Shown: in pieces, positions 1 through 64,000 of the stretch
Layout: each line of letters begins with the position of its first letter
How positions within the stretch are numbered: position 1 is the first letter of the stretch
From: Fimbriimonadaceae bacterium
Lineage (GTDB): Bacteria; Armatimonadota; Fimbriimonadia; Fimbriimonadales; Fimbriimonadaceae
Length of the DNA: 64,000 nucleotides
Reading direction: 5' to 3'
Assembly (NCBI GenBank): GCA_019187105.1
Contig: JABAQM010000001.1
Span: forward strand, 1,612,001-1,676,000
Position numbers and translations under genes: made by a program
The notes under the pieces: generated by a model
What the model was told of the DNA's origin: nothing
Database searches by the model: none
Seen by the model: only the letters and a program-made list of their open reading frames with translations

Positions 1-2
1 TT

Positions 3-194
3 CCAGCCAACATCATCCGTTTTCTTGATCACGCGGAAGCGTCGCAAAACGTCATCCTACAGGCGGGCGACATCGTCTTCGTGCCAAAGACCCGAACCCC
101 GGACTGGAACCAGCTGGCGACGATCTTCAACACGATCTTCTTCGCTGACCGCTTTATCCAGGACAACGCGCTCGGCATTCGAATCTTCCGCTAG
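3..194 (+). CDS. C-terminal end of a polysaccharide-export/SLBB-like protein (partial)
   Basis: This is the last 63 residues of a gene that begins before the window; it is open from base 3 to the TAG at 192-194. The segment with VILQAGDIVFVPKT resembles the end of an SLBB/soluble-ligand-binding repeat in outer-membrane polysaccharide export (Wza/BexD-like) proteins, where a loop of this kind introduces the final beta strand. The tail has a short hydrophobic stretch (ATIFNTIFFADRFI). A role in exopolysaccharide or capsule export is inferred from this one motif only; the rest of the gene is needed to confirm it. Confidence 0.55.
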   Translation, partial: PANIIRFLDHAEASQNVILQAGDIVFVPKTRTPDWNQLATIFNTIFFADRFIQDNALGIRIFR

Positions 195-235
195 TCCGAC
201 GCCTCCGGCATCCTGCTGGCAGATCGAGGGCTTGG

Positions 236-1000
236 CTATCGCGGCTTGGACGCGGACCAAATCTCTTCGCTGGGCCAGCGGCGAGACCAGTCCTGCGTGA
301 TGTAGTCGAACCGCATCTCCTGATCGGCCGCTGGCGCACGCAGGCAGATTAGGTTCTCGATGACCATGCCCTGCCGACGCAGGAGCTGGATCATCCGGTC
401 GTACGAGAGATGAAACTCGACGCTCTCCGCGTCGAACTGAAACCGCTTGTCTCCGAACCAATCCCGAACCAGGACGTCCGTTGCGACCCCCGTATCGGGG
501 CTGCAAAGCATCGAAAGGAATCCGTTGACGAGGAAGATCAGCTTCCCCCCTGGCCGCAAGAGGCGCACGGCCTCGGGGATCCACAGATCCGGATCGCACC
601 AAATCGAGGCACCATACTCGCTGAACACCACGTCGAAGCTCCCGGATACGAGGGGCACGTGCTCAGCCGATGCCTCGATGAGGGGAAAGGCGATCCCAAA
701 TTCTCCTTGAAAAGCTCTGGCCCTTTCTAGCTGCGCCGGTGTGATGTCCAAACCGACCGGCCTTGCCCCGAGCTTTGCGAACCACGCGGAGAAGTAGGCC
801 GTACCGCAGCCAAGCTCAAGCACGTCCTTGCCGCGAAACCAAGAGGGGTCCCCCAACGCTTGAATGTCTTCTTCGGGCAGGTTCCAGATTCCCCAAGTGA
901 TCGCGTCACTCGCCCAACAGCGGCGGCCCGGCTCTTCGAAGTCCTTGCTCCAGCTTGTCCAGGCCTCGCGGTTCTTTCTTGCGTGGTCGGAAAGCTCCAC
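236..1000 (-). CDS. Class I SAM-dependent methyltransferase
   Basis: A 254-residue protein with the Rossmann methyltransferase core. Motif I is VLELGCGTAYFSAWFAKLG near residue 60, followed by the acidic strand end GLDITPAQLERAR that binds the SAM ribose. Post-motif segments FDVVFSEYGASIW and LLRPGGKLIFLVNG match motifs II and III. The start is GTG at 1000 with TAACCT six bases upstream, which fits a leaderless transcript; the N-terminus (NREAW...EPGRRCW) is typical of this family. It is divergent from sdhC. The substrate is unknown; small-molecule methylation is the family default. Confidence 0.85.
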   Translation of the reverse strand: MELSDHARKNREAWTSWSKDFEEPGRRCWASDAITWGIWNLPEEDIQALGDPSWFRGKDVLELGCGTAYFSAWFAKLGARPVGLDITPAQLERARAFQGEFGIAFPLIEASAEHVPLVSGSFDVVFSEYGASIWCDPDLWIPEAVRLLRPGGKLIFLVNGFLSMLCSPDTGVATDVLVRDWFGDKRFQFDAESVEFHLSYDRMIQLLRRQGMVIENLICLRAPAADQEMRFDYITQDWSRRWPSEEIWSASKPR

Positions 1001-1006
1001 TCCTTG

Positions 1007-1012
1007 AGGTTA
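1007..1012 (-). promoter_or_regulatory. TANNNT -10 element, probable leaderless promoter
   Basis: TAACCT on the minus strand lies 6 bases before the GTG at 1000, leaving no space for a separate ribosome binding site. Confidence 0.55.
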
Positions 1013-1053
1013 CCGGTGCACCGCCGCGCGTTGGTGCAAAATGGTTGGACGAC

Positions 1054-1896
1054 ATGGCCAAAACGCAGGGCATCCTGAAGCCGCGCGGACTCGGAAAGAC
1101 TTCGCGAACCGATGCTTGGTGGGCACAGCCGGCGGTCACCTTCGCCGTGCTCACCCTATTCATCGTTTACGCGACCTGGGCGGCTTTTCAAGGCGCGAAC
1201 TACTCGCACGGAAACTACTTATCGCCGTTCTATTCGCCGGAGATTTTTGGCAACTCGCCGCACTCCTGGTTCGGCCCGAAACCCGAGTGGTGGCCGAGCT
1301 GGCTGCCCTTCTCGCCGGCGCTGCTCATCCTTCCGTTCCCCGCACTGTTTCGGTTCACGTGCTACTACTATCGCGGCGCCTACTACAAGGCGTTTTGGGC
1401 GGATCCGCCGAACTGCGCGGTGAGCGAGCCTCGCAAAGGCTACACCGGCGAAAACGGCCTTCCCTTGATCCTGCAGAATGTCCATCGCTATTTCATGTAC
1501 TTCGCCATTCTCTTTCTGCTTGCGCTCTGGCACGACGCCTATAAGGGGTTCTTCTTCCCGATCGGGGAAATGGGTCGCTACGAGCCGGCCGGCCTTGGGC
1601 CGCTTCCCAACCAGCCGGTACAGTTCGGCGTCGGACTCGGCACACTGGTGCTGCTTTTCAATACGGTGATGCTGACCCTCTACACCCTTTCCTGCCATTC
1701 GTTCCGGCACATGATCGGTGGCCGCATCGACTGCCTCTCCAAAAAACCGACGAAGCTGGCATGCTACTCCTGCGTGACCGGACTTAACAAGCGCCACATG
1801 CTGTTCGCCTGGATTAGCCTCTTCGGGGTTATGGGAGCCGATCTTTACGTCAGGCTTTGCGCCATGGGCATCGTCCACGACTTGAGGTTCTTCTGA
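1054..1896 (+). CDS. sdhC: Succinate dehydrogenase membrane anchor (actinobacterial Sdh1 type)
   Basis: A 280-residue membrane protein with about five hydrophobic segments (roughly residues 25-45, 85-105, 145-165, 190-212, 248-268). It anchors the flavoprotein encoded immediately downstream and passes electrons to quinone. The start at ATG 1054 was preferred over an in-frame upstream start because the upstream stretch lies in the divergent promoter region. Length, the LSPFYSP segment and the gene order resemble the Sdh1 anchor of mycobacteria, which in Mycobacterium smegmatis carries a membrane Rieske-type [2Fe-2S] cluster. Candidate Cys/His ligands here are C214, H215, H219, C227, C237 and C240; which of them bind metal cannot be told from sequence. 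Its stop overlaps the sdhA start (TGATG). Confidence 0.85.
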   Translation: MAKTQGILKPRGLGKTSRTDAWWAQPAVTFAVLTLFIVYATWAAFQGANYSHGNYLSPFYSPEIFGNSPHSWFGPKPEWWPSWLPFSPALLILPFPALFRFTCYYYRGAYYKAFWADPPNCAVSEPRKGYTGENGLPLILQNVHRYFMYFAILFLLALWHDAYKGFFFPIGEMGRYEPAGLGPLPNQPVQFGVGLGTLVLLFNTVMLTLYTLSCHSFRHMIGGRIDCLSKKPTKLACYSCVTGLNKRHMLFAWISLFGVMGADLYVRLCAMGIVHDLRFF

Positions 1897-3719
1897 TGAC
1901 GGCATTCCGAACCTTCACGTACGACGTGATCGTCGTCGGCGCGGGCGGGGCCGGTCTCCGCGCTGCCATCGAAGCTTCAGCAGCCGGCGTCAAGGTCGGC
2001 GTCATCTGCAAGTCTCTGCTCGGAAAGGCCCATACCGTGATGGCGGAAGGCGGAGTCGCAGCTGCGATCGGCAACGTGGATGACCGCGATAACTGGAAAG
2101 TCCACTTCAGCGATACCATGCGGGGCGGGCAGTATCTGAACAACCCCCACATGGCGGAGATCCATGCCAAAGAGGCGCCGGCGCGCGTCCTCGAGCTGGA
2201 AGCCTGGGGGGCGCTCTTCGACCGCACCAAAGACGGCAGAATTCTGCAGCGAAACTTTGGCGGCCACAAGTATCCGCGCCTGGCCCATGTCGGCGACCGT
2301 ACGGGCCTTGAAATGATCCGCACGCTCCAGGACCACGGCATTCACCAGGGAATCGACTTCCACATGGAGTGCACGGTCACCAGCTTGCTCGTCTCCAATG
2401 GTGCGGTTTGCGGAGCGTTCGGTTACTTTCGCGAGCATGGACAGTTCGCAGTGTTTCGGGCCAAGGCGATCGTGCTCGCGACCGGCGGCATCGGCAAGGC
2501 CTTTGCCATCACCTCCAACTCGTGGGAATACACGGCGGACGGGCATGCCCTCGCCTACCATGCCGGCGCCGAGCTGATGGATATGGAGTTCGTCCAATTC
2601 CATCCGACGGGCATGGTGTGGCCACCCTCGGTGCGCGGCATCCTGGTTACGGAGGGCGTGCGCGGGGAAGGCGGCGTCCTGCGCAACAAGGACGGCAAGC
2701 GGTTCATGTTCGACGACATTCCCGAGAACTATCGCAACCAGACCGCCAAAGACGAGGACGAGGGCTGGCGGTATGTCACCGGCGACAAGAACGCCAATCG
2801 CCCACCGGAGCTTCTCACCCGCGACCATGTCGCTCGCTGTATCAATCGGGAGGTCAAAGAAGGTCGTGGCTCGCCCCATGGCGGCGTGTTCCTCGACATT
2901 TCATGGATCAAGGCCAAGGTCCCCAACGGCGAGGAGCACATCAAGCGGAAGCTGCCGGGGATGTACCACCAGTTCAAGGAGCTGGCTGGCGTCGATATCA
3001 CGAAGGAACCGATGGAGGTCGGACCGACCTGCCATTACATCATGGGTGGCGTTCGCGTCGATCCCTTCACCCAGATGTCGACCGTGCCCGGTCTCTTTGC
3101 TGCCGGCGAATGCGCGGCGGGCCTCCATGGCGCGAATCGTCTGGGGGGCAACTCGCTTTCCGACCTCCTGGTGTTCGGCAAGCGAGCGGGCGAGCATGCC
3201 GCGGCTTTCGCCAAGTCAGACTCGACGCCGGTCGACGAATCGGAGATTCAGCATCAAATCGCCTCGGCAGCCGGCGAGGCCGAGTCGCCCTTCGGCCGTC
3301 CCGCCTCGGACGACAACGCGTTCAAGGTTCAGCGGGACCTGCAACAAGTGATGCAGCAACACGTGGGCATCGTCCGGTCGGAAGACGATATGGCCGCCGC
3401 GCTGCCGCACTTGGAGACCCTTCGATCGCGAGCGGATGCAGTGCCCGTTGAGGGCAACCGCGACTTCAATCCGGGCTGGCATACCGCACTCGACCTCGGC
3501 AATCTCCTCACGATCTCAGAGGCGATTACCCGCTCCGCCCTGTCGCGCAAGGAAAGCCGTGGCGGTCACTTTCGCGAAGACCATCCGGGCAAGAGCGAGG
3601 CGGAAGGCAAGGAAAACACCATCGTGGTTCGCGGGTCGAACGGGGAGATGGTCGTGCGCAAGGTCCCCTGCGTCGAGCAGACCGACGAGCAGAAGGCGGT
3701 CATCCAGGAAATGGGCTAG
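1896..3719 (+). CDS. sdhA: Succinate dehydrogenase flavoprotein subunit
   Basis: A 607-residue FAD subunit that oxidises succinate to fumarate in the TCA cycle and feeds electrons to SdhB. The FAD-binding dinucleotide fold YDVIVVGAGGAGLRAA starts at residue 9. KAHTVMAEGG contains the histidine (H46) that carries covalent FAD. HPTGM, PTCHYIMGGV and HGANRLGGNSLSD are the substrate-binding and catalytic segments of the family. I chose ATG 1896, which overlaps the sdhC stop by one base, rather than an in-frame start inside sdhC. No terminator separates it from the convergent gene ending at 3725. The iron-sulfur subunit is about 2.8 kb downstream rather than adjacent. Confidence 0.97.
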   Translation: MTAFRTFTYDVIVVGAGGAGLRAAIEASAAGVKVGVICKSLLGKAHTVMAEGGVAAAIGNVDDRDNWKVHFSDTMRGGQYLNNPHMAEIHAKEAPARVLELEAWGALFDRTKDGRILQRNFGGHKYPRLAHVGDRTGLEMIRTLQDHGIHQGIDFHMECTVTSLLVSNGAVCGAFGYFREHGQFAVFRAKAIVLATGGIGKAFAITSNSWEYTADGHALAYHAGAELMDMEFVQFHPTGMVWPPSVRGILVTEGVRGEGGVLRNKDGKRFMFDDIPENYRNQTAKDEDEGWRYVTGDKNANRPPELLTRDHVARCINREVKEGRGSPHGGVFLDISWIKAKVPNGEEHIKRKLPGMYHQFKELAGVDITKEPMEVGPTCHYIMGGVRVDPFTQMSTVPGLFAAGECAAGLHGANRLGGNSLSDLLVFGKRAGEHAAAFAKSDSTPVDESEIQHQIASAAGEAESPFGRPASDDNAFKVQRDLQQVMQQHVGIVRSEDDMAAALPHLETLRSRADAVPVEGNRDFNPGWHTALDLGNLLTISEAITRSALSRKESRGGHFREDHPGKSEAEGKENTIVVRGSNGEMVVRKVPCVEQTDEQKAVIQEMG

Positions 3720-3724
3720 CGCCT

Positions 3725-4141
3725 TTACATGGCCCAGTTCGAGAAATCCGCTGCCGCAGTGCGCTTCGTGATCTCGCGGAGCACGTCCAGGTCCACGTGC
3801 TCGAACTTCCGGAAGTTGATGCAGCTGCGACCGATATCCGCCTTCGGCAGCTTGTCGGCGTAGGCCTCGGCAAGGTTCTTACCGTCGATCACCGCGCAGG
3901 TGGCGAACATGATCGAGTTCTTATTGCTCGAGACGGCGATCTTGAACCACTCGCCTTCGCAAGCCTTGCTTTTCCCCTTGTAATGGAACTTCCCGAATCC
4001 GATTTTGCCGGCGACCATCCAGGGCTCGAGGTCGGGCGCGGTCTTCCGAACGAGGTCGTAAAGCTCCTGGATCTGTGATCGCCTCGGCTCCTCAAGCTGG
4101 GCGATGTACTCCTCGGGCGTCGTGGCAGTGGCAGTGGGCAT
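3725..4141 (-). CDS. DUF1801 / YdhG-like protein
   Basis: A 138-residue soluble protein. The pattern EEYIAQLEEPRRSQIQELYDLVRKTAPDLEP followed by GKIGFGKFHYK is that of the DUF1801 family (YdhG-type, related to the small frataxin-like iron chaperone fold). Family members bind unknown ligands; a role in iron handling has been suggested for some and is not shown here. TAAATT lies 6 bases before the ATG at 4141. It converges on sdhA, with 5 bases between the stops, so it is not part of the sdh operon. Confidence 0.8.
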   Translation of the reverse strand: MPTATATTPEEYIAQLEEPRRSQIQELYDLVRKTAPDLEPWMVAGKIGFGKFHYKGKSKACEGEWFKIAVSSNKNSIMFATCAVIDGKNLAEAYADKLPKADIGRSCINFRKFEHVDLDVLREITKRTAAADFSNWAM

Positions 4142-4147
4142 GCCCGA

Positions 4148-4153
4148 AATTTA
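4148..4153 (-). promoter_or_regulatory. TANNNT -10 element, probable leaderless promoter
   Basis: TAAATT on the minus strand, 6 bases before the ATG at 4141. Confidence 0.5.
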
Positions 4154-4177
4154 CCACCCAACAAAGCCCGAGTTATC

Positions 4178-4438
4178 TCAGCGGCGGTTGCCCTGCTGCA
4201 GTTCCGTGGCCAGCCGCTCCAAACCCGGCGCAATCCCTTCGAAGGGCTTGAGCACCGCCAGGAGAATCGCCACCAGCACCGTCGCTCCGATCACGGTGCC
4301 GAGACCCGAGGCGAGGCCGTTGCGAAGTGGAATCCTCCAGTCGCGGCTGATCCGGATCTGCTCGCGCAGCAGGCTGTTGGTCGTGCGAAGCTCATCCAGC
4401 ATTCTCTCGATTTCGCTGGTCGATTGCGGCTGTTCCAT
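4178..4438 (-). CDS. Small single-span membrane protein (DUF5665-like)
   Basis: An 86-residue protein: an acidic, probably coiled-coil N-terminus (STSEIERMLDELRTTNSLLREQI), one membrane segment with glycine spacing (GLGTVIGATVLVAILLAVL, about residues 50-68), then an amphipathic C-terminal helix. Small proteins of this design are grouped as DUF5665; the assignment is by pattern only. Start taken at ATG 4438; an earlier in-frame start at 4516 would run into the divergent methyltransferase promoter. Function unknown. Confidence 0.65.
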   Translation of the reverse strand: MEQPQSTSEIERMLDELRTTNSLLREQIRISRDWRIPLRNGLASGLGTVIGATVLVAILLAVLKPFEGIAPGLERLATELQQGNRR

Positions 4439-4502
4439 GGTTATCGTCTGTAACGACGATTTCCCCGTCCGAAAATCGGTGGCCCCGCCGTCGATTCTAA
4501 TG

Positions 4503-4508
4503 TACGCT
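4503..4508 (+). promoter_or_regulatory. TANNNT -10 element, probable leaderless promoter
   Basis: TACGCT, 7 bases before the ATG at 4516. Confidence 0.45.
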
Positions 4509-4515
4509 GGCCCCA

Positions 4516-5328
4516 ATGACCGAACAAACCTACACGCTTGGCACCCACGACGAGGAGATCGACCGGCTGGGCTTGCAGCACCGCGTGTGGAGAGCCTGCG
4601 CGGCCGAGTGCTGGAGCCACGTCGGCATCGACAGGGGCTGGAAGGTCATGGATATCGGCGCCGGCCCCGGATTTGTCACGACCGACCTCGCCGAGCTGGT
4701 CGACCGAGGCGGTAAGGTCGCCGCGTTCGAGCGATCCGCCCGGTTCGTCGACGTCGGCCGAGCCCGTTGCGCCGCCCTCGGCCTCGCTAACGTGGACTAT
4801 CACCGCATCGACCTGGTCGAGGATAAGTTCCCGGTCCGCGATTACGATGCCGCCTGGTGCCGCTGGGTCATGTCCTTCGTCTCCGACCCCAAACTCGTGA
4901 TCGAGAAGGTCCATGCGGCGCTGCGCCCGGGCGGCCGATTCGCCCTCCACGAGTATCTCGACTACTGCTCGTGGAAGCTCTACCCGCACGGGGAGTCGGT
5001 CGACCGCTTCGTCGACGTGACGATCGAGACCTGGCGCGCAAACGGCGGCGAGCCGAACATCGCCCAGACCCTGCCGAACCTTCTCGTCGAGGCCGGATTC
5101 CGTATCCTGCGAGCTCATCCCATCGTGTTCACCATGCGCCCGGGAACCTACGTTTGGAACTGGCCGGCCGCCTTCATCGCCAACCAAGGCCACCGCACGG
5201 TCGAATCAGGGCACATGACGCCCGCGGATCTGGAGCGCGTGAACGCCGAAATGCGCGCAGCCGAACGCGATCCAAACGCCTACATGATCTCCCCGATCGT
5301 CCTCGAGCTCATCGCCGAGCGCGATTAG
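4516..5328 (+). CDS. Class I SAM-dependent methyltransferase
   Basis: A 270-residue methyltransferase. Motif I is VMDIGAGPGFVTTDLAEL at about residue 42, then VAAFERSARFVDVGRARC as the acidic loop and YDAAWCRWVMSFVSDP as motif II. ALRPGGRFALHEYLDY is motif III. The C-terminal half has a cap-like region seen in small-molecule and quinone/ubiE-like methyltransferases. The ATG has TACGCT 7 bases upstream. It is unrelated in detail to the methyltransferase at 236-1000 and sits between the two parts of the succinate dehydrogenase locus. Substrate unknown. Confidence 0.85.
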   Translation: MTEQTYTLGTHDEEIDRLGLQHRVWRACAAECWSHVGIDRGWKVMDIGAGPGFVTTDLAELVDRGGKVAAFERSARFVDVGRARCAALGLANVDYHRIDLVEDKFPVRDYDAAWCRWVMSFVSDPKLVIEKVHAALRPGGRFALHEYLDYCSWKLYPHGESVDRFVDVTIETWRANGGEPNIAQTLPNLLVEAGFRILRAHPIVFTMRPGTYVWNWPAAFIANQGHRTVESGHMTPADLERVNAEMRAAERDPNAYMISPIVLELIAERD

Positions 5329-5731
5329 CATCGAAGGCGAAGCAACCCCGGGAACTGGGACCCTGGATCGGTTGCCAAGCAGCATCGGTATCATCCCGGC
5401 ATCCCCGGAAGTGGGCACTCTCACCATCTGGTACGCAAGATGGACCGAGAGTAGATCAGCTTCCACCTATTTAATTCGATCTCTCCACTAGTTGACGTCA
5501 GCGACTACCTCTGGCTTAATCACAGTAGCCCTACTAAGTGGAGTTGCCAAAGTTGTCTTCAAATTGGCATCCGTGTATGTCTAGAAGGTATATGCTACCT
5601 TGCTATTGGTTACCGCTGACCCTTCCTAGGTACATGATGCTACTAGCTAGGTTGACGGCAGTGAGCTATTGCTTGCTGCGGATCAATGGTGGTATAAATA
5701 GAATGGGACGTAGTTTGCAGGAAGTGGGAAG
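5329..5731. other. Intergenic, AT-richer island with several short inverted repeats
   Basis: About 400 bases without a convincing gene. From about 5460 to 5720 the base composition is visibly lower in G+C than the neighbouring genes. It holds a stem-loop at 5417-5452 (ACTCTC/GAGAGT outside, CCATCT/AGATGG inside), an imperfect inverted repeat with arms at 5483-5492 and 5533-5543, a perfect hairpin at 5585-5601 (AAGGTA, loop TATGC, TACCTT), and a good promoter at its right end. It may be the scar of a mobile element or a structured leader; nothing identifies it. Confidence 0.6.
5670..5699 (+). promoter_or_regulatory. Sigma-70-type promoter
   Basis: TTGCTT at 5670-5675, an 18-base spacer, and TATAAA at 5694-5699. 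Transcription would begin near 5706 and give a leader of about 26 bases containing the purine-rich GGAAG ribosome binding site of the gene starting at 5732. Confidence 0.65.
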
Positions 5732-6466
5732 ATGGCGCAGAGCGATATCCTTTCGCAGAGGCGGTGGCTCGACAAGCTGGACGAGTTCATCCAGCACTGG
5801 ACGGATGCGAATTCATCGCTCGCTCCTGGGAGCCTCGTGCTTTCCGGTGGATACGCCCTGGCGAATCTGGTCGCCGACCGGGCGGCTTTGGCGCTCGCCT
5901 TGGACGATGTGGTCGGTCGCCACAATGTCTGGACGGTCGCCATCGAGAATCGCAACCTGCGGCAGCGGTCGGTGGCGACGAGATTCAAACAGTTTGGACA
6001 GGCCGTGCGCGCATACCTGGGCGGGACCCGCTATGAGGACGCGATCCCGCGCACGCCTCGCCCGAGCGATCCGGATGGGCGCTGGCGGGTGGCCATGCAG
6101 AGCCTGCGCGACCTTTGGACGACCATCAACTTGAACACACCGCCGGTGCCCGGCTTCACCCCGCCGCTCACCCTCGCGGGCGGGTACTCCGTGCTGCTGT
6201 TTCAGGGCGAGCAGTCGCAGGTCAACACGGCGATGGACGACGTCGGCAAGGCCCGTCAGCCGCTGCGCATCGCCCGCACGGCAAGGGACGACCAGTTTGC
6301 CGCGATCTATGCGCGCCTCAAGCAGTACCGGCTGGCGGTGCAGGCGCTGTTTCCGCCCGACTCGCCCGTGCTGCTCGCCCTGCCCCGGCTTTGGAACCCT
6401 CGCAAGCGCGTACGCCGGGCCCTGGAGGTCGTCGATCCGCCCGCCAACCCGGACGACGAACCTTAG
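5732..6466 (+). CDS. Hypothetical protein with an internal duplication
   Basis: A 244-residue soluble protein of unknown function with no signal peptide. It contains two diverged copies of one unit at about residues 34-96 and 145-207. SLVLSGGYALANL...LALDDV in the first matches PLTLAGGYSVLLF...TAMDDV in the second, and RFKQFGQAVRAYL matches RLKQYRLAVQALF. Each unit is predicted mostly helical after a short strand. It has a conventional promoter and ribosome binding site. The ORF ends 42 bases before sdhB, which has its own -10 element. It may be an intruder between the parts of the sdh locus together with the AT-rich island upstream. Confidence 0.8.
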   Translation: MAQSDILSQRRWLDKLDEFIQHWTDANSSLAPGSLVLSGGYALANLVADRAALALALDDVVGRHNVWTVAIENRNLRQRSVATRFKQFGQAVRAYLGGTRYEDAIPRTPRPSDPDGRWRVAMQSLRDLWTTINLNTPPVPGFTPPLTLAGGYSVLLFQGEQSQVNTAMDDVGKARQPLRIARTARDDQFAAIYARLKQYRLAVQALFPPDSPVLLALPRLWNPRKRVRRALEVVDPPANPDDEP

Positions 6467-6496
6467 CGCGGCTCGCGGTGGCCCTGGCTTCCGATG

Positions 6497-6502
6497 TAAG
6501 AT
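6497..6502 (+). promoter_or_regulatory. TANNNT -10 element, probable leaderless promoter of sdhB
   Basis: TAAGAT, 6 bases before the GTG at 6509. There is no Shine-Dalgarno sequence upstream of this GTG. Confidence 0.55.
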
Positions 6503-6508
6503 AGCAGC

Positions 6509-7255
6509 GTGGCGAAGGCCTCGTTCGAAATCTGGCGTGGGACCGCCAAGGATGGCGGATTCCGTACCTATCAGACCGACGTTAGCGAGGGGATGGTCAT
6601 CCTCGACGTCGTGCACAACATCCAAGCCGAATCGGCGACGGACCTGGCCTGCCGCTGGAACTGCAAGGCGGGAAAATGCGGCTCGTGCTCGGCGGAGATC
6701 GACGGCCAGCCGCGGCTGATGTGCATGACCCGGCTGAGCGATTACGACCTCAGCCATACGATTCGCATCGAGCCGATGAAGGCGTTCCCTTTGATCCGCG
6801 ACCTCGTCACGGATGTGAGCTGGAATTTCGAAGCGAAGAAAAAGGTCAAGCCCTTCAAGCCGCGCCGGCCGGATGCGCCCGACGGCACCTGGAGAATGGC
6901 GCAGGAGGACATCGACCGTCCGCAGGAATTCCGCAAGTGCATCGAGTGCTTCCTTTGCCAGAACGTTTGCCACGTGCTGCGTGAGCACGAGAAGTTCGAT
7001 GGCTTCATCGGTCCGCGCCTGATGGTGTATTCGGCGGCCCTGGAAATGCACCCGCTCGATACCGAGGACCGCGTCGACGATCTGAAGCAGCGCGACGGCA
7101 TCGGCTACTGCAACATCACGAAGTGCTGCACGGTGGTCTGCCCCGAGCACATCAAGATCACCGACAACGCGATCATCCCGCTCAAGGAGCGAGTCGTGGA
7201 CCGCCATTACGACCCCGTCGCGAAGCTGTTCAGGCTCTTCGGTAACCGCAAATGA
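6509..7255 (+). CDS. sdhB: Succinate dehydrogenase iron-sulfur subunit
   Basis: A 248-residue electron-transfer subunit carrying electrons from SdhA flavin to the membrane anchor. The N-terminal plant-type ferredoxin domain has C52, C57, C60 and C72 for the [2Fe-2S] cluster (CKAGKCGSC...C). The C-terminal domain has CIECFLCQNVC and CNITKCCTVVCPEHIKI for the [4Fe-4S] and [3Fe-4S] clusters. Length and the ending CPEHIKITDNAI...KERVVD match the actinobacterial Sdh1 Fe-S subunit, in line with the anchor at 1054. Start is GTG with TAAGAT 6 bases upstream. It overlaps the next gene by ATGA. Confidence 0.95.
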   Translation: MAKASFEIWRGTAKDGGFRTYQTDVSEGMVILDVVHNIQAESATDLACRWNCKAGKCGSCSAEIDGQPRLMCMTRLSDYDLSHTIRIEPMKAFPLIRDLVTDVSWNFEAKKKVKPFKPRRPDAPDGTWRMAQEDIDRPQEFRKCIECFLCQNVCHVLREHEKFDGFIGPRLMVYSAALEMHPLDTEDRVDDLKQRDGIGYCNITKCCTVVCPEHIKITDNAIIPLKERVVDRHYDPVAKLFRLFGNRK

Positions 7256-7737
7256 TGGAGCTCAAGCACATTTCGCCGGACGCCGTGCCCCATGCGCTGG
7301 AGCTCGCGCACCGCTACCGGCTGTTGAACGAGCCCGAGCAAGCGGCCAGTATCTGTCACGACATCCTCGCCACCGATCCCGAGAACGTCGATGCCCGCCG
7401 AACGCTGTTCCTGGCGCTTACCGACCAGTTCGGCCTCGGCTCGGGGGTGCGCTTCGAGGAAGCCGAGGCGGTCGCGTCGGCGATGGCGAGCGACTACGAA
7501 CGGCTCTATCACCGCGGCATGGCCTGCGAACGATGGGGCCGCGCGCAACTCAACAAAGGGGCGGCCGGAACGATGGTCCGGGGCTGGCTGCAGCGGGCGA
7601 TGGAACGGTATGCCGAGGCCGAGGCCGTCCGTCCCGCCGGCAACGACGATGCCATCCTGCGCTGGAACGCGTGCGTTCGCACGCTGAAGCGGCTGCCGGA
7701 GCATGCGGATTCCGACTCCCCCGGCTTGTGGGACTGA
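7252..7737 (+). CDS. TPR-like helical protein downstream of sdhB
   Basis: A 161-residue all-helical protein. ALELAHRYRLLNEPEQAASICHDILATDPENVDARRTL fits one and a half tetratricopeptide units; the C-terminal half (WLQRAMERYAEAEAVRPAGNDDAILRWN) fits another. It starts at ATGATG overlapping the sdhB stop, so it is translationally coupled to sdhB and probably helps with the same complex, for example in assembly; that role is an inference from position. It converges on the carbonic anhydrase gene with no obvious terminator. Confidence 0.75.
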   Translation: MMELKHISPDAVPHALELAHRYRLLNEPEQAASICHDILATDPENVDARRTLFLALTDQFGLGSGVRFEEAEAVASAMASDYERLYHRGMACERWGRAQLNKGAAGTMVRGWLQRAMERYAEAEAVRPAGNDDAILRWNACVRTLKRLPEHADSDSPGLWD

Positions 7738-7750
7738 GCCGTGTACTGCG

Positions 7751-8329
7751 CTAATCCAACAGCTTGACCGTACCGGACGGCATGTCGTACACGCCGGATC
7801 GGACGACGGTGCGACCTCCGCGCACGGCATCGAAGAGAGAGGCGCACTCCGAAGTCAGGGTCCGTGCCGCATTAATCGCGTTTTGCTCGATCGTCGATTC
7901 GTAGATCGACTCCTTTTTGCTGAACCGGACATCCTGAAAGGCAGCTTGGACCATGTATCGCAGCCCGCCCCCGGACCCGGTCTGGCCCTCCACGATTTGC
8001 CTCACGGCCAGGCAGCCGGAGTGGCCGAGCACCACCACCAGCGGCACTTCGAAGTCGCCGACGGCGATCTCGATCATCCATCGCGCGCTCTCGCTCGCGA
8101 CATTCGCAGGGACGCGGGTCACGAAGAGGCTCCCCAGCTCCTGGTCGAAGATCGTTTCCGGAACCACGCGGCTGTCTGAACATGAGATGACGGCGGCGAT
8201 CGGCTGCTGGACCAACGCGATCTCATGGAGGTCTTCGAGGGAGTAGGTGCGATGGTGGTTCTTGCCGGTGGCAAACCGCTGGTTGCCGTCCATCAGTCGG
8301 TTGAGTGCCTGGTCAGGCGTAATAGACAC
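7751..8329 (-). CDS. Beta-class carbonic anhydrase
   Basis: A 192-residue enzyme that interconverts CO2 and bicarbonate. The zinc-site motifs are present: CSDSR at about residue 50 (Cys plus the Asp-Arg dyad) and HSGC at about residue 104. The N-terminal pattern ALNRLMDGNQRFATG is typical of the short soluble beta enzymes. There is no signal peptide, so it is cytoplasmic. The start is GTG; TAATTT lies 4 bases upstream. Expressed apart from the convergent sdhB unit and divergent from the DsbD-like gene. Confidence 0.95.
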   Translation of the reverse strand: MSITPDQALNRLMDGNQRFATGKNHHRTYSLEDLHEIALVQQPIAAVISCSDSRVVPETIFDQELGSLFVTRVPANVASESARWMIEIAVGDFEVPLVVVLGHSGCLAVRQIVEGQTGSGGGLRYMVQAAFQDVRFSKKESIYESTIEQNAINAARTLTSECASLFDAVRGGRTVVRSGVYDMPSGTVKLLD

Positions 8330-8364
8330 GCGAAAATTATTTCACGCCGCGCGTCTAATCGGTT

Positions 8365-9150
8365 ATGACGGCGATCATCGCGGCATGGCTGGTGGCGCAG
8401 AGTGGCGGTCACGCTAGGTTCGATCTCCTGACGGACTCAAGCTCGATCCAAGCTGGAAAGGCGTTCTGGATTGCCGCCCGGTTCCGCATCGATCCAGGAT
8501 GGCACATCTACTGGAAGAATCCGGGGGATTCTGGAGTGCCCACGTCGGTGACACTGAAGCTGCCGCAGGGCTTCAGGGCCGAGCCGTTCAATTGGCCCGG
8601 GCCAACGCGCTTCGTGGATGGGGAGATCGTCAACTATGGCTATGCAGCGGAGGCGGTCCTTGTAGCAAAGGTCACGCCGCCGAAATCCATGAAACTCCGA
8701 AGCAAGGCGACCATAAGGGCCGAGGCCTCATGGATGGCCTGCAAGGAGATGTGTGTGATGGGCGCAGGTAGGGGCAGCCTGTCGCTGGTGGCCGGTCCCT
8801 CCCCAAAGCCCAAGGTTGACTTCTCATCGTATCGCTCCCGGTTGCCGGTTCCAGCGCCTGCCGCAACAGCGGCCTTCAAGGTCAAGGAGGGTGTCGTCGA
8901 GCTTTGGTGGAAGGCCAAGCCAGGGGCGGTCGCCGCGACTTACTTCTTTCCCGAAGCAACCGACCTCATCCAAGTTGGAGCGCCTCAGGCCCAGCTAACC
9001 GATGAGAACGGTGGCCGGATTGGCTTGAGACTGCCCGTAATGGAGGGCAAAACGCCACCCAGCAACCTCTCCGGCGTCTTGGAGTTTGCACTTTCACCGA
9101 ACAAACCCCGGTATTTCATCGTAAATGCTCCATGTAAGCGCGCTGATTGA
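8365..9150 (+). CDS. DsbD N-terminal-domain-like periplasmic protein
   Basis: A 261-residue protein with a short signal peptide (TAIIAAWLVAQSGG). GWHIYWKNPGDSGVPTSV is the hallmark of the DsbD alpha domain family (PF11412-type). CKEMC at residues 126-130 corresponds to the redox cysteine pair of that fold. Unlike E. coli DsbD there is no membrane domain or thioredoxin domain fused to it. The next gene, a thioredoxin-fold protein, starts 15 bases after its stop, so the pair may do together what the fused protein does: pass electrons to periplasmic disulfides. That partnership is inferred. Confidence 0.8.
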   Translation: MTAIIAAWLVAQSGGHARFDLLTDSSSIQAGKAFWIAARFRIDPGWHIYWKNPGDSGVPTSVTLKLPQGFRAEPFNWPGPTRFVDGEIVNYGYAAEAVLVAKVTPPKSMKLRSKATIRAEASWMACKEMCVMGAGRGSLSLVAGPSPKPKVDFSSYRSRLPVPAPAATAAFKVKEGVVELWWKAKPGAVAATYFFPEATDLIQVGAPQAQLTDENGGRIGLRLPVMEGKTPPSNLSGVLEFALSPNKPRYFIVNAPCKRAD

Positions 9151-9164
9151 GCGCGGAGGGAACT

Positions 9165-9776
9165 ATGGTTAAGACGGGATGGATTGTTGGTCTCGCGATC
9201 GCTGGGATCGCCACCGCGCAAACGCTACAGAAAAAACCCGAACCGGCGCCTGAGCTTAACTTCGAGCTCGCCGCCGTTAGTGGAAAGAACTTCACGCTAA
9301 AGAACTTTCGCGGCAAGTACGTCGTTCTGGAGTGGTGGAACTATGGCTGCCCGGTCGTGCAAAAGCACTACCGAAGCTCAAACATCCCTAAGCTGCAGAA
9401 GGAGTTCATGGACCAAGGCGTGGTTTGGGCCTCCATCGTCTCGTCTGCTCCCGGAAAGCAGGGTCATGTTACGGCCGACAATGGCTTGGCCCACATGAAG
9501 GAAATGGGCGGCAATCCAACCGACATTCTCCTGGATCCCACGGGTGAGGTCGGCAAAATGTTCAAGGCGCGCGCTACCCCCCAAATCGTCTTGATTTCGC
9601 CCACCGGTGAGATTCTCTATAACGGGGCGATCGACAGCGATCCCCGCGCCTCCGGCGAAGCCATCCTCAAGTCGGAGAATTATCTTCGCCGTGCTTGGGC
9701 CGAAGTCAAAGAGGGCAGGCCGGTTTCGATTTCAACCACTCAAGCCTATGGCTGTTCCGTAAAGTACGGCAGCTAA
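9165..9776 (+). CDS. Thioredoxin-fold redoxin (AhpC/TSA-like), exported
   Basis: A 203-residue protein with a signal peptide (MVKTGWIVGLAIAGIATAQT). The fold is peroxiredoxin/TlpA-like: FTLKNFRGKYVVLEWWNYGCPVV places one active cysteine at the head of helix 1, and ARATPQIVLISPTG gives the cis-proline loop. A second cysteine is at the C-terminus in AYGCSVKY, a pattern shared by a group of periplasmic redoxins. I chose ATG 9165 because GGAGGGAACT is correctly spaced before it; an upstream TTG at 9147 overlaps the previous gene. Likely works with the DsbD-like protein encoded just before it. Confidence 0.85.
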   Translation: MVKTGWIVGLAIAGIATAQTLQKKPEPAPELNFELAAVSGKNFTLKNFRGKYVVLEWWNYGCPVVQKHYRSSNIPKLQKEFMDQGVVWASIVSSAPGKQGHVTADNGLAHMKEMGGNPTDILLDPTGEVGKMFKARATPQIVLISPTGEILYNGAIDSDPRASGEAILKSENYLRRAWAEVKEGRPVSISTTQAYGCSVKYGS

Positions 9777-9794
9777 ACTCTCCTCGCACGACAC

Positions 9795-9833
9795 ACCCCG
9801 CTCAGCGCCAGCCGGGCGGGGTTGCTTTTTTCT
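9795..9833 (+). terminator. Intrinsic terminator
   Basis: ACCCCGC at 9795-9801 pairs with GCGGGGT at 9816-9822, and a T-rich tract (TTGCTTTTTT) follows. It ends the redox gene pair and separates it from the convergent S41 peptidase gene. Confidence 0.85.
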
Positions 9834-9835
9834 CG

Positions 9836-10879
9836 TTAGTCTCCGTCTTGCAGGCCCTTCAGCAGCGACTCGAGCTCCTTCTTCAGCTCGGCATCGGTCG
9901 CCTTTTCGATGAGGGACTTGAGAGCCATCACCTGCGCCGTCTTCAGGCCATCAGCAGGGCTTACCGCAACATCCGGAATCACGCCGACCGCCTCCCAATT
10001 CTTCTTGGAATGGGGATTCTCGGCCTTGCCGGAAGGAATGAAGCATGCGAAATGATCGGTGAGCCGCACCATGCCGCCCGGATTGGCGCCACCCCAAGTC
10101 GGTTCACCGATAATGGTGCCGCGCTTCAGCTGCTGGAAGTTGTAAGCGCATTCCTCGGCCCCGGAGCCGGTGCGCTTGCTCGTCAGGACGTAGAGCGCAG
10201 CATTGGGAAACCGCGGTCCTTTGACCTCCTTCAGCGTCCAGAATTCGGTCTTCGTCAGCTTATCGGCCTGCCGGAAGTAGATGTTGTTCAGGTGGACAGG
10301 CTTCTCATCAAAGAAGTAGCTGCAGAAAAGTTGAACGCCGGAAGGACTGCCACCACCATTGCTTCGCAAGTCGACGATAAACGCGTCGCAATTGCCAAGA
10401 AACCTCATCGCACCCTCGAGGGGCTGCGCCATGTCTGCCGGTTCGGCGAAGCCATTGAACTTGACGTAGCCGATGTTCCCCGGAAGTCTCTCGACCTTCT
10501 CGAAATTGGCATTGCTCATCCGCACGATTTCGCGGTACCGCTTCATTTCCTCTGCGGAAGGCTCACCCGGCCGCTCGCGTTTGGGAATACCGTTGGGGAT
10601 GTACCGAAAGCGGAAATGAGCGTCGGTCACCTTGGATTTGAGCAGCGCGTTAACCTTGTCCGCGAACTCCGTATTGGACTGGAGTCCATCGAATTCCTTG
10701 GTCTTGGTCCAGTCTTGAATCGCCTTCGCAATGGTCTTCGCGAGGTCGATCTCGACGTACTCGGCTTCGATCTCGCGGCTAAGCGCGGTCATCGCCTGCA
10801 GCCGCTCGGCCTTGGTCGGCTCGTCGACCTTGGCCGCAGCGGTCTGCATCAGGAGGAGGGAAATTAGAGCAATGTGCAT
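9836..10879 (-). CDS. S41-family (C-terminal-processing/tricorn-like) serine peptidase
   Basis: A 347-residue exported protein (signal MHIALISLLLMQTAAA). It has the S41 core: GYVKFNGFAEP, then NCDAFIVDLRSNGGGSPSG, and the catalytic serine in LTSKRTGSGAEECAYNFQQL. The domain order, without a PDZ domain and with a helical N-terminal domain, resembles interphotoreceptor-retinoid-binding-protein-like S41 members more than CtpA. It probably cleaves or binds peptides in the periplasm; the target is unknown. The TetR gene lies 10 bases upstream in the same direction, so the peptidase is the likely second gene of a TetR-controlled operon. Confidence 0.9.
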   Translation of the reverse strand: MHIALISLLLMQTAAAKVDEPTKAERLQAMTALSREIEAEYVEIDLAKTIAKAIQDWTKTKEFDGLQSNTEFADKVNALLKSKVTDAHFRFRYIPNGIPKRERPGEPSAEEMKRYREIVRMSNANFEKVERLPGNIGYVKFNGFAEPADMAQPLEGAMRFLGNCDAFIVDLRSNGGGSPSGVQLFCSYFFDEKPVHLNNIYFRQADKLTKTEFWTLKEVKGPRFPNAALYVLTSKRTGSGAEECAYNFQQLKRGTIIGEPTWGGANPGGMVRLTDHFACFIPSGKAENPHSKKNWEAVGVIPDVAVSPADGLKTAQVMALKSLIEKATDAELKKELESLLKGLQDGD

Positions 10880-10889
10880 AGGTGTTCTC

Positions 10890-11501
10890 TCAGTGTTTGG
10901 TTGTCAGGATGCCGTGAAGCAACAGGTCGACAAGCGCCGTCAACCTCGCTTGAATGGAAGTGGGCGTGCCAAGTTCGCGCACGCTAAGGCTATAAGGGAG
11001 AAAAGCATTGGTCGCCAGAACCATCGATTCCGCCGTCCGGTCTAACTCGCCGGCGCGAATCTCTCTAGCGGCGCAACCTTCCTTAAGAAGGTCGGTAATC
11101 AAGGCGGTTTCGACCGCGAAGTACTGGGCGCGACGCGCCATGTAATCGGCGCGAACGACGGCGAAGAGCTCATCCAGACTGTGGGAGTAGTCCTGAACCT
11201 GTTCGATTCGGCCCATGACGCGGCGAACCAGAATTTGACGGAGTCGGTCGGCGACCGAACCGGAGCTCGTCGCGATTTCTCGGAGCTCGTCGTGGACGTT
11301 GGCCACAACCCTGCCGATCGAGCTCAGTCCGAGGTCCTTCTTGCTGTCGAAGTAGGTGTAGATGGTCCGCTTGCTGACCCCGGCTTCCTGGGCGACATCT
11401 TCCATCGTCATCTTTCGGAAGCCATAGCGCGCCATCAGGCGGTCGGTGGCGTCCAAGATCGCCTCGGAAGTGCTGGTCTGCGGCAGAGGTCCGATCGACA
11501 T
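10890..11501 (-). CDS. TetR-family transcriptional regulator
   Basis: A 203-residue repressor. The N-terminal HTH is ILDATDRLMARYGFRKMTMEDVAQEAGVSKRTIYTYFDSKKDL (residues about 14-56), canonical for the family. The rest is the variable ligand-binding domain. The start ATG 11501 has TAGTAT 6 bases upstream, and a perfect 9-base inverted repeat lies just beyond, around the -35 region, so autoregulation is very likely. The same repeat is about 50 bases upstream of the -10 of the divergent phosphodiesterase gene. The downstream S41 peptidase is the probable co-regulated gene. Confidence 0.92.
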   Translation of the reverse strand: MSIGPLPQTSTSEAILDATDRLMARYGFRKMTMEDVAQEAGVSKRTIYTYFDSKKDLGLSSIGRVVANVHDELREIATSSGSVADRLRQILVRRVMGRIEQVQDYSHSLDELFAVVRADYMARRAQYFAVETALITDLLKEGCAAREIRAGELDRTAESMVLATNAFLPYSLSVRELGTPTSIQARLTALVDLLLHGILTTKH

Positions 11502-11507
11502 CGAGGG

Positions 11508-11513
11508 ATACTA
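11508..11513 (-). promoter_or_regulatory. TANNNT -10 element, probable leaderless promoter of tetR
   Basis: TAGTAT on the minus strand, 6 bases before the ATG at 11501 and directly next to the operator. Confidence 0.6.
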
Positions 11514-11517
11514 CGTA

Positions 11518-11545
11518 ATTGCACGATTTCAGGGTTTCGTGCAAT
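11518..11545. promoter_or_regulatory. Probable TetR operator
   Basis: ATTGCACGA at 11518-11526 and TCGTGCAAT at 11537-11545 are perfect inverted repeats of 9 bases with a 10-base spacer. Size and position, immediately upstream of the -10 of a tetR gene, are those of an autoregulatory TetR operator. No second copy was noticed elsewhere in the window. Confidence 0.8.
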
Positions 11546-11570
11546 GTGATCTTTTCATTGTTAAAGCGAC

Positions 11571-11601
11571 TTGGACCGGTAGAGCCGCCTCGCGGTAGAG
11601 T
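11571..11601 (+). promoter_or_regulatory. Promoter with -35 and TANNNT -10, leaderless
   Basis: TTGGAC at 11571-11576, 19 bases, then TAGAGT at 11596-11601, which ends 7 bases before the ATG at 11609. Confidence 0.6.
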
Positions 11602-11608
11602 TCAGCCA

Positions 11609-13498
11609 ATGCTCGCCTGTGCCCTCGCCGTCACCCTTCTGCCAGCACAAGTCGCCGGACCCAAGCTCGTGATCGTGTCGTGGGATGGGGCGCCGGATTG
11701 GGTTGTCGACCGCTTGCTGGCAGAAGGCAAGCTTCCCAATGTCGCCCGTCTCGCCCGCGAAGGGGTCTCGTCCGAATCCGTCATTGCCGCTTTTCCTTCA
11801 AAGACCGCTGTTGGTCACGCGGCCATCTTCACCGGATGCTGGGGTGACGACAATGGCATCGTCAATAACACGGTTCCGCGGCTACCGATCGGAGAGCACA
11901 CCCTGCTGGAGACCTATTCGGGATTTGACAGCCGGTCGCTCCGTGCCGAACCTGCCTACGTCACATTGGCCAAGGATGGACTGAAGGTTTGCGTCCTGTC
12001 AGCCACCCAGTCTTATCCACCCGAGCCGCACGTCGATGCCCTCAAAAAGGTTGGCGCTGAAGGTCGCTTTACCCAGTTCAGTGGGTTCGAGTCGCCACTG
12101 TCGGAGGGCCAAATGATCGGGGCAGAACGCTTCGACGAGAAGCCCGCTGCATGGGAGGGTGCTCCAAAGCATACGGGCCGGGTCGCCACGTTCAGCTTCA
12201 AGCTGGCCGACACTGCCTTCTTCGGTTTGGCCTATGACAGTTCCGATGACCCGGCCATCGGTTTCGATACCGTCGCGATTCGCAAGGCGTCGACAGGGGC
12301 CGCCGCAGAAACCCTAATCCTCAAGCCGGCGGAAGCGCGAGAAGATTCCACAAAGTGGAGCAAGGCAGTACGAATTCGGTCCGGGCAGCGACAAGCAAAT
12401 ACCTCGTTCCGCCTTTTCGAGCTTAAATCGGACGGCTCGTCCATGGCGCTCTATTGCCGTAAGGCCAGCGCACTTCCAGGAGCCCACACCGCCGAGCAGG
12501 AAGAGCAGTACCTGTCGCACTATCCCGGATTTCACGACGACGAGTTCAGCCCGTATGAGAGAGGTATTTTTGGCAAGCCGAAATTCTCTGGCGGAGACGG
12601 AACCGCCGAACGGCGGCTACTGGAAGTCGTGAAGTCGGATTGCGATTACCTTGCTGCCGGAACTGCCTTCGTTCTCGACACTTGGAAGCCGGATGTGATT
12701 TTTCACTACACGCCGATGTCGGACAGCGCCGGCCATACGTGGATGGGCTACATGGACCCGGAGGTAGAAGGGGTTGACCCAGCCGTCCGCGCCTATTTTT
12801 GGGAATGTTATGAGCGAGTGTTCCAGATGCAGGATGCGTGGCTCGGAACTATTCTCGACAAGGTCGGTCCCGAGACGGTCGTCGCTCTCGTGAGCGACCA
12901 CGGTATGCAGGGCGTGACGTCGTATGCAAATGTCAACGCGATCCTCGCCAAGGCCGGCCTCGCCACATTTGGACCCGAAGGCCGAATCGACCTAAGCAAA
13001 ACAAAGGTCTGCGCCCCGCCCTGGGCTGATTTTGGCTTGGTCGTCAACACCGTCGATCGCAAGGGTGGAATCGTGGCTCTTGCCGACAAGAAGAAGGTGC
13101 TCCAGGATGCCACGACGGCCCTGCTTAGTGCGAGGGATCCGGATGGCAGCGCCATCGTGACGTCGGTGATGCAGGCCGACGTCTGGCGCGGCCTGGGCCT
13201 CGGCGGGGCGTCTGGCGCCGATGCGTTTCTAGACTTCGCACCCGGCCTTTACCCATCCGGCCGCCGATCCTCAAATCTCACCGAGCGATCGCCTGAACCG
13301 TTCGGGGTGCACGGCTTCGTGCCGTACCGAGCGAAAATGCAGACGGTCTTCTATGCGAGGGGCAAGGGCCTGGCAAGGGGGGCAAAACTCAGCACGATTC
13401 GCCAAGTCGACATCATGCCGACCCTTTGCCGCGCGCTTGGCGCCACCCCACCTCCGAAGGCCATCGGCAACGTCATCGGCCAAGCGATCGACAAGTAA
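11609..13498 (+). CDS. Alkaline-phosphatase-superfamily phosphodiesterase/nucleotide pyrophosphatase
   Basis: A 629-residue exported enzyme (signal MLACALAVTLLPAQVAG). Metal and nucleophile motifs of the NPP branch are present: IVSWDGAPDW (first Asp), FPSKTAVGHAAIFTG (nucleophile Thr), TPMSDSAGHTWM (Asp and His) and LVSDHGM (Asp-His). The middle (residues about 180-330) is an insertion without recognisable motifs. The start was set at ATG 11609 because it follows TAGAGT by 7 bases and opens the signal peptide; an in-frame start at 11519 would lie inside the TetR operator. It hydrolyses a phosphodiester or phosphonate whose identity is not evident. Confidence 0.87.
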   Translation: MLACALAVTLLPAQVAGPKLVIVSWDGAPDWVVDRLLAEGKLPNVARLAREGVSSESVIAAFPSKTAVGHAAIFTGCWGDDNGIVNNTVPRLPIGEHTLLETYSGFDSRSLRAEPAYVTLAKDGLKVCVLSATQSYPPEPHVDALKKVGAEGRFTQFSGFESPLSEGQMIGAERFDEKPAAWEGAPKHTGRVATFSFKLADTAFFGLAYDSSDDPAIGFDTVAIRKASTGAAAETLILKPAEAREDSTKWSKAVRIRSGQRQANTSFRLFELKSDGSSMALYCRKASALPGAHTAEQEEQYLSHYPGFHDDEFSPYERGIFGKPKFSGGDGTAERRLLEVVKSDCDYLAAGTAFVLDTWKPDVIFHYTPMSDSAGHTWMGYMDPEVEGVDPAVRAYFWECYERVFQMQDAWLGTILDKVGPETVVALVSDHGMQGVTSYANVNAILAKAGLATFGPEGRIDLSKTKVCAPPWADFGLVVNTVDRKGGIVALADKKKVLQDATTALLSARDPDGSAIVTSVMQADVWRGLGLGGASGADAFLDFAPGLYPSGRRSSNLTERSPEPFGVHGFVPYRAKMQTVFYARGKGLARGAKLSTIRQVDIMPTLCRALGATPPPKAIGNVIGQAIDK

Positions 13499-13592
13499 GT
13501 AAGCACCCCCTGGGGTGATTTCCGATGACACGGTGGCTTTGCCTTGTGCTCGCTTGCGGAAGTTGCACCTTGGAAGCGACATCATTGAATTG

Positions 13593-15308
13593 ATGCTCAC
13601 GTTCGAAATGCAAGCCGGAGGAGAGGTTGCAGTCGACGTCGATGGATTGCAGCTGATCGAGACTCCCATCTACAACAAGGGAAGCGCATTTTCGCAGGAG
13701 GAACGGACCGAGCTCGGCTTGGAGGGGCTGTTGCCGCCTCATGCAACAGACCTCGAGGAACAGTGCCAACGGGTGTGGGAAGAACTCTGCTTCAAATCCA
13801 CCGACGAGGAAAAGCACATCTACCTTCGCGGTCTCCAAGATCGGAACGAGGTGCTGTTTTATCGTCTGCTTCATGACCACCTCGAAGAGACGATGCCCTT
13901 GATCTACACGCCGGTTGTGGGGTGGGCATGTCGGCACTTTAGCCACATCTACCGAAGACCGCGCGGCATCTTCGTATCCTATCCAAATCGAGACCATATC
14001 CGACGCCTGCTGCAGAATCGGGCTTTTCGAGACGTGGACGTCATTGTCGTGACCGATGGTGAACGGATCCTCGGTCTTGGCGATCAAGGAGCCGGCGGGA
14101 TGGGAATCCCGATCGGCAAGCTATCGCTGTACACGCTTTGCGGCGGAATCCATCCCGCTCGAACGTTGCCCATCCTGCTCGATTGCGGGACGGACAATGG
14201 GGAACGGCTGGACGACCCCCATTACTTGGGTTGGCGCCACCACCGCATCCGGGGCGAGCAGTACTTCGCCTTCATCGAACAGTTCGTGGATGCTGTAGAT
14301 CACGAGTTCCCAAATGTTCTGCTCCAGTGGGAAGACTTCGCTCGCGATCACGCGTCCTTTTTGCTCGATCGGTATCGGGATCGACTGTGCACGTTTAACG
14401 ACGACATCCAGGGGACGGCAGCGGTGACCGTTGCCGCGATCTTGTCCGCAATGCGGACGACCGGCGGTCGTTTGAGGGACCTCCGCATGGTGCTTTTAGG
14501 AGCCGGATCGGCAGCGATCGGAATTGCTGACCTCGTCGTGGCGGCCCTTGCTCAAGAAGGAGTCCCGGAACGCGAGGCCCTCGATTCGATCTGGATCCTC
14601 AATTCACGCGGCCTGCTGACCGAGGATATGGCTGACATCAAACCCTTCCAGCGCCGATTCGTGAAGACCCGCGGGAGTCTGTCTGGCTGGGCGCCGCCGG
14701 CAATTGGCCACTATCAACTCGATGAGGTTGTCGCCAATGTTAAGCCGAATGCGCTCATCGGCGTCTCTGGCCAGCCTCGGATGTTCACGGAGGCGATCGT
14801 CCGAACCGTAGCGGCTCACGCCGATCGACCGATCATCTTTCCGCTCTCCAATCCGACCTCCCGATCCGAGGCGACGCCTGCCGACCTCATCGAGTGGACC
14901 GACGGACGGGTCATCGCCGCAACCGGGAGCCCCTTTGCCCCCGTGGAGCATGGTGGCAGAGCTATCCCTATCGCCCAGTGCAACAACAGCTACATCTTTC
15001 CGGGACTTGGATTGGGGGTCTTGGCTTCCGGCGCCAAACGCGTCAGGCCTTCGATGTTTCTTGCCGCCGCCCAAGAAGCTGCCCGGTGCGCATTTGATTT
15101 TGGTGCCGCCGGAATGGTTCTCCCGCCGTTGAATCGCATTCGCGATGTGTCGCTACGAATCGCCCTTCGCGTCGGATTGACTGCGATCGAGGAGGGATTG
15201 GCTCCGGTCGTGCCCGAAACAGAGTTACGCAACAGGATTGCCGAACGAATGTGGCACCCGGCCTATCCCAGGCTGGTGCCGGCGAGAGAGCCCGTCGGTC
15301 GGCGATAA
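13593..15308 (+). CDS. maeA: NAD-dependent malic enzyme
   Basis: A cytoplasmic enzyme of about 571 residues that decarboxylates malate to pyruvate. Strong family segments run its full length: YNKGSAFSQEERTELGL, IYTPVVGWACRHFSHIYRRPRGIF, VVTDGERILGLGDQGAGGMGIPIGKLSLYT (with the catalytic region), LQWEDFARDHA, CTFNDDIQGTAAVTVAAILSA (metal Asp pair), and the NAD fold VLLGAGSAAIGIADLV. It is of the E. coli SfcA/eukaryotic long type. The N-terminus is uncertain: ATG 13593, ATG 13608 and GTG 13515 are all in frame, none with a clear ribosome site; 13593 fits the family length. Confidence 0.93.
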   Translation: MLTFEMQAGGEVAVDVDGLQLIETPIYNKGSAFSQEERTELGLEGLLPPHATDLEEQCQRVWEELCFKSTDEEKHIYLRGLQDRNEVLFYRLLHDHLEETMPLIYTPVVGWACRHFSHIYRRPRGIFVSYPNRDHIRRLLQNRAFRDVDVIVVTDGERILGLGDQGAGGMGIPIGKLSLYTLCGGIHPARTLPILLDCGTDNGERLDDPHYLGWRHHRIRGEQYFAFIEQFVDAVDHEFPNVLLQWEDFARDHASFLLDRYRDRLCTFNDDIQGTAAVTVAAILSAMRTTGGRLRDLRMVLLGAGSAAIGIADLVVAALAQEGVPEREALDSIWILNSRGLLTEDMADIKPFQRRFVKTRGSLSGWAPPAIGHYQLDEVVANVKPNALIGVSGQPRMFTEAIVRTVAAHADRPIIFPLSNPTSRSEATPADLIEWTDGRVIAATGSPFAPVEHGGRAIPIAQCNNSYIFPGLGLGVLASGAKRVRPSMFLAAAQEAARCAFDFGAAGMVLPPLNRIRDVSLRIALRVGLTAIEEGLAPVVPETELRNRIAERMWHPAYPRLVPAREPVGRR

Positions 15309-15391
15309 GACCTGGCCGATCGGCCCGCTGAGCATCGCAACATGATTCCACGTGACCCCGGTCCTGGCGCTGGAGCCGTGGGGTGTTAAGC

Positions 15392-15397
15392 TATACT
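15392..15397 (+). promoter_or_regulatory. -10 element TATACT
   Basis: TATACT ends 9 bases before the ATG at 15407, so a transcript from it would be leaderless or nearly so. It also argues against translation starting at the in-frame GTG 15383, which lies upstream of this -10. Confidence 0.5.
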
Positions 15398-15406
15398 AAC
15401 GTCCAC

Positions 15407-16420
15407 ATGTCCGGCCAGAACGGTAATGACTGGATTGTCTTGCGCAATGCGCGGGGGCACAACCTTCTGGGGGTCGATCTGGCGATCCCGAAGGGTCTTT
15501 TCACGTGCATCACCGGCGTTTCCGGAAGCGGCAAGTCGACCCTCATCCAGGACACCCTATTCCCCCGGCTGATGTACGAGATCTACGGCACGCGCGGCAC
15601 GTGGGAACCACACGACTCTATCGAAGGGCTTGAGGGGCTCGACAAGGTCATCGACATCGACCAGAGTCCGATCGGGAAGACTCCGCGAAGCAACCCCGCG
15701 ACCTATACCGGCACGTTCGATATGATCCGTGACCTGTTCACGCTCACCCCAGATGCCAAAATTCGCGGCTATAAATCAGGCCGCTTCAGCTTTAACGTGA
15801 AGGGCGGGCGGTGCGAGGCGTGCAAGGGCGACGGGATCATTAAGATCGAGATGCACTTCTTGCCCGACGTCTACGTGCCGTGCGAAGTGTGCAAGGGCAA
15901 GCGCTACAACCGCGAGACGCTCGAAGTGCGTTACAAAGGCAAGAACATCGCCGACGTGCTCGAGATGACGATCGAAGAAGCGTGCGAGTTTTTTCAGCCG
16001 CTTCCGCGCATCCACCGCAAGCTGGCGACCTTGCTGGATGTCGGCCTCGGCTACATACGCATGGGCCAGCCCGCGACGACGCTTTCGGGAGGGGAAGCTC
16101 AGCGCGTGAAGCTGGCGGAAGAATTGTCCAAACGCGCCACCGGACGGACGGTCTACATCCTCGACGAACCGACGACGGGGCTGCATTTCGAAGACGTCAA
16201 GCGGCTGCTGACGGTATTGCACCGGCTCGTCGACCAGGGCAACACGATGGTCGTCATCGAACACAACCTCGACGTGATCAAAACCGCCGACTGGATCATC
16301 GACATGGGCCCGGAAGGCGGCACCGGCGGCGGCACGGTGGTGGCGATGGGGACGCCGGAGGAAGTAGCGGATGTTCCGGGTAGCTGGACCGGGCAGTTCT
16401 TACGGGGGGTGCTGGCATGA
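15407..16420 (+). CDS. Free-standing C-terminal half of UvrA (single ABC module)
   Basis: A 337-residue protein equivalent to only the second ATP-binding module of UvrA, the damage-recognition ATPase of nucleotide excision repair; the full protein is about 940 residues. It begins [18 protein letters not shown], then Walker [18 protein letters not shown], the zinc module RCEACKGDG...[15 protein letters not shown], signature [18 protein letters not shown] and Walker [14 protein letters not shown], and ends like UvrA with FLRGVLA. Nothing like the N-terminal half lies in the roughly 100 bases between it and maeA, so it is not a recent frameshift. All second-module motifs look intact and it has its own -10 element. 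It may act as a homodimer or as an accessory to a complete UvrA elsewhere, as with drug-resistance UvrA paralogues; function is unproven. Confidence 0.9.
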
Positions 16421-16470
16421 CCGATCGAGCCGGCAGAATTCCGAATTCACTTTTGCTCAGCTTGTTTCTA

Positions 16471-16535
16471 GCGCTATTTCAAGATTCAAAACAGTGCGGC
16501 ACACTATTTCACAAATAGGCTAATATTGAAATAAG
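16471..16535. promoter_or_regulatory. Probable operator/promoter of the fic gene
   Basis: Three copies of TATTTCA occur before fic: two direct (about 16477 and 16505) and one inverted (TGAAATA around 16528). The second is part of a perfect palindrome, CTATTT-CAC-AAATAG at 16504-16518. TAATAT at 16521-16526 is a plausible -10. The clustering suggests binding by an autoregulator, possibly the winged-helix end of Fic itself. Confidence 0.5.
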
Positions 16536-16556
16536 ATGCCGCCGCCAGGGAGGATT

Positions 16557-17666
16557 ATGACATCCATCCAGGGACACAAGTGCTTTGTTCCGAACCCATT
16601 GCCGCCTAAGGAACTCCACCTATCCCGCCGGACTCAGGTACTAATCGAGGAAACAACGCACGCTCTGGGCCGCGTTGACGCGTGTCGAAGTCTACTCCCG
16701 AACCCCGATCTGCTCCAGTACGCCTCGCTACGCATCGAAGCCATCGCAAGCTCGACGATCGAGAACACGGTCGCGTCACCCGACGAGCTGGTTCTCTTCG
16801 AAGTCACCAAGAAAACAGATCGGGGCCAGGTACGGGAGGTTGCGAACTACGGGATTGCCCTTGATGAAGGTGTTAACTTGCTCAAGAGGCTTCCGATTTC
16901 AGTCAACCTCCTTCTGAAGGTTCATGAGACTCTAATGCGGGGCGTTCGCGGCGAAGTTTACGGCGGCAGGCTCAAATTGGCCCAAAATTACATCGCTCCA
17001 AGCAAGGCAGACCCAATCGAGCGGGCGACCTACGTTCCGCCTTCTCCCGCCGATACGCCCAGCCTTATGTCGGACCTAGAGCGCTACATTAATCTGGATC
17101 CTGCAGAACCAAAGGTGGTTCAGGTTGCCCTGGCCCACTATCAGTTCGAAACCATTCACCCGTTCGCCGACGGCAACGGACGTGTTGGCAGGCTTCTAAT
17201 CGTTCTGCACCTTATTCAGTTGGGACTTCTGTCTGCGCCGCTTCTGTATCCTTCGGTGTATTTTGAGCGGACTCGGGATCAATACTACGAGGAACTGCAA
17301 CGTCTTCGTGAGACGGGCGATTGGGAGGCATGGATCGGCTACTTCGTCGAAGGCTTGCGGGAGCAGGCCCAACACACCCTCGATCTCGTCGCCGCCATCC
17401 GGGCGGTCCAGGCATCGCTACGCGCCAAAGCAGCCGGCGTAAGGCGGCATGCCTCTATGTTACGTGTCCTGGAAGCCTTTATGCAGAACCCTGTTCTCTC
17501 TACTCGGGACGCCGCCATAGCGGCGGGATTGAGCTTCGCTACCGCGCAAAGCGCTATAGACGGCCTGGGTGCGCTTGGAATCGTGCGGGAGGTCACCGGC
17601 AAACGTCGTGGACGGATCTACATCTGCAGGCCTCTAGTGGATACGATCTTCGCTCGCGCCACGTGA
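16557..17666 (+). CDS. Fic-domain protein (class II) with C-terminal winged helix
   Basis: A 369-residue Fic protein that would transfer AMP or another nucleotide moiety to target proteins. The active-site motif HPFADGNGRVGR is at residues 201-212. The self-inhibitory motif SSTIEN at about 65-70 ([ST]xxxE[GN]) lies N-terminal to the Fic core, which defines class II. The last about 80 residues (RDAAIAAGLSFATAQSAIDGLGALGIVREVTGKRRGRIY) form a winged helix-turn-helix as in many Fic regulators. Start ATG 16557 follows GGGAGGATT; an in-frame ATG at 16536 lies within the promoter repeats. No separate antitoxin gene is needed for this class and none is present. Confidence 0.95.
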   Translation: MTSIQGHKCFVPNPLPPKELHLSRRTQVLIEETTHALGRVDACRSLLPNPDLLQYASLRIEAIASSTIENTVASPDELVLFEVTKKTDRGQVREVANYGIALDEGVNLLKRLPISVNLLLKVHETLMRGVRGEVYGGRLKLAQNYIAPSKADPIERATYVPPSPADTPSLMSDLERYINLDPAEPKVVQVALAHYQFETIHPFADGNGRVGRLLIVLHLIQLGLLSAPLLYPSVYFERTRDQYYEELQRLRETGDWEAWIGYFVEGLREQAQHTLDLVAAIRAVQASLRAKAAGVRRHASMLRVLEAFMQNPVLSTRDAAIAAGLSFATAQSAIDGLGALGIVREVTGKRRGRIYICRPLVDTIFARAT

Positions 17667-17784
17667 TCATCGTCAAAATCGCCGAAACGGCTGTGATTGG
17701 CGGTCGCTGCCCTCCGACGAAGCAAACTGGCTTCCGCTGCTGCCGGTCGCACGGCGCGCCAGCAAGTCAAACTGAACTGAACAT

Positions 17785-19608
17785 ATGTCGATGATGGGAT
17801 ATGGCGTCCCCACCGGGGACGCGCCGAAGAAACTGGACCGCGAGACGCTGAGGCGGATCGTGCGGCTGTTCGTGCCGCACCGGGCGCTGGTCGTCAAGAC
17901 CCTGCTCGCGATGATCGTCGGAGTCGGCTTGGGGGTCGTGCCGCCCTACCTGCTCGGCAAGCTCTTTGACGATGGCATCGCCGCCAAGAACCTGACCATC
18001 GTGACCGAGATGTCGATCCTCACGATCGTGGTGACGCTAGCTGCCGCCGGGTTCACCCTGCTCTACGGCTGGCTCAGCGTGCTCCTCGGGCAAGAGATCA
18101 TGTGCGACATGCGGCACAAGCTCTTTGTGCACCTCCAGGGCATGCCCCTGGCGTTCTTCACCGGCACGAAGACCGGCGAAATCCAGACCCGGATGATCAG
18201 CGACGTCGGCGGCGTGCAGAACGTGGTGAGCAACACCCTGACCGATGCGCTCTCGAACTTCGCCATCCTTGTTTCGACGGTGATCGTCATGTTCGCGATG
18301 GACTGGCGCCTGACCCTCGTCAGTATCGCGCTCGTCCCGCTGATCGGCTCCTTGAGTTCGAAGGTCGGCCAGGCCGCGCGCAAAATCCGCACCGGCGTGC
18401 AGGAGCAAACCTCCGAGGTCAACTCGATGATCCAAGAAACCCTCTCCGTCTCGGGTGTCTTGCTGACGAAAACGACCGGCCGGCTCGATCTCGTGACCCA
18501 GAAGTTCGACCGCGAGAATCGCAAGCTCGCTGACTGGCAGATCAAGGCCCAAGTCCTGATGTACTCGATGTTCGGGCTCTTCCGGATGATCATGTCGCTC
18601 TCGCCCGCGGTCGTCTACTGGGTGGCGGGATGGCTACTGATCAACCAGGGCGACACGTCGCTGACGGTCGGCAAGTTGATCGCCTTCACCGCGCTTCAAA
18701 CCCGGATGTTCTTCCCGCTGACCGGACTGGCCAATTCCCAGGTCGAGGTGCTCTCGTCGTACGCCCTTTTCGGACGAATCTTCGAGTACGAAGACCTGGA
18801 CCAGGCGATCAAGGACAAGCCGGATGCAAAGCGGTTGGACCCGGGACAGGTTCTCGGTCGGGTCCAGTTCGACCACGCGACGTTTCGCTACTCGCCCGAG
18901 CTGGAAGAGCCCACGCTTGCCGACATCACGTTCACTGCCGAGCCGGGCCAGTTGGTGGCCTTGGTCGGTCCGTCGGGAGCGGGCAAGACCACCCTCACCT
19001 ATTTGATCCCGCGGCTCTGGGACGTCGAATCCGGTTCGGTCCGCATCGATGGCCACGACGTGCGGGATGTTCAACTCGCTTCCTTGCAGCAATGTGTCGG
19101 CGCCGTCACCCAGGAGACGTACCTGCTGCACGACACGATCAAGGAGAACCTTCGCGTGGCCCGGCCCGAGGCGAGCGACGAGGACCTCGTCGAAGCCTGC
19201 AAACTGGCGGCGATCCACTTTCACATCGCCTCGCTCCCGGAAGGCTACGACACCGTGGTTGGCGAGCGCGGCTACAAACTCTCCGGCGGCGAAAAGCAGC
19301 GGCTTGCGATCGCGCGGGCGATCCTCAAAGACCCGCGAATCCTCATCCTCGACGAGGCGACCTCGGCCTTGGATACCGAGACTGAGCGCCAAATCCAGGC
19401 GTCGCTGAGCACCCTCATGAAGGGCCGGACCACGTTCGCGATTGCCCACCGGCTATCCACGATCATCGCGGCAGACCAGATCCTGGTGATCGACGGCGGC
19501 CGCCTGGTCGAGCACGGCCGGCACGACGAGCTTCTCGCTCGAGGCGGGACATACCGGCGGCTTTATAACGAGCAGTTCAGGATGGAAACGACCTTGCCGG
19601 TGGGGTAA
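17785..19608 (+). CDS. ABC exporter, fused permease-ATPase (MsbA/multidrug type)
   Basis: A 607-residue half-transporter. Residues about 40-325 form the six-helix exporter domain; the ATPase has Walker A GPSGAGKTTLTYLIPRLWD (about 395), the Q-loop in GAVTQETYLLHDTI, signature LSGGEKQRLAIARAIL (about 499), Walker B ILILDEATSALD and the H-loop IAHRLSTI. It should work as a homodimer exporting a lipid or drug-like substrate; none can be named. No ribosome binding site is obvious at ATG 17785. A diverged, internally deleted fragment of a related gene lies 2.4 kb downstream at 22052-22169. Confidence 0.93.
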   Translation: MSMMGYGVPTGDAPKKLDRETLRRIVRLFVPHRALVVKTLLAMIVGVGLGVVPPYLLGKLFDDGIAAKNLTIVTEMSILTIVVTLAAAGFTLLYGWLSVLLGQEIMCDMRHKLFVHLQGMPLAFFTGTKTGEIQTRMISDVGGVQNVVSNTLTDALSNFAILVSTVIVMFAMDWRLTLVSIALVPLIGSLSSKVGQAARKIRTGVQEQTSEVNSMIQETLSVSGVLLTKTTGRLDLVTQKFDRENRKLADWQIKAQVLMYSMFGLFRMIMSLSPAVVYWVAGWLLINQGDTSLTVGKLIAFTALQTRMFFPLTGLANSQVEVLSSYALFGRIFEYEDLDQAIKDKPDAKRLDPGQVLGRVQFDHATFRYSPELEEPTLADITFTAEPGQLVALVGPSGAGKTTLTYLIPRLWDVESGSVRIDGHDVRDVQLASLQQCVGAVTQETYLLHDTIKENLRVARPEASDEDLVEACKLAAIHFHIASLPEGYDTVVGERGYKLSGGEKQRLAIARAILKDPRILILDEATSALDTETERQIQASLSTLMKGRTTFAIAHRLSTIIAADQILVIDGGRLVEHGRHDELLARGGTYRRLYNEQFRMETTLPVG

Positions 19609-19712
19609 GGGTGCGATTCCTATTGTTGATCGTCTGCCCAAACTGCCGGAAGTAGGGCCAGCTAAAAGCTGGGAGATCCGCCGACCAACATTCCCGTCTA
19701 CCGTCACTCTGA

Positions 19713-20153
19713 TCACCGAACCCGGCGCAAATTCAGGACCGTTCCATCCTTAAGCTTCAAAGTAGCGGTTTCCTTGCCCGAAACGGTCATAATCGCTCGA
19801 CTCAGTCTATCGAACCCCCTTAAGCGCACGGAAGAGGCATTGATGACGTCGTACGAGGGGGCGGGCACCTTGAGAGGACCGAAGCTCCTGTGGAATCTTG
19901 TCTCGGCTTTACCACCTGATTGCGACTGGACGGTAATAGCGTCCGGCATGAGGCTGAGTGTGAAGCCATTGAATCCTTCAAGTGGCACACCCTCCTTGGC
20001 CACTGAGAGCCATTCGCCCAATGCTTCGTGGCGTGGTGCGCCGGATCGACCAAAAGCTATGAATGCCCCAGTGGCAAGAATCAAGACGATGGCCAGGGCA
20101 ATCAGGACCGTGGTTGTCCTAGATCTTGGCATAGCGGTGTCGCCGGTATGCAT
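19713..20153 (-). CDS. Hypothetical membrane-anchored protein
   Basis: A 146-residue protein with one N-terminal membrane helix (TTTVLIALAIVLILATGAFIAF, about residues 13-34) followed by a small beta-rich exported domain (FTLSLMPDAITVQS...TATLKLKDGTVLNL). Probably tethered to the inner membrane facing outward. A start at the second ATG (20132) is also possible. No family recognised. The 100 bases between it and the ABC transporter gene hold a perfect small hairpin at 19658-19672 (CCAGCT-AAA-AGCTGG) without a T tract. Confidence 0.65.
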   Translation of the reverse strand: MHTGDTAMPRSRTTTVLIALAIVLILATGAFIAFGRSGAPRHEALGEWLSVAKEGVPLEGFNGFTLSLMPDAITVQSQSGGKAETRFHRSFGPLKVPAPSYDVINASSVRLRGFDRLSRAIMTVSGKETATLKLKDGTVLNLRRVR

Positions 20154-20362
20154 CCATCAAAGTTTTGCACATTACCCCTGCAAACCTCTTCAAATTTTGC
20201 GTGCTGCAGCATTTTCCCGCAATGGCTAATAGCCGTTCCCAACGCCAGGGATCCACAATCTGTCGTCCTTCCGGACGCTAAGCGATCGGGTTCGCACCTC
20301 GTACGTTCAGACCGCCGGGTGGTGCGCCGGAACAAACGGCCTCGTGGAGAGGCGTTGTTGCT

Positions 20363-21382
20363 CTACGGATTGCCGAGCATCCCGTAGACCTGCCTGATAA
20401 TGGTGCGCCCTTCGTTCTCGATCGCGAAGCGGCCATCCCACGACGTCGCAATAATGACGATGCGCTTGCCAGGGTTGTAGCTCGCGACGGTGTTCCAAAT
20501 GTTGTTGCCGCCCGCAAACGAGGCAAAGCGGCGCGAGGCATCTTCGACATGCAGCCCGGGCTCGAGCAGCTTGTGCTGCTCGCGCGAAATCAGCCCGAAC
20601 TCGTGGAAGGCACGGGTCCAACGGGCCAGTTCCCTTACCGTCGTGAGCATCCCACCGTTGCCGCGCAGATTCCACGAGGGACCGTCCTTATACCAAAACT
20701 TGTCCAGTGGCGTTCCAAACCGCTTCCCGTCGCTGCGGTATCCGACCGCGAGCTGGTCGGGCTTCCAACCCGGCCGCACGTATCCGGTGCGCTTCAGCCC
20801 CAATGGCTTGAATTCCAGCTCATCGATCAGAGCTTCGATGGACCGACCCGAGACCTTCTCAAGGATGGTCGCCAGCATGCTGAAACCGGAGTTCGAGTAC
20901 TCCTCCCGTTGACCGGGAGTAAAGATGAGGTCGCTGGCGAGCATCTTCGCCATGAGCTCGTCGCGCTCCATCGGCTGATAGTCCCCGCCAAATACGTCTT
21001 TGAAGCCCGCGCGGTGTTCGGCCAGAATCCTCAGCGTAATCGCCTTCTTGTCGGCGGGCACATTGTCGAAGAACTTGGATATCGGATCGTCCAAACCGAG
21101 CTTTCCTTTCTCGACAAGCTTGAACAGCGCCACGCGGACCATTGGCTTGACGATCGAGCCCATGCAGATCCCCGTATCCCGCGTAAAGGAACGCTTCGCC
21201 GCCGGGTCGGCATAACCGACGGTATGGAAGAACTTCTCCTTGCCCGCCTGTTCGACATACACCATGCCCCGGAAGGACTTGGCCTCAAGGGATTCGAGAA
21301 AGGCTGTCAGCGAGGCTGGAGTCGGCGCAGATTCTTGGCAAAGCAAGGTCGAGGCAATCAGCGTGGCGATCATGGTTACCAT
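20363..21382 (-). CDS. Class C beta-lactamase-like serine hydrolase
   Basis: A 339-residue exported protein (signal MIATLIASTLLCQESA). The serine-lysine catalytic tetrad is GSIVKP (SxxK) at about residue 75-80, and the tyrosine motif YSNSG at about 164 corresponds to YxN. GNGGMLTTVRELARWTRAF is the conserved segment of the penicillin-binding-protein/esterase group of this superfamily. The KTG-box equivalent near the C-terminus is weak (FAGGNN). Such proteins include D-peptidases and esterases; real beta-lactamase activity is not implied. It is divergent from a helix-turn-helix gene with a shared inverted repeat between them. Confidence 0.9.
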   Translation of the reverse strand: MVTMIATLIASTLLCQESAPTPASLTAFLESLEAKSFRGMVYVEQAGKEKFFHTVGYADPAAKRSFTRDTGICMGSIVKPMVRVALFKLVEKGKLGLDDPISKFFDNVPADKKAITLRILAEHRAGFKDVFGGDYQPMERDELMAKMLASDLIFTPGQREEYSNSGFSMLATILEKVSGRSIEALIDELEFKPLGLKRTGYVRPGWKPDQLAVGYRSDGKRFGTPLDKFWYKDGPSWNLRGNGGMLTTVRELARWTRAFHEFGLISREQHKLLEPGLHVEDASRRFASFAGGNNIWNTVASYNPGKRIVIIATSWDGRFAIENEGRTIIRQVYGMLGNP

Positions 21383-21397
21383 GCTTACATCCAGATC

Positions 21398-21421
21398 GTC
21401 AAAAAAGTTTCATAATTTGAC
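21398..21421. promoter_or_regulatory. Candidate operator between divergent genes
   Basis: GTCAAA at 21398-21403 and TTTGAC at 21416-21421 form an inverted repeat with a 12-base spacer in the 46-base gap between the serine hydrolase and the HTH gene. TAATTT inside the spacer and right arm could be a -10 for the HTH gene (10 bases before its ATG). Binding by that HTH protein is the natural hypothesis. Confidence 0.45.
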
Positions 21422-21428
21422 AAACGCG

Positions 21429-21971
21429 ATGAAGGACGAACACAACCTCACCGAGGCGCAGCTTGCCGTGCTGGTCGGCCCGCGAACCCATGAAGTGCTG
21501 GACGCCTTCCTGGAGCACGGCGAGCTTTCGGCAACCCAGGTCCAAACGATGCTGGGCTTTGAGAGCAAATCGGCCTACTACCAGGTCGGCAAGCTCCGCA
21601 AAGCCGGACTGCTCCTACCCGTCGAGGGTGACCAGCGGGCGAAGACCTTTCGGCCGGTCGCCAAACGGATTCGTATGCCCGAAGGGTTCCAAGGCGAGAG
21701 GTACGAACGGCTCGCGGCAAAGGCCGTATCGGCCAAGCTCAGGAGGGCCTCCCGGAGATTCGAGGCAGTCGCTGCCCGAAGCGGCCAAAGCCCCGAACTC
21801 GTCGGATGGCTGTACCTTGGCACGGCTACCCTGACGCTCTCGAAAGCTGCGTTCGAGGAGCTGACCACGAAGATCGCCAAGCTCCTACAGGATGCGGCAA
21901 ACTCAAAACCGGAGCCTGGTACGAGGAAACTACGCCTCCTGCTGGTGAGCACTCCCGACTTGGACGACTGA
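21429..21971 (+). CDS. Helix-turn-helix (ArsR-like) regulator
   Basis: A 180-residue protein. The N-terminal third is a winged helix: AVLVGPRTHEVLDAFLEHGELSATQVQTMLGFESKSAYYQVGKLRKAGLL, followed by a wing (VEGDQRAKTFRPV). The remaining helices (ERLAAKAVSAKLRRASRRFEAV...) probably dimerise or bind a ligand. Start taken at ATG 21429 because an upstream in-frame extension would run back through the divergent gene. It is the likely regulator of the serine hydrolase across the shared intergenic repeat. Confidence 0.78.
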   Translation: MKDEHNLTEAQLAVLVGPRTHEVLDAFLEHGELSATQVQTMLGFESKSAYYQVGKLRKAGLLLPVEGDQRAKTFRPVAKRIRMPEGFQGERYERLAAKAVSAKLRRASRRFEAVAARSGQSPELVGWLYLGTATLTLSKAAFEELTTKIAKLLQDAANSKPEPGTRKLRLLLVSTPDLDD

Positions 21972-22051
21972 CCGGCCCATCCGAACGTTATGGTGGCATC
22001 GGGAAGAATGTGTATCGAACGATATTGACCCAGTTATCTTCGATGCCGCTG

Positions 22052-22169
22052 TTCACAATCGCCTCGCTCCCGGAAGGCTATGACTCCGTGGTTGGCGAGC
22101 ACGGCAACAAACTTTCCAGCGGCTCTATCACGAGCAGTCCGGATGGGGTCGGTCTTGCCGGCAGGGTAT
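22052..22169 (+). pseudogene. Relic of an ABC exporter gene with internal deletion
   Basis: Bases 22052-22123 match 19220-19290 of the intact ABC exporter almost base for base (codes for IASLPEGYDSVVGEHGNKLSSG, with one extra base near 22057). At the GGCGGC/AGCGGC junction the match jumps to the very end of the exporter gene: 22117-22169 resembles 19556-19608 (RLYNEQ...LPVG and stop). In the intact gene both break points carry the same 8 bases, CCGGCGGC, at 19283-19290 and 19554-19561, so a 271-base deletion between direct repeats explains the fusion. There is no start codon, promoter or reading frame of useful length; it is debris of a second, diverged exporter copy. Confidence 0.78.
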
Positions 22170-22217
22170 CTCACCGCTCACCGGTCTCAGGACTTGCCAC
22201 TCGCCTGCAGCCAATGG

Positions 22218-23177
22218 TCAAGAAGACTTCCTTCGGCTTCTCGAAGCGGCCATGCCCAATCCGATGCCAAGAGCCAACAAGGTCCCATGTTCGGGGACCG
22301 GGTACGACGTGTAGCCCTCCCACTGAAGATCCTCGTTTGGAACGGTTACTTGCGGATCCCCGAGCCAGTTACGGGCCCAAACCGTTGGGTTGGCGGGTCC
22401 GCTGTTAAGGACCTTGCCTTCCATTGTCCAATCCGTCCCGTTGACTTCGAACGGGGTAAACGTGCGCCACACGCCGGCACCTTCGTAGAACACCACGGCC
22501 CTTGGGTCCTTCGTGTGCTTTCGCCTTCCCTTGTTTCCCCAAACCCTGTAAACGGTGTTCTCCGCGTCAATCGCCTTGTTGTGGGCATTCTTGAATGCAT
22601 CTGGATCCTGTTGCGGATCCTGCTTCCCGACATACATCTGCTCGATTTCGTGGTAAAGGACTGCAAACGCGGTCGAACCAACCGTTTCAGCGTCACCCGA
22701 TCTCGGCAGCACCGATAGATCCGAAACGTCCAAGAGTTGGTGTTTTGCGGGTTCCACATCGCGGTACCACATTCCCTTGGTGACTCCAGCAGCGTTACCG
22801 CAGACACCCAACACCACACTTACGTTGGAATTCGAGATCTCCCGCAAGTGAGCGGCAAGCTCGTTACCACCCTCCCCGATCGTCACCTTGCCAGACACGC
22901 CGTGTCTCGTCACTTCTGTTTCGGTGAGGTCACTCAGCAGTTGCAACACGTAGAGAATGTTCTCGTAGGATCCATTACCGGCGGTCCTAATGGTCAAGCC
23001 CTGACCAAACGTCGGACTAACGTGGAACACGATCGCAACGAGCGTGACAAGCAACCGACAAAAGCCCCTTGCTGAAGTCGACAACCGGTACCGACTGCAT
23101 GTCGAGAACAATTGACCATTCCAACCCTCGATGACACCCTCCCTATCTCTCCGGGCGTAATCATCACTGTATGCCAT
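22218..23177 (-). CDS. PEP-CTERM-anchored exported protein of unknown function
   Basis: A 319-residue protein with a long N-region and signal helix (FCRLLVTLVAIVFHVSPTFGQ, about residues 39-59). It ends with the tripartite sorting signal: VPEHGT, a hydrophobic helix (LLALGIGLGMAA) and a basic tail (SRSRRKS), so it should be processed by an exosortase and retained at the cell surface. The central part contains TAFAVLYHEIEQMY, which looks like a helix carrying HExxQ, but no second metal ligand is evident. The start ATG 23177 has a strong AGGAG seven bases upstream. No exosortase gene is in the window. Confidence 0.75.
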   Translation of the reverse strand: MAYSDDYARRDREGVIEGWNGQLFSTCSRYRLSTSARGFCRLLVTLVAIVFHVSPTFGQGLTIRTAGNGSYENILYVLQLLSDLTETEVTRHGVSGKVTIGEGGNELAAHLREISNSNVSVVLGVCGNAAGVTKGMWYRDVEPAKHQLLDVSDLSVLPRSGDAETVGSTAFAVLYHEIEQMYVGKQDPQQDPDAFKNAHNKAIDAENTVYRVWGNKGRRKHTKDPRAVVFYEGAGVWRTFTPFEVNGTDWTMEGKVLNSGPANPTVWARNWLGDPQVTVPNEDLQWEGYTSYPVPEHGTLLALGIGLGMAASRSRRKSS

Positions 23178-23752
23178 TTCTTACTCCTAGATTTCGACTC
23201 TTCTTGCTCACCCAGCGTAGCTAATACTCTATGTTTATCCTAGCACCCCTGCTCGACCGTCATAGTTGCATTTCAACGGCGTGCCATCCAAAATGACCTC
23301 CTCATCTGATGTTGTGGGTTAGCTCGGTTGCAATCCGGAGTGTGCTATCCTATTCGTAATCGCTATTTGGGTGGTCGCGTTATGAACATTCCAGTTCGCA
23401 ATTCGCTTTGGTCATCCAATTTGATCCCAAGTTCAAAGCGCATTACTGCTGCTACAGCAATGATAGGACCTCTGCTTCAGAATTCCTCGTTTCCCGGTAT
23501 ATTGGCAGCGAAGTATGAGTCGTTCTAACGTCGCTCGACTTACCAGAGTGGTCTGCGCAGCAAGTAACGGGACACATCTGCGACAAGTCAAGAAACACTG
23601 ACAAACAAAGGTGCGCAAGACGGTGGCGAATGGTCAATGCAGTTTTCACAAGAGCTTGTTCTGACAGATAACTGCCACTGCTAGCGGAACAGTTGTCACT
23701 GACTTCTCGCCAACAGCCGTTATCGCTTTGGGACTGGAGACCATCGCAACAG
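23178..23752. other. Intergenic, AT-richer, no supported gene
   Basis: About 575 bases of visibly AT-richer sequence. The left end holds the promoter region and ribosome binding site of the PEP-CTERM gene. A 48-codon ORF at 23382-23528 has no ribosome site or recognisable product and is not called. Nothing else is seen; composition resembles the island at 5460-5720. Confidence 0.6.
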
Positions 23753-23968
23753 TTACGTGCTTTTCCAGGACCCCTTCCAGCTGTAAGTCCGAATCTCCGA
23801 GGGTCCCCATGAACCAGGGCCGGTGACCGCCACGTCGACGATCGGGTGATCTTTGAGGAAAAGGTAACGATCCTTGTTCCGCGGATTAATCAGCATCCAT
23901 GCGGCAATGGTCAGAACCGCGGTCGATGCGAACGCAGTCTTCCAGCCCCGGCGGGTGCGGCTTGTCAT
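23753..23968 (-). CDS. Small hypothetical protein, one membrane helix
   Basis: A 71-residue ORF: basic start (MTSRTRRGWKT), one hydrophobic helix (AFASTAVLTIAAWMLI) and a short outer part ending abruptly in SWKGSWKST. It could be a truncated gene, since the outer part looks like the beginning of a domain. No ribosome site or TANNNT element is correctly placed for ATG 23968. Low confidence; it may not be expressed. Confidence 0.35.
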   Translation of the reverse strand: MTSRTRRGWKTAFASTAVLTIAAWMLINPRNKDRYLFLKDHPIVDVAVTGPGSWGPSEIRTYSWKGSWKST

Positions 23969-24034
23969 GATAGGATAAATTGAAGACCGCCTTTGAATGC
24001 CGGCGCGTTCGACTGCCGTCAAGACCGATCGGGG

Positions 24035-24688
24035 TCATTCAGGCGGTGGGGCGTTAGGGTCTTCGACCGGGTAAGTAAAGAAAAATGAGATGCCATCTTG
24101 ACAGGCATGCTTTTTGCGCTCATCGGCATGTTCCTGAAAGGAAAGCTCAAACCCGGCCGATGCGGGAATGGCGTGGACTTCCTTGGCGAACCGCTGAAGG
24201 GTCGATAAGATGACACTTCGGTCGGCGGGCAAGTTCCATATGATGCATCGCTGCCTGTCGCGGTTCACATACTCTTGTTTAACAGGGAAGCCCTGCTCTG
24301 AACATACGGCTCTAGCAGTCTCCTCGGCCGAGGTCTTCCTGTTCGCATCAAACCATTCGATCATCTCGATTCTTCCTTCCATTTTCGACACGAGTAAGCA
24401 CGCATCGCCATCGATCACGGTTGCTGTGACTGACGAATACCAGTTCGTCGATTCGAGCAGCTGATCGATGTAGGGACCGATGTGACTAAGGCCATCCTTC
24501 TCGAACCGTTCAGGGGGTTTCTCGTATTCCCAGCCTTCCTCGAGAATGCGGCCTTTGCCATCGGTCGTCTTAATGTAGACCCAGCCAGGGGGGTGCCTTG
24601 CCTCTGCGGCCCGCATCTCACCTTCGGTTCGTTGATTCCGATGGCGACGGAAGAACGGGAATAGGTCAAGGAGTCGATGGATTGTCAC
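24035..24688 (-). CDS. Hypothetical protein
   Basis: A 217-residue soluble protein, unrecognised. It starts at GTG 24688 in a GTGA overlap with the stop of the membrane protein gene upstream, so the two are translationally coupled. After a short basic N-terminus, segments GWVYIKTTDGKGRILEEGWEYEKPPERF and DGDACLLVSKMEGRIEMIEWFDANR look like a mixed alpha/beta domain. A longer in-frame reading back to 24943 is only the antisense-frame of the upstream gene. Confidence 0.62.
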   Translation of the reverse strand: MTIHRLLDLFPFFRRHRNQRTEGEMRAAEARHPPGWVYIKTTDGKGRILEEGWEYEKPPERFEKDGLSHIGPYIDQLLESTNWYSSVTATVIDGDACLLVSKMEGRIEMIEWFDANRKTSAEETARAVCSEQGFPVKQEYVNRDRQRCIIWNLPADRSVILSTLQRFAKEVHAIPASAGFELSFQEHADERKKHACQDGISFFFTYPVEDPNAPPPE

Positions 24689-25239
24689 GCGATCTCCTCG
24701 TAATACAGCCCTATCCGATAGATCGCGAAAACCAAAAAGCCTGCGAGAACCAGCGAGGACCAGAAGCCGGCTGGACCATACGCGCCGTAGAAACCCTGTA
24801 TCGCCCTGGCCAGAAACTGATAAACCCAGATAAACGGATTGGTAACCGGTCCGGGATGTGGTGGCATCTTGATTTGGATCGCCCCCGCCCAGTTGCCGAT
24901 CGCGGCCGCCGCCCAAAGAAACACCGTCGTGACGGCCACCCATTTGCCGAAGAAGTGGTTATCGTTTGTGCGGAACTCCCACCACATTGCCACATAGAAG
25001 GCGGCGACCAGAGCGGTGGTCAAGGGCGCCGTTTTGGCGAACGTGCCAAGCAGGGTCAGGGCATCGTCGAGATGGAGAGCCTTGAGAAGCGCTGCCTGAA
25101 GGCCGGTGGTGAAGAGGACGATCAACAGGCTCGTGACCGCCATCCCCCGCTTCAAATCGCCAGCCAAGCGCTCCTTCTGGTTGGGCTGATCTGGACGAAC
25201 CGTTACCGCTTCGTCTCTTGGTTGTGCCGGTTCGGACAT
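24685..25239 (-). CDS. Multi-span membrane protein of unknown function
   Basis: A 184-residue protein with a charged N-terminus (about 30 residues) and four probable membrane helices (MAVTSLLIVLFTTGLQAALL, TAPLTTALVAAFYVAMWW, WVAVTTVFLWAAAAIGNWAG, FWSSLVLAGFLVFAIYRIGL). ATG 25239 was chosen over an upstream TTG. It forms a two-gene operon with the following hypothetical gene through a GTGA overlap. Family not recognised. Confidence 0.7.
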   Translation of the reverse strand: MSEPAQPRDEAVTVRPDQPNQKERLAGDLKRGMAVTSLLIVLFTTGLQAALLKALHLDDALTLLGTFAKTAPLTTALVAAFYVAMWWEFRTNDNHFFGKWVAVTTVFLWAAAAIGNWAGAIQIKMPPHPGPVTNPFIWVYQFLARAIQGFYGAYGPAGFWSSLVLAGFLVFAIYRIGLYYEEIA

Positions 25240-25302
25240 GGCATCGTTCCCCGAGTTGCCGCAGTATATCCGTGCGATATCTGAACTCAAACCCGGGTGG
25301 CG

Positions 25303-25308
25303 TAATAT
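25303..25308 (+). promoter_or_regulatory. TANNNT -10 element, probable leaderless promoter
   Basis: TAATAT, 6 bases before the ATG at 25315. Confidence 0.6.
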
Positions 25309-25314
25309 GACGGT

Positions 25315-25884
25315 ATGGGAACCGGGCTTGAGTCAACCATCCGATACGATGGCAGGTTGCTGCCGGGGGCAGGCTCCGGCTCGTGGCTGCTTCTGCCGCT
25401 GCCTGCAGAAGCGGATTCGCAGCCTTTCTCACGCGAAGAAACGATGATCGAAGGAACGATCGATGGCTTCCCATTCCGGGCCCCGCTCGGCAGTGATGGG
25501 ATCCGCATCAGCGCCGCGGTGCAGCAAGCAGTTGGCGCCCAAGCGGGAGACCAGGTCGTCATCGAAATCACCCGAGTCGGAGAAGAACCGGAAGTGCGCG
25601 TTCCCGCAGATTTCCAGAGGGCTCTAGATTCCGCATCGCCAAAGGTCCAGTCGCTCTGGCACGGGATCACGCCGCTGGCGCGGCGAGAATGGGTGCGGTG
25701 GATCGCCTCAGCCAAGCAGGAGGTCACCCGTGCAAAGCGGATCGAGGTCGGTATGGACAAGCTGTCCAAGGGAATGCGGCGCCCCTGCTGTTTCCCCGGC
25801 CTCAACTTTGTGACGAAGGACCTCGTGCCCCCGGAAGACACCTGGGTGGGTCTGCCCGGAGCAAAGGCAAGGAAGTCGGCATAG
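25315..25884 (+). CDS. DUF1905 / YdeI (OmdA)-type protein
   Basis: A 189-residue soluble protein with two known modules. The first half (IEGTIDGFPFRAPLGSDG...GDQVVIEITRVGEEPEV) is a DUF1905 beta-barrel. The second (VPADFQRALDSASPKVQSLWHGITPLARREWVRWIASAKQEVTRAKRIEVGMDKLSKGMRRP) is the bacteriocin-protection YdeI/OmpD-associated domain. Homologues are common accessory genes, usually single; the molecular function is unknown. Start ATG 25315 has TAATAT 6 bases upstream. Confidence 0.82.
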   Translation: MGTGLESTIRYDGRLLPGAGSGSWLLLPLPAEADSQPFSREETMIEGTIDGFPFRAPLGSDGIRISAAVQQAVGAQAGDQVVIEITRVGEEPEVRVPADFQRALDSASPKVQSLWHGITPLARREWVRWIASAKQEVTRAKRIEVGMDKLSKGMRRPCCFPGLNFVTKDLVPPEDTWVGLPGAKARKSA

Positions 25885-25943
25885 CGGTCCCAGGGCGAGA
25901 AAGCGTGATTTAGTGAGGGCCCATTGACTTACTGCGGGCTTGG

Positions 25944-26252
25944 ATGATGGGTACTCAAGCTGTGGCCGCGATGTTGCTTATCGTCTTTGGATCGCGGATT
26001 GCGGCTGCCGCCCCCGGCGACGGCCAGACCGGCATGGTCACGTTCCCGCTGTGGGTGCTGGGTGGGTGGCTGGGCGTCGGAGCCATAAAGGATGCATGGG
26101 AAGTCCGATCAGAAACGCCTGCCGCCCTCGTCGGTGTTGGCCTCTGCATGCTCGTGGCAGTTGTTTCCATCGCTTGGTCCGTTCGCGTGATGAGGAAACC
26201 CTTGAAAGACGGTCCATCCCAAAGATCGCTAGAGAATCGCGCAGAGGAATGA
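25944..26252 (+). CDS. Small membrane protein
   Basis: A 102-residue protein with about three hydrophobic stretches (VAAMLLIVFGSRIAAAA, VTFPLWVLGGWLGVGAI, LVGVGLCMLVAVVSIAWSV). Unrecognised. Two adjacent ATGs could start it and neither has a good ribosome binding site. It is the first of a run of small same-strand genes (25944-28660). Confidence 0.5.
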   Translation: MMGTQAVAAMLLIVFGSRIAAAAPGDGQTGMVTFPLWVLGGWLGVGAIKDAWEVRSETPAALVGVGLCMLVAVVSIAWSVRVMRKPLKDGPSQRSLENRAEE

Positions 26253-26287
26253 GGTTCTGGCGACGTCTAGCTAAGTGGATGTGACCT

Positions 26288-26722
26288 TTGAGCAATGCCC
26301 TTACGAGGGAGTTCCTTTTGCTGGCATTTGCGATTACCGCGCTCAGTTGTGTCGCGAGCGGCTTCCTCGGTGGCTGGTTAAGCGACCATAAGGGGTCGTG
26401 GCGAGGCGAACTGAGGGCAGTCCGCACGAAGCTCGATACCCTCATTCGAGGCTACAGAATCACAGCTGGCCGGTGGCCCCGCTCGATGTCCGAAATCGAG
26501 AGTCGCTTTCCGAAAGAGATGGAATACGACTACATCATGATCTGCCAGAACCACCCCTGGAACCATCGAGAAACAGGAACCTTGACGGACTACGTGCTGG
26601 TCCGGAACCCGGGGGGAGATCAGGCTGGCTTGATTTCGTACCGTTTCAAGTTGAAGAAGTTGAAGAACTTCATGGAGCTGTCGGTCGAAACACCAACCGA
26701 CCCGGCCGCACCAGAGCGGTAG
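26288..26722 (+). CDS. NHPWNH-motif membrane-anchored protein, paralogue 1 of 3
   Basis: A 144-residue protein: one N-terminal membrane helix (FLLLAFAITALSCVASGFLGGWL), then a pseudopilin-like helical stretch (LRAVRTKLDTLIRGYRITAGRWPRSMSEIES) and a beta-rich outer part with the conserved cluster ICQNHPWNHRETGTL. It begins at TTG 26288. The layout of one membrane helix followed by GRWP and a small outer domain recalls type II pseudopilins, but the cleavage-site motif is absent. Related genes are at 27795 and 28243. Confidence 0.62.
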   Translation: MSNALTREFLLLAFAITALSCVASGFLGGWLSDHKGSWRGELRAVRTKLDTLIRGYRITAGRWPRSMSEIESRFPKEMEYDYIMICQNHPWNHRETGTLTDYVLVRNPGGDQAGLISYRFKLKKLKNFMELSVETPTDPAAPER

Positions 26723-26784
26723 CCTGGTGCCTGCGGGCACTGCCCGTTGCTTTCACTCCGTAAATCTTGCCTGAGAGGAAGAAC

Positions 26785-27282
26785 ATGTTCACGCTTGCCA
26801 TCCAACTTGCTGCCGCAATATCCGCCCCACCGCCAATCCAGAATGCTCACCCCGCCACGCCAGAGGCCGTCGTTCGAGCCCTTTACGATCGCGTTACCTG
26901 GAAGCCGCCGCAAACGCCGAACTGGGATAGCGTGCGCGCGGTGTTCCACAAGGAAGCGGTGTTCTCGTTGCGTCTCGGCCGGGGCGACATCAGGGTCATG
27001 GACTTGGACGGATTCATCCGCGAGTGGATCGACTACGCCAAGCTGGAGCCGGTCGTCAAGAACGGGTTCCAAGAGAAGATCGTCCGACTCAAAGCGACCG
27101 AATATGGCGAGATCGCGAACGTGTACGTGCTCTACGAAGCGATGATCCCCGGCTACATGAAGGCTCCCCAACAGGGGATCGACATTTGCCATCTAGTCAA
27201 AACCGGGGGCAAGTGGACGATCGTTTCGATCGTAAACGAACTCGTCGACAAAGGCAAACCGCTACCGCCCGACCTCCGTTAG
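26785..27282 (+). CDS. SnoaL/NTF2-like exported protein
   Basis: A 165-residue protein with a signal peptide (MFTLAIQLAAAISAPPP). The rest fits an NTF2-like cone fold: TPEAVVRALYDRVTWKPPQTPNWDSVRAVFHKEAVFSL, then GFIREWIDYAKL, VRLKATEYGEIANVYVLYEA and KTGGKWTIVSIVNE. The pocket residues of known enzymes cannot be assigned. AGAGGAAG lies before ATG 26785; an in-frame TTG at 26767 is less likely. It interrupts the paralogue array. Confidence 0.68.
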   Translation: MFTLAIQLAAAISAPPPIQNAHPATPEAVVRALYDRVTWKPPQTPNWDSVRAVFHKEAVFSLRLGRGDIRVMDLDGFIREWIDYAKLEPVVKNGFQEKIVRLKATEYGEIANVYVLYEAMIPGYMKAPQQGIDICHLVKTGGKWTIVSIVNELVDKGKPLPPDLR

Positions 27283-27347
27283 CCGCGGCACGATGTGAAA
27301 GAAACCTGGCGACTCCAACGAGTTGTCGCTCACCAGCGTCATCAAAG

Positions 27348-27788
27348 ATGGCGGCTATGGAAACGGGTTTGCCAGACCAGTCAACTAAAAGAACGGACTT
27401 TGCGCTACGTGTCGGGCTATCTTTGCTGGCCACGATGCTATATGGTTTCGCACTCCTAAGCCCGGTCGTGAGTTCGGGCGGCCCGCGGGGATCCCTTTTT
27501 GGACACGAAGTCGTTGGAAACATTCTTGGACTCTGGTCCATCCCCCCTCAGTTGGCGAACGTGGGCTTCGTAATTGGACTCTTGCTGTTGCTTGCAGGCA
27601 ACTTCAAGGGCGCCCTCATCGTTGGCGGCATTTCATCCGGACTGGCCGCACTCGCACCATTCTGCTACGGCGTATCGGTGGCTGATCTTAGGATTGGTTT
27701 CCCTCTTTGGCTCGGTAGCTGCGCCGTCCTCGCCATAGCCGGTCTCATTGGAGAGGCGTCCAGGCCAAGCGCCACTCGCGCACCATGA
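27348..27788 (+). CDS. Four-helix membrane protein, unknown function
   Basis: A 146-residue integral membrane protein with four hydrophobic segments (FALRVGLSLLATMLYGFALL, ANVGFVIGLLLLLAGNF, ALIVGGISSGLAALAPFCYG, WLGSCAVLAIAGLIGEA). Start taken at ATG 27348 (ATG 27357 is also possible); neither has a clear ribosome site. It ends 6 bases before the next gene of the array. Not recognised. Confidence 0.6.
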   Translation: MAAMETGLPDQSTKRTDFALRVGLSLLATMLYGFALLSPVVSSGGPRGSLFGHEVVGNILGLWSIPPQLANVGFVIGLLLLLAGNFKGALIVGGISSGLAALAPFCYGVSVADLRIGFPLWLGSCAVLAIAGLIGEASRPSATRAP

Positions 27789-27794
27789 AAACAA

Positions 27795-28241
27795 ATGAAG
27801 GATGAGGATAACCGCAACCGGTTAGGAATTCGGGCACCGCTCATGCTGGCTTTTGCCATCACTGCCGTAACTTGTGTAGGTTTCAGTCTCATCGCCCAGT
27901 GGCTCGGCTCCTGCAAGGGCTCATCACGTGAGGTGAGCACGGTCCGGCCAAAGCTCGAGAAGATGATCCGCAGTTACCGGAAAGAGACCGGGCGGTGGCC
28001 AAGTTCGATGGCGGACCTAGAAGGTCGGTTCAGCGGGGAGATGGATTATGAGTACGTGATGACCTGCCAAAACCACCCATGGAACCACCGAATGACGGGC
28101 ACACTAACGACCTACACCCTTATACGCCATCCGAAGGGTGATGTCGAAGGTGGGATTGCGTACCAATTCAAGCGCCAAAGAATGCTGACCTACTTGGAGT
28201 TGTGGGTTGAGGATCCGAACACGACTGTTAAGACGCAGTAA
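27795..28241 (+). CDS. NHPWNH-motif membrane-anchored protein, paralogue 2 of 3
   Basis: A 148-residue paralogue of the protein at 26288. Shared features in order: membrane helix (LMLAFAITAVTCVGFSLIAQWL), SCKGSSREVSTVRPKLEKMIRSYRKETGRWPSSMADLEGRF, MDYEYVMTCQNHPWNHRMTGTL and a beta-rich end (IAYQFKRQRMLTYLELWVED). Similarity to the first copy runs the full length, so the two arose by duplication. Its stop is directly followed by the third, broken copy. Confidence 0.67.
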   Translation: MKDEDNRNRLGIRAPLMLAFAITAVTCVGFSLIAQWLGSCKGSSREVSTVRPKLEKMIRSYRKETGRWPSSMADLEGRFSGEMDYEYVMTCQNHPWNHRMTGTLTTYTLIRHPKGDVEGGIAYQFKRQRMLTYLELWVEDPNTTVKTQ

Positions 28242-28242
28242 G

Positions 28243-28660
28243 GTGGCCACAAAGGGGCAGCTGGTCGTGGCCGGAGGAATGATCGTTGCATCGATGGTAG
28301 TCTTCACTTTCTTTCCGTGGCGTTGGTTCAGCGGATGCAAAGGCGCTTCGGAAGAATGGAGGGGCGCGGAAGCCAAAGTTTGAGGCCCTGATACTTGAGT
28401 ATCGATCCAAGTCGGGACGATGGCCCGTATCGCTATCAGATATCAAGGTTTTGCTGAAGCCAAATATGGAATTCAGATATAGAGAGCAGTGCTCTACCCA
28501 CCCTTGGAACCATTGGTCGACGGGCACCCTTAAGGGAACGAAGCTGGTCCGCAATCCGAACAACGATAGCGACGGTAGGATCGCCTACCACCTATGGCTT
28601 CGGTGGAGCAAACACCCGATCGGCGTTTCCGTCGAAGACGCCGCATTCGACAATCGCTAG
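28243..28660 (+). pseudogene. NHPWNH-motif protein, paralogue 3 of 3, frameshifted
   Basis: Reading from GTG 28243 gives a membrane helix and GCKGASEEWRGAEAKV, then a TGA at 28381. One base out of phase the family continues without interruption: KFEALILEYRSKSGRWPVS, FRYREQCSTHPWNHWSTGTL and a normal end at 28660. The total length is 3n+1, and the family alignment fails exactly at the run AAA in GCCAAAGTTTGAG, so one inserted A explains it. It is either a recent pseudogene or a sequencing error at that short run. Confidence 0.78.
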
Positions 28661-28693
28661 CTGCTTCGACAAGGACGCCTGCGCGCGCCAGCG

Positions 28694-29155
28694 CTATGCC
28701 GATTCCACCCGCACGTCGCTGCGGATCGAGTTCGCGATGTAGCATTCTTCGTGCGCCCGATGGTGCAGCGCCGCTAACTCCTCCGCGGAAGGACGCCGGG
28801 CGCCGGAAAACTCGATGGCCGGTCGCAAGGCTATCCGGGCCACGTAAGACTTTCCATTCTCGTTCTCACCCATCTCACCCACGGCCTCATCCACGTATCG
28901 CTCGACAACGAAACCCTCCTTGTGGGCCAAGTAGAGAAAGGAGAGCATGTGACAGCTCGAAGCCGCCGCGACCAGCGCTTCCTCGGGGTCGACCGCTTCC
29001 ACAATGCCGAGAGGCGGTGGAACGATCTGGGGCGCGCTCGAGGCCGGAACACGAATACCGCCATCGAATTCCCACTCATGACCGCGGCTGTACCTGCCTC
29101 CGGCAAAATCCTTGCCATTCCGGCTCCAGCTGATCTTCGCGGTGTGTCGGTGCAT
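28694..29155 (-). CDS. OsmC-family peroxide-detoxifying protein
   Basis: A 153-residue protein of the OsmC/Ohr fold, which reduces organic hydroperoxides with paired cysteines. One cysteine is in PEEALVAAASSCHMLSFLYLA and the other in HRAHEECYIANSI, matching the two family motifs. Start ATG 29155 was chosen: MHRHTAKISWSRNG is the typical OsmC beginning, and longer in-frame starts would cross the divergent gene promoter. Divergent from the monooxygenase-fold gene at 29238. Confidence 0.92.
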   Translation of the reverse strand: MHRHTAKISWSRNGKDFAGGRYSRGHEWEFDGGIRVPASSAPQIVPPPLGIVEAVDPEEALVAAASSCHMLSFLYLAHKEGFVVERYVDEAVGEMGENENGKSYVARIALRPAIEFSGARRPSAEELAALHHRAHEECYIANSIRSDVRVESA

Positions 29156-29225
29156 GGGATGAATTCTTGACAAAATTCTATCTCGCGCGAAGTCCTGGAG
29201 GTATCTTCGGCGACACCCAGCGAGG

Positions 29226-29231
29226 TACCTT
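29226..29231 (+). promoter_or_regulatory. TANNNT -10 element, probable leaderless promoter
   Basis: TACCTT, 6 bases before the ATG at 29238. Confidence 0.55.
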
Positions 29232-29237
29232 CGGCCC

Positions 29238-29525
29238 ATGTTTATCGTTGTTTCCAAATGGTCGTTCCTGCCGGGTCGGGAAGAGGAGTGGCGGGAGATC
29301 AGTAAGACGACGCGCCAGCGCATCAACGGCATTCCTGGCGTCGAGTTCGTCCACGGGTTTGTCAGTCAGAGTGGAGAGGCGGTCGCCGTGATTGGGTACA
29401 CCGACGAGGCCACCTACAACCGTCTTGTCAACGAGCCGGACGGCGACGTGGTCAAGGCGATGGCGGATACCAACGTCGAGTCGGTCGGCCAATGGCTCTC
29501 GTCGGACCGGGGCGAGTCGATTTAG
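29238..29525 (+). CDS. Antibiotic-biosynthesis-monooxygenase (ABM) domain protein
   Basis: A 95-residue single-domain protein. FIVVSKWSFLPGREEEWREISKTTRQRINGIPGVEFVHGF and AVAVIGYTDEATYNRLV follow the dimeric ferredoxin-like ABM/YgiN fold. Members include quinol and heme monooxygenases; the reaction here is not identifiable. Start ATG with TACCTT 6 bases upstream. Ends 38 bases before the GH2 gene, which has its own -10 element. Confidence 0.85.
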   Translation: MFIVVSKWSFLPGREEEWREISKTTRQRINGIPGVEFVHGFVSQSGEAVAVIGYTDEATYNRLVNEPDGDVVKAMADTNVESVGQWLSSDRGESI

Positions 29526-29550
29526 CAGGGCGGATCCGAAGCTCTTGGCG

Positions 29551-29556
29551 TAAGCT
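29551..29556 (+). promoter_or_regulatory. TANNNT -10 element, probable leaderless promoter
   Basis: TAAGCT, 7 bases before the GTG at 29564. Confidence 0.55.
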
Positions 29557-29563
29557 TCGAGCC

Positions 29564-31744
29564 GTGATCAGAGCGCTTCTCCCGTTCGTCGGGTGCATCC
29601 TGCCCTTGGCAGCGAGCTTCCCAGCCCCAGCCCAAACCTTGAAGACCCGTTGGGCGGAAAGGGTCACCGCGGCCAACGCCCATCGCGAGTATCCACGGCC
29701 CCTTCTCGCCCGCAAGGACTGGGTCAATCTGAACGGCCACTGGGATCTGACCATGAAGGGAAGCACCCAGAAGATTCTCGTACCCTTCCCGGTTGAATCC
29801 CAACTCTCGGGCGTTGCGAAACGAGTCGAGCCTGGAGATACCTTGCGGTATCGACGGACCTTCACGCGTCCGAAGGGCGACCGTGTCTGGCTCCATTTCG
29901 GCGCCGTCGACTGGCACGCAAGGGTCTTGGTGAACGGCAACAAGGTAGGTGAGCATAAGGGCGGTTACGATCCATTCAGCTTCGACATCACGGATGCTCT
30001 AACCAAATCGGGTCGGCAGCAACTCGAAGTCATCGTCACGGATCCCACCGATACAGGACCGCAACCGAGAGGCAAGCAGGTTTTGAAGCCGGAAGGCATC
30101 TGGTACGTGCCGACGAGCGGTATCTGGCAAACCGTCTGGCTGGAAGCCGTGCCAAATCATTCGATTGCCGGCCTTGACGTCCGCGCTAAAAACGACGGCA
30201 CCTTGACGATCTCCATTGACGCCAGGACCGCTCCCGGCAGCCCCAAGGCACGGAGTTTCTTCACGGTGGAGTTGCGCGATGGCAAGCGGGCCATCAAGGC
30301 GCAAGCGGTCGCCGGCGGCAAGGCGACGTTGAAGGTGCCAAAGCCGAGGCTCTGGGCCCCCGACAGCCCGACCCTTTACCCCATCAAGGTCAAGTGGATG
30401 GACGACGTGGTTGAAAGCTACGTTGCCTTCCGCGAAATCACTCTGAAGAAGGACAAAGACGGCCAGCCCCGGGTCCACCTGAACGGTAAGCCCATCTTCC
30501 TCATTGGACCGCTCGACCAAGGATTCTGGCCGGATGGGCTCTACACACCTCCGAGCGACGAGGCGATGAAGTACGACCTCGATGTCACCAAGCGGCTCGG
30601 CTTCAACATGATTCGCAAACATGTAAAAGTCGAATCCGCACGATGGTACTCGTGGTGCGACCGATTGGGCATCCTCGTGATGCAGGATATGCCGAGCGGC
30701 GACAAATACATCGGTGGCCGCGATCCCGACATCACCCGTACCCCCGAATCGGCCGCCATCTTCCAGCGCGAGCTCAAAGGGATGATCGATGCCTTTCGCA
30801 ATCATCCCTGCATCATTTCTTGGGTTCCCTTCAACGAGGGTTGGGGTCAATGGGAGACCGCCAAAGTCGCTTCGTGGATCAAGACTTACGACCCCACACG
30901 CCTGGTGAACAGCGCCAGCGGATGGACGGATCGAAAGGTCGGAGACTTCTGGGATTGGCATGTCTATCCCGGCCCCGGCTCGCCGCCAAACGATCCCAAG
31001 CGCGCCCTGTTTCTGGGCGAGTTTGGCGGACTCGGCCTGCCGATGCCCGGCCACATGTGGAAAGAATCCGGCTGGGGCTACCAGTCGTTCAAAACCCAGA
31101 AGGAACTCACCGACCGATTTGTGGTGCTTCTCGACGAGCTGAGGTACCTCATCGATAAGCCCGGACTGTCGGGAGCGGTTTACACGCAGACAACGGATGT
31201 GGAAGTGGAAGTTAACGGACTGATGACATACGACCGGGCCGTCATCAAGATGGACGAGAAGCGAGTTCGAGACGCCGTTCGGAAGCTCCACTTGCCACCG
31301 CCCGTTATGAAGGTTCTCGTGCCGACTTCGGAGACAGTCGGCCAGAACTGGCAGTACACGCTCGCGAAACCCGAGACCGACTGGCAAACGGCGGCAGCGC
31401 TAACGTCAGCCTGGAGAACTGGCCCCGGCGGATTTGGCACGCCTGAGACCCCGGGCGCGATCGTCAGAACCCGCTGGGATACCAAGGACATCTGGCTGCG
31501 CCGCCAGTTCAAAGTAGGCGATCAATCGCCGACCCACTTGCGCATCCACCATGATGACGACGTCGAGGTTTACATCGATGGCAAGCTCGTGTACAAGGCG
31601 CCAGGTTGGACTTCCAGCTACCGAAACTTCCCTATCGAGGGCCTTGCGAAGGGCGAGCACACGCTGGCCATTTACTGCCACCAAAACTCGGGCGGCCAGT
31701 ACATCGATGCAGGCTTTGTCAGGCTAACCGAGCGAGCCCGCTGA
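29564..31744 (+). CDS. Glycoside hydrolase family 2 enzyme, secreted
   Basis: A 726-residue beta-galactosidase/beta-glucuronidase-type enzyme for carbohydrate breakdown outside the cytoplasm. GTG 29564 opens a signal peptide (IRALLPFVGCILPLAASFPAPAQ) and follows TAAGCT by 7 bases. Domains: sugar-binding jelly roll (to about 215), immunoglobulin-like domain, then TIM barrel from about 325. The acid/base is in VPFNEGWGQ (about E425) and the likely nucleophile in LGEFGG (about E486). The C-terminal about 130 residues form an additional beta domain (LRIHHDDDVEVYIDGKLVY). The substrate linkage cannot be set from sequence. Confidence 0.93.
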   Translation: MIRALLPFVGCILPLAASFPAPAQTLKTRWAERVTAANAHREYPRPLLARKDWVNLNGHWDLTMKGSTQKILVPFPVESQLSGVAKRVEPGDTLRYRRTFTRPKGDRVWLHFGAVDWHARVLVNGNKVGEHKGGYDPFSFDITDALTKSGRQQLEVIVTDPTDTGPQPRGKQVLKPEGIWYVPTSGIWQTVWLEAVPNHSIAGLDVRAKNDGTLTISIDARTAPGSPKARSFFTVELRDGKRAIKAQAVAGGKATLKVPKPRLWAPDSPTLYPIKVKWMDDVVESYVAFREITLKKDKDGQPRVHLNGKPIFLIGPLDQGFWPDGLYTPPSDEAMKYDLDVTKRLGFNMIRKHVKVESARWYSWCDRLGILVMQDMPSGDKYIGGRDPDITRTPESAAIFQRELKGMIDAFRNHPCIISWVPFNEGWGQWETAKVASWIKTYDPTRLVNSASGWTDRKVGDFWDWHVYPGPGSPPNDPKRALFLGEFGGLGLPMPGHMWKESGWGYQSFKTQKELTDRFVVLLDELRYLIDKPGLSGAVYTQTTDVEVEVNGLMTYDRAVIKMDEKRVRDAVRKLHLPPPVMKVLVPTSETVGQNWQYTLAKPETDWQTAAALTSAWRTGPGGFGTPETPGAIVRTRWDTKDIWLRRQFKVGDQSPTHLRIHHDDDVEVYIDGKLVYKAPGWTSSYRNFPIEGLAKGEHTLAIYCHQNSGGQYIDAGFVRLTERAR

Positions 31745-31745
31745 G

Positions 31746-32105
31746 TTACTCAAGGCCCGGCACGTCGATTTCGAGGTCCTCTCGGTCGGCGATCGTCCGT
31801 GGCCGCACCGGGATCATCCATTCATCGACGACAACATCGAACCAACCTGCCTTGACCGCGGGATCCGCATGGGCGAGCTCTCGGGCCTCATTGGCGCCGA
31901 TTAGATAGAGGCTCATCCCCCGCCACTTGGTGTCGTCCTTTCGGCGGATCGGGCCGTTGGCAAGGATCTTGCCCGCTTCAGCCAAGCCGGTGAGGTACCT
32001 GATGTGGGCAGCCTGAATGGCGTCATCGTCGGGAGTGTCTGGTACTTCGCGATCCGGAGTCACCAGCCGGACGATCGTGAGAATCTGAAATGCCTTCTTG
32101 GCCAT
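31746..32105 (-). CDS. YciI-like (DGPF/YCII) protein
   Basis: A 119-residue cytoplasmic protein. AHIRYLTGLAEAGKILANGPI and ARELAHADPAVKAGWFDVVVDEWMI carry the YciI-family histidine-aspartate pattern, a ferredoxin-like fold of mostly unknown activity. AGGGAG is well placed before the ATG at 32105. Its stop lies one base from the convergent GH2 stop. Confidence 0.82.
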   Translation of the reverse strand: MAKKAFQILTIVRLVTPDREVPDTPDDDAIQAAHIRYLTGLAEAGKILANGPIRRKDDTKWRGMSLYLIGANEARELAHADPAVKAGWFDVVVDEWMIPVRPRTIADREDLEIDVPGLE

Positions 32106-32184
32106 GTTTCGCTCCCTCTATTTTTGCCAAACACCGGGCCCTTCTCGCCCGCACCGGTATCCTCTAGCCGGTTGCCAGCCGCCA

Positions 32185-33912
32185 ATGTCCTCGATCGATG
32201 ACCGCCTGTCCGATGATCTGAGCCGCTTGGTCGATCACCTCAAGCGGCATCCCCATGCGGTCCATGATCGTCCGCAGGATCTTGCCGAGAAGCTTGGCAT
32301 GCCCATCGGTCTCGTGGCGAAGGTCTTGGCCGAGCGGGCCCCGCGCCGGAAGATCCAGGAGCGCCGATCTTCGGATGCCGGAAAGCGGTTCGGAGCAGCC
32401 CTCTCCGGACTCTTCGCTTCCCTCACCAGCAATCCCGTCCTTTTCAACGCGATTACCTTCCTGCTGATGCTGGTCGGCTTGGCGATCGCCTCGGATCGGT
32501 CCTTTGCCGAGGAGCGCGGATACCGGATCAATTCGGTCACCGAGATCCTGATTCTCGTCGGCACTCTGATGCTCCACTGGGGCTGCTTCTTTCGGCACGG
32601 TCGTGCCCGTTACGTGTTCCAAAGCACGCTTGCCATCTATGCGATCCTGACCCCGGTCCTGCTCGTCATCGGTTTCGCCCTTCTGCCCCGCGAAATGACC
32701 GGCTCCCGGGTCGAACTTGGGCTCATGATCCTTCTGAGCCTGGCCGTACTATGCGGCACCTATCTCTTCGTCGGCCTAACGTTCTCCCTCGTTGGCGGCT
32801 ACTTCCACATCCGCCAGGTCGAACTTGAGGTCGAAAGGCTCACGCGGCAGGAGCTTCTCCAGCGCTTCTTTGAGATTCAGGAGCGAATGAGCGAGCCCAG
32901 CGAAGTGGTGCCGGAGCACCCCCTGTACGGCAAGAACCGGTTCCTCGACGGATTCCGGGTTTCCCCGCTTTCGAGGGGCGTGGTGCTGGGGATGCTGTTT
33001 GGCATAGTAGAGGTCGCACTGACGTCGGCGGTCGCCGGCCGATCGCTGAATGAGCCTGGGCCGATGTTCATGCGGGCTGGAGTCGGCGTCCTCGCCACCT
33101 TAGGATTCATGGGCGCCGCCTTTGTATCAGGGACGCCGGTGCGCGGGATCGCTACTGCTCTTGCCGGGATGGCGGGCATGCTCGCGATCGAGGTCATGCC
33201 GATTGGACACTTCGGACCCGATGTCGTCAGGGACCTGGGAGCATGGGGGTTTGTCATCAATGTCGCCCTGACCGTCGCCCTCGGCGGGGCGGCAGGCCTC
33301 GGTGCCTTCCTCGAAGAACGTGCCCATCGCCAAAAGTTGCTCGATCGCAACGATCCCGAGACGCTCGTCTCCGAAATGGTCAAGATCCAGCGGCTGCTGA
33401 ACCCTGGGGCCAAATCCGTTTGCGTCATGGTCGTGGATGTGGCCCGCAGCACCGACATGAAGTCCGGAGCGGATCCCTTGCGAGCAGAATGGACGTTCCG
33501 GGAGTACCAGAACCTATTGCAGGACATCGTGCTTTCAAACCACGGCAAAGTCCATTCGACCGCGGGAGATGGAATGGTCGCCGCCTTCGATACCTGTGAA
33601 GCCGGGTTGGCTGCCGCACGCCAAATCCAGCATCAGCTCCAGGAGTTCAACCTGAGCACCAACCGGCTGGTCCATCCCTTCCGCCTAAGGATCGGGCTCC
33701 ACTACGGCACGATCACGGGCAGTCTCGACGACGTTCAATTCACCCGGGTTATCGATGTCGCAGCTCATGCCGAGCGCTTTAGCCAGCTGGGCGGCATCGC
33801 CGTTACCGACGCGGTGGCCACCCATCTACCGGCGGAGAGCGTCGCCGAGCTCGTGCGGGAGATTGATGGACACCGCCTCTTCATGGTCCTCGACCCCATT
33901 TCCGAGCCATGA
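32185..33912 (+). CDS. Membrane class III nucleotidyl cyclase with N-terminal HTH-like segment
   Basis: A 575-residue protein. Residues about 1-55 include PQDLAEKLGMPIGLVAKVLAERA, which looks like a helix-turn-helix. Seven or more membrane helices follow (about 75-380). The C-terminal catalytic domain has the first metal aspartate in VMVVDVARSTDMK and the second in HSTAGDGMVAAFD, as in class III adenylate cyclases; it would make cAMP or cGMP at the inner face of the membrane. Start ATG 32185 was preferred to 32098, which overlaps the divergent yciI start. It overlaps lipB by ATGA. Confidence 0.86.
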   Translation: MSSIDDRLSDDLSRLVDHLKRHPHAVHDRPQDLAEKLGMPIGLVAKVLAERAPRRKIQERRSSDAGKRFGAALSGLFASLTSNPVLFNAITFLLMLVGLAIASDRSFAEERGYRINSVTEILILVGTLMLHWGCFFRHGRARYVFQSTLAIYAILTPVLLVIGFALLPREMTGSRVELGLMILLSLAVLCGTYLFVGLTFSLVGGYFHIRQVELEVERLTRQELLQRFFEIQERMSEPSEVVPEHPLYGKNRFLDGFRVSPLSRGVVLGMLFGIVEVALTSAVAGRSLNEPGPMFMRAGVGVLATLGFMGAAFVSGTPVRGIATALAGMAGMLAIEVMPIGHFGPDVVRDLGAWGFVINVALTVALGGAAGLGAFLEERAHRQKLLDRNDPETLVSEMVKIQRLLNPGAKSVCVMVVDVARSTDMKSGADPLRAEWTFREYQNLLQDIVLSNHGKVHSTAGDGMVAAFDTCEAGLAAARQIQHQLQEFNLSTNRLVHPFRLRIGLHYGTITGSLDDVQFTRVIDVAAHAERFSQLGGIAVTDAVATHLPAESVAELVREIDGHRLFMVLDPISEP

Positions 33913-34574
33913 AAGGAACCTGGATCGATCTGGGCAGGATGGAGTACCGGAAGGCTTGGGACCAACAGCTTGCCGTCCTCGAACGGGTACACGCCGGCGA
34001 TGACGACTGCCTGCTGCTCGTCGAGCACGACCCCGTTCTCACTCTCGGCGCCAGCTTCCACGAGGAAAACCTGCTCCACCCTCGCGAGTGGTACCGCCAC
34101 CGCAGCATCGCCATCGAACCGACGGATAGGGGTGGCGATGTCACGTACCACGGTCCCGGACAGCTAACCATCTACCCCATCTTCGACTTGAAGCGGCATG
34201 GCAAGGACCTGCATCTCTGGATGCGGCAGCTCGAGGAGACAATGATCCGAGTCGCGGCCGCGGTCGGCGTCGAGGCGTTTCGTCTGCCTCCCCACACTGG
34301 GGCGTGGTGCGGCGATCCACCCCTCAAATATGCCGCGATCGGCGTCAAGGTGAAGAAGTGGATCAGCATCCACGGCATCGCCTTGAATTGCCGAGGCGAT
34401 CTTGGAATCTATGAGGAGTTCGTGCCATGCGGTATCAGCGAGTACGGCGTGACCTCGCTGTCTCAGGCAGCCCAGCGCGATGTGGGGCTGCCGGAAGCCA
34501 AAGAGGCCACGGTACGCGCCTTCGAAGATGTCTTTGGACTCGAACTGGCCGCCGGTAAACTCCTGGCTTCATGA
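33909..34574 (+). CDS. lipB: Octanoyl-[ACP]:protein N-octanoyltransferase
   Basis: A 221-residue cytoplasmic enzyme that moves the octanoyl group from acyl carrier protein to lipoyl domains, the first step of lipoate synthesis. Signature segments: LTLGASFHEENLL, RGGDVTYHGPGQLTIYPI, the catalytic lysine region KYAAIGVKVKKWISIHGIALN and the catalytic cysteine in FVPCGISEYGVTSL. It lies in an operon with ATGA overlaps on both sides (cyclase upstream, tyrS downstream). lipA is not in the window. Confidence 0.94.
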   Translation: MKGTWIDLGRMEYRKAWDQQLAVLERVHAGDDDCLLLVEHDPVLTLGASFHEENLLHPREWYRHRSIAIEPTDRGGDVTYHGPGQLTIYPIFDLKRHGKDLHLWMRQLEETMIRVAAAVGVEAFRLPPHTGAWCGDPPLKYAAIGVKVKKWISIHGIALNCRGDLGIYEEFVPCGISEYGVTSLSQAAQRDVGLPEAKEATVRAFEDVFGLELAAGKLLAS

Positions 34575-35761
34575 CGATCGATGCCCAACTGGAAATCCTG
34601 CGCCGAGGCACCACCGAGATCATCAGCGAGGCCGACCTCGCCGAGAAGCTAAAGCTTGGACGGCCCCTGCGGGTTAAGCTTGGCGTCGATCCCACCGCAA
34701 GGGATGTCACCCTGGGCTGGGCCGTGGTCTTGCGCAAGATCAGAGATTTCCAACGCCTCGGCCATATCGGCTGCATCATCATCGGCGACTTCACCGCGAT
34801 GATCGGAGACCCAAGCGGTAAGAGTAAAACCCGGAAGCAACTCACCCGGGAAGAAGTACAGGCGAACGTCGAGGCTGTCAAGGAACAGCTGTTCAAGATC
34901 CTCATCCCGGAGAAGACTGAAGTCTATTACAACGCCGACTGGCTCGGCAAAATGACGTTCGAGGATGTCATCCGGCTCTGCAGCCGCTACACGGTTGCCC
35001 GAATCCTTGAACGCGACGACTTCACCAAGCGGCTGCGGGACCAAAAGCCGGTCGCCATGCACGAGATTCTGTACCCGCTCTGCCAAGGCATGGACTCGGT
35101 CGAGATCAAAGCCGATATCGAGCTTGGTGGCAATGACCAGAAATTCAACAATCTCGTCGGCCGAAACCTGATGGAGCAGTACGGCCTGCCCGCCCAAGTT
35201 GTGATGCTCTGTCCCCTCTTGGTCGGCACCGACGGCAAGGAGAAGATGTCCCAATCCCTTGGCAACTACGTCTCGATCATCGATTCACCCAACGACATCT
35301 ATGGAAAAACGATGTCGATCCCGGACGAACTCATCGCCAACTGGTTCGAACTGTGTACCGATGTGGACCTTAAGGAGGCGCGAGCGGAAACCGCAGCCAG
35401 CCCTTACGAGGCGAAGAAGCGTCTGGCACGTGAGATTGTGGCGCTGTACCACTCGGAGTCGGCAGGGGCTGAAGCCGAAGAGCACTTCAAACGAGTCTTC
35501 AGCGAGCGGCAGAAGCCAGTGGAGGCGATTCCGGCCCAGATTCCCGGAGAGCTTGTCGAAGAAGGCAAGGTCTCGCTGCCCCATCTGATCGCCGCCCTCG
35601 GACTCGCCAAGAGCAACGGCGACGCTCGCCGTTTGATCGAAGCAGGTGCGGTGAGCCTGGGCGACGTGCGGATCACCGACCCCAGATGGACGGGGCAGGT
35701 GGAGGCGATGCGAGGTCAAGTGCTTCGCGTCGGCAAACTGCAATACAGGACGCTCGTCTAG
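34571..35761 (+). CDS. tyrS: Tyrosyl-tRNA synthetase with altered HIGH signature
   Basis: A 396-residue class I synthetase charging tRNA-Tyr. The nucleotide-binding region reads LGVDPTARDVTLGWAVVL, so the usual HxGH is TLGW here, with both histidines absent. The rest is normal: GDFTAMIGDPSGKSKTRKQL, the tyrosine-binding region, MQYGL-like QYGLPAQVVMLCPLLVGTDG, KMSKS-type GKEKMSQSLGN, and a C-terminal S4 RNA-binding domain (LIAALGLAKSNGDARRLIEAGAVSLG). ATGA overlap with lipB; its stop overlaps the stop of the convergent glgA. Confidence 0.95.
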   Translation: MTIDAQLEILRRGTTEIISEADLAEKLKLGRPLRVKLGVDPTARDVTLGWAVVLRKIRDFQRLGHIGCIIIGDFTAMIGDPSGKSKTRKQLTREEVQANVEAVKEQLFKILIPEKTEVYYNADWLGKMTFEDVIRLCSRYTVARILERDDFTKRLRDQKPVAMHEILYPLCQGMDSVEIKADIELGGNDQKFNNLVGRNLMEQYGLPAQVVMLCPLLVGTDGKEKMSQSLGNYVSIIDSPNDIYGKTMSIPDELIANWFELCTDVDLKEARAETAASPYEAKKRLAREIVALYHSESAGAEAEEHFKRVFSERQKPVEAIPAQIPGELVEEGKVSLPHLIAALGLAKSNGDARRLIEAGAVSLGDVRITDPRWTGQVEAMRGQVLRVGKLQYRTLV

Positions 35762-37197
35762 ACGGCGACTTGCAGTCTCGGACGGCATGCGATCGCGTCG
35801 CGGTACATCTCGATGTACGCCGAGGCAGAACCATCCCAAGCAACCGGTGTCGTCCCGGCTCGCTGGCGGATCGCTGACCAGGCCTCAGGATCTCGATACG
35901 TCGTCACCGCTCGTTCGCAGGCGGCTATGAGCTGGGCCGGAACCGAATCCTTGAGGACGAAGCCGTTCTCCCCCTCTCGGACGGTGTCGGCTAAGCCTCC
36001 GGTGGCTCGGACGATCGGAATGGTCACGTAGCGCATCGCAATCATTTGGCCAAGGCCGCATGGCTCGAACGCGCTGGGCATAAGGAAGAAGTCCGACCCA
36101 GCGTAGATCCGGTTGGCGATCTCCGCATCGAACCGGTGCACGAACTTCACCCGACCCGGATTGGCGCTTTCAAGCAGTTTAAACTCCTCGACGAATCCCG
36201 GATCACCAAGACCCTGGACAACCAGGCTGCCTCCCAGTTCAAGAATGGCGGGCGTCGCGCCCAGCACGAGATCGAAGCCTTTCTGCCAGCTCAGGCGACT
36301 CACCATCCCAAACAGGGGACGGGATGAATCACCGTCCAAGCCAAGCTCTTGCAGCAAAATCTCCTTACAACTTTGTTTGCCAGACAAATCGTCTAACGAA
36401 TAGTTCGACGGCAAGGCCGTGTCGGTAGCTGGATTCCAGAAGTCAGTGTCGATGCCGTTCAGGATGCCTCGAAGTTTCCCGGAGTTGTAGAGGTGCCACA
36501 TCAAGCCTTCGAGGCGGCAGCCGTACTGTGGCCACATGATCTCCCTTGCATAGGTCGGGCTGACGGTATTGACCTCGTCCGAGTAAACACACCCCGCCTT
36601 GAGAAAGTTGACGGCGCCGAACGTTTCGAGCTGATGAAGATTGAACAGCTCCATCGGAAGCCCGGCGGCGGTCAGCGTATCGGATCCAAATTCACCCTGG
36701 TAGGCAAGGTTGTGGATCGAGAATACGGCGCCGACCATGTCGAAGTCTTCCGGATACCGCTCTCGCATGAGCACCGGCACGAACCCGGTGTGCCAATCGT
36801 TCGCATGGACGACGTGAACGTCGAGCTCCTTGGCCAACGCCAAGACCGCTTCGGAGAACAGCAGATAGGCGTCGCGGTCGAGCGAATAGATCGTGTCACT
36901 GGAAATCGCCGTTCGGAATCTTGGGCTGTCGATCAGCCAGAAATAGACGCCTTCATGGGCCAGGACGTGTACCGCAACGCTTTCGGGCGCGGAAGAGCCG
37001 ACCGAAACGGAAAAGTTAAAACGATCCCTCTCGACCGCCCATTGGGCGTCGTTCAGGATGAGCGGATACCCGGGCATTGCCACCGAAGCCTGCTGACCAC
37101 GCTCATTCAAGGCTCTCGGCAACGAAGCCGCCACGTCGGCGAGCCCCCCCACTTTGGCAAACGGAGCCACCTCCGCAGATACGACTAAAACACGCAT
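35758..37197 (-). CDS. glgA: Glycogen synthase (GT5)
   Basis: A 479-residue enzyme that elongates alpha-1,4-glucan from ADP-glucose. It starts MRVLVVSAEVAPFAKVGGLADVAASLP, where KVGGLADV is the ADP-glucose-binding motif. The second domain has SRLSWQKGFDLVLGA and the ExxE-type segment PSAFEPCGLGQMIAMRYVTIPIVRATGGLADTV. Start ATG 37197 follows family length; upstream ATGs in frame fall inside the divergent gene. Other glg genes are not nearby. It is convergent with tyrS, with overlapping stops. Confidence 0.96.
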   Translation of the reverse strand: MRVLVVSAEVAPFAKVGGLADVAASLPRALNERGQQASVAMPGYPLILNDAQWAVERDRFNFSVSVGSSAPESVAVHVLAHEGVYFWLIDSPRFRTAISSDTIYSLDRDAYLLFSEAVLALAKELDVHVVHANDWHTGFVPVLMRERYPEDFDMVGAVFSIHNLAYQGEFGSDTLTAAGLPMELFNLHQLETFGAVNFLKAGCVYSDEVNTVSPTYAREIMWPQYGCRLEGLMWHLYNSGKLRGILNGIDTDFWNPATDTALPSNYSLDDLSGKQSCKEILLQELGLDGDSSRPLFGMVSRLSWQKGFDLVLGATPAILELGGSLVVQGLGDPGFVEEFKLLESANPGRVKFVHRFDAEIANRIYAGSDFFLMPSAFEPCGLGQMIAMRYVTIPIVRATGGLADTVREGENGFVLKDSVPAQLIAACERAVTTYRDPEAWSAIRQRAGTTPVAWDGSASAYIEMYRDAIACRPRLQVAV

Positions 37198-37264
37198 TCC
37201 CAAATCTCTCAACTCCGGCACCGCAGTGGTTATTCCACAGATCGAAGGACCCAGACTAGCCAGG

Positions 37265-37270
37265 TAAAGT
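37265..37270 (+). promoter_or_regulatory. TANNNT -10 element, probable leaderless promoter
   Basis: TAAAGT, 6 bases before the ATG at 37277. Confidence 0.55.
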
Positions 37271-37276
37271 TCGCAC

Positions 37277-37936
37277 ATGGGGACTTTAGGCCTTATCGTC
37301 CTGCTCGCCGTGCAAACCAAGACGGTCCAAATGTCAAAACCGGACCACTATAAGGTTTCCGCCGAGATTCCGACGTTTGGAAGCGGTCCGGTGGCAAGGC
37401 ATGCGAACGATGCCATTGGAACGTGGTCCAAGAGACTGGTCGACACGTGGTTGCGGGATTTCAACCTCAGTGTCCATGACTTGGGCAAGCCCAGAATGCC
37501 CTGGGAGCTGATGGCGAAGACCGACTATCGGTACGAAACGCCGAGGCTGGTCAGCACCGCGGTCGTGGTCTACGAATTCACCGGTGGCGCCCACGGAAAC
37601 ACCATAACCAACACCTTCAACTTTGGATTGGTTGGCGGTTCGGATAAACGCCTCGAACTCGGCGACTTCTTCACGGGGAAGGAATACAAGACCTTGGTGC
37701 AGGACCTGCTGCTAACGAAGCTGGCCGAAAATCCCGATGCGGCCTGGGTCCAAGACGGCACCGTGAGAAAGTTTTCGGTGGCACAGCTCAACCGATTCGT
37801 GGTGGAGCCGACCGGCTTGCGGTTCTACTTCGACCAGTACGAGGTGGCCCCTTACTCCTCCGGTCGATTCCAGGTATCGCTCTCCGCCAAGGATCTGGGC
37901 CCGACGTTTCGTCGCTCCATGTTGACAAGTCGTTAA
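37277..37936 (+). CDS. DUF3298-type exported protein
   Basis: A 219-residue protein with a short signal peptide ([14 protein letters not shown]). [37 protein letters not shown] and the following region match the DUF4163/DUF3298 pair found in RsiV anti-sigma factors and other envelope proteins; in RsiV this region binds lysozyme. There is no membrane anchor beyond the signal, and no sigma factor gene next to it, so an RsiV role is not implied. TAAAGT lies 6 bases before the start. Confidence 0.77.
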
Positions 37937-37937
37937 G

Positions 37938-37943
37938 TACACT
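37938..37943 (+). promoter_or_regulatory. TANNNT -10 element, probable leaderless promoter
   Basis: TACACT, 6 bases before the ATG at 37950. A TTGACA lies upstream at 37922-37927, but the 10-base spacing is too short for a normal -35. Confidence 0.5.
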
Positions 37944-37949
37944 CGGACC

Positions 37950-38606
<657 letters not shown>

Positions 38607-38644
38607 GTCCGCCTCCCCAATAATCCGATTGGGAAGGTGTAGCT

Positions 38645-39514
38645 ATGAGAGCGATTTTAGTCTGTTTTGTCGCCTGTGCGGCTGCTGGTTGCAGCCTGCT
38701 CGGCAATTCTGCGGGTGTAACAAAGTCAAAGGCGGAAGCGCCTTCGATCGACGGCTTCTATCAGGGAAAGGTTGAGGTCCCCAAGACGGCGGATGGCAAG
38801 GAAGATCCGGCCGCCAAGATGGCCGAAGCCATGATGACGATGATGATGCCAACCCTCGAGATCAAGGGTGACCACTTCACGATGAGCATGATGGGCATGC
38901 CCATCGAGGGCAATGTTTCCCAGGAAGGGCTCACCGCGACATTCACGGTCGAGAAGGTCATGGGCATGTCGGCCAGTGAAATCAGCAAGAACGGTAACAA
39001 GCAGATGGCGGCCGACTTCGACAAGCCGATGGTGGGTCAAATCTCCCAGGACGGCAGCCGGATCGTTGTATCGGACGGAGAGAAATCTGGTTCGGGAGAC
39101 TTGGTCTTCGAGCGTTCCGTCTCCGGATCCAAGTCGGCGGACGTCGGAGAAAAGTCAGTTTCGCTCAAGGAGGAAGCGGTTGTCGGTACCTGGCAGCTGG
39201 ATCCGACTTTCAAGTACGACCTGCCTAAGGCGGACACCGCTGCCGAGAAGCAAATGGCGGAGTCCATGCTCAAGAACATGCGCCCTGAGCTCCGTCATGA
39301 CAATTCCTTCGAAATGAATGTGGGCTTCAAACTCCAGGGAACGTGGACGAGAGCCAATGACCGCCTGCGGCTAAAAATGAAAGGCATCGCGGGAATGGAC
39401 ATGCCCGGCGGCAAGAGCTCCGGCGAGGATCTAATGGTCAAGGTCGATGGCGACCGACTGGTGATGATCGGAACGGCCGGCGAACCCGATGTGCCGCTGA
39501 TTCGAGTCAATTAG
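38645..39514 (+). CDS. Putative lipoprotein
   Basis: A 289-residue exported protein with a lipobox: MRAILVCFVACAAAGCS, giving Cys16 as the acylated residue. The body holds two related beta-rich halves (IDGFYQGKVEV...VFERSVSG and VVGTWQLDPTFK...VMIGTAGEP), rich in methionine in the first half (EAMMTMMMPTLEIKG, MSMMGMPIEG). Unrecognised function. GGAAGG before the ATG is the ribosome site; just upstream CCCAAT/ATTGGG (38616-38633) could pair and reach into it. A strong terminator follows. Confidence 0.78.
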   Translation: MRAILVCFVACAAAGCSLLGNSAGVTKSKAEAPSIDGFYQGKVEVPKTADGKEDPAAKMAEAMMTMMMPTLEIKGDHFTMSMMGMPIEGNVSQEGLTATFTVEKVMGMSASEISKNGNKQMAADFDKPMVGQISQDGSRIVVSDGEKSGSGDLVFERSVSGSKSADVGEKSVSLKEEAVVGTWQLDPTFKYDLPKADTAAEKQMAESMLKNMRPELRHDNSFEMNVGFKLQGTWTRANDRLRLKMKGIAGMDMPGGKSSGEDLMVKVDGDRLVMIGTAGEPDVPLIRVN

Positions 39515-39536
39515 CTCCGGCCCACGCCGGCACCGA

Positions 39537-39570
39537 GGCCCCGATCGACTTGCGATCGGGGCCTTTTTTC
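39537..39570 (+). terminator. Intrinsic terminator
   Basis: A perfect 11-base-pair stem, GGCCCCGATCG / CGATCGGGGCC, with loop ACTTG, followed by six T. It separates the lipoprotein gene from rpmH. Confidence 0.95.
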
Positions 39571-39612
39571 GGGTACTTTACAAGTTCTATTTGACTTGCA
39601 GGACCGGTACGC

Positions 39613-39747
39613 ATGAAACGAACCTACCAGCCCAATAACCGACATAAGCAGACCACGCATGGGTTTCGCGTCCGGATGCGAACGAACGACGGCCAAAACG
39701 TGCTGAAGCGACGCCGACTTCGCGGCCGCCGACGGCTCTCCCACTAA
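39613..39747 (+). CDS. rpmH: Ribosomal protein bL34
   Basis: A 44-residue basic protein of the large ribosomal subunit. It starts [19 protein letters not shown] and ends in the arginine-rich [13 protein letters not shown], the universal L34 pattern. AGGA lies 10 bases before ATG 39613. It heads the conserved rpmH-rnpA-yidD-yidC-jag order. Confidence 0.97.
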
Positions 39748-39784
39748 TTTCGCGATCAAGGGACCGAGCAAGGCACGATTCGAG

Positions 39785-40087
39785 TTGATTGTTCGCGAAG
39801 GCAAACGGGCCTCCGGCCAATTCTGCTGGCTCGCCGCCCTTCCAGGCACGGGATTGGTTGGCGTAGGAACGGCTAAGGCGATCGGGAACACGCCGCGACG
39901 GAATCGTCAAAAGCGGCGCCTCCGCGAAGCCCTTCAGCGAACGCCGTATGGAGCACTGGGCTTGGACTGGGTGGCCGTCGGGAAGCCGGCAATGGCCGAA
40001 GCTCGGTTTGATGATTTGTGCAACGAAGTGACGAAAATGGTCGATACCTTGAAACAGCGATGGGAAAGCGAATCGGAATCTGGATGA
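39785..40087 (+). CDS. rnpA: Ribonuclease P protein component; true start probably upstream
   Basis: The protein partner of RNase P RNA in tRNA 5' maturation. The RNR signature [14 protein letters not shown] and the reading [17 protein letters not shown] identify it. The only standard start in frame is TTG 39785, giving 100 residues, but this removes the conserved first helix: the in-frame codons just before read AIKGPSKARFE, matching the family F-containing start. No ATG, GTG or TTG exists between the previous in-frame stop (about 39704) and 39785; ATC at 39755 is the only near-cognate codon there. The coordinate given is the conservative one. It overlaps yidD. Confidence 0.9.
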
Positions 40088-40269
40088 TTCGGCGCTACCA
40101 GTTCGCCACCCAGTGGAAGCCGCAAACTTGTCGGTACTCCCCTTCCTGTTCCCAGTACACGCTGGAAGCCGTTGAGCGGTATGGCCTGCTCAAAGGCTCC
40201 TGGTTGGGATTCCGCAGAATCTTGCGGTGCCACCCCTTCCGATCCGGCGGATATGATCCGGTACCCTAG
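40060..40269 (+). CDS. yidD: Membrane protein insertion efficiency factor
   Basis: A 69-residue protein assisting YidC-dependent insertion. The core [46 protein letters not shown] is diagnostic. The amphipathic start [14 protein letters not shown] fits the family, so ATG 40060 is chosen, which overlaps rnpA by 28 bases; ATG 40084 in an ATGA overlap would drop that helix. Confidence 0.93.
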
Positions 40270-40287
40270 CTTTTACCTGTCGAATTC

Positions 40288-41703
40288 ATGAGCAGACCCC
40301 AACCCCGCGGCAACTTCCTGCAGACCTTACTACTGTTCACCGTTATCTTCCTTGGGTTCCAACTGATCGTTGGCCCAATGCAGCAGAAACCAGACTCGCG
40401 CAGCTCCCAAGAGCTCCTCCAGGAAGTTCAAAACCTTCACCGCAAGGGAATGGACTATTCCATTGTCTCTGCCGCCAACACCTACAAGTCGAAAGTCGAG
40501 CAAGAGCTAAAGGACAAGAAGGCACCGGCTTCGGAAATTGAAAGGGCGAAACTGAAGGCCGACATCCTCGTCGCCGACGCCCAATTCAAAGCTGGGTTAT
40601 GGCGAAAGGACTGGAACCGGCTGAACCTGGCCTATACGACGCTTTACAGTCTTCACAAGCGGTATCAAGGCGATCCGATTTGGAAGGAGAAGATCGATGT
40701 CGCGCCAACCCGCCAGAGACCGGCAACAACCATTACCCCCGAATCGCTCTGGAACGATGTTGTCACCACGCTGAGCAGCCAAAGCCGCGACCACCGTGTT
40801 CTCGATCTGATTCCCGGCTACCACTTCATCGACGCTCTGGTGGCGGTGACCGGTCGCGTCCCAGCGTTCAGTTACGCGTTTGCGGCCCTCCTGCTGGCGA
40901 TGATCGTTCGGGCCCTCGTTTGGCCGCTCGCTCAAAAGCAGTTGATGGCTTCCCGCCAAATGATGCAGCTGCAACCGCTGACCAAGGAGCTGCGCGAGAC
41001 CCTGACCAACAAGAAAACCGGCCAGGTTGACCAGCAGGAGCTGAGCGCGAAGACGATGGAGCTGTACCGCGAGTACGGAATCAATCCGTTCTCGGGCTGC
41101 CTTCCTGGACTACTTCAGGTTCCGCTGTTCCTGGTCGTGTACCAATGCATGCTGCTGTACAAGTTCGAGTTCCAGAAGGGCACGTTCCTCTGGATCAACC
41201 CGGGAACGGCAGCCAACACCAACGGATTCGTGGCGCCGAACCTTGGCGAGACCGACTGGATCTTGCTCGTCATCTACGGCGTGAGCATGATCGCCAGCAC
41301 CATGCTGGCGCCCATCAGCGACCCCGCGAACGCGCGCCAGCAACGGATCATCGGAATTTCGATGGCCGTGGTGTTCACGGTCTTCATGTTCTTCTGGCCG
41401 GCACTGCCGTCTGCCTTCGTGCTGTACTGGATCTTTACGAACCTACTCTCGATGGCCCAGGCATTCCGAGCGTACCGGCTTGCGATTCCGCCCCTCCAAA
41501 AGGTGACCACGGCCACCGGCGGCGCCTACCCGCAAAGCAAATTCATGAAAATGATGCAAAAGTATCAGGAAGAAGCCGAACGGGCGCAAACCAAGCCATC
41601 CACCAACGGCCACGCACCCGGCAACGGCAAGGCCAACCCGTCCAGCACCATTTTCCGGGGCACGGGCGGCCCAAGGGTCCAGAAACCTAAGAAAAAGAAA
41701 TGA
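40288..41703 (+). CDS. yidC: YidC membrane protein insertase
   Basis: A 471-residue inner-membrane insertase. First membrane helix FLQTLLLFTVIFLGFQLIVG. Between it and the conserved core is an outer domain (about residues 30-150) rich in charged helices (QEVQNLHRKGMDYSIVSAANT..., KADILVADAQFKAGLWRKDW) instead of the beta-sandwich P1 domain of proteobacteria. The core has VRALVWPLAQKQLMASRQM with the functional arginine of the hydrophilic groove, NPFSGCLPGLLQVPLFLVVYQ, and WPALPSAFVLYWIFTNLLSMAQ. The basic tail ends KPKKKK. ATGA overlap with jag. Confidence 0.96.
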   Translation: MSRPQPRGNFLQTLLLFTVIFLGFQLIVGPMQQKPDSRSSQELLQEVQNLHRKGMDYSIVSAANTYKSKVEQELKDKKAPASEIERAKLKADILVADAQFKAGLWRKDWNRLNLAYTTLYSLHKRYQGDPIWKEKIDVAPTRQRPATTITPESLWNDVVTTLSSQSRDHRVLDLIPGYHFIDALVAVTGRVPAFSYAFAALLLAMIVRALVWPLAQKQLMASRQMMQLQPLTKELRETLTNKKTGQVDQQELSAKTMELYREYGINPFSGCLPGLLQVPLFLVVYQCMLLYKFEFQKGTFLWINPGTAANTNGFVAPNLGETDWILLVIYGVSMIASTMLAPISDPANARQQRIIGISMAVVFTVFMFFWPALPSAFVLYWIFTNLLSMAQAFRAYRLAIPPLQKVTTATGGAYPQSKFMKMMQKYQEEAERAQTKPSTNGHAPGNGKANPSSTIFRGTGGPRVQKPKKKK

Positions 41704-42485
41704 CGATTCCCATGGAAACGATCGAAATCACCGCTAAATCTGTTGATGAAGCCAAGCAAACTGCCGCCCAAAAGCTGGGAGTCAGTACGGCTGAGGTCGA
41801 AGTTGTCGTCCTTGAAGAGACCAAAGGGCTCTTCGGAAAGGGTAGTGTCCGGGTCAAGGCTTCAACCAAGCCGGCCGAGGTCGAAAAGCCAAAGCGTGCG
41901 AGCCGGGCCAAGAAGGCCGAGCCGGTAGCTGCGGTCGCCGAAGTGGCGGTCCCCGAACCAGCGGTCGAGCCTGCCTCTGCCGACCACGACACCGAGACCG
42001 AGATCGATGGAGCCGTCGATGTCGTTGCAACCCAGCAGGATGCCGACCAGCTCACCGCACTCGTCAACGAGGTTTTGGACCTCGCCGAGCTTCAAGCCAC
42101 GGTCCATCCCACCGGATTCAACGGTAAGTACGTCAACCTTGAAATCGATGGCAAGGATGTCGCCTATCTCGTTGGCCGTCAGGGCGAAGTCTTGAACGCC
42201 TTCCAGTACCTGGTCAATGTCATGGCGGCCAAACAGTACGGCAATGGCGTCCGGGTCGTGCTCGACGGCGGCAACTATCGAAAGCGGCGCGAAGATGCGC
42301 TGCGTCGGATGGCCAGCCAAATCGCCGAGCAAGTGATCAAGCGACAAGAGGAAGCAGTCTTGGACGCCCTTCCTGCGTTTGAGCGCCGTGTCGTACACCA
42401 AGCGATTGTCGAAATTGCTGGGGTGACGACCTATAGCGAAGGCGAAGAACCCAATCGACGAGTTGTAATCGCGCCGGGAGCGTAG
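41700..42485 (+). CDS. jag: Jag/KhpB RNA-binding protein
   Basis: A 261-residue protein. The Jag-N domain (METIEITAKSVDEAKQTAAQKLGV...GLFGKGSVRVK) is followed by an acidic linker rich in Ala, Val and Glu (about 65-115), a KH domain with LVGRQGEVLNAFQYLVNV, and an R3H domain (ALPAFERRVVHQAIVEIAGVTTYSEGEEPNRRVV). KhpB proteins bind RNA and affect cell division and envelope genes in Gram-positives; the role here is inferred. Coupled to yidC by ATGA. Confidence 0.94.
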   Translation: MTIPMETIEITAKSVDEAKQTAAQKLGVSTAEVEVVVLEETKGLFGKGSVRVKASTKPAEVEKPKRASRAKKAEPVAAVAEVAVPEPAVEPASADHDTETEIDGAVDVVATQQDADQLTALVNEVLDLAELQATVHPTGFNGKYVNLEIDGKDVAYLVGRQGEVLNAFQYLVNVMAAKQYGNGVRVVLDGGNYRKRREDALRRMASQIAEQVIKRQEEAVLDALPAFERRVVHQAIVEIAGVTTYSEGEEPNRRVVIAPGA

Positions 42486-42489
42486 CCGC

Positions 42490-43401
42490 GTGAAGTGCGA
42501 AGCACCCCGGCCGGCAATGCCGGGGTCTCATGTACGCATCGTCTCGCCCGCGAGCCCGATCGAACCGATCAAGGTCGAGGCCGGCGTTGAGCTTCTCGAA
42601 CGGGCGGGATATCGCGTCAGCTTGGGCCCGCATGTCTTTGAGCGCGACTACTATCTCGCGGGAAATGACGCTTCAAGGGCAGCGGATCTCATGGAAGCCT
42701 TTCTCGATGAGGACGTTGACGCCGTCTGGTGTTCTCGAGGCGGATACGGCTGTGAGCGGTTGTTTCCCTACCTCGATTTGGACGCCATGGCGGCGACGAA
42801 GAAGCCGTTCCTGGGATTTAGCGACGTCACCATCCTCCACACCGCCCTTACGCGGCGCGGCCTCGCAACCTATCATGCTCCGATGGCCATTTCTTTTTCG
42901 GTCGAGCGGGACAAGTGGGTGGGTGAAAGTCTGATCGCCGCATTGCAGGGACGGCACGAACCTCACCCCGATTCACCACCGGGAGACAAGGTTATCGGTG
43001 GCAGAGCCGTCGGTCGGCTCGCAGGTGGATGCCTGTGCCTGATGACGGACAGTCTTGGAACGCAAAACGCCTTTGATGGCTCCGACTGCATCGTCCTGAT
43101 CGAGGACGTCGACGAGCACCCCCACCGGGTCGATGCGATGCTGACCCACCTCCTCAATGCCAGAGTCATCCAGGACGCCAGCGGCATCGTCGTTGGCGAA
43201 ATGACCCGGTCGGACGAACGGGAAGACACCACGATCGGATCAAAGCCTTGGCGGGAGATTGTGATGGAGCGACTCGCGCCTTTGGGAAAGCCTATGATCA
43301 TCGGTTACCCCTTCGGACACCAGGCTCGAATGCTGTCCCTTGCCCTTGGCCTGCGGTACGAGCTCGACGCCGATGCCGGCCGGCTGCACTTTTGCGGTTA
43401 G
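42490..43401 (+). CDS. LD-carboxypeptidase (S66 family)
   Basis: A 303-residue enzyme that removes the terminal D-alanine from murein tetrapeptides during cell-wall recycling. Motifs: VRIVSPASPIEP, DAVWCSRGGYGCERLFPYLD, FLGFSDVTILHTAL with the catalytic serine, LIEDVDEHPHRVDAMLTHL with the glutamate, and GYPFGHQARMLSL with the histidine. No signal peptide, so cytoplasmic. It starts at GTG 42490, 4 bases after the jag stop, and is likely co-transcribed with the yidC-jag block. Confidence 0.92.
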   Translation: MKCEAPRPAMPGSHVRIVSPASPIEPIKVEAGVELLERAGYRVSLGPHVFERDYYLAGNDASRAADLMEAFLDEDVDAVWCSRGGYGCERLFPYLDLDAMAATKKPFLGFSDVTILHTALTRRGLATYHAPMAISFSVERDKWVGESLIAALQGRHEPHPDSPPGDKVIGGRAVGRLAGGCLCLMTDSLGTQNAFDGSDCIVLIEDVDEHPHRVDAMLTHLLNARVIQDASGIVVGEMTRSDEREDTTIGSKPWREIVMERLAPLGKPMIIGYPFGHQARMLSLALGLRYELDADAGRLHFCG

Positions 43402-43425
43402 CCGTTCCCTGGTAAAACCCCATCG

Positions 43426-45687
43426 ATGGTCGGCCTAGTTTTGACGCTTGCATCCAGTTTGCTTTCGGCCCAGTCGATCCCAAACCAGGACTTTGAGACA
43501 CTCGTCAGCGGGCGACCTACGGGCTGGCGTTCGATCACGTGGTCCGGCAGCGCGACCTTTAGCGTGGGTGGCGGCAGAAGTGGTGGCCATGCTGCCCACA
43601 TCGCGGCGGGATCGGGCGCGGATGCCGCCTGGCAGGTTGCCATCCCAGTTCGTCCCAATGCGCGGTATAGGCTCACCGCATGGATCAGGACGGAGGATGT
43701 CGCCGCCAATACCGGCCGCGGCGCCCTCGTCAATCTCCATGGGCGCAAAGAGTTTTCGCAAGCCGTTACCGGTACCACCGACTGGCAACAGGTCGAGATA
43801 TTGTTCGACTCCGGACGCGATGACGCTATCCTGGTTAATGCCCTCGTCGGCTATTTTGGCCAGTCTCGGGGCTCGGCCTGGTTCGACGACTTCCAGCTCA
43901 CCATGCTCGAATACAAGCCTTGGAACCCTTCCGTGACGATCGACCGCTCCAAGAAGGGCGCGCCTATTTCACCCTACATCTACAGCCAGTTCATCGAACA
44001 CCTCGGTCGCTGCATCTATGGGGGAATTTGGGCGGAAATGCTCGAAGACCGGAAGTTCTTTTTCACTCCCGGCACCCAAGATTCGCCTTGGAAGATAAAG
44101 GCTGGAAGCGTCGCCGTCGATCGCGTGAAACCGTTCTCAGGGGCGACCTCACCACGGTTCGTCGGCTCCATCGCTCAAGGTGGACTGTGGCTGCAGAAGG
44201 GACGGCGATATGTCGGCCGTGTGTGGCACCGCGGCGTCGCCGGGCGGAACCTGCGGCTCACCCTTAACTGGGGTGGGGGCTCAACCGAGAAGGTGATCAA
44301 ACAGCTGACCACTTGGCAGCGAACTGACTTTGAATTCGTGGCCGGCGAAGACACGAGGACAGGCGAACTGACGATGCATTCGGTTGCCAAGCCAGCTTGG
44401 ATCGGCGCCGTTTCACTCATGCCGGCCGACAACGTGTTCGGGATGCGTAAGGAGGTGCTCGCCGCCCTGCGTGAACTCAACGCTCCCCTTTACCGGTGGC
44501 CAGGTGGCAACTTCGTCAGCGGGTACGACTGGCTCGATGGGATCGGTGATCCGGATCGGCGTCCAACCCGTTTCAATCCTGCCTGGCAGGGAATCGAACC
44601 CAACGACTTCGGCACCCATGAGTTCCTGAAGTTCTGCGAGCTCATCAAAACCGAGCCGATGATCGTGGTCAACACCGGTTTTGGCGACGCCACATCAGCT
44701 GCCGCATGGGTCGAATACGTGACCGCCAAACACAAGTCCGCGACCACGGACCAGCGCGTGGCTAACGGCAAGCGGACGCCATGGAAGGTGGATTGGTGGG
44801 GGGTCGGCAACGAGATGTTCGGTCCGTGGCAACTTGGCTACATGGCGATCGACCAATACGTCCGCAAGCACCGAGAGGTCGTGAGAAAGATGCGAGCGGT
44901 CAAACCTGATCTCAAGCTGATCGGGGTTGGGGAAGTAGGTGGAGATTGGTCGAAGAAAATGCTGCAAGGCGCATCCGAAGACATGGATCTTATCAGCGAA
45001 CATTTTTACTGCCAAGAGAAGCCAGGCGTCGCCTCACACGTCGACCAGATCCCCGAAGCCATCCGCAACAAGGTGGCGGCGCACCGCCAATACCGCCGAG
45101 ACCTGCCTGAACTCAAGGGCAAGCGCATTGGCATTGCGATGGACGAATGGAACTATTGGTACGGCCCCCATGTTTTCGGCGAATTGGGAACCCGTTACTT
45201 CGTCAAGGATGGACTGGGTATCGCCGCCGGCGTGCACGAGTATGCCCGCGCCAGCGATATCGTCCTCATGGCCAACTACGCGCAGACCGTTAACGTCATC
45301 GGATGCATCAAGACCAATCCGACGCAGGTTTGCTTCGAGACAACCGGTCTGGTCCTGAAACTCTATCGCAATCGCTTCGGCACCATCCCGTTGAAGATTG
45401 GCGGCGATACCCAGCCGCTGGATGTGATGGCAGCCCTGACAAAGGACGGCAAGCTCACCCTTTCCGTGATCAATCCCACTGCTGAAAGCCAGACCCTCAA
45501 GGTCTCGTGGTCCGGCGCGCCGAGCAGGAGCCGCGGCACTCGCTGGATCATCGCCCACGACGATCCGATGGCGCATAACGATCCGAGTCGTCCAAACGTG
45601 ATCGAGATCGAATCCGTACCGGAACCGCCTGCGAGCGACATCGTTCAGGTTCGCCCATACAGCATTAATCTTATCGAGTGGCCCTAG
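43426..45687 (+). CDS. Secreted GH51 alpha-L-arabinofuranosidase with N-terminal CBM-like domain
   Basis: A 753-residue enzyme releasing arabinofuranose from plant polysaccharides. Signal peptide MVGLVLTLASSLLSAQS. Residues about 20-165 are a jelly-roll carbohydrate-binding module of the CBM4/9 kind (NQDFETLVSGRPTGW...). The GH51 barrel follows from about 170 (ISPYIYSQFIEHLGRCIYGGIW) with acid/base E463 in GVGNEMFGPW and nucleophile E574 in MDEWNYWYG. A C-terminal beta domain ends NLIEWP. The next gene starts at the base after its stop, so the two form an operon. Confidence 0.96.
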   Translation: MVGLVLTLASSLLSAQSIPNQDFETLVSGRPTGWRSITWSGSATFSVGGGRSGGHAAHIAAGSGADAAWQVAIPVRPNARYRLTAWIRTEDVAANTGRGALVNLHGRKEFSQAVTGTTDWQQVEILFDSGRDDAILVNALVGYFGQSRGSAWFDDFQLTMLEYKPWNPSVTIDRSKKGAPISPYIYSQFIEHLGRCIYGGIWAEMLEDRKFFFTPGTQDSPWKIKAGSVAVDRVKPFSGATSPRFVGSIAQGGLWLQKGRRYVGRVWHRGVAGRNLRLTLNWGGGSTEKVIKQLTTWQRTDFEFVAGEDTRTGELTMHSVAKPAWIGAVSLMPADNVFGMRKEVLAALRELNAPLYRWPGGNFVSGYDWLDGIGDPDRRPTRFNPAWQGIEPNDFGTHEFLKFCELIKTEPMIVVNTGFGDATSAAAWVEYVTAKHKSATTDQRVANGKRTPWKVDWWGVGNEMFGPWQLGYMAIDQYVRKHREVVRKMRAVKPDLKLIGVGEVGGDWSKKMLQGASEDMDLISEHFYCQEKPGVASHVDQIPEAIRNKVAAHRQYRRDLPELKGKRIGIAMDEWNYWYGPHVFGELGTRYFVKDGLGIAAGVHEYARASDIVLMANYAQTVNVIGCIKTNPTQVCFETTGLVLKLYRNRFGTIPLKIGGDTQPLDVMAALTKDGKLTLSVINPTAESQTLKVSWSGAPSRSRGTRWIIAHDDPMAHNDPSRPNVIEIESVPEPPASDIVQVRPYSINLIEWP

Positions 45688-47073
45688 ATGCGCGGTACCC
45701 TGCACCAGATGACCTGTAACCGGCTCTGGATGGTGGCGCTTGTCGTCGTGGGAGCGTCTGTCGGGCATGCCCAAGCTTGGGAAAAGCGAATTGGCCCAGG
45801 CATCAGCTACCGGATGGAAGTGGATGCCGCCCGTCCCCTGGTCATCCACTCCTTGAGAATCACTCCAGGGGCCCCTGAGCTGAAACTCAAGGCTGAACTC
45901 GCCCAGCTCAAAGTGTTCGATGCGGGCGAGCTGAAGGGCAAGGAAACGCTGACGTCCCTCGTCCGAAGGACCGGCGCCGCAGCTGGCATCAACGGTGACT
46001 TCTTCTGGGCAGGCGATCCGCTTGGCGGGATGATCCGGGATGGCGAAGTTGTCAGCCGGCCCTACAAGGACCGGCCGGTGTTCGCATGGGGGCGCGACGC
46101 CTCGTCCACCGGCATCTTCTCTTGGTCGGCACGCCTCAAAATGGAGTCCGGCAAGATCATCGATATCGCCGGCATTAACGAAGAAACCAATCGCGGTGTC
46201 GTCCTTCACACCGAGTCGGCAGGCATGGCATTCGCCAAACAGCCATCGGTCTTTATTGATATCGAGCTCATGGACGGCAAGCCGGGCACTAGCGCTGCTC
46301 TGGTTGGTGTTGTGCAGTCGGTCCGAGCCGACCTCGAACAGGTTGCGGTGCCGGAGGGGCATATTGTTCTGGCCGCTCGAAATGCCGATCAATCGCTCCT
46401 GACGTCGATTCGGGCTCGACAGCAGGTCACCATTACGATGTCCGCCAAGGGACTCGATTGGACAAAGTTCGACCAAGCGATCGGAGGCGGCCCCTTCTTG
46501 CTCCGAAACGGAAAGGTCGCGATCGACTGGCAGAAGGCAGGTTTCAAAGAGGGCTTCGCGAACAACCCCCATCCACGATCAGCGATCGGCCGCAACGGCT
46601 GGGGTGATGTGTATCTGACCGTCGTCGATGGTAGAGGCCCCCACAGCGCCGGCGTCAACCTTTCTGAGTTTGCCGCCATCTGCCAGCGGCTCGGTATGAC
46701 GGACGCCATCAATCTCGACGGAGGTGGAAGCACCTGCCTGAATCTCTTTGGCGCACCGGTCAGCCGACCCAGCGATGGTGTGGAGCGCCCCATTGCCAAC
46801 GCCGTGCTGCTTTTCGCCCCGGTGCAGGCGCGATCGGCTGAAGAACGCGTCATCCGCGGCCCCGACTTGGTAACCAACGGGTCCGCCGGCTACACGGTGA
46901 TCGGCGCCGACGGCGTCGAGGTGCCCAACGCCGAGGTGGTGTGGACGGCCACCGGTTCGGGCTGGATCGACCAGGGCGGGGTCCTCCACGCCTTGGGCAC
47001 GGGCACCGCCACCATCAACGCCTGGGTGCGTGGCCAGCGCCACAGCATCACCGTACAGGTCGACAAACGCTAG
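45688..47073 (+). CDS. NAGPA-type phosphodiester glycosidase, exported
   Basis: A 461-residue protein with signal WMVALVVVGASVGHAQA. The NAGPA core (PF09992-type) has GINGDFFWAGDPLGGMI, NPHPRSAIGRNGWGDVYLTVVDGR and TDAINLDGGGSTCLNLFG, the conserved active region of N-acetylglucosamine-1-phosphodiester glycosidases. A C-terminal Ig-like domain (DLVTNGSAGYTVIGADG...ITVQVDKR) follows from about 385. The bacterial substrate is unknown; position directly after GH51 suggests work on surface or environmental glycans. Confidence 0.91.
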   Translation: MRGTLHQMTCNRLWMVALVVVGASVGHAQAWEKRIGPGISYRMEVDAARPLVIHSLRITPGAPELKLKAELAQLKVFDAGELKGKETLTSLVRRTGAAAGINGDFFWAGDPLGGMIRDGEVVSRPYKDRPVFAWGRDASSTGIFSWSARLKMESGKIIDIAGINEETNRGVVLHTESAGMAFAKQPSVFIDIELMDGKPGTSAALVGVVQSVRADLEQVAVPEGHIVLAARNADQSLLTSIRARQQVTITMSAKGLDWTKFDQAIGGGPFLLRNGKVAIDWQKAGFKEGFANNPHPRSAIGRNGWGDVYLTVVDGRGPHSAGVNLSEFAAICQRLGMTDAINLDGGGSTCLNLFGAPVSRPSDGVERPIANAVLLFAPVQARSAEERVIRGPDLVTNGSAGYTVIGADGVEVPNAEVVWTATGSGWIDQGGVLHALGTGTATINAWVRGQRHSITVQVDKR

Positions 47074-47200
47074 AGGACCGCGGCGGAGCGGCGGTAATGC
47101 AATTTTGTATTTGCCGGTCTTCATACTGGGTAGTTCGCCCAAAGTCCGCGGGTAGGCTCGGACCTCTACTGTTTTTGTTTCGAGTGTAGAAGGAGAGGAT

Positions 47201-47359
47201 ATGAAGCGCTCCCAAAGGGACTCGAGCCTGGGCCGGCTTGCTGCTGGACCGCCAAAGGCGGGTGACGCCAACCTGCCGCCAAGAGAACGCCACGTGTTGG
47301 TTCGAGGGCTGAGGCAGCGACCCGCAATGCCGGGACACCGAATCAAGCGGCTCGGCTAA
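47201..47359 (+). CDS. Candidate small basic protein
   Basis: A 52-residue ORF (MKRSQRDSSLGRLAAGPP... ending HRIKRLG) with AAGGAGAGGAT directly before the ATG, one of the best ribosome binding sites in the window. The peptide is very basic with no membrane segment. No family recognised. It may be a genuine small protein or a leader peptide; the strong ribosome site is the only direct evidence. Confidence 0.4.
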   Translation: MKRSQRDSSLGRLAAGPPKAGDANLPPRERHVLVRGLRQRPAMPGHRIKRLG

Positions 47360-47408
47360 ATGAATACAAGGTGGACCACCTGAACCACCACAGTGTGGGA
47401 GCATAACC

Positions 47409-47441
47409 AAAAAGAGGGGGACCACCGTGCCGGGGGTCCCC
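47409..47441 (-). terminator. Intrinsic terminator for the minus-strand pseudo-receiver gene
   Basis: On the minus strand GGGGACC (47441-47435) pairs with GGTCCCC (47423-47417) around an 11-base loop, followed by CTC and five T. It lies 120 bases after the stop of the gene at 47562-47891. Confidence 0.75.
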
Positions 47442-47561
47442 AAACTGCAAGGATTGCAATTATCTCCTTTCGGTCGCAGTGCGCAATCACTTGGACCCCG
47501 ACACCCCGGATCATGTTCGCAGGAATACGGGCCGACCGTCCAAGACCGGCAATTATGCGGG

Positions 47562-47891
47562 CTAGCCCTGAACCGATCGCAATAGGTTTTGAAGCTTAAA
47601 CGTGACCTCACTGTTGGTTGCGACCCGGTCGCAGCCAAGCTCGTTGCCCAATTCCAGCTTTTCCGATTCCTTATGACCCGCGTGGCCAATGACGTAAGTC
47701 CTCGCCTCCCGAAGTGCGGCAACCCATTCGGCGCTTGCGGACTTCAGGCTTAAATTGAGGATAGCCACGTCAAACGTGCCCGGGGGCCAGGGCGGACTCT
47801 GTGCCACAGCCGCTTCATGGCCGAGAGCTTCCAACGTCTTGCGCAAACGGACGGTCCACATCAAGTTGTCATCAATCAGGAGAACTCGCAC
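47562..47891 (-). CDS. Receiver-domain protein lacking the phospho-acceptor aspartate
   Basis: A 109-residue single receiver domain. It starts MRVLLIDDNLMW with the acidic pair, but the strand that normally ends in the phosphorylated Asp reads FDVAILNLSLK, with Asn in that position. The conserved Thr/Ser and Lys of strands 4 and 5 are also weak (TYVIGHAGH, DRVATNSE). It should therefore not be phosphorylated in the usual way. No output domain and no kinase are adjacent. GTG 47891 has TACTAT 6 bases upstream. Confidence 0.72.
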   Translation of the reverse strand: MRVLLIDDNLMWTVRLRKTLEALGHEAAVAQSPPWPPGTFDVAILNLSLKSASAEWVAALREARTYVIGHAGHKESEKLELGNELGCDRVATNSEVTFKLQNLLRSVQG

Positions 47892-47897
47892 TCGAAC

Positions 47898-47903
47898 ATA
47901 GTA
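47898..47903 (-). promoter_or_regulatory. TANNNT -10 element, probable leaderless promoter
   Basis: TACTAT on the minus strand, 6 bases before the GTG at 47891; divergent from the mtnA element 20 bases away. Confidence 0.5.
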
Positions 47904-47923
47904 TGCGCGTCGCCATTCGCAGG

Positions 47924-47929
47924 TATCTT
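47924..47929 (+). promoter_or_regulatory. TANNNT -10 element, probable leaderless promoter of mtnA
   Basis: TATCTT, 8 bases before the ATG at 47938. Confidence 0.45.
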
Positions 47930-47937
47930 GCCCTCCG

Positions 47938-48909
47938 ATGGCGGTTGTTCCGATGGTTTGGGCTGGTGACCGGCTGCGACTGCTCGATCAGCGCCGCTTG
48001 CCGCTGGAAGAAGCGTGGCTCGAACTCACGTCCGCTAGCGAGGTCGCCGATGCGATCAGAGAAATGGCCGTTAGGGGCGCCCCTGCCATCGGCGTCGCCG
48101 CCGCGTATGGAATGGCGCTGGCAGCCTTTCACGGAGAGAACCGGCAAGTGGCCGACGCTATCCTTCGGTCCTCCCGCCCAACTGCCGTCAACCTCTTCTG
48201 GGCTTTGGACCGAATCGGGTTGGTGAAGGAGTGGAGCGGCAACGAAATCCTGGCCGAGGCCATGCGCATCGAATCCGAGGACCGCGAGGCAAACCTTGCG
48301 ATCGGCAGGCACGGGGCGGAACTGCTGCGCCCTGGAACGCGGATCCTGACCGTTTGCAACACGGGCAGCTTGGCGACCGCCGGCCATGGCACCGCACTTG
48401 GCGTGATCCGCACGGGCCATGAGAAAGGCGTCTTGAGCCACGTGTACGCGTGCGAGACGCGTCCGCGGCAGCAAGGGTTGCGCTTGACCGCCTGGGAGCT
48501 AACTAAGGACGGCATACCATTTTCGGCGATTGCCGATGGGGCGGCGGGTTACTTGATGCGCCTGGGAAAGGTGGACGCGGTGATAGCCGGCGCCGACCGG
48601 ATTGCCGCCAACGGCGATACGGCTAACAAAATCGGCACCTACACCCTTGCCGTTCTCGCACGCGCCCATGGCATCCCGTTTTACATCGCTGCGCCCATGA
48701 GCACGGTGGATTTGGCGATCAAGGACGGATCTCAGATTCCGATCGAAGAGCGCTCGGCCGAGGAGCTGACCATCATCGACGGCCACTGCGTCGCCCCGAG
48801 CGGCTGTCCGGTCTACAATCCGGCCTTCGACGTCACCCCTGCAGAGCTGATTAGCGCGATCATCACCGAAAAGGGAGTAGCCCTGCCTCCATTTCAATTC
48901 CCACCGTAG
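47938..48909 (+). CDS. mtnA: S-methyl-5-thioribose-1-phosphate isomerase
   Basis: A 323-residue enzyme of the methionine salvage pathway, converting 5-methylthioribose-1-phosphate to the ribulose form. It belongs to the eIF2B-alpha-like family: AVRGAPAIGVAAAYGMAL, the catalytic cysteine in VCNTGSLATAGHGTALGVI, CETRPRQQGLRLTAWEL and the catalytic aspartate in IAGADRIAANGDTANKIGTY. The N-terminus MAVVPMVWAGDRLRLLDQRRLP is typical. No other mtn genes are adjacent. Its end overlaps the convergent cyclase gene by 16 bases. Confidence 0.95.
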   Translation: MAVVPMVWAGDRLRLLDQRRLPLEEAWLELTSASEVADAIREMAVRGAPAIGVAAAYGMALAAFHGENRQVADAILRSSRPTAVNLFWALDRIGLVKEWSGNEILAEAMRIESEDREANLAIGRHGAELLRPGTRILTVCNTGSLATAGHGTALGVIRTGHEKGVLSHVYACETRPRQQGLRLTAWELTKDGIPFSAIADGAAGYLMRLGKVDAVIAGADRIAANGDTANKIGTYTLAVLARAHGIPFYIAAPMSTVDLAIKDGSQIPIEERSAEELTIIDGHCVAPSGCPVYNPAFDVTPAELISAIITEKGVALPPFQFPP

Positions 48910-49823
48910 TCGACGAAGCCACGATCGGTTGACTCCGATGATGGAATTCGGGGAGTCTGTGTCTCGACAGGAGTAGCTTCTGGCTGCGCCGGTTGGCCGC
49001 TCGCCGGAGCAGGCCCCTTGATCGTTGGCACTCGAGACCCGTTCGTTTCAAAGCTGGTCTGGATCGGTGAACCCTCTGGAGCTCCGAAAATGACCTCGAA
49101 AAATGCGATGACGACCAGCCCGATCGCAACAGCAACCAGCGTGAAAACGATGTAGGGGGACATCCGGTCCGCAGTCTTTCCAATCAGGTCGGTTCGCTTC
49201 GGCTTCTCAGGCGAGGGTTCGTCGATAGGGGCGAGGGACAACGGTTCGGCGCCGTCGGCAATTTGGGAGATGCGAGCCATCTCCACGACGACGTTCTTGG
49301 ACGCCGTCACCGATGTGCGACCGTGCAGTACCGACCGGTTTGCCGCGTCGCGATAGCGCTCCAATTCCTTCTTAACCGATTCGTACACGCCGACTGAAAG
49401 TCCGATCGTGTTTGGCAGCGCCGCCGACTCGATACGTTTCGCGACGTTTACCGGATCTCCCCAGGCGTCGGTCTCGCCGACAAGGGCTTTCCCATATTCG
49501 ATGCCGATCCGATGCTGCAGCACGAATTTGGGCTCGGAAAAGAGCTTCCGCTGATAGATGTAATCCCGAACTTCGAGCGCCCACTTAGCGGCGTCCAACG
49601 AGGTTTCAAAGAACATGAGCCAGCCATCGCCGGTGAACTTTAGCGTCCGGCCGCCGTACTTTTCGCAAAGCTCCTTAAACTTGGTAACGTCCTGGTTCAG
49701 AACCAAAAGAAACTGGTCGCCGAGCTCCCGTTGCTTGATAACGGAATCGACGACGTCGATAAAGGCAAATGCCCCTTCCCTTTCGACACCCGTAATGATT
49801 CTGTGATCGTGCAGCGCGCTCAT
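48894..49823 (-). CDS. Class III nucleotidyl cyclase with C-terminal membrane anchor
   Basis: A 309-residue protein with reversed order: catalytic domain first (residues about 15-185), then one membrane helix (YIVFTLVAVAIGLVVIAFFEVI, about 228-249) and a proline/alanine-rich outer tail. The metal aspartates are in FAFIDVVDSV and RTLKFTGDGWLMFFET; GDPVNVAKRIESAA is the substrate-binding segment. It would make cAMP or cGMP at the membrane. It lies 33 bases downstream of a crp gene in the same direction, so product and sensor are probably made from one transcript. GAGGG precedes ATG 49823. Confidence 0.87.
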   Translation of the reverse strand: MSALHDHRIITGVEREGAFAFIDVVDSVIKQRELGDQFLLVLNQDVTKFKELCEKYGGRTLKFTGDGWLMFFETSLDAAKWALEVRDYIYQRKLFSEPKFVLQHRIGIEYGKALVGETDAWGDPVNVAKRIESAALPNTIGLSVGVYESVKKELERYRDAANRSVLHGRTSVTASKNVVVEMARISQIADGAEPLSLAPIDEPSPEKPKRTDLIGKTADRMSPYIVFTLVAVAIGLVVIAFFEVIFGAPEGSPIQTSFETNGSRVPTIKGPAPASGQPAQPEATPVETQTPRIPSSESTDRGFVDYGGN

Positions 49824-49856
49824 CCAGCCCTCGGATTGCGATCCCTTAATACCTTA

Positions 49857-50549
49857 CTACAAAGGTATTTCCGCTTCCAAATCGGCCACACACGGGATCA
49901 CGACCTCCTTTCCTGAGGTGGCTATCTTTCCTTCTCGCTTGAGTTTGGACATTTCCCGGCTTACCGATTCCCGCGTCGCCAAAATTCGCCGTCCCATTTC
50001 GCTACCGCTTAAGTAGTTCGTAAATCGAGTCCGTCCCCGGCTATCGACGACACCAATCGTCTTCGCCATTTGCAGAAGCAGCAGAATAACGTTTTGTCTG
50101 ACCGAGAGTCGCAGTACTCGCAGACGGTCGGCTTCTCGCAACCGATTGCACAGGGTCGCCATGATCTTGAGTGCAATCTCCGGCGCCTCCATGATCGCGT
50201 GCATGAAGTCCGCCCGATTGATCACCAGAAACTGGGAAGCCTCAACCGTTCTAACCGTGGCGGAACGCGGCAGCCCATCCAGCAACGCCATCTCGCCAAA
50301 GATCTCGCCCGGAACGCGCTCCGCAATAACGATACTCTCGTCATGCTCGTTGAGCTTGGACATCGCGACCTTGCCGTCGAGAATAATGAAGAGCGAGTCC
50401 CCCTCGTCGCCTTCCCGCATGACGATCTCGTCTTCCCGCTTCTTAACCGGCGTGCAGGTGTACGAGAGTCGTTCGAGAGCGCGCTTGCTCAAGCCGTCGA
50501 ATAGCGCGACTTTGCCAAGATACGACGAGTAGGACGACTGATCCCCCAT
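49857..50549 (-). CDS. Crp/Fnr-family transcriptional regulator
   Basis: A 230-residue regulator. The cyclic-nucleotide domain contains FGEMALLDGLPRSATVRTVE, with the Glu, Arg and Ser of the cAMP phosphate-binding cassette. The long C-helix leads into a winged helix with GRRILATRESVSREMSKLKREGKI. No cysteines for an Fe-S cluster are seen at the N-terminus, so it is Crp- rather than Fnr-like. ATG 50549 was chosen because TATGCT lies 8 bases upstream; an earlier in-frame start at 50615 would abut the divergent RNase J gene. Confidence 0.93.
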   Translation of the reverse strand: MGDQSSYSSYLGKVALFDGLSKRALERLSYTCTPVKKREDEIVMREGDEGDSLFIILDGKVAMSKLNEHDESIVIAERVPGEIFGEMALLDGLPRSATVRTVEASQFLVINRADFMHAIMEAPEIALKIMATLCNRLREADRLRVLRLSVRQNVILLLLQMAKTIGVVDSRGRTRFTNYLSGSEMGRRILATRESVSREMSKLKREGKIATSGKEVVIPCVADLEAEIPL

Positions 50550-50557
50550 AACATGCG

Positions 50558-50563
50558 AGCATA
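50558..50563 (-). promoter_or_regulatory. TANNNT -10 element, probable leaderless promoter of crp
   Basis: TATGCT on the minus strand, 8 bases before the ATG at 50549. Confidence 0.5.
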
Positions 50564-50603
50564 GCCGAACATCCGGCTCCTTCGGTGTGATCCAAGCTAC
50601 AGG

Positions 50604-50609
50604 TACCCT
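50604..50609 (+). promoter_or_regulatory. TANNNT -10 element, probable leaderless promoter of rnj
   Basis: TACCCT, 8 bases before the ATG at 50618. Confidence 0.45.
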
Positions 50610-50617
50610 CGTCACTC

Positions 50618-52264
50618 ATGGACGTAGTTCGCGTCATCCCCCTCGGCGGAGCCGGCGAGATCGGCCGTAACTGTACGGTCGTCGAGTACGGGGAAGACCT
50701 GATCCTGATCGATTGCGGCCTGAGCTTCCCCAATGAGGAAATGCTCGGCGTGGATATCGTCATTCCGGACTTCTCGTACGTCCTCGAAAACAAGGAAAGG
50801 CTTCGAGGGATATTCCTCACCCATGCCCATGAAGACCATGTAGGGGCCTTGCCCTACCTTCTGCCGAAAGTTAGTTGCCCCGTATATGGCAGCGAGTTCA
50901 CCTTGGCGCTGGTCAGAGCCAAGCTCGAAGAGCGGATCGACCTTACCGCAGTCGACCTTCGGGTCTTCAAGGGGCGTGAGGCGATTGAGGCCGGCGAGTT
51001 CAAGGTCGAGCCCATCCGGATCACCCACTCGATCCCGGAGACCTTTTGCATGGCGGTGCGAACTCCCCACGGCATCGTCCTCTTTACCGCTGATTTCAAG
51101 TTCGACTTCACCCCCGTCGACAACAAGCTCACCGACATGGCGCGGCTGGCCGCTCTAGGCGAGGAAGGCGTGCTCGTCCTGCTCAGCGACTCGACAAACG
51201 TCGAGCGAGCCGGCTGGAGCCCGAGCGAGCGGATCGTTACCCACGGCTTGCGAAAGTACTTTCTGGAGTCGCCGGGAAGAGTTCTTCTCACCACCTTCGC
51301 CAGCAACATCCACCGGATGCAGCAGGTTATCGATGTCGCGGCGGAGACGGGCCGAAAAGTAGCCGTCGCGGGTCGCCGCATGGAGCAAACCATCGATATC
51401 TGTGGCCGCATGGGCTACTTGAAGATTCCCGTTGGCGTCAAAGTGCCCTTGGAGGAAGTCCACCAGATGGAACCTGCCAAGGTGGTCATTCTCACCACCG
51501 GCAGCCAGGGCGAGCCACTTTCCGCCCTCGTTCAGATGTCGAAAGAGGAGTACGGGCGACTTCGGATTCAGCCGGGCGATACGATTCTCTACAGCGCGCG
51601 CCCGATTCCCGGCAATGAGGCTGCAATCTGGCGCACGGTCAATCGCCTGTTCCGGATCGGGGCAAGAGTCATATACGATGGACCGACCCCAATTCACGTC
51701 AGCGGCCACGGCTATCAGGAAGAGCTGAAGATGATGATCAACCTCACTCGGCCCTTCTACCTGGCGCCCGTCCACGGTGAACCGAGGCACCAGCACCTGT
51801 ACCTTGAGATCGCCCGTGGCATGGGTTACCCCGATCATCGGCTATTCATGATCGAGGATGGGCATCCTCTCACGATGGATCCGGAAACCGCTTGGCTCGG
51901 CGAGCCAGTTCACACCGGACGAGTCCTCGTGGACAACGGCGGCCATGCCGGCGTGAGCGAAGAAGTCCTGCGCGACCGCTACAACCTCGCCAACGATGGG
52001 GTGGTTTCGGTCACGATCGCGGTTGACACCGAGGTAGGAGAGGTCGTTGGCGACCCCGTGATCACCACCAAAGGCTATTCAGGCCCTCCGCATGCCGTTG
52101 ACCGGTTGATCGAATCGGTATGGGATGCGATTACCGGAATGAAACAGCAGGACCTGCGGGACATCGACCAGATTCGTCACGTCGTCACCGACGTCGTCCG
52201 CCGGACCATCCACCGCCACACCCAGCTTCGACCGCTGGTGGTCACCGCAATCGTCGAAATCTAA
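50618..52264 (+). CDS. rnj: Ribonuclease J
   Basis: A 548-residue metallo-beta-lactamase/beta-CASP nuclease with 5'-exonuclease and endonuclease activity, central to RNA turnover where RNase E is absent. It starts VRVIPLGGAGEIGRNCTVVEY; the zinc motif is FLTHAHEDHVGALPYL; the beta-CASP region has LLSDSTNVERAGWSPSE, LTTFASNIHRMQQVIDVAA and ILTTGSQGEPLSAL, and GHGYQEELKMMINLTRPFYLAPVHGEPRH closes the active site. The C-terminal domain ends AIVEI. Its stop overlaps the stop of convergent ftsY. Confidence 0.96.
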   Translation: MDVVRVIPLGGAGEIGRNCTVVEYGEDLILIDCGLSFPNEEMLGVDIVIPDFSYVLENKERLRGIFLTHAHEDHVGALPYLLPKVSCPVYGSEFTLALVRAKLEERIDLTAVDLRVFKGREAIEAGEFKVEPIRITHSIPETFCMAVRTPHGIVLFTADFKFDFTPVDNKLTDMARLAALGEEGVLVLLSDSTNVERAGWSPSERIVTHGLRKYFLESPGRVLLTTFASNIHRMQQVIDVAAETGRKVAVAGRRMEQTIDICGRMGYLKIPVGVKVPLEEVHQMEPAKVVILTTGSQGEPLSALVQMSKEEYGRLRIQPGDTILYSARPIPGNEAAIWRTVNRLFRIGARVIYDGPTPIHVSGHGYQEELKMMINLTRPFYLAPVHGEPRHQHLYLEIARGMGYPDHRLFMIEDGHPLTMDPETAWLGEPVHTGRVLVDNGGHAGVSEEVLRDRYNLANDGVVSVTIAVDTEVGEVVGDPVITTKGYSGPPHAVDRLIESVWDAITGMKQQDLRDIDQIRHVVTDVVRRTIHRHTQLRPLVVTAIVEI

Positions 52265-53133
52265 TCGAACAGATTCGCGGCAAATTCAGAGGGGCTGAAA
52301 TCGCGGAGGTCCTCGGCCTTCTCTCCCACGCCAATCAGCTTGATCGGCACATGGAATCGTTCATGGACGCCGATGAGGGCGCCACCTCGGGCAGTACCGT
52401 CAAGCTTGGTCAGGATTAAACCGGTAACACCCGCCGCCTTTATGAACTCCTCCGCTTGCCGCAGGGCGTTCTGGCCGGTGTTCGCATCCAGAACGAGGAG
52501 CACCTCATCGGGCGCCCTCCCTAGCCCTTTCTCGGCGACCCGGCGCAGCTTGCCGAGCTCGATCATCAGGTTCTCCTTGCTGTGCTGCCTCCCCGCAGTA
52601 TCGGCGAGAACATAGTCGGCCCCTCTGGCCCGCGCAGCCTGAATCGCGTCGAAAACGACGGCCGCACTATCGGCGCCGGGTTGGCTGCGAACGATTTCGC
52701 TCCCCGTCCGGTTGGCCCAAATCTCCAGTTGCTCGATAGCTGCCGCTCGAAAGGTGTCTCCCGCCGCCAACACGACTTTCTTACCCTGCCGTGTCAGGCG
52801 CTGGGCGAGCTTGCCGATCGAGGTGGTTTTGCCCACGCCGTTCACGCCGACAAAGAGGTAAACGGTGGGCGGTTCCGCCGCCATCGCAAGATCCGCCTTT
52901 TCGCCCTGGGTGAACCGGCTGCTGATCGCCAGTTTGAGCCTTTCGCGCATGGCCTCCGGTTGCGTGATCTTCTCGGTGCGAACGGCCCTTCTGAGCTCGT
53001 CGAGAATGGCGGTCGTGGTTTCGATGTGCGTGTCCGCCTGCAGCAGTTCCTCTTCGAGCTCCTCGTACAGCTCGTCGTCGATGACGCCCCGACCCATCAG
53101 GCGGTCGAATCGCTGGAGGAGCTTCTTGAACAT
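52261..53133 (-). CDS. ftsY: Signal recognition particle receptor FtsY
   Basis: A 290-residue SRP GTPase, the short form without the long acidic A domain of E. coli. N domain ([36 protein letters not shown]), then the G domain: [14 protein letters not shown] (G1), [30 protein letters not shown] (G3), [15 protein letters not shown] (G4) and [17 protein letters not shown]. It receives SRP-ribosome complexes at the membrane. ATG 53133 has TACTCT 6 bases upstream; longer in-frame starts overlap the divergent gene. Confidence 0.97.
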
Positions 53134-53139
53134 CGGGCT

Positions 53140-53145
53140 AGAGTA
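53140..53145 (-). promoter_or_regulatory. TANNNT -10 element, probable leaderless promoter of ftsY
   Basis: TACTCT on the minus strand, 6 bases before the ATG at 53133. The -10 of the divergent gene is only 16 bases away. Confidence 0.55.
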
Positions 53146-53161
53146 TGACCGACCCCACCGG

Positions 53162-53169
53162 TATACTTT
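53162..53169 (+). promoter_or_regulatory. -10 element, probable leaderless promoter
   Basis: TATACT (8 bases before ATG 53176) overlaps TACTTT (6 bases before it); either serves as TANNNT. Confidence 0.55.
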
Positions 53170-53175
53170 CAGTCG

Positions 53176-53508
53176 ATGGCTACGTTCAAGGAGGGTCAGA
53201 AAGTCCGGGTAGTGACCCGCGAAGTTACCCCAGATGATCGCAAGTCCAATCGCTATTTCGCCCATATGGCGGGTCTTACGGGCACCGTTCAGAACTACTA
53301 CGGCACCGAAGAGGTCGCGGTCCGCATCGATCCGGCAGCGCTTGGCACGATCGCCCAGTCCGTCATGAAGGAAGCCATCCTTCGCATGCGAAAGAGATTT
53401 CTCGACAACGTGAGCGAAGAGCAGCGCGCCAAGCTCACGCCCGAAGAGCAGGAATTCGACGCTAACTACAACCTGCTCGTACGGGCCGCCGATCTCGAAA
53501 AGCTCTAG
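53176..53508 (+). CDS. Hypothetical protein, KOW/SH3-like start
   Basis: A 110-residue soluble protein. The first half (FKEGQKVRVVTREVTPDDRK...HMAGLTGTVQNYYGTEEVAVRID) reads like a small SH3/KOW-type barrel, a fold often used for nucleic acid or ribosome contacts. The second half is a charged helical segment (MRKRFLDNVSEEQRAKLTPEEQEFDA). No named family. It is divergent from ftsY with promoters that interlock. Confidence 0.72.
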   Translation: MATFKEGQKVRVVTREVTPDDRKSNRYFAHMAGLTGTVQNYYGTEEVAVRIDPAALGTIAQSVMKEAILRMRKRFLDNVSEEQRAKLTPEEQEFDANYNLLVRAADLEKL

Positions 53509-54293
53509 GCATCCCGGCGCATCGCTCCTGGGGTCCTACCATAGCGAGCGGTAAACAACCGCGTCAAATGCGATTGATCGGCAAATCCAGCCTCGATCGC
53601 GATCTGTGCGATCTTAAGCGTCGGGTCGGCGAGCCTCGTGCGAGCCCACTCCAGTCGGCGATCCCTGATGTAATCGCCCACGGAGACACCCAACTGGGAC
53701 CGAAAGCCGCGCGCCAGGTGGGACGGATGAACGCCGATCCCACGCGCCGCAGCCGACAGGTTGATGGGTTCAAGAAAGCGGCCGTCGATCCATTCTTGGG
53801 CACGATCCACTATCGAATTCGGACGTTCGGTGGCCCTTCCCTGGCGCAGCATCATCGCATGGAGCTCCAGAAAGGCAGCCCGCACTTTCAACTCGGAAAT
53901 GGAGTCGGGGTCCGCGAGCTCGGCGAGCAGCGTGCGAGTGATACGGTCGGCATCTTCGCCCCGCAGCTCGCTTCCGTTTCTCGGCACCGCGCTCAGCCCC
54001 AGCGCGGGTAGGTCCACCTGAATGCCTAGAGCGAGGATATCGGTCGGACAGCGCTCATGCTCGTGGATCGAGTCTGGCAGCCGGAAGTACCAGGTACCGG
54101 GTGCCGACCAACGGATATGACCCTGCGAGTCGGTCCAGTGGTGCCTTCCCTCGATTAGGGTCAGATACGAGGCGATCGAATGGGAGTGCGGCGGAACATA
54201 GCTCTTCGCCGCCCGGCGAGTCATCGTGACATAGAGAGACCCGAAGTCAAGAGAGCGCTCGATCCGGCCGTGGCACTCGCCAATTCCGAACAC
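53505..54293 (-). CDS. AraC-family transcriptional regulator
   Basis: A 262-residue regulator. The N-terminal cupin-like sensing domain includes YVPPHSHSIASYLTLIEGRHHWTDSQGHI, with histidines as in ligand-binding jelly rolls. The C-terminal double HTH has LSAAARGIGVHPSHLARGFRSQLGVSVGDYIRDRRLEWARTRL and KIAQIAIEAGFADQSHLTRLFTARYGRTPGAMRR. It begins at GTG 54293, 2 bases after the PEP-CTERM gene stop, so it probably depends on that gene's promoter. Targets unknown. Confidence 0.93.
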   Translation of the reverse strand: MFGIGECHGRIERSLDFGSLYVTMTRRAAKSYVPPHSHSIASYLTLIEGRHHWTDSQGHIRWSAPGTWYFRLPDSIHEHERCPTDILALGIQVDLPALGLSAVPRNGSELRGEDADRITRTLLAELADPDSISELKVRAAFLELHAMMLRQGRATERPNSIVDRAQEWIDGRFLEPINLSAAARGIGVHPSHLARGFRSQLGVSVGDYIRDRRLEWARTRLADPTLKIAQIAIEAGFADQSHLTRLFTARYGRTPGAMRRDA

Positions 54294-54295
54294 CC

Positions 54296-55270
54296 TCAGC
54301 CGGCTTTCCCCCTTCGACGTCGGGCCATAGCAAAGGCACCCATGGCGACTCCCACTATCGTTGCCGGTTCAGGCACCAGCGCGATGAACGTGGGACCGTC
54401 CATCCCATGGCCGTCAAACGCGATCCCCTTGAACGCGCCCGACCCACTGTCATACCGCAGCACGCGGTCATTGCGCCAGCTCGTGACAAGCAGGTCGCCA
54501 TTGGCGTCGAAGATCATGCCGGATGCCCCGCTCAATCCGCCCGAACCGCTCGCGATAAAGACGTCGACGAATGCGCCAGTCTCCTGGTTGAACCGAAGGA
54601 CCTTGTTGCCGTTGTCGCTGCTGATCCAGGCCATACCGTCGCGCCAAAGGATTGTTCTGGGCTGAGTCAGGCTGCCCCCGGATCCGTTCGTGACGAACGC
54701 CCCAAGGAAGTCGCCGGTCAAACCGTCGAATTTCAACACCCGGTGATTCCAGAAACTCGGAACGTAAAGATTCCCGTCCGGAGCCATGGCAATCCCGACA
54801 TCTGGGCCGTTTAGATTCCCAAGGCCGCCCGCCACGAACGTCGACATGAACGCCCCCGTCTTGCCATCGTACTTGAGAATGCTGTCACCGTTGAACGAAG
54901 CCACCAGGAGGTTGCCGGCCTTGTCGAAAGTGAGTCCGGTCGGTCCGTTCAGACCGCCGCTGCCGGTTCCCACAAACGTATCGATGTGCCCCATCGTCTT
55001 CGCGTCGTAACGCTCGATCGAGTGGTTGCCCTCGTTCGCTACATACAGGTAGCCATCCGGACCGAGCACGACGCCCTGGGGTCCGTCCAGTTGAAATCCA
55101 GTCAGTTCCCCTAGGTAGGCGCCATCGCTGCCGAAGCGATGAACCAGATCGGAACCGAAGCCGCTGACGAGGTACTCGGCTGCGGTCGCAGGTATGGCAA
55201 GGACGAGACAGGCAGACAGAAGGGCAGTTTTCAAGCGCATGGCAATGGCACCACTGTACGTGGCTGCCAT
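54296..55270 (-). CDS. NHL-repeat protein with PEP-CTERM sorting signal
   Basis: A 324-residue exported beta-propeller. Signal helix LKTALLSACLVLAIPATAAEY. About six repeats of the NHL/SMP-30 type follow, e.g. GPQGVVLGPDGYLYVANEGNHSIERYDAKTG-like and GPTGLTFDKAGNLLVASFNGDSILKYDGKTGAF. It ends with VPEPATIVGVAMGAFAMARRRRG, a canonical PEP-CTERM signal for exosortase processing. TAGGAT lies 6 bases before ATG 55270, which supports this start over ATG 55240, although both keep the signal peptide. Probably a surface or exopolysaccharide-associated protein. Confidence 0.87.
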   Translation of the reverse strand: MAATYSGAIAMRLKTALLSACLVLAIPATAAEYLVSGFGSDLVHRFGSDGAYLGELTGFQLDGPQGVVLGPDGYLYVANEGNHSIERYDAKTMGHIDTFVGTGSGGLNGPTGLTFDKAGNLLVASFNGDSILKYDGKTGAFMSTFVAGGLGNLNGPDVGIAMAPDGNLYVPSFWNHRVLKFDGLTGDFLGAFVTNGSGGSLTQPRTILWRDGMAWISSDNGNKVLRFNQETGAFVDVFIASGSGGLSGASGMIFDANGDLLVTSWRNDRVLRYDSGSGAFKGIAFDGHGMDGPTFIALVPEPATIVGVAMGAFAMARRRRGKAG

Positions 55271-55276
55271 CCGAGA

Positions 55277-55282
55277 ATCCTA
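55277..55282 (-). promoter_or_regulatory. TANNNT -10 element, probable leaderless promoter
   Basis: TAGGAT on the minus strand, 6 bases before the ATG at 55270. Confidence 0.5.
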
Positions 55283-55338
55283 GAATCAGACGCGAGAACT
55301 TTGGAACGCCCGTTGCATTGTCGGCTGCAACCAGCGTT

Positions 55339-56040
55339 CTAGCGTCGAGCTGCGATAAGGATCCGGCGCCACTTGTCGTTTTCAAGCGAATCGGTGGCGA
55401 CCCCGCGCCTGCTGCTGGAACTGTGAACAAAATATCCGTTGCCCAGATAAATACCGGTATGGCCGATTTTGTTGCGCTTTTTCTCCCAGAAGTAAAGGCG
55501 ATCTCCCTTTTGCAGGTCTTCCAGGCGATTGATCGGCTGACCCACCAGGGCTTGCTGAGCGGCCGTTCGCGGCAGATCGATGCCGATCTTTCCGAACAGC
55601 TGCTTCACGAACCCGGAGCAATCGATACCACCCATCAGGTCGTTGCCACCCCATTTGTATGGGGTTCCGGTGAATTTTAGGCCATAGTCCGCTACGGCGG
55701 CGCGCATGGTCGTCCCGCCGCGCGATGTGGTGGTACCGGCCGAGGCATAGGTCTGGTCGATCGTAACCTCATACGGCAAACGTGCAACTTTGTCCGCTAA
55801 AATATATCCGCTCCGCCCGTTCTGCAGCACGACCTGCAGCCACTTCTCGTACTTCGATGGCCGGATTACCAAGTACTCGTAGGCTTTGCAGCGGTAGTAC
55901 GTTCCCGCGCTGTCCCCGGGCGCACGGCGAATTGGAGTCGCCGCCACCGTTTGCCCAAGTTTGCCGAGGACGATCTTCTGATCGGCAAACGAAAACGCCG
56001 CCAGAGCGGCGAGAATCATGAGGGCAAGGAGTCGTTTCAT
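55339..56040 (-). CDS. NlpC/P60-family murein endopeptidase with SH3 domain
   Basis: A 233-residue exported enzyme (signal MKRLLALMILAALAAFSFA) that cuts peptide stems of peptidoglycan. Residues about 25-90 form a bacterial SH3 domain (TPIRRAPGDSAGTYYRCKAYEYLVIRP...GYILADKV). The catalytic domain has the cysteine in GGIDCSGFVKQLFG, the histidine in KIGHTGIYLGNGYFVHS. ATG 56040 has TAATGT 8 bases upstream. Confidence 0.93.
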   Translation of the reverse strand: MKRLLALMILAALAAFSFADQKIVLGKLGQTVAATPIRRAPGDSAGTYYRCKAYEYLVIRPSKYEKWLQVVLQNGRSGYILADKVARLPYEVTIDQTYASAGTTTSRGGTTMRAAVADYGLKFTGTPYKWGGNDLMGGIDCSGFVKQLFGKIGIDLPRTAAQQALVGQPINRLEDLQKGDRLYFWEKKRNKIGHTGIYLGNGYFVHSSSSRRGVATDSLENDKWRRILIAARR

Positions 56041-56048
56041 CGGGAAGT

Positions 56049-56054
56049 ACATTA
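56049..56054 (-). promoter_or_regulatory. TANNNT -10 element, probable leaderless promoter
   Basis: TAATGT on the minus strand, 8 bases before the ATG at 56040. Confidence 0.45.
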
Positions 56055-56081
56055 AGATCATCGGTAGATTCGATCAGAGCT

Positions 56082-56765
56082 TCAGACGCGCACAACCCGC
56101 AAAGCGTTCAGTATCAAGCGACCATCGGACTTGCCCAGGGCCTCCCGAGTAGCCCGTTCAGGGTGCGGCATGATTCCCAATACGTTGCCGGCTTCGTTCA
56201 AAATTCCAGCGATATTATGCATGGAACCGTTCGGATTGGCGCCATCGGTCGGCTGGCCCTCCGCATCGACGTAGCGAAAGGCAACCCGCTGCTCGTCTTC
56301 AAGCCGCCGGAGGACAGGCTCCTCGGCTATAAAACGGCCCTCACCGTGGGCAATGGGAATCTGAATCAGGCGATCGACGCGGTCCGTCCACACCGAGGTT
56401 CGGTTTTCCGCACGCAGTGTCACCGTCTTGCAAACAAATTTGCGGGAAGCATTCTGCATCAACGCGCCGGGCAGAATTTCGGACTCGCATAGCACCTGGA
56501 AACCGTTGCATACGCCGATCACGGGATTGCCCCGTGCGGCCAGTCTCCGAACCTCGTCCATAATCGGCGCCCGACTTGCGATCGCTCCGCAACGCAGGTA
56601 GTCCCCATAGGTAAAACCCCCTGGCAGGAAGACCGCATCAAACCGGCTGAGGTCGTGATCTTCGTGCCACACGTAATCGGCCTGGAGGCCCAAGTCGTCC
56701 CGCAACGCATAAAGCGCATCCTGGTCGCAGTTAGAACCCGGGAAGCGGATGACGGCGACTCTCAA
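56082..56765 (-). CDS. purQ: Phosphoribosylformylglycinamidine synthase glutaminase subunit
   Basis: A 227-residue glutaminase supplying ammonia for step four of purine synthesis. [20 protein letters not shown] is the characteristic N-terminus, the nucleophile is in [12 protein letters not shown], and the His-Glu pair in MPHPERAT. I set the start at TTG 56765, which overlaps the purS stop as TTGA; the longer in-frame reading lies inside purS. The large subunit purL is not in the window. Confidence 0.95.
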
Positions 56766-56995
56766 CCGGCGACCTCGACGCGATAGTCCTCGATCACCGG
56801 GTTGGCGAGCAGCTTGTCGCACATCGCCTTCACGCTGGCCTCGTCGTAGGAGTCCAGCTCAAGCACGATCTCCTTGCCGATCCGGACGTCGCGCACCTCG
56901 TCGAAGCCCAGCTTCTGGAGCGAGCCCGCTACCGTGCGACCGGCCGAATCCAACAACGAGGGCTTAAGCGAGACATGGACCTTGACCTTGACCAC
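56762..56995 (-). CDS. purS: Phosphoribosylformylglycinamidine synthase PurS subunit
   Basis: A 77-residue bridging subunit of the PurS-PurQ-PurL complex. KVHVSLKPSLLDSAGRTVAGSLQKLGF and VRDVRIGKEIVLELD match the family along its length. GTG 56995 gives the usual size; a longer in-frame start at 57049 would run into the gene upstream. Translationally coupled to purQ. It follows dppA by 22 bases in the same direction. Confidence 0.94.
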   Translation of the reverse strand: MVKVKVHVSLKPSLLDSAGRTVAGSLQKLGFDEVRDVRIGKEIVLELDSYDEASVKAMCDKLLANPVIEDYRVEVAG

Positions 56996-57017
56996 GTTTC
57001 CATTTTGACAGACCAGG

Positions 57018-57857
57018 CTAGTCGTTCGAAAATCGGCCGACACCGCCATAGCCGATCATGACCCACGCCAGCTGGTGCAGTTCGTGGAAACTCGCCGCAA
57101 CCGCTTCGACGGTGTAGCCGTCCACCCGGATAACGCCGGGAAGCCGCGCCGCCGAATCGGCGAACTCGACGCGGGTAAACCGAATGCGGATCGGCGCCGG
57201 CAAGGGCGGGCGCCAAGGCGACATCGCCTTGCATCGCCGGACGGCCTCCCTCGCCGCCGATTCGATCGAGCGTTCCACGGCGGACGGATGGTGAAGCTTG
57301 GCCAAGTGGCGGCCGATTCCCTCCTTCGTTTCCACGGTCGCGATGTCAGGGAGCAGATCAGCGGCCTCACGGCATCCTGCCTTGTCGCTGGCGATCATGA
57401 CGACGGGCACGCCGTAAGCCCCCGCGATTCCCGCGCTCATCCCGATTTCGCCGACCTCCAGATCCTCGATCCACATCCCGTGGACGGTATTCGTAAAGGA
57501 GTGCTCCATGACCGCCTGTGGGGTTCCCGCCTTGGCGTGATAGCCGATGAGGAGTGCGGCATCAAAGGAATTGTCGATGCCGATCATCATCCCATCGCGT
57601 CCCGCGCCAAGCCCTGACACGAGCTCCGCGTTCAGCTCAAGCTCGTCCGCGAGGAGGTTCTTCATACACCCGTGGGAGTCCTTGACAAGGACTTCCTCAG
57701 CACCGCCGGCGCGGGCGCCGCGAATCGCTGCATTGACGTCTGCGGTCAAGCGGCGTCGGGCAAACGCCCAGTCATAACCGTCTCCAGGGCCACCGCACTG
57801 GCTCCAGGCGACAAGACCGGAAATACCCTCGATATCCGCCGAGATATAGACCTTCAT
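57018..57857 (-). CDS. dppA: M55 D-aminopeptidase
   Basis: A 279-residue zinc peptidase acting on D-amino-acid peptides, probably murein-derived. Metal and active-site motifs: MKVYISADIEGISGLV at the N-terminus, VKDSHGCMKNLL, GYHAKAGT and EHSFTNTVHGMWI with the histidine, and GEIGMSAGIAGAYGVPVVMIASDKAG. Cytoplasmic, no signal. ATGA overlap with gmk upstream. Confidence 0.93.
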   Translation of the reverse strand: MKVYISADIEGISGLVAWSQCGGPGDGYDWAFARRRLTADVNAAIRGARAGGAEEVLVKDSHGCMKNLLADELELNAELVSGLGAGRDGMMIGIDNSFDAALLIGYHAKAGTPQAVMEHSFTNTVHGMWIEDLEVGEIGMSAGIAGAYGVPVVMIASDKAGCREAADLLPDIATVETKEGIGRHLAKLHHPSAVERSIESAAREAVRRCKAMSPWRPPLPAPIRIRFTRVEFADSAARLPGVIRVDGYTVEAVAASFHELHQLAWVMIGYGGVGRFSND

Positions 57858-58417
57858 CCCGCCGCGAGCTTACCGTTCACGATTGACGCCAGCTCGGCTA
57901 CAGCTCGGCTGACGTCTCGGTTCACAACCCGGTGCGCGTAGCGATCGGCGAGGTCCATCTCTGCTTCCGCAGTCACGAGCCGCTGCTCGATCGCCTCCGG
58001 ACTGTCGGTCGCCCGGGCGAGGATGCGCTGGCGGAGCTCCTCACGGCTTGGAGGCAAGATGAAGATCGACACCGCATCGGGAAGTTTGGCCATGGCTTCG
58101 AGCGCTCCCTGCACATCGATCTTCAGGATCGTGATCTTGCCCGCCTCCAGCCGCCGATTCATATCGGCCAAAGGGGTTCCGTAACGCCGCCCGTGAACTT
58201 CCTTATGCTCAAGAAAATCGCCTCGTCCGATCATCGCAACGAATTCGGATTCGGTTTTGAAGTGGTAGTCGACGCCGTCGACTTCGCCGTCCCGTGGCGA
58301 CCGCGTCGTGGCCGCAACCACCCGCTCGACTCGCGGGTCCACAGCATGCCAGCGGTCGATCAGCGTGTCTTTGCCAACCCCGCTCGGGCCGCTCAAGATG
58401 ACGACAAGTCCCCTCAT
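57854..58417 (-). CDS. gmk: Guanylate kinase
   Basis: A 187-residue enzyme phosphorylating GMP to GDP. P-loop LSGPSGVGKDTLIDRW, GMP-binding TTRSPRDGEVDGVDYHF, YGTPLADM, and lid region RQRILARATDSPEAIEQRL are all present. The P-loop has Asp where Ser/Thr is usual after Lys (GKD), which also occurs in other gmk genes. ATGA overlaps with yvcK upstream and dppA downstream make one operon. Confidence 0.97.
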   Translation of the reverse strand: MRGLVVILSGPSGVGKDTLIDRWHAVDPRVERVVAATTRSPRDGEVDGVDYHFKTESEFVAMIGRGDFLEHKEVHGRRYGTPLADMNRRLEAGKITILKIDVQGALEAMAKLPDAVSIFILPPSREELRQRILARATDSPEAIEQRLVTAEAEMDLADRYAHRVVNRDVSRAVAELASIVNGKLAAG

Positions 58418-59724
58418 CGATTCAAGAGATCCATAAGGCGCGACGCGACCCGCTGCGGGTCATGGCGAACGTAATCGGCCTCACTCATGTAGTCGCCGGT
58501 CGCCACGCGAATACCCATCGTCCGAATGCGGTCCACATCCGGTTCGACAAAGTACTGCCCCGAACCGCGGTACTTCTCCAACGTGTCCTGACTGGGCATG
58601 CCGGTATTGACAAGCACCCAATCGAACGTCTTGACCGGGACGTTCGCCTGGATGGCGAGGATATGCTCCGCGGCCGAGAACGCGTCGCTCTCGCCAGGTT
58701 GGGTCATAACGTTGCAAATATAGACCTTGACGGCCGAAGAGGCCTTGATGGCGTCGGCTATTCCCGGCACCAGCAAGTTGGGGATAACTGAAGTGTAGAT
58801 GCTGCCCGGGCCGATACAGATAATGTCGGCTGACTGGATCGCCTCCAAAGCCGCCTGATAGGGCTGGGCATCCTCGGGATCAAGGAAAATGCGGTGCACC
58901 TTCAGCTGGCTGTCGACGATCTTGGTCTCTCCGCAGACTTCCTGGCCGTTTTCCATCAGCGCGCGGAGCCGCACGGGGGTCAAGGTCGAGGGGACTACTC
59001 GCCCGCGAATGGCCAAGACGTTGCTGGCGAGCTCGATGGCCTTCTCGACATCCCCGCCTTGCTGGTCGACAAGCGCCGCGATGAGGAGATTTCCGATGCT
59101 GTGGCCGCTCAGGGAGCCGGCATCACCCTGGAACCGATGCTGAAACAAGTCGGTCATGAGCTTCTCCGCATCGGCCAGGGCGACCAAGCAGTTGCGGAGG
59201 TCGCCGGGAGGCAGAATGCCCATTTCCTGCTTCAGCCGCCCACTGCTGCCACCATCGTCCGTGACGGTCACCACCGCCGTGATGTTGCTGCTGTGCTGCT
59301 TCAAGCCGCGCAGCAAGGTACTGAGACCGGTCCCTCCTCCGAGCGACACGATTCGCGGACCTTGGGCCAGCATCTGCTTGCGAACGTAAAGGTTGACCAA
59401 GCCCGATTTGGCGCCCGGGTTTAGCGTCTGGTTCAGGGTGCGGATCCCGTCCCGGACGCCTGCAAAGATCGCGAAGATGCCCAAGACCAGCATCGCCCCG
59501 CCCAGCAGATGATTGGCGAAATCGAGGTTCTGCGCACTGACGAATCCTTCCATCAGCCCATTCCACGCCTTCGCGGTTGACTGAATCAGCGGCAGCAAGA
59601 TGACCTTGAAACTAAGGGCGAAGCCGATTGCAAAGATCAGGATCCCGAGCGCCAGAGTCAAGAAGGCCCGCCGAAGGCCCGCGGTCGGGGCAAGCATGCG
59701 GCGCAAGCGATGGCGATTGATCAT
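58414..59724 (-). CDS. yvcK: YvcK/CofD-like gluconeogenesis factor with N-terminal membrane helices
   Basis: A 436-residue protein. Two membrane helices come first (FLTLALGILIFAIGFALSFKVILL; LLGGAMLVLGIFAIFAGV), then the CofD-like Rossmann domain: RIVSLGGGTGLSTLLRGLK, VVTVTDDGGSSGRLKQEMGILPPGDLRNCLVALAD, FQHRF, GHSIGNLLIAAL and IICIGPGSIYTSVIPNLLVPGI. YvcK proteins bind UDP-sugars and control growth on gluconeogenic carbon and cell shape; the membrane-anchored form is a known variant. Confidence 0.94.
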   Translation of the reverse strand: MINRHRLRRMLAPTAGLRRAFLTLALGILIFAIGFALSFKVILLPLIQSTAKAWNGLMEGFVSAQNLDFANHLLGGAMLVLGIFAIFAGVRDGIRTLNQTLNPGAKSGLVNLYVRKQMLAQGPRIVSLGGGTGLSTLLRGLKQHSSNITAVVTVTDDGGSSGRLKQEMGILPPGDLRNCLVALADAEKLMTDLFQHRFQGDAGSLSGHSIGNLLIAALVDQQGGDVEKAIELASNVLAIRGRVVPSTLTPVRLRALMENGQEVCGETKIVDSQLKVHRIFLDPEDAQPYQAALEAIQSADIICIGPGSIYTSVIPNLLVPGIADAIKASSAVKVYICNVMTQPGESDAFSAAEHILAIQANVPVKTFDWVLVNTGMPSQDTLEKYRGSGQYFVEPDVDRIRTMGIRVATGDYMSEADYVRHDPQRVASRLMDLLNR

Positions 59725-59730
59725 GCTGGA

Positions 59731-60123
59731 CTACTTTTCGTCCTTCTCCTCATCGGTTGCGAAGAACCAGTTCAGGGCTCCGGTCATGATCGAAAAGACA
59801 ATGCTGCCCACGAAGGCCGCAAGGAACCCATCGACTCGAAACGCAAATCCCATTTGCCCGACCGCCGCGAAGATTCCGGCATTGATCACAAGCGCAAAAA
59901 GCCCGAGCGTCAGACAGGTTATCGGAAAGGTGAGAAACTTGAGGATGCGGCCAAGGGTCGCGTTCAGAAAAGCGAGCACGGCGACGCCGACCAGCACGCT
60001 GAAGTAATCCGACGGCTCATCCAGCATCAGGTGGAATCCAAGTCGGAAAACCTGGCCCACGATGAAGGCCGTGGCAATCAGGGCAAGGCTGGCCAAGATC
60101 CACTTCAGCAACAAGTTTCCCAT
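59731..60123 (-). CDS. Phage-holin-4-superfamily (DUF) membrane protein
   Basis: A 130-residue protein with four membrane helices (LLKWILASLALIATAFIVGQVF, YFSVLVGVAVLAFLNATLGRIL, FPITCLTLGLFALVINAGIFAAV, FLAAFVGSIVFSIMTGALNWFF) and an acidic tail. This is the YvlD/holin_4_2 pattern, chromosomal and not phage-specific. Function unknown. It ends 6 bases before yvcK and likely shares its transcript. Divergent from mutS. Confidence 0.87.
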   Translation of the reverse strand: MGNLLLKWILASLALIATAFIVGQVFRLGFHLMLDEPSDYFSVLVGVAVLAFLNATLGRILKFLTFPITCLTLGLFALVINAGIFAAVGQMGFAFRVDGFLAAFVGSIVFSIMTGALNWFFATDEEKDEK

Positions 60124-60171
60124 CCGCAATGATCAGTGTAGCCGTTGCGCATCCGGCATACTGAATTCCTG

Positions 60172-62754
60172 GTGAAGTCGGCAAAAACCCCGATGCTGCA
60201 GCAGTACTTCCAAGCGAAGGAAGAGCATCCCGGCGTGCTCTTGGCGATGCGGGTGGGCGACTTCTATGAGTTCTATGGCGAGGATGCCGTTACCGCATCC
60301 CAAGTTCTGGAAATCACACTCACCGGCAGAGAAGACGGGAGCAATGGGCGGATACCGATGGCAGGGGTTCCGTACCACTCCGTCGAGAAATACATCGCAC
60401 GCTTGATCGCCGCCGGTCACAAGGTGGCCCTCTGCGACCAGATCGAAGATCCCAAGCTGGCCAAGGGCCTCGTCCAGCGCAAGGTGACTCGCGTCCTGAC
60501 CCAGGGCACGATCGTGGAAGACTCGATGCTCCCCGGCTCCAGCAACAACTTCCTCGCCGCCATTTGCGTCGTCGATGGCCACGCTGGAATCGCCACCCTG
60601 GACTCGTCCACGGGCGAGTTCATGGTGACCGAGCTGCGGGGCGAACAGCTCCGCGATCGCCTCTTGCAGGAGCTCGCCCGCATCCGCCCTTCCGAGCTGC
60701 TGGTCCCCGATACGTCCGCAGATGTCGGTGACCAAGCCCGAACGCTGCTCGGCACGGCCACCACCGCCGCAGATCCTCCCAGAATCGACCGGGCAACGCG
60801 AAGCCTCCTCGAACACTTCGACGTCGCCAATCTCGCGGGTTATGGATGCGCCGATAAACCGTCCGCTATCGTTGCCGCTTCGATGGTCCTTGGCTATGCC
60901 AGCCGAAACGGCCTCAATCTCCGCCATGTCGACACGCTCGCCACGTATTCTGTCGATGGCTTCCTCCTCCTCGACCCCGCCACGCGGCGTTCGCTGGAGC
61001 TCACCCAAAACCTGACCGATGGCTCTCGGCGGTTCACGCTCCTGTCCATCCTTGATCAGACCGTCACGAGCATGGGATCGCGCCTGCTGAGACGATGGAT
61101 CGAAACCCCGCTCATCGACTTGCCTGCCATCCACTCGCGGCAGGAGTCGATTGGCAGAATGGCCGACCAGCTCATGAACCGCGCCGACTTGCGAACTGGA
61201 CTGGAGCGGGTGGCGGACTTGGAGCGGTTGGTCAGCCGCTGCGCGACGGGAATTGCGGGTCCTCGCGATCTTGCTGCCCTCAAGGGAACGTTGGTGGCGA
61301 TACGCGACCTCCGACCGGCAATCCTCAAATTCGCTTGGGGCCGCGTCCAGGAGCTCCGCGAGCAGATTGCCGACCATGGCGATCTCGAAGCCGTCCTGAC
61401 CAAGGCGGTCGTCGATGATCCTCCGCATTCCATCCGCGACGGTGGGGTCATCAAGCCGGGTTACGATACCGAGCTCGACAAGCTGCGCTCTCTGTCCAGC
61501 AGCGGAAAGCAGTACATCATCGACCTCGAAAAAACGGAACGGTCCGCGACCGGCATCTCCAGCCTGAAGGTGGGCTTCAATTCGGTCTTCGGTTATTACC
61601 TCGAAGTTCCAAAGGCCCACATCGACAAGGTCCCCGCCACCTACATTCGCAAGCAAACGACTGCAAACGGCGAGCGCTACATTACCGCCGAGCTCAAAGA
61701 TCATGAGTCGGCGGTGCTGGGGGCCGAGGAGAAGGCAGTGGCGCTCGAAGCCGATCTCTTCGCGCGTCTCCGCAACCGCGTAGCCGATCAATCCTCGAAG
61801 CTGCTCCGAAGCTCGCGGGCACTGGCCGAGATCGATGCCCTCAGTGCGCTGGCCGAGGTAGCTGTCCGAAACCGCTTTGTCTGTCCGGATGTCATCGACG
61901 GCCACGGCATCGAAATGGCCGCCGGCCGCCATCCGGTCGTCGAAGCAAGTCAAGCCAGCTTCGTCCCCAACGATCTCACGCTCGGTGGAGAGGGAAGACC
62001 GCACCTCGCCATCCTTACCGGTCCGAACATGAGCGGAAAATCAACCTATCTGCGCCAGGCCGCTCTGATCACGTTGATGGCTCAGATCGGAAGTTTCGTG
62101 CCGGCGGCCTCGGCGAAAATAGCGGTCTGCGACCGGATCTTCGCCCGGATCGGCGCCAAGGACGAGCTCGCCCTCGGACAAAGCACGTTCATGGTCGAGA
62201 TGGTGGAAAGCGCCAACATCCTCAACCACGCGACCGATCGAAGCCTCGTCATCCTCGACGAGATCGGAAGGGGTACCAGCACGTTCGATGGACTCGCGAT
62301 CGCCTGGGCCATGGCCGAAGACCTCGCCGACCGCGGCGTGAAGACACTCTTTGCGACCCACTACCATCAGCTCAATGCGCTGGCGGAGCAGGTCGAGGGG
62401 GTAACCAACCTGCGCGTCAGCGTGGAGGAGATCGGCGACGACATCATCTGGACTCACCGCGTTCTCCAGGGCGGAACCGACCGCTCCTACGGCATCCATG
62501 TCGCCCGCATGGCAGGACTGCCAGGGCGGGTGTTACAGCGGGCAAAGGCCATTCTCGCCGACCTCGAGTCGGACGAGCGTGCGCCCCGTGCCAACGTCCA
62601 ACACCGGAGCCTGCAGCTTACGCTCTTCGATGGCGAGGAGCCAGAGATCGTCAAGGCCCTGCGCGGATTGTCGATCGATGCGATGACGCCGATCCAGGCC
62701 CTGCAAACGCTCGACGCTTGGAAGGCCAAGTTTGCCAAAGACGACGAGGATTAG
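60172..62754 (+). CDS. mutS: DNA mismatch repair protein MutS
   Basis: An 860-residue mismatch-recognition ATPase. TPMLQQYFQAKEEHPGVLLAMRVGDFYEFYGEDA contains the Phe-x-Glu mismatch wedge. Connector, lever and clamp domains follow; the ATPase has Walker A TGPNMSGKSTYLRQAAL (about 615), Walker B LVILDEIGRGTSTFDGLAIAW and the histidine in FATHYHQL. The C-terminal dimer helices end ALQTLDAWKAKF. GTG 60172 is chosen; ATG 60193 is also possible. A CATACT sits 9 bases upstream of the GTG. The next gene starts at the base after its stop. Confidence 0.97.
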   Translation: MKSAKTPMLQQYFQAKEEHPGVLLAMRVGDFYEFYGEDAVTASQVLEITLTGREDGSNGRIPMAGVPYHSVEKYIARLIAAGHKVALCDQIEDPKLAKGLVQRKVTRVLTQGTIVEDSMLPGSSNNFLAAICVVDGHAGIATLDSSTGEFMVTELRGEQLRDRLLQELARIRPSELLVPDTSADVGDQARTLLGTATTAADPPRIDRATRSLLEHFDVANLAGYGCADKPSAIVAASMVLGYASRNGLNLRHVDTLATYSVDGFLLLDPATRRSLELTQNLTDGSRRFTLLSILDQTVTSMGSRLLRRWIETPLIDLPAIHSRQESIGRMADQLMNRADLRTGLERVADLERLVSRCATGIAGPRDLAALKGTLVAIRDLRPAILKFAWGRVQELREQIADHGDLEAVLTKAVVDDPPHSIRDGGVIKPGYDTELDKLRSLSSSGKQYIIDLEKTERSATGISSLKVGFNSVFGYYLEVPKAHIDKVPATYIRKQTTANGERYITAELKDHESAVLGAEEKAVALEADLFARLRNRVADQSSKLLRSSRALAEIDALSALAEVAVRNRFVCPDVIDGHGIEMAAGRHPVVEASQASFVPNDLTLGGEGRPHLAILTGPNMSGKSTYLRQAALITLMAQIGSFVPAASAKIAVCDRIFARIGAKDELALGQSTFMVEMVESANILNHATDRSLVILDEIGRGTSTFDGLAIAWAMAEDLADRGVKTLFATHYHQLNALAEQVEGVTNLRVSVEEIGDDIIWTHRVLQGGTDRSYGIHVARMAGLPGRVLQRAKAILADLESDERAPRANVQHRSLQLTLFDGEEPEIVKALRGLSIDAMTPIQALQTLDAWKAKFAKDDED

Positions 62755-63633
62755 ATGACGTTCCTCATCGGTCATCCTGCGGTGTCTTGGTCGCCCTGGC
62801 TCGCCGAACATGGTAGCAATGTCGTCTCGCTGGATGTCCAAATGCCGCCGTTTGGGCCGCCGGGCTGCATCACCGCCGGCACCGCCGATACCCCGACCGG
62901 CTGGCGATTCGTGGGGTCATTGGATCCGACCCGGTACCCGTTGGCGATGCTGGCGGGTCTACGGGACCTCGCGTCGCCGGACTGCACGATACTTGGGTTT
63001 CCCTATCGGCCATCTCCCGTGGGCCGCCAGCTCCTTATCGAATGCATACGACAGTGCCGGCCGGAACGGATACTGGCGCCGTCCGAACTATCGGGAGACC
63101 TCATGATAGGAGCCACGTTCGAGTATGTCGCGAATCTCCCAGCAGCTCCCACTCATCATGCCCAGGCCGCGAAGAGACGCGGGCGATGGATCGAATGCCT
63201 GGAGGCTTGCGAAACCCACCATCTGACCATGCCAGGTCTCATCATCGAAGGGGTGCGACTCGGCTCAGGCATCGCGCTCAGAAATCTGGGGGGTGGAATC
63301 GACTATGCCGAGGTTTGCGGCAAAACGGTCCTGCTGGCGTCTCGCGAGCCTCTCGATGACCACGCCGTCGCTCATACCCTCGATGTCGCTCATGCAGACC
63401 GTGCCGTCGTCGTTACCCCTGAACATTACATCGGACTGATCTGCGCCTTCGCCAGAGAAGATGGGACCGACTTTGGCGTGGGCAGGCTGACCGATATCGA
63501 CTTCGCCGCCCAAACCATCACTTGCCGATGCACGGCGGTCGCCCCTGCACCGGTCAAGGTCCTCAAGCTCGGTTCCATACGCGTCGATGAAACCGGCCGC
63601 GAGCTCCCGCAGGAGAAGCCTTGGGCGGTCTGA
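62755..63633 (+). CDS. Clp1/Grc3-like polynucleotide-kinase-family protein with degenerate P-loop
   Basis: A 292-residue cytoplasmic protein directly behind mutS. By pattern it follows the Clp1/NOL9/Grc3 and bacterial Clp1/GlmU-family order: a strand and loop (FLIGHPAVSWSPWLAEHG) where Walker A GxxxxGKS/T should be, then VVSLDVQMPPFGPPGCIT resembling the family's DxDxGQ..PPG, FVGSLDPTRYPLAMLAGL resembling its VGxxSP segment, CTILGFPYRPSPVGRQLL in the switch position, and a C-terminal barrel (GLICAFAREDGTDFGVGRLTDIDF...LKLGSIRVDETGREL). The lysine of Walker A is missing, so kinase activity is doubtful. The family call is mine from motif order and needs a profile search; position after mutS suggests co-expression. 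Confidence 0.55.
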   Translation: MTFLIGHPAVSWSPWLAEHGSNVVSLDVQMPPFGPPGCITAGTADTPTGWRFVGSLDPTRYPLAMLAGLRDLASPDCTILGFPYRPSPVGRQLLIECIRQCRPERILAPSELSGDLMIGATFEYVANLPAAPTHHAQAAKRRGRWIECLEACETHHLTMPGLIIEGVRLGSGIALRNLGGGIDYAEVCGKTVLLASREPLDDHAVAHTLDVAHADRAVVVTPEHYIGLICAFAREDGTDFGVGRLTDIDFAAQTITCRCTAVAPAPVKVLKLGSIRVDETGRELPQEKPWAV

Positions 63634-63639
63634 GCGGTA

Positions 63640-63645
63640 TAACCT
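63640..63645 (+). promoter_or_regulatory. Possible -10 element
   Basis: TAACCT ends 5 bases before the ATG at 63651, slightly closer than in the other cases. Confidence 0.3.
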
Positions 63646-63650
63646 AACCC

Positions 63651-64000
63651 ATGCGGCTCCTCGTCATTCGGCATGGGCAAACTGCCTGGAATGCCGAAGG
63701 AAGAGCGCAGGGCCACACCGACATTTCCCTTGACGAAACCGGCCTTCACCAAGCCCGCCTCCTCGCCGCCAGCCTCGACGACATGCCGCTGCGCCGAGTC
63801 GTAACCAGCGATCTGAGCAGAAGCCGGGAAACGGCCCAGCTCGTTGCCGACCGCCTCGGCTTGGAATTGATTGTCGAGCCCAGGTTTCGAGAGAGCTGCA
63901 TCGGCGAGTTCGAGGGCCGGCACTATACGGAGTACCGTGCCGAAATCGCGCGGCTTGCCGGGGTCCATCAAGCGCCTTGGTACGGGGTGAGCGTGGGCGG
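63651..64000 (+). CDS. Histidine phosphatase (phosphoglycerate-mutase-like), partial
   Basis: The first 116 residues of a gene that continues beyond the window. MRLLVIRHGQTAWNAEGRAQGHTDISLDETG carries the RHG catalytic histidine; VVTSDLSRSRETAQLVADRLGLE and FRESCIGEFEGRHYTEY complete the family pattern with the proton-donor Glu. Members include cobalamin-pathway phosphatases, ribonuclease H fusions and general sugar phosphatases; this one cannot be narrowed. It follows the Clp1-like gene by 17 bases and may be co-transcribed. Confidence 0.94.
   Translation, partial: MRLLVIRHGQTAWNAEGRAQGHTDISLDETGLHQARLLAASLDDMPLRRVVTSDLSRSRETAQLVADRLGLELIVEPRFRESCIGEFEGRHYTEYRAEIARLAGVHQAPWYGVSVG

Follow-up and report, generated by a model that had tools for sequence, protein, structure and literature searches.

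A probable relic of a neighbouring ABC exporter gene, apparently shortened by a deletion between 8-bp direct repeats, in a member of the Fimbriimonadaceae

How does a stretch of some 118 bases, lying in the gap between two convergent genes, come to resemble two separate parts of a gene that stands intact 2.4 kb away? The question is raised by positions 22052-22168 of the window, by which we mean the whole stretch of 64,000 nucleotides analysed here, and its answer begins with the intact neighbour (Table 1). This gene, with a G+C content of 63%, combines a membrane domain with an ATPase domain, as is usual for MsbA-like half-size ABC exporters. Its best NCBIfam matches are the two families of that type, TIGR02203 and TIGR02204, but it reaches the curated cut-off of neither (423 of 602 and 411 of 780 bits, respectively), and the relic departs further from them in that it keeps pieces of the ATPase part only, most of the exporter gene being missing from it.

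Table 1. Position and strand of the exporter, the relic and the features around them, with the evidence for each
Feature	Position	Strand	Evidence
MsbA-like ABC exporter, intact, 607 aa, closest source of the relic	17785..19608	+	ORF, family search
CCGGCGGC, first copy, deletion end in the ancestor copy	19283..19290	+	blastn and repeat search
CCGGCGGC, second copy	19554..19561	+	blastn and repeat search
ORF without Pfam or NCBIfam match, between exporter and relic	19713..20153	-	ORF and family search
Serine hydrolase, beta-lactamase family PF00144, between exporter and relic	20363..21382	-	family search
Regulator-like ORF, divergent from the hydrolase, no family match	21432..21971	+	helix-turn-helix type judged by eye
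Relic, first segment	22052..22123	+	90% identical to exporter 19220-19290
Junction, 8-bp repeat with one base changed	22116..22123	+	read from sequence
Relic, second segment	22116..22168	+	78% identical to exporter 19554-19607, reaching the stop codon
ORF without family match, PEP-CTERM-like tail	22218-23177		

When 22001-22260 was compared with the window by blastn there were, the self-match aside, two significant matches, both to the exporter, on the same strand and collinear with it. The first segment is identical at 65 of 72 positions with one gap (E = 4e-22) and the second at 42 of 54, again with one gap (E = 7e-6); their overlap is the 8-base junction word and nothing more. Taken alone against 19291-19620, the second segment has a score that was reached in none of 5000 dinucleotide shuffles, and the homology is above chance over more than one part of the gene. 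The two-part match proposed by the first-pass annotation is thereby borne out, with the correction that similarity stops at 22168, within the position of the intact gene's stop codon; it is neither limited to the first segment nor owed to an unrelated member of the family, the nearest relative of both segments being the neighbouring exporter. Beyond these limits the resemblance ends abruptly. No similarity was seen between the left flank and the upstream part of the gene, or between the right flank and 19601-19800 (scores reached by 474 of 500 shuffles in either case), and a search of 19801-40000 returned no other piece of the exporter at a significant score. The 5' three quarters of a second copy are without trace there or in the left flank, and their later loss would leave the same picture as their never having been copied.

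Whether the neighbouring exporter, rather than some relative of it, is the source can be read from the differences that the relic has accumulated. Six substitutions separate the first segment from the exporter, four of which alter an amino acid at bases invariant in all 29 orthologues, with the odd state always in the relic; the other two are silent and not firmly polarised, the relic's base being found at both in L004 and at one in L056 and L057. The orthologues, used both here and for the tree below, came from 29 of 30 candidate loci (L004-L030 and L056-L058, with L026 not extracted), L031 and L032 (38% paralogues), L059 (partial) and L060 (distant) having been kept out beforehand. The relic agrees with the window's exporter at 63 of 69 and 32 of 41 positions, against 57 of 69 and 23 of 41 for the best of the 12 nearest others listed, and a tree of 31 sequences over 111 columns splits the two from the rest with a support of 96. 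Moreover, the second segment spans the C-terminal tail of the exporter, which is private to it against the 23 orthologues aligned (23 of 27 loci used). In the rest of its genome the relic has a single match, the exporter at 17785-19608, and the other exporters of that genome, among those listed, are at most 35% identical in protein. In a survey of the family, 11 of 85 genomes, its own included, match the relic; the other 10, out of 84, match the first segment only, in every case inside exporter-type genes (one a 35% paralogue, one a partial gene). Since the relic is nearest to the window's exporter and has its tail in common with it, and since the paralogues reach at most 35%, the duplication would have taken place in this lineage, after its split from every relative compared. 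The substitutions are changes of the pseudogene type, and the relic is a dead fragment. The earlier proposal of a past tandem or nearby copy that decayed is sustained in its second half by the substitutions and the tree; the complete tandem copy it implied is not, for lack of any other piece in the interval searched downstream.

The junction carries the mark of how the copy was shortened. In the intact gene both deletion ends carry the same word, CCGGCGGC, as had been claimed, and a single copy stands at the junction of the relic; this copy has one substitution, which implies a point change before or after the deletion. Within 19220-19612 the pair is the sole exact direct repeat of at least 8 bases and sits exactly at the junction, and 9 of the 65,341 possible junctions in that interval share 8 bases, all nine being equivalent placements of this same pair. 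Because the whole exporter gene holds 57 repeat pairs of at least 8 bases, repeats of such length are common in a gene of 63% G+C; what matters is not the length of the repeat itself, but that the one pair available in 19220-19612 lies exactly at the junction. Removal of one copy of the repeat together with the interval takes out 271 bases, a number that is not a multiple of three and so shifts the frame, and the relic's reading frame is broken by this deletion and by the single-base gap in each of the two aligned segments. Deletions between short direct repeats arise through slipped replication or alternative end joining. That slippage or recombination between the repeats produced the fusion, as first suggested, agrees with the position of the deletion ends on the 8-bp repeat, although RecA-independent slippage or end joining is a route that we only infer. 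Bacterial deletions ending on repeats of 4-11 bp are documented (PMC8149714). In the recA mutants of Deinococcus radiodurans described there, as in the relic, the deletion ends at a short exact repeat of which one copy is kept, whereas the deletions in those mutants are large and were seen directly and the one considered here measures 271 bases and is reconstructed from a relic (PMC8149714).

Our preferred explanation, to which we assign a probability of roughly 0.87, is therefore one of duplication followed by decay; the mode of duplication, the succession of steps and the molecular route, all of which we infer, would be as follows. The exporter gene would have been duplicated in this lineage, in full or for no less than its final 390 bases, and the downstream copy would have lost its function; 271 bases would then have dropped out between two copies of CCGGCGGC, by slipped replication or other short-homology joining, with a shift of frame; the 5' part of the copy would have been lost, or never copied; and the remainder would have drifted by point changes until about 118 dead bases were left. 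So read, the relic is probably what decay has left of the 3' end of a lineage-specific duplicate, from which a textbook deletion between 8-bp repeats removed an internal part. Like other bacterial pseudogene fragments born of duplication and decay, it is truncated, frameshifted and drifting at otherwise invariant codons beside an intact relative, and it differs from the usual case solely in that its internal deletion is traceable to a single, identified 8-bp repeat. Against duplication and decay stand the imperfect repeat in the relic, the small size of the tree (111 columns) and the want of any mark of the duplication: the left end has no recognisable repeat and the flanks have no exporter similarity, so the event itself left nothing visible. 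In addition, the lower similarity of the second segment (78% against 90%) calls either for a tail that changed faster or for a less simple history.

A different origin is suggested by what lies between exporter and relic. Relatives of the hydrolase and the regulator adjoin divergently in four other genomes (G009, where they do so several times, G012, G013 and G017), and tblastn of seven fetched loci found both partners in five and the hydrolase alone in two; the pair looks like a mobile two-gene module. Because it recurs as a unit elsewhere, its arrival as a unit, and hence an insertion of 19.6-22.2 kb, is plausible on the strength of gene order, with no timing implied. Elements that target gene ends leave a copy of the gene's 3' end on their far side, and the relic could be such a copy if the block at 19609-22051 had inserted at the exporter's 3' end or close to it. 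The topology (complete gene, block, direct 3' fragment) suits this account, as does the recurrence of the pair in those four genomes, but neither the ORFs nor family searches revealed an integrase-like gene in the block, and a duplicated gene end was found at none of seven other loci with the pair or part of it. Three of these loci are without a direct repeat, and in the other four the repeats are repeated hydrolase genes, short repeats outside genes, or not placed so as to flank the pair. We therefore consider an insertion scar unlikely. Around the block, a search of 19.2-24.1 kb for inverted repeats of insertion-sequence style gave weak pairs only (16-24 bases, 74-94% complementary), none of which frames it; a promoter and terminator scan of 19500-22300 yielded 0 and 2 sites, not above shuffles; RNA families had no match in 19000-24000; and no tRNA gene was found in the window. 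Separately, locus L156 of G017 carries short GGGAGGGCAACGCTCCGTCGTTGCCG-type repeats at 2973-3167 and 5909-6134, several copies on each side of the hydrolase/regulator pair.

The same idea can be widened: the pair would move as a unit, its arrival would have duplicated the exporter end to leave the relic as the far-side copy, and the 15-22 kb stretch, which also houses the C-terminal half of a split uvrA, away from its partner, would be a site of repeated rearrangement in this chromosome. We consider this, too, to be unlikely. Positions 15383-16420 (+) of the window match positions 609-924 of TIGR00630 in a profile search, that is, the C-terminal half of the DNA-repair protein UvrA, while the N-terminal half (TIGR00630 positions 1-611) lies about 371 kb away (L137, G000:C1:1999493-2001331); a search of the genome turned up no uvrA of full length, and UvrA is encoded there by two separate genes. 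By our reading of a match table that covers 37 genomes of this family and takes in E values up to 1e-60, UvrA is in two pieces, cut near TIGR00630 position 609, in 25, the source genome included; nine have it in one frame, two have part of the N-terminal piece only and one has none. In a second, sister family (f2), it is cut near position 241 in 11 of 14 genomes. Some of these genomes are draft assemblies, in which contig ends can mimic a cut, but both pieces are on one contig in G007, G010, G018 and G041. The halves are anywhere from 12 bases (G024) to hundreds of kilobases apart (the source genome and G018), and among the split genomes of the first family 11 were inspected, in all of which both half ORFs carry what we take, from motif patterns, to be Walker A and Walker B motifs. 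A literature search of limited depth returned no prior description of a split UvrA, and the gene deserves separate attention.

Among the genomes compared, the genus is represented by the window's own genome alone. Neither an intact second exporter at the relic's place, nor that place itself, nor an uninterrupted arrangement with exporter and relic adjacent and the block absent, was found in the relatives compared. Where 11-20 kb of context could be compared, in 18 relatives, the genes beside the exporter differ from those in the window, two weak hydrolase matches apart, and the ORF to the right of the relic (22218-23177), whose PEP-CTERM-like tail is presumed from a familiar motif, is matched in 4 of 60 relatives, weakly, partially and towards its C-terminal end. 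The closest exporter found, L056, is 81% identical and is followed by what is presumably a methionyl-tRNA-synthetase-like (metG-like) gene, to judge by its motifs, and then by the rnpA-yidC cluster. The rnpA-yidC-jag genes follow closely in L056 (13964-16830), and in the window they are found in the same orientation at 39707-42485, with 20 kb between them and the exporter. No remnant of a metG-like gene was detected in the window at a significant score. This hints at a rearrangement or large insertion downstream of the exporter, between 19.6 and 39.7 kb, which a single relative makes impossible to date. Within that interval, two small same-strand ORFs without Pfam match (26288-26722 and 27795-28241) have translations identical at 69 of 127 aligned columns and represent a nearby gene duplication.

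Two further accounts dispense with a decaying local duplicate. In one, a polymerase engaged in break repair switched template, copied two short stretches of the exporter with a jump at CCGGCGGC and pasted in the 118 bases, so that neither a full second copy nor a deletion ever existed. Both ends of the relic are indeed abrupt, with nothing else of the exporter in 19801-40000, a junction repeat suits a jump as well as a slip, and such an insertion would yield identical bases; yet the relic runs up to the stop codon of the gene and no further, which is what a remnant of a gene copy would do, and an insert made of two collinear pieces in their original order and orientation is the more special case, so that we rate template switching as improbable. 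That the relic is instead what remains of an exporter acquired from another species is very improbable, for although exporter genes of this type sit in differing neighbourhoods among the relatives compared, the tree places it with the exporter of the window (support 96), whose private C-terminal tail it shares.

Read as duplication and decay, the relic opens no new question alone, being a matter of ordinary gene decay, and it offers a clean, small example of a bacterial gene copy that decays by way of a deletion between short repeats while its intact template survives next to it. It can also serve as a dating mark: its presence or absence in another genome of the same genus would show in what order the duplication and the deletion took place and the hydrolase/regulator pair arrived.
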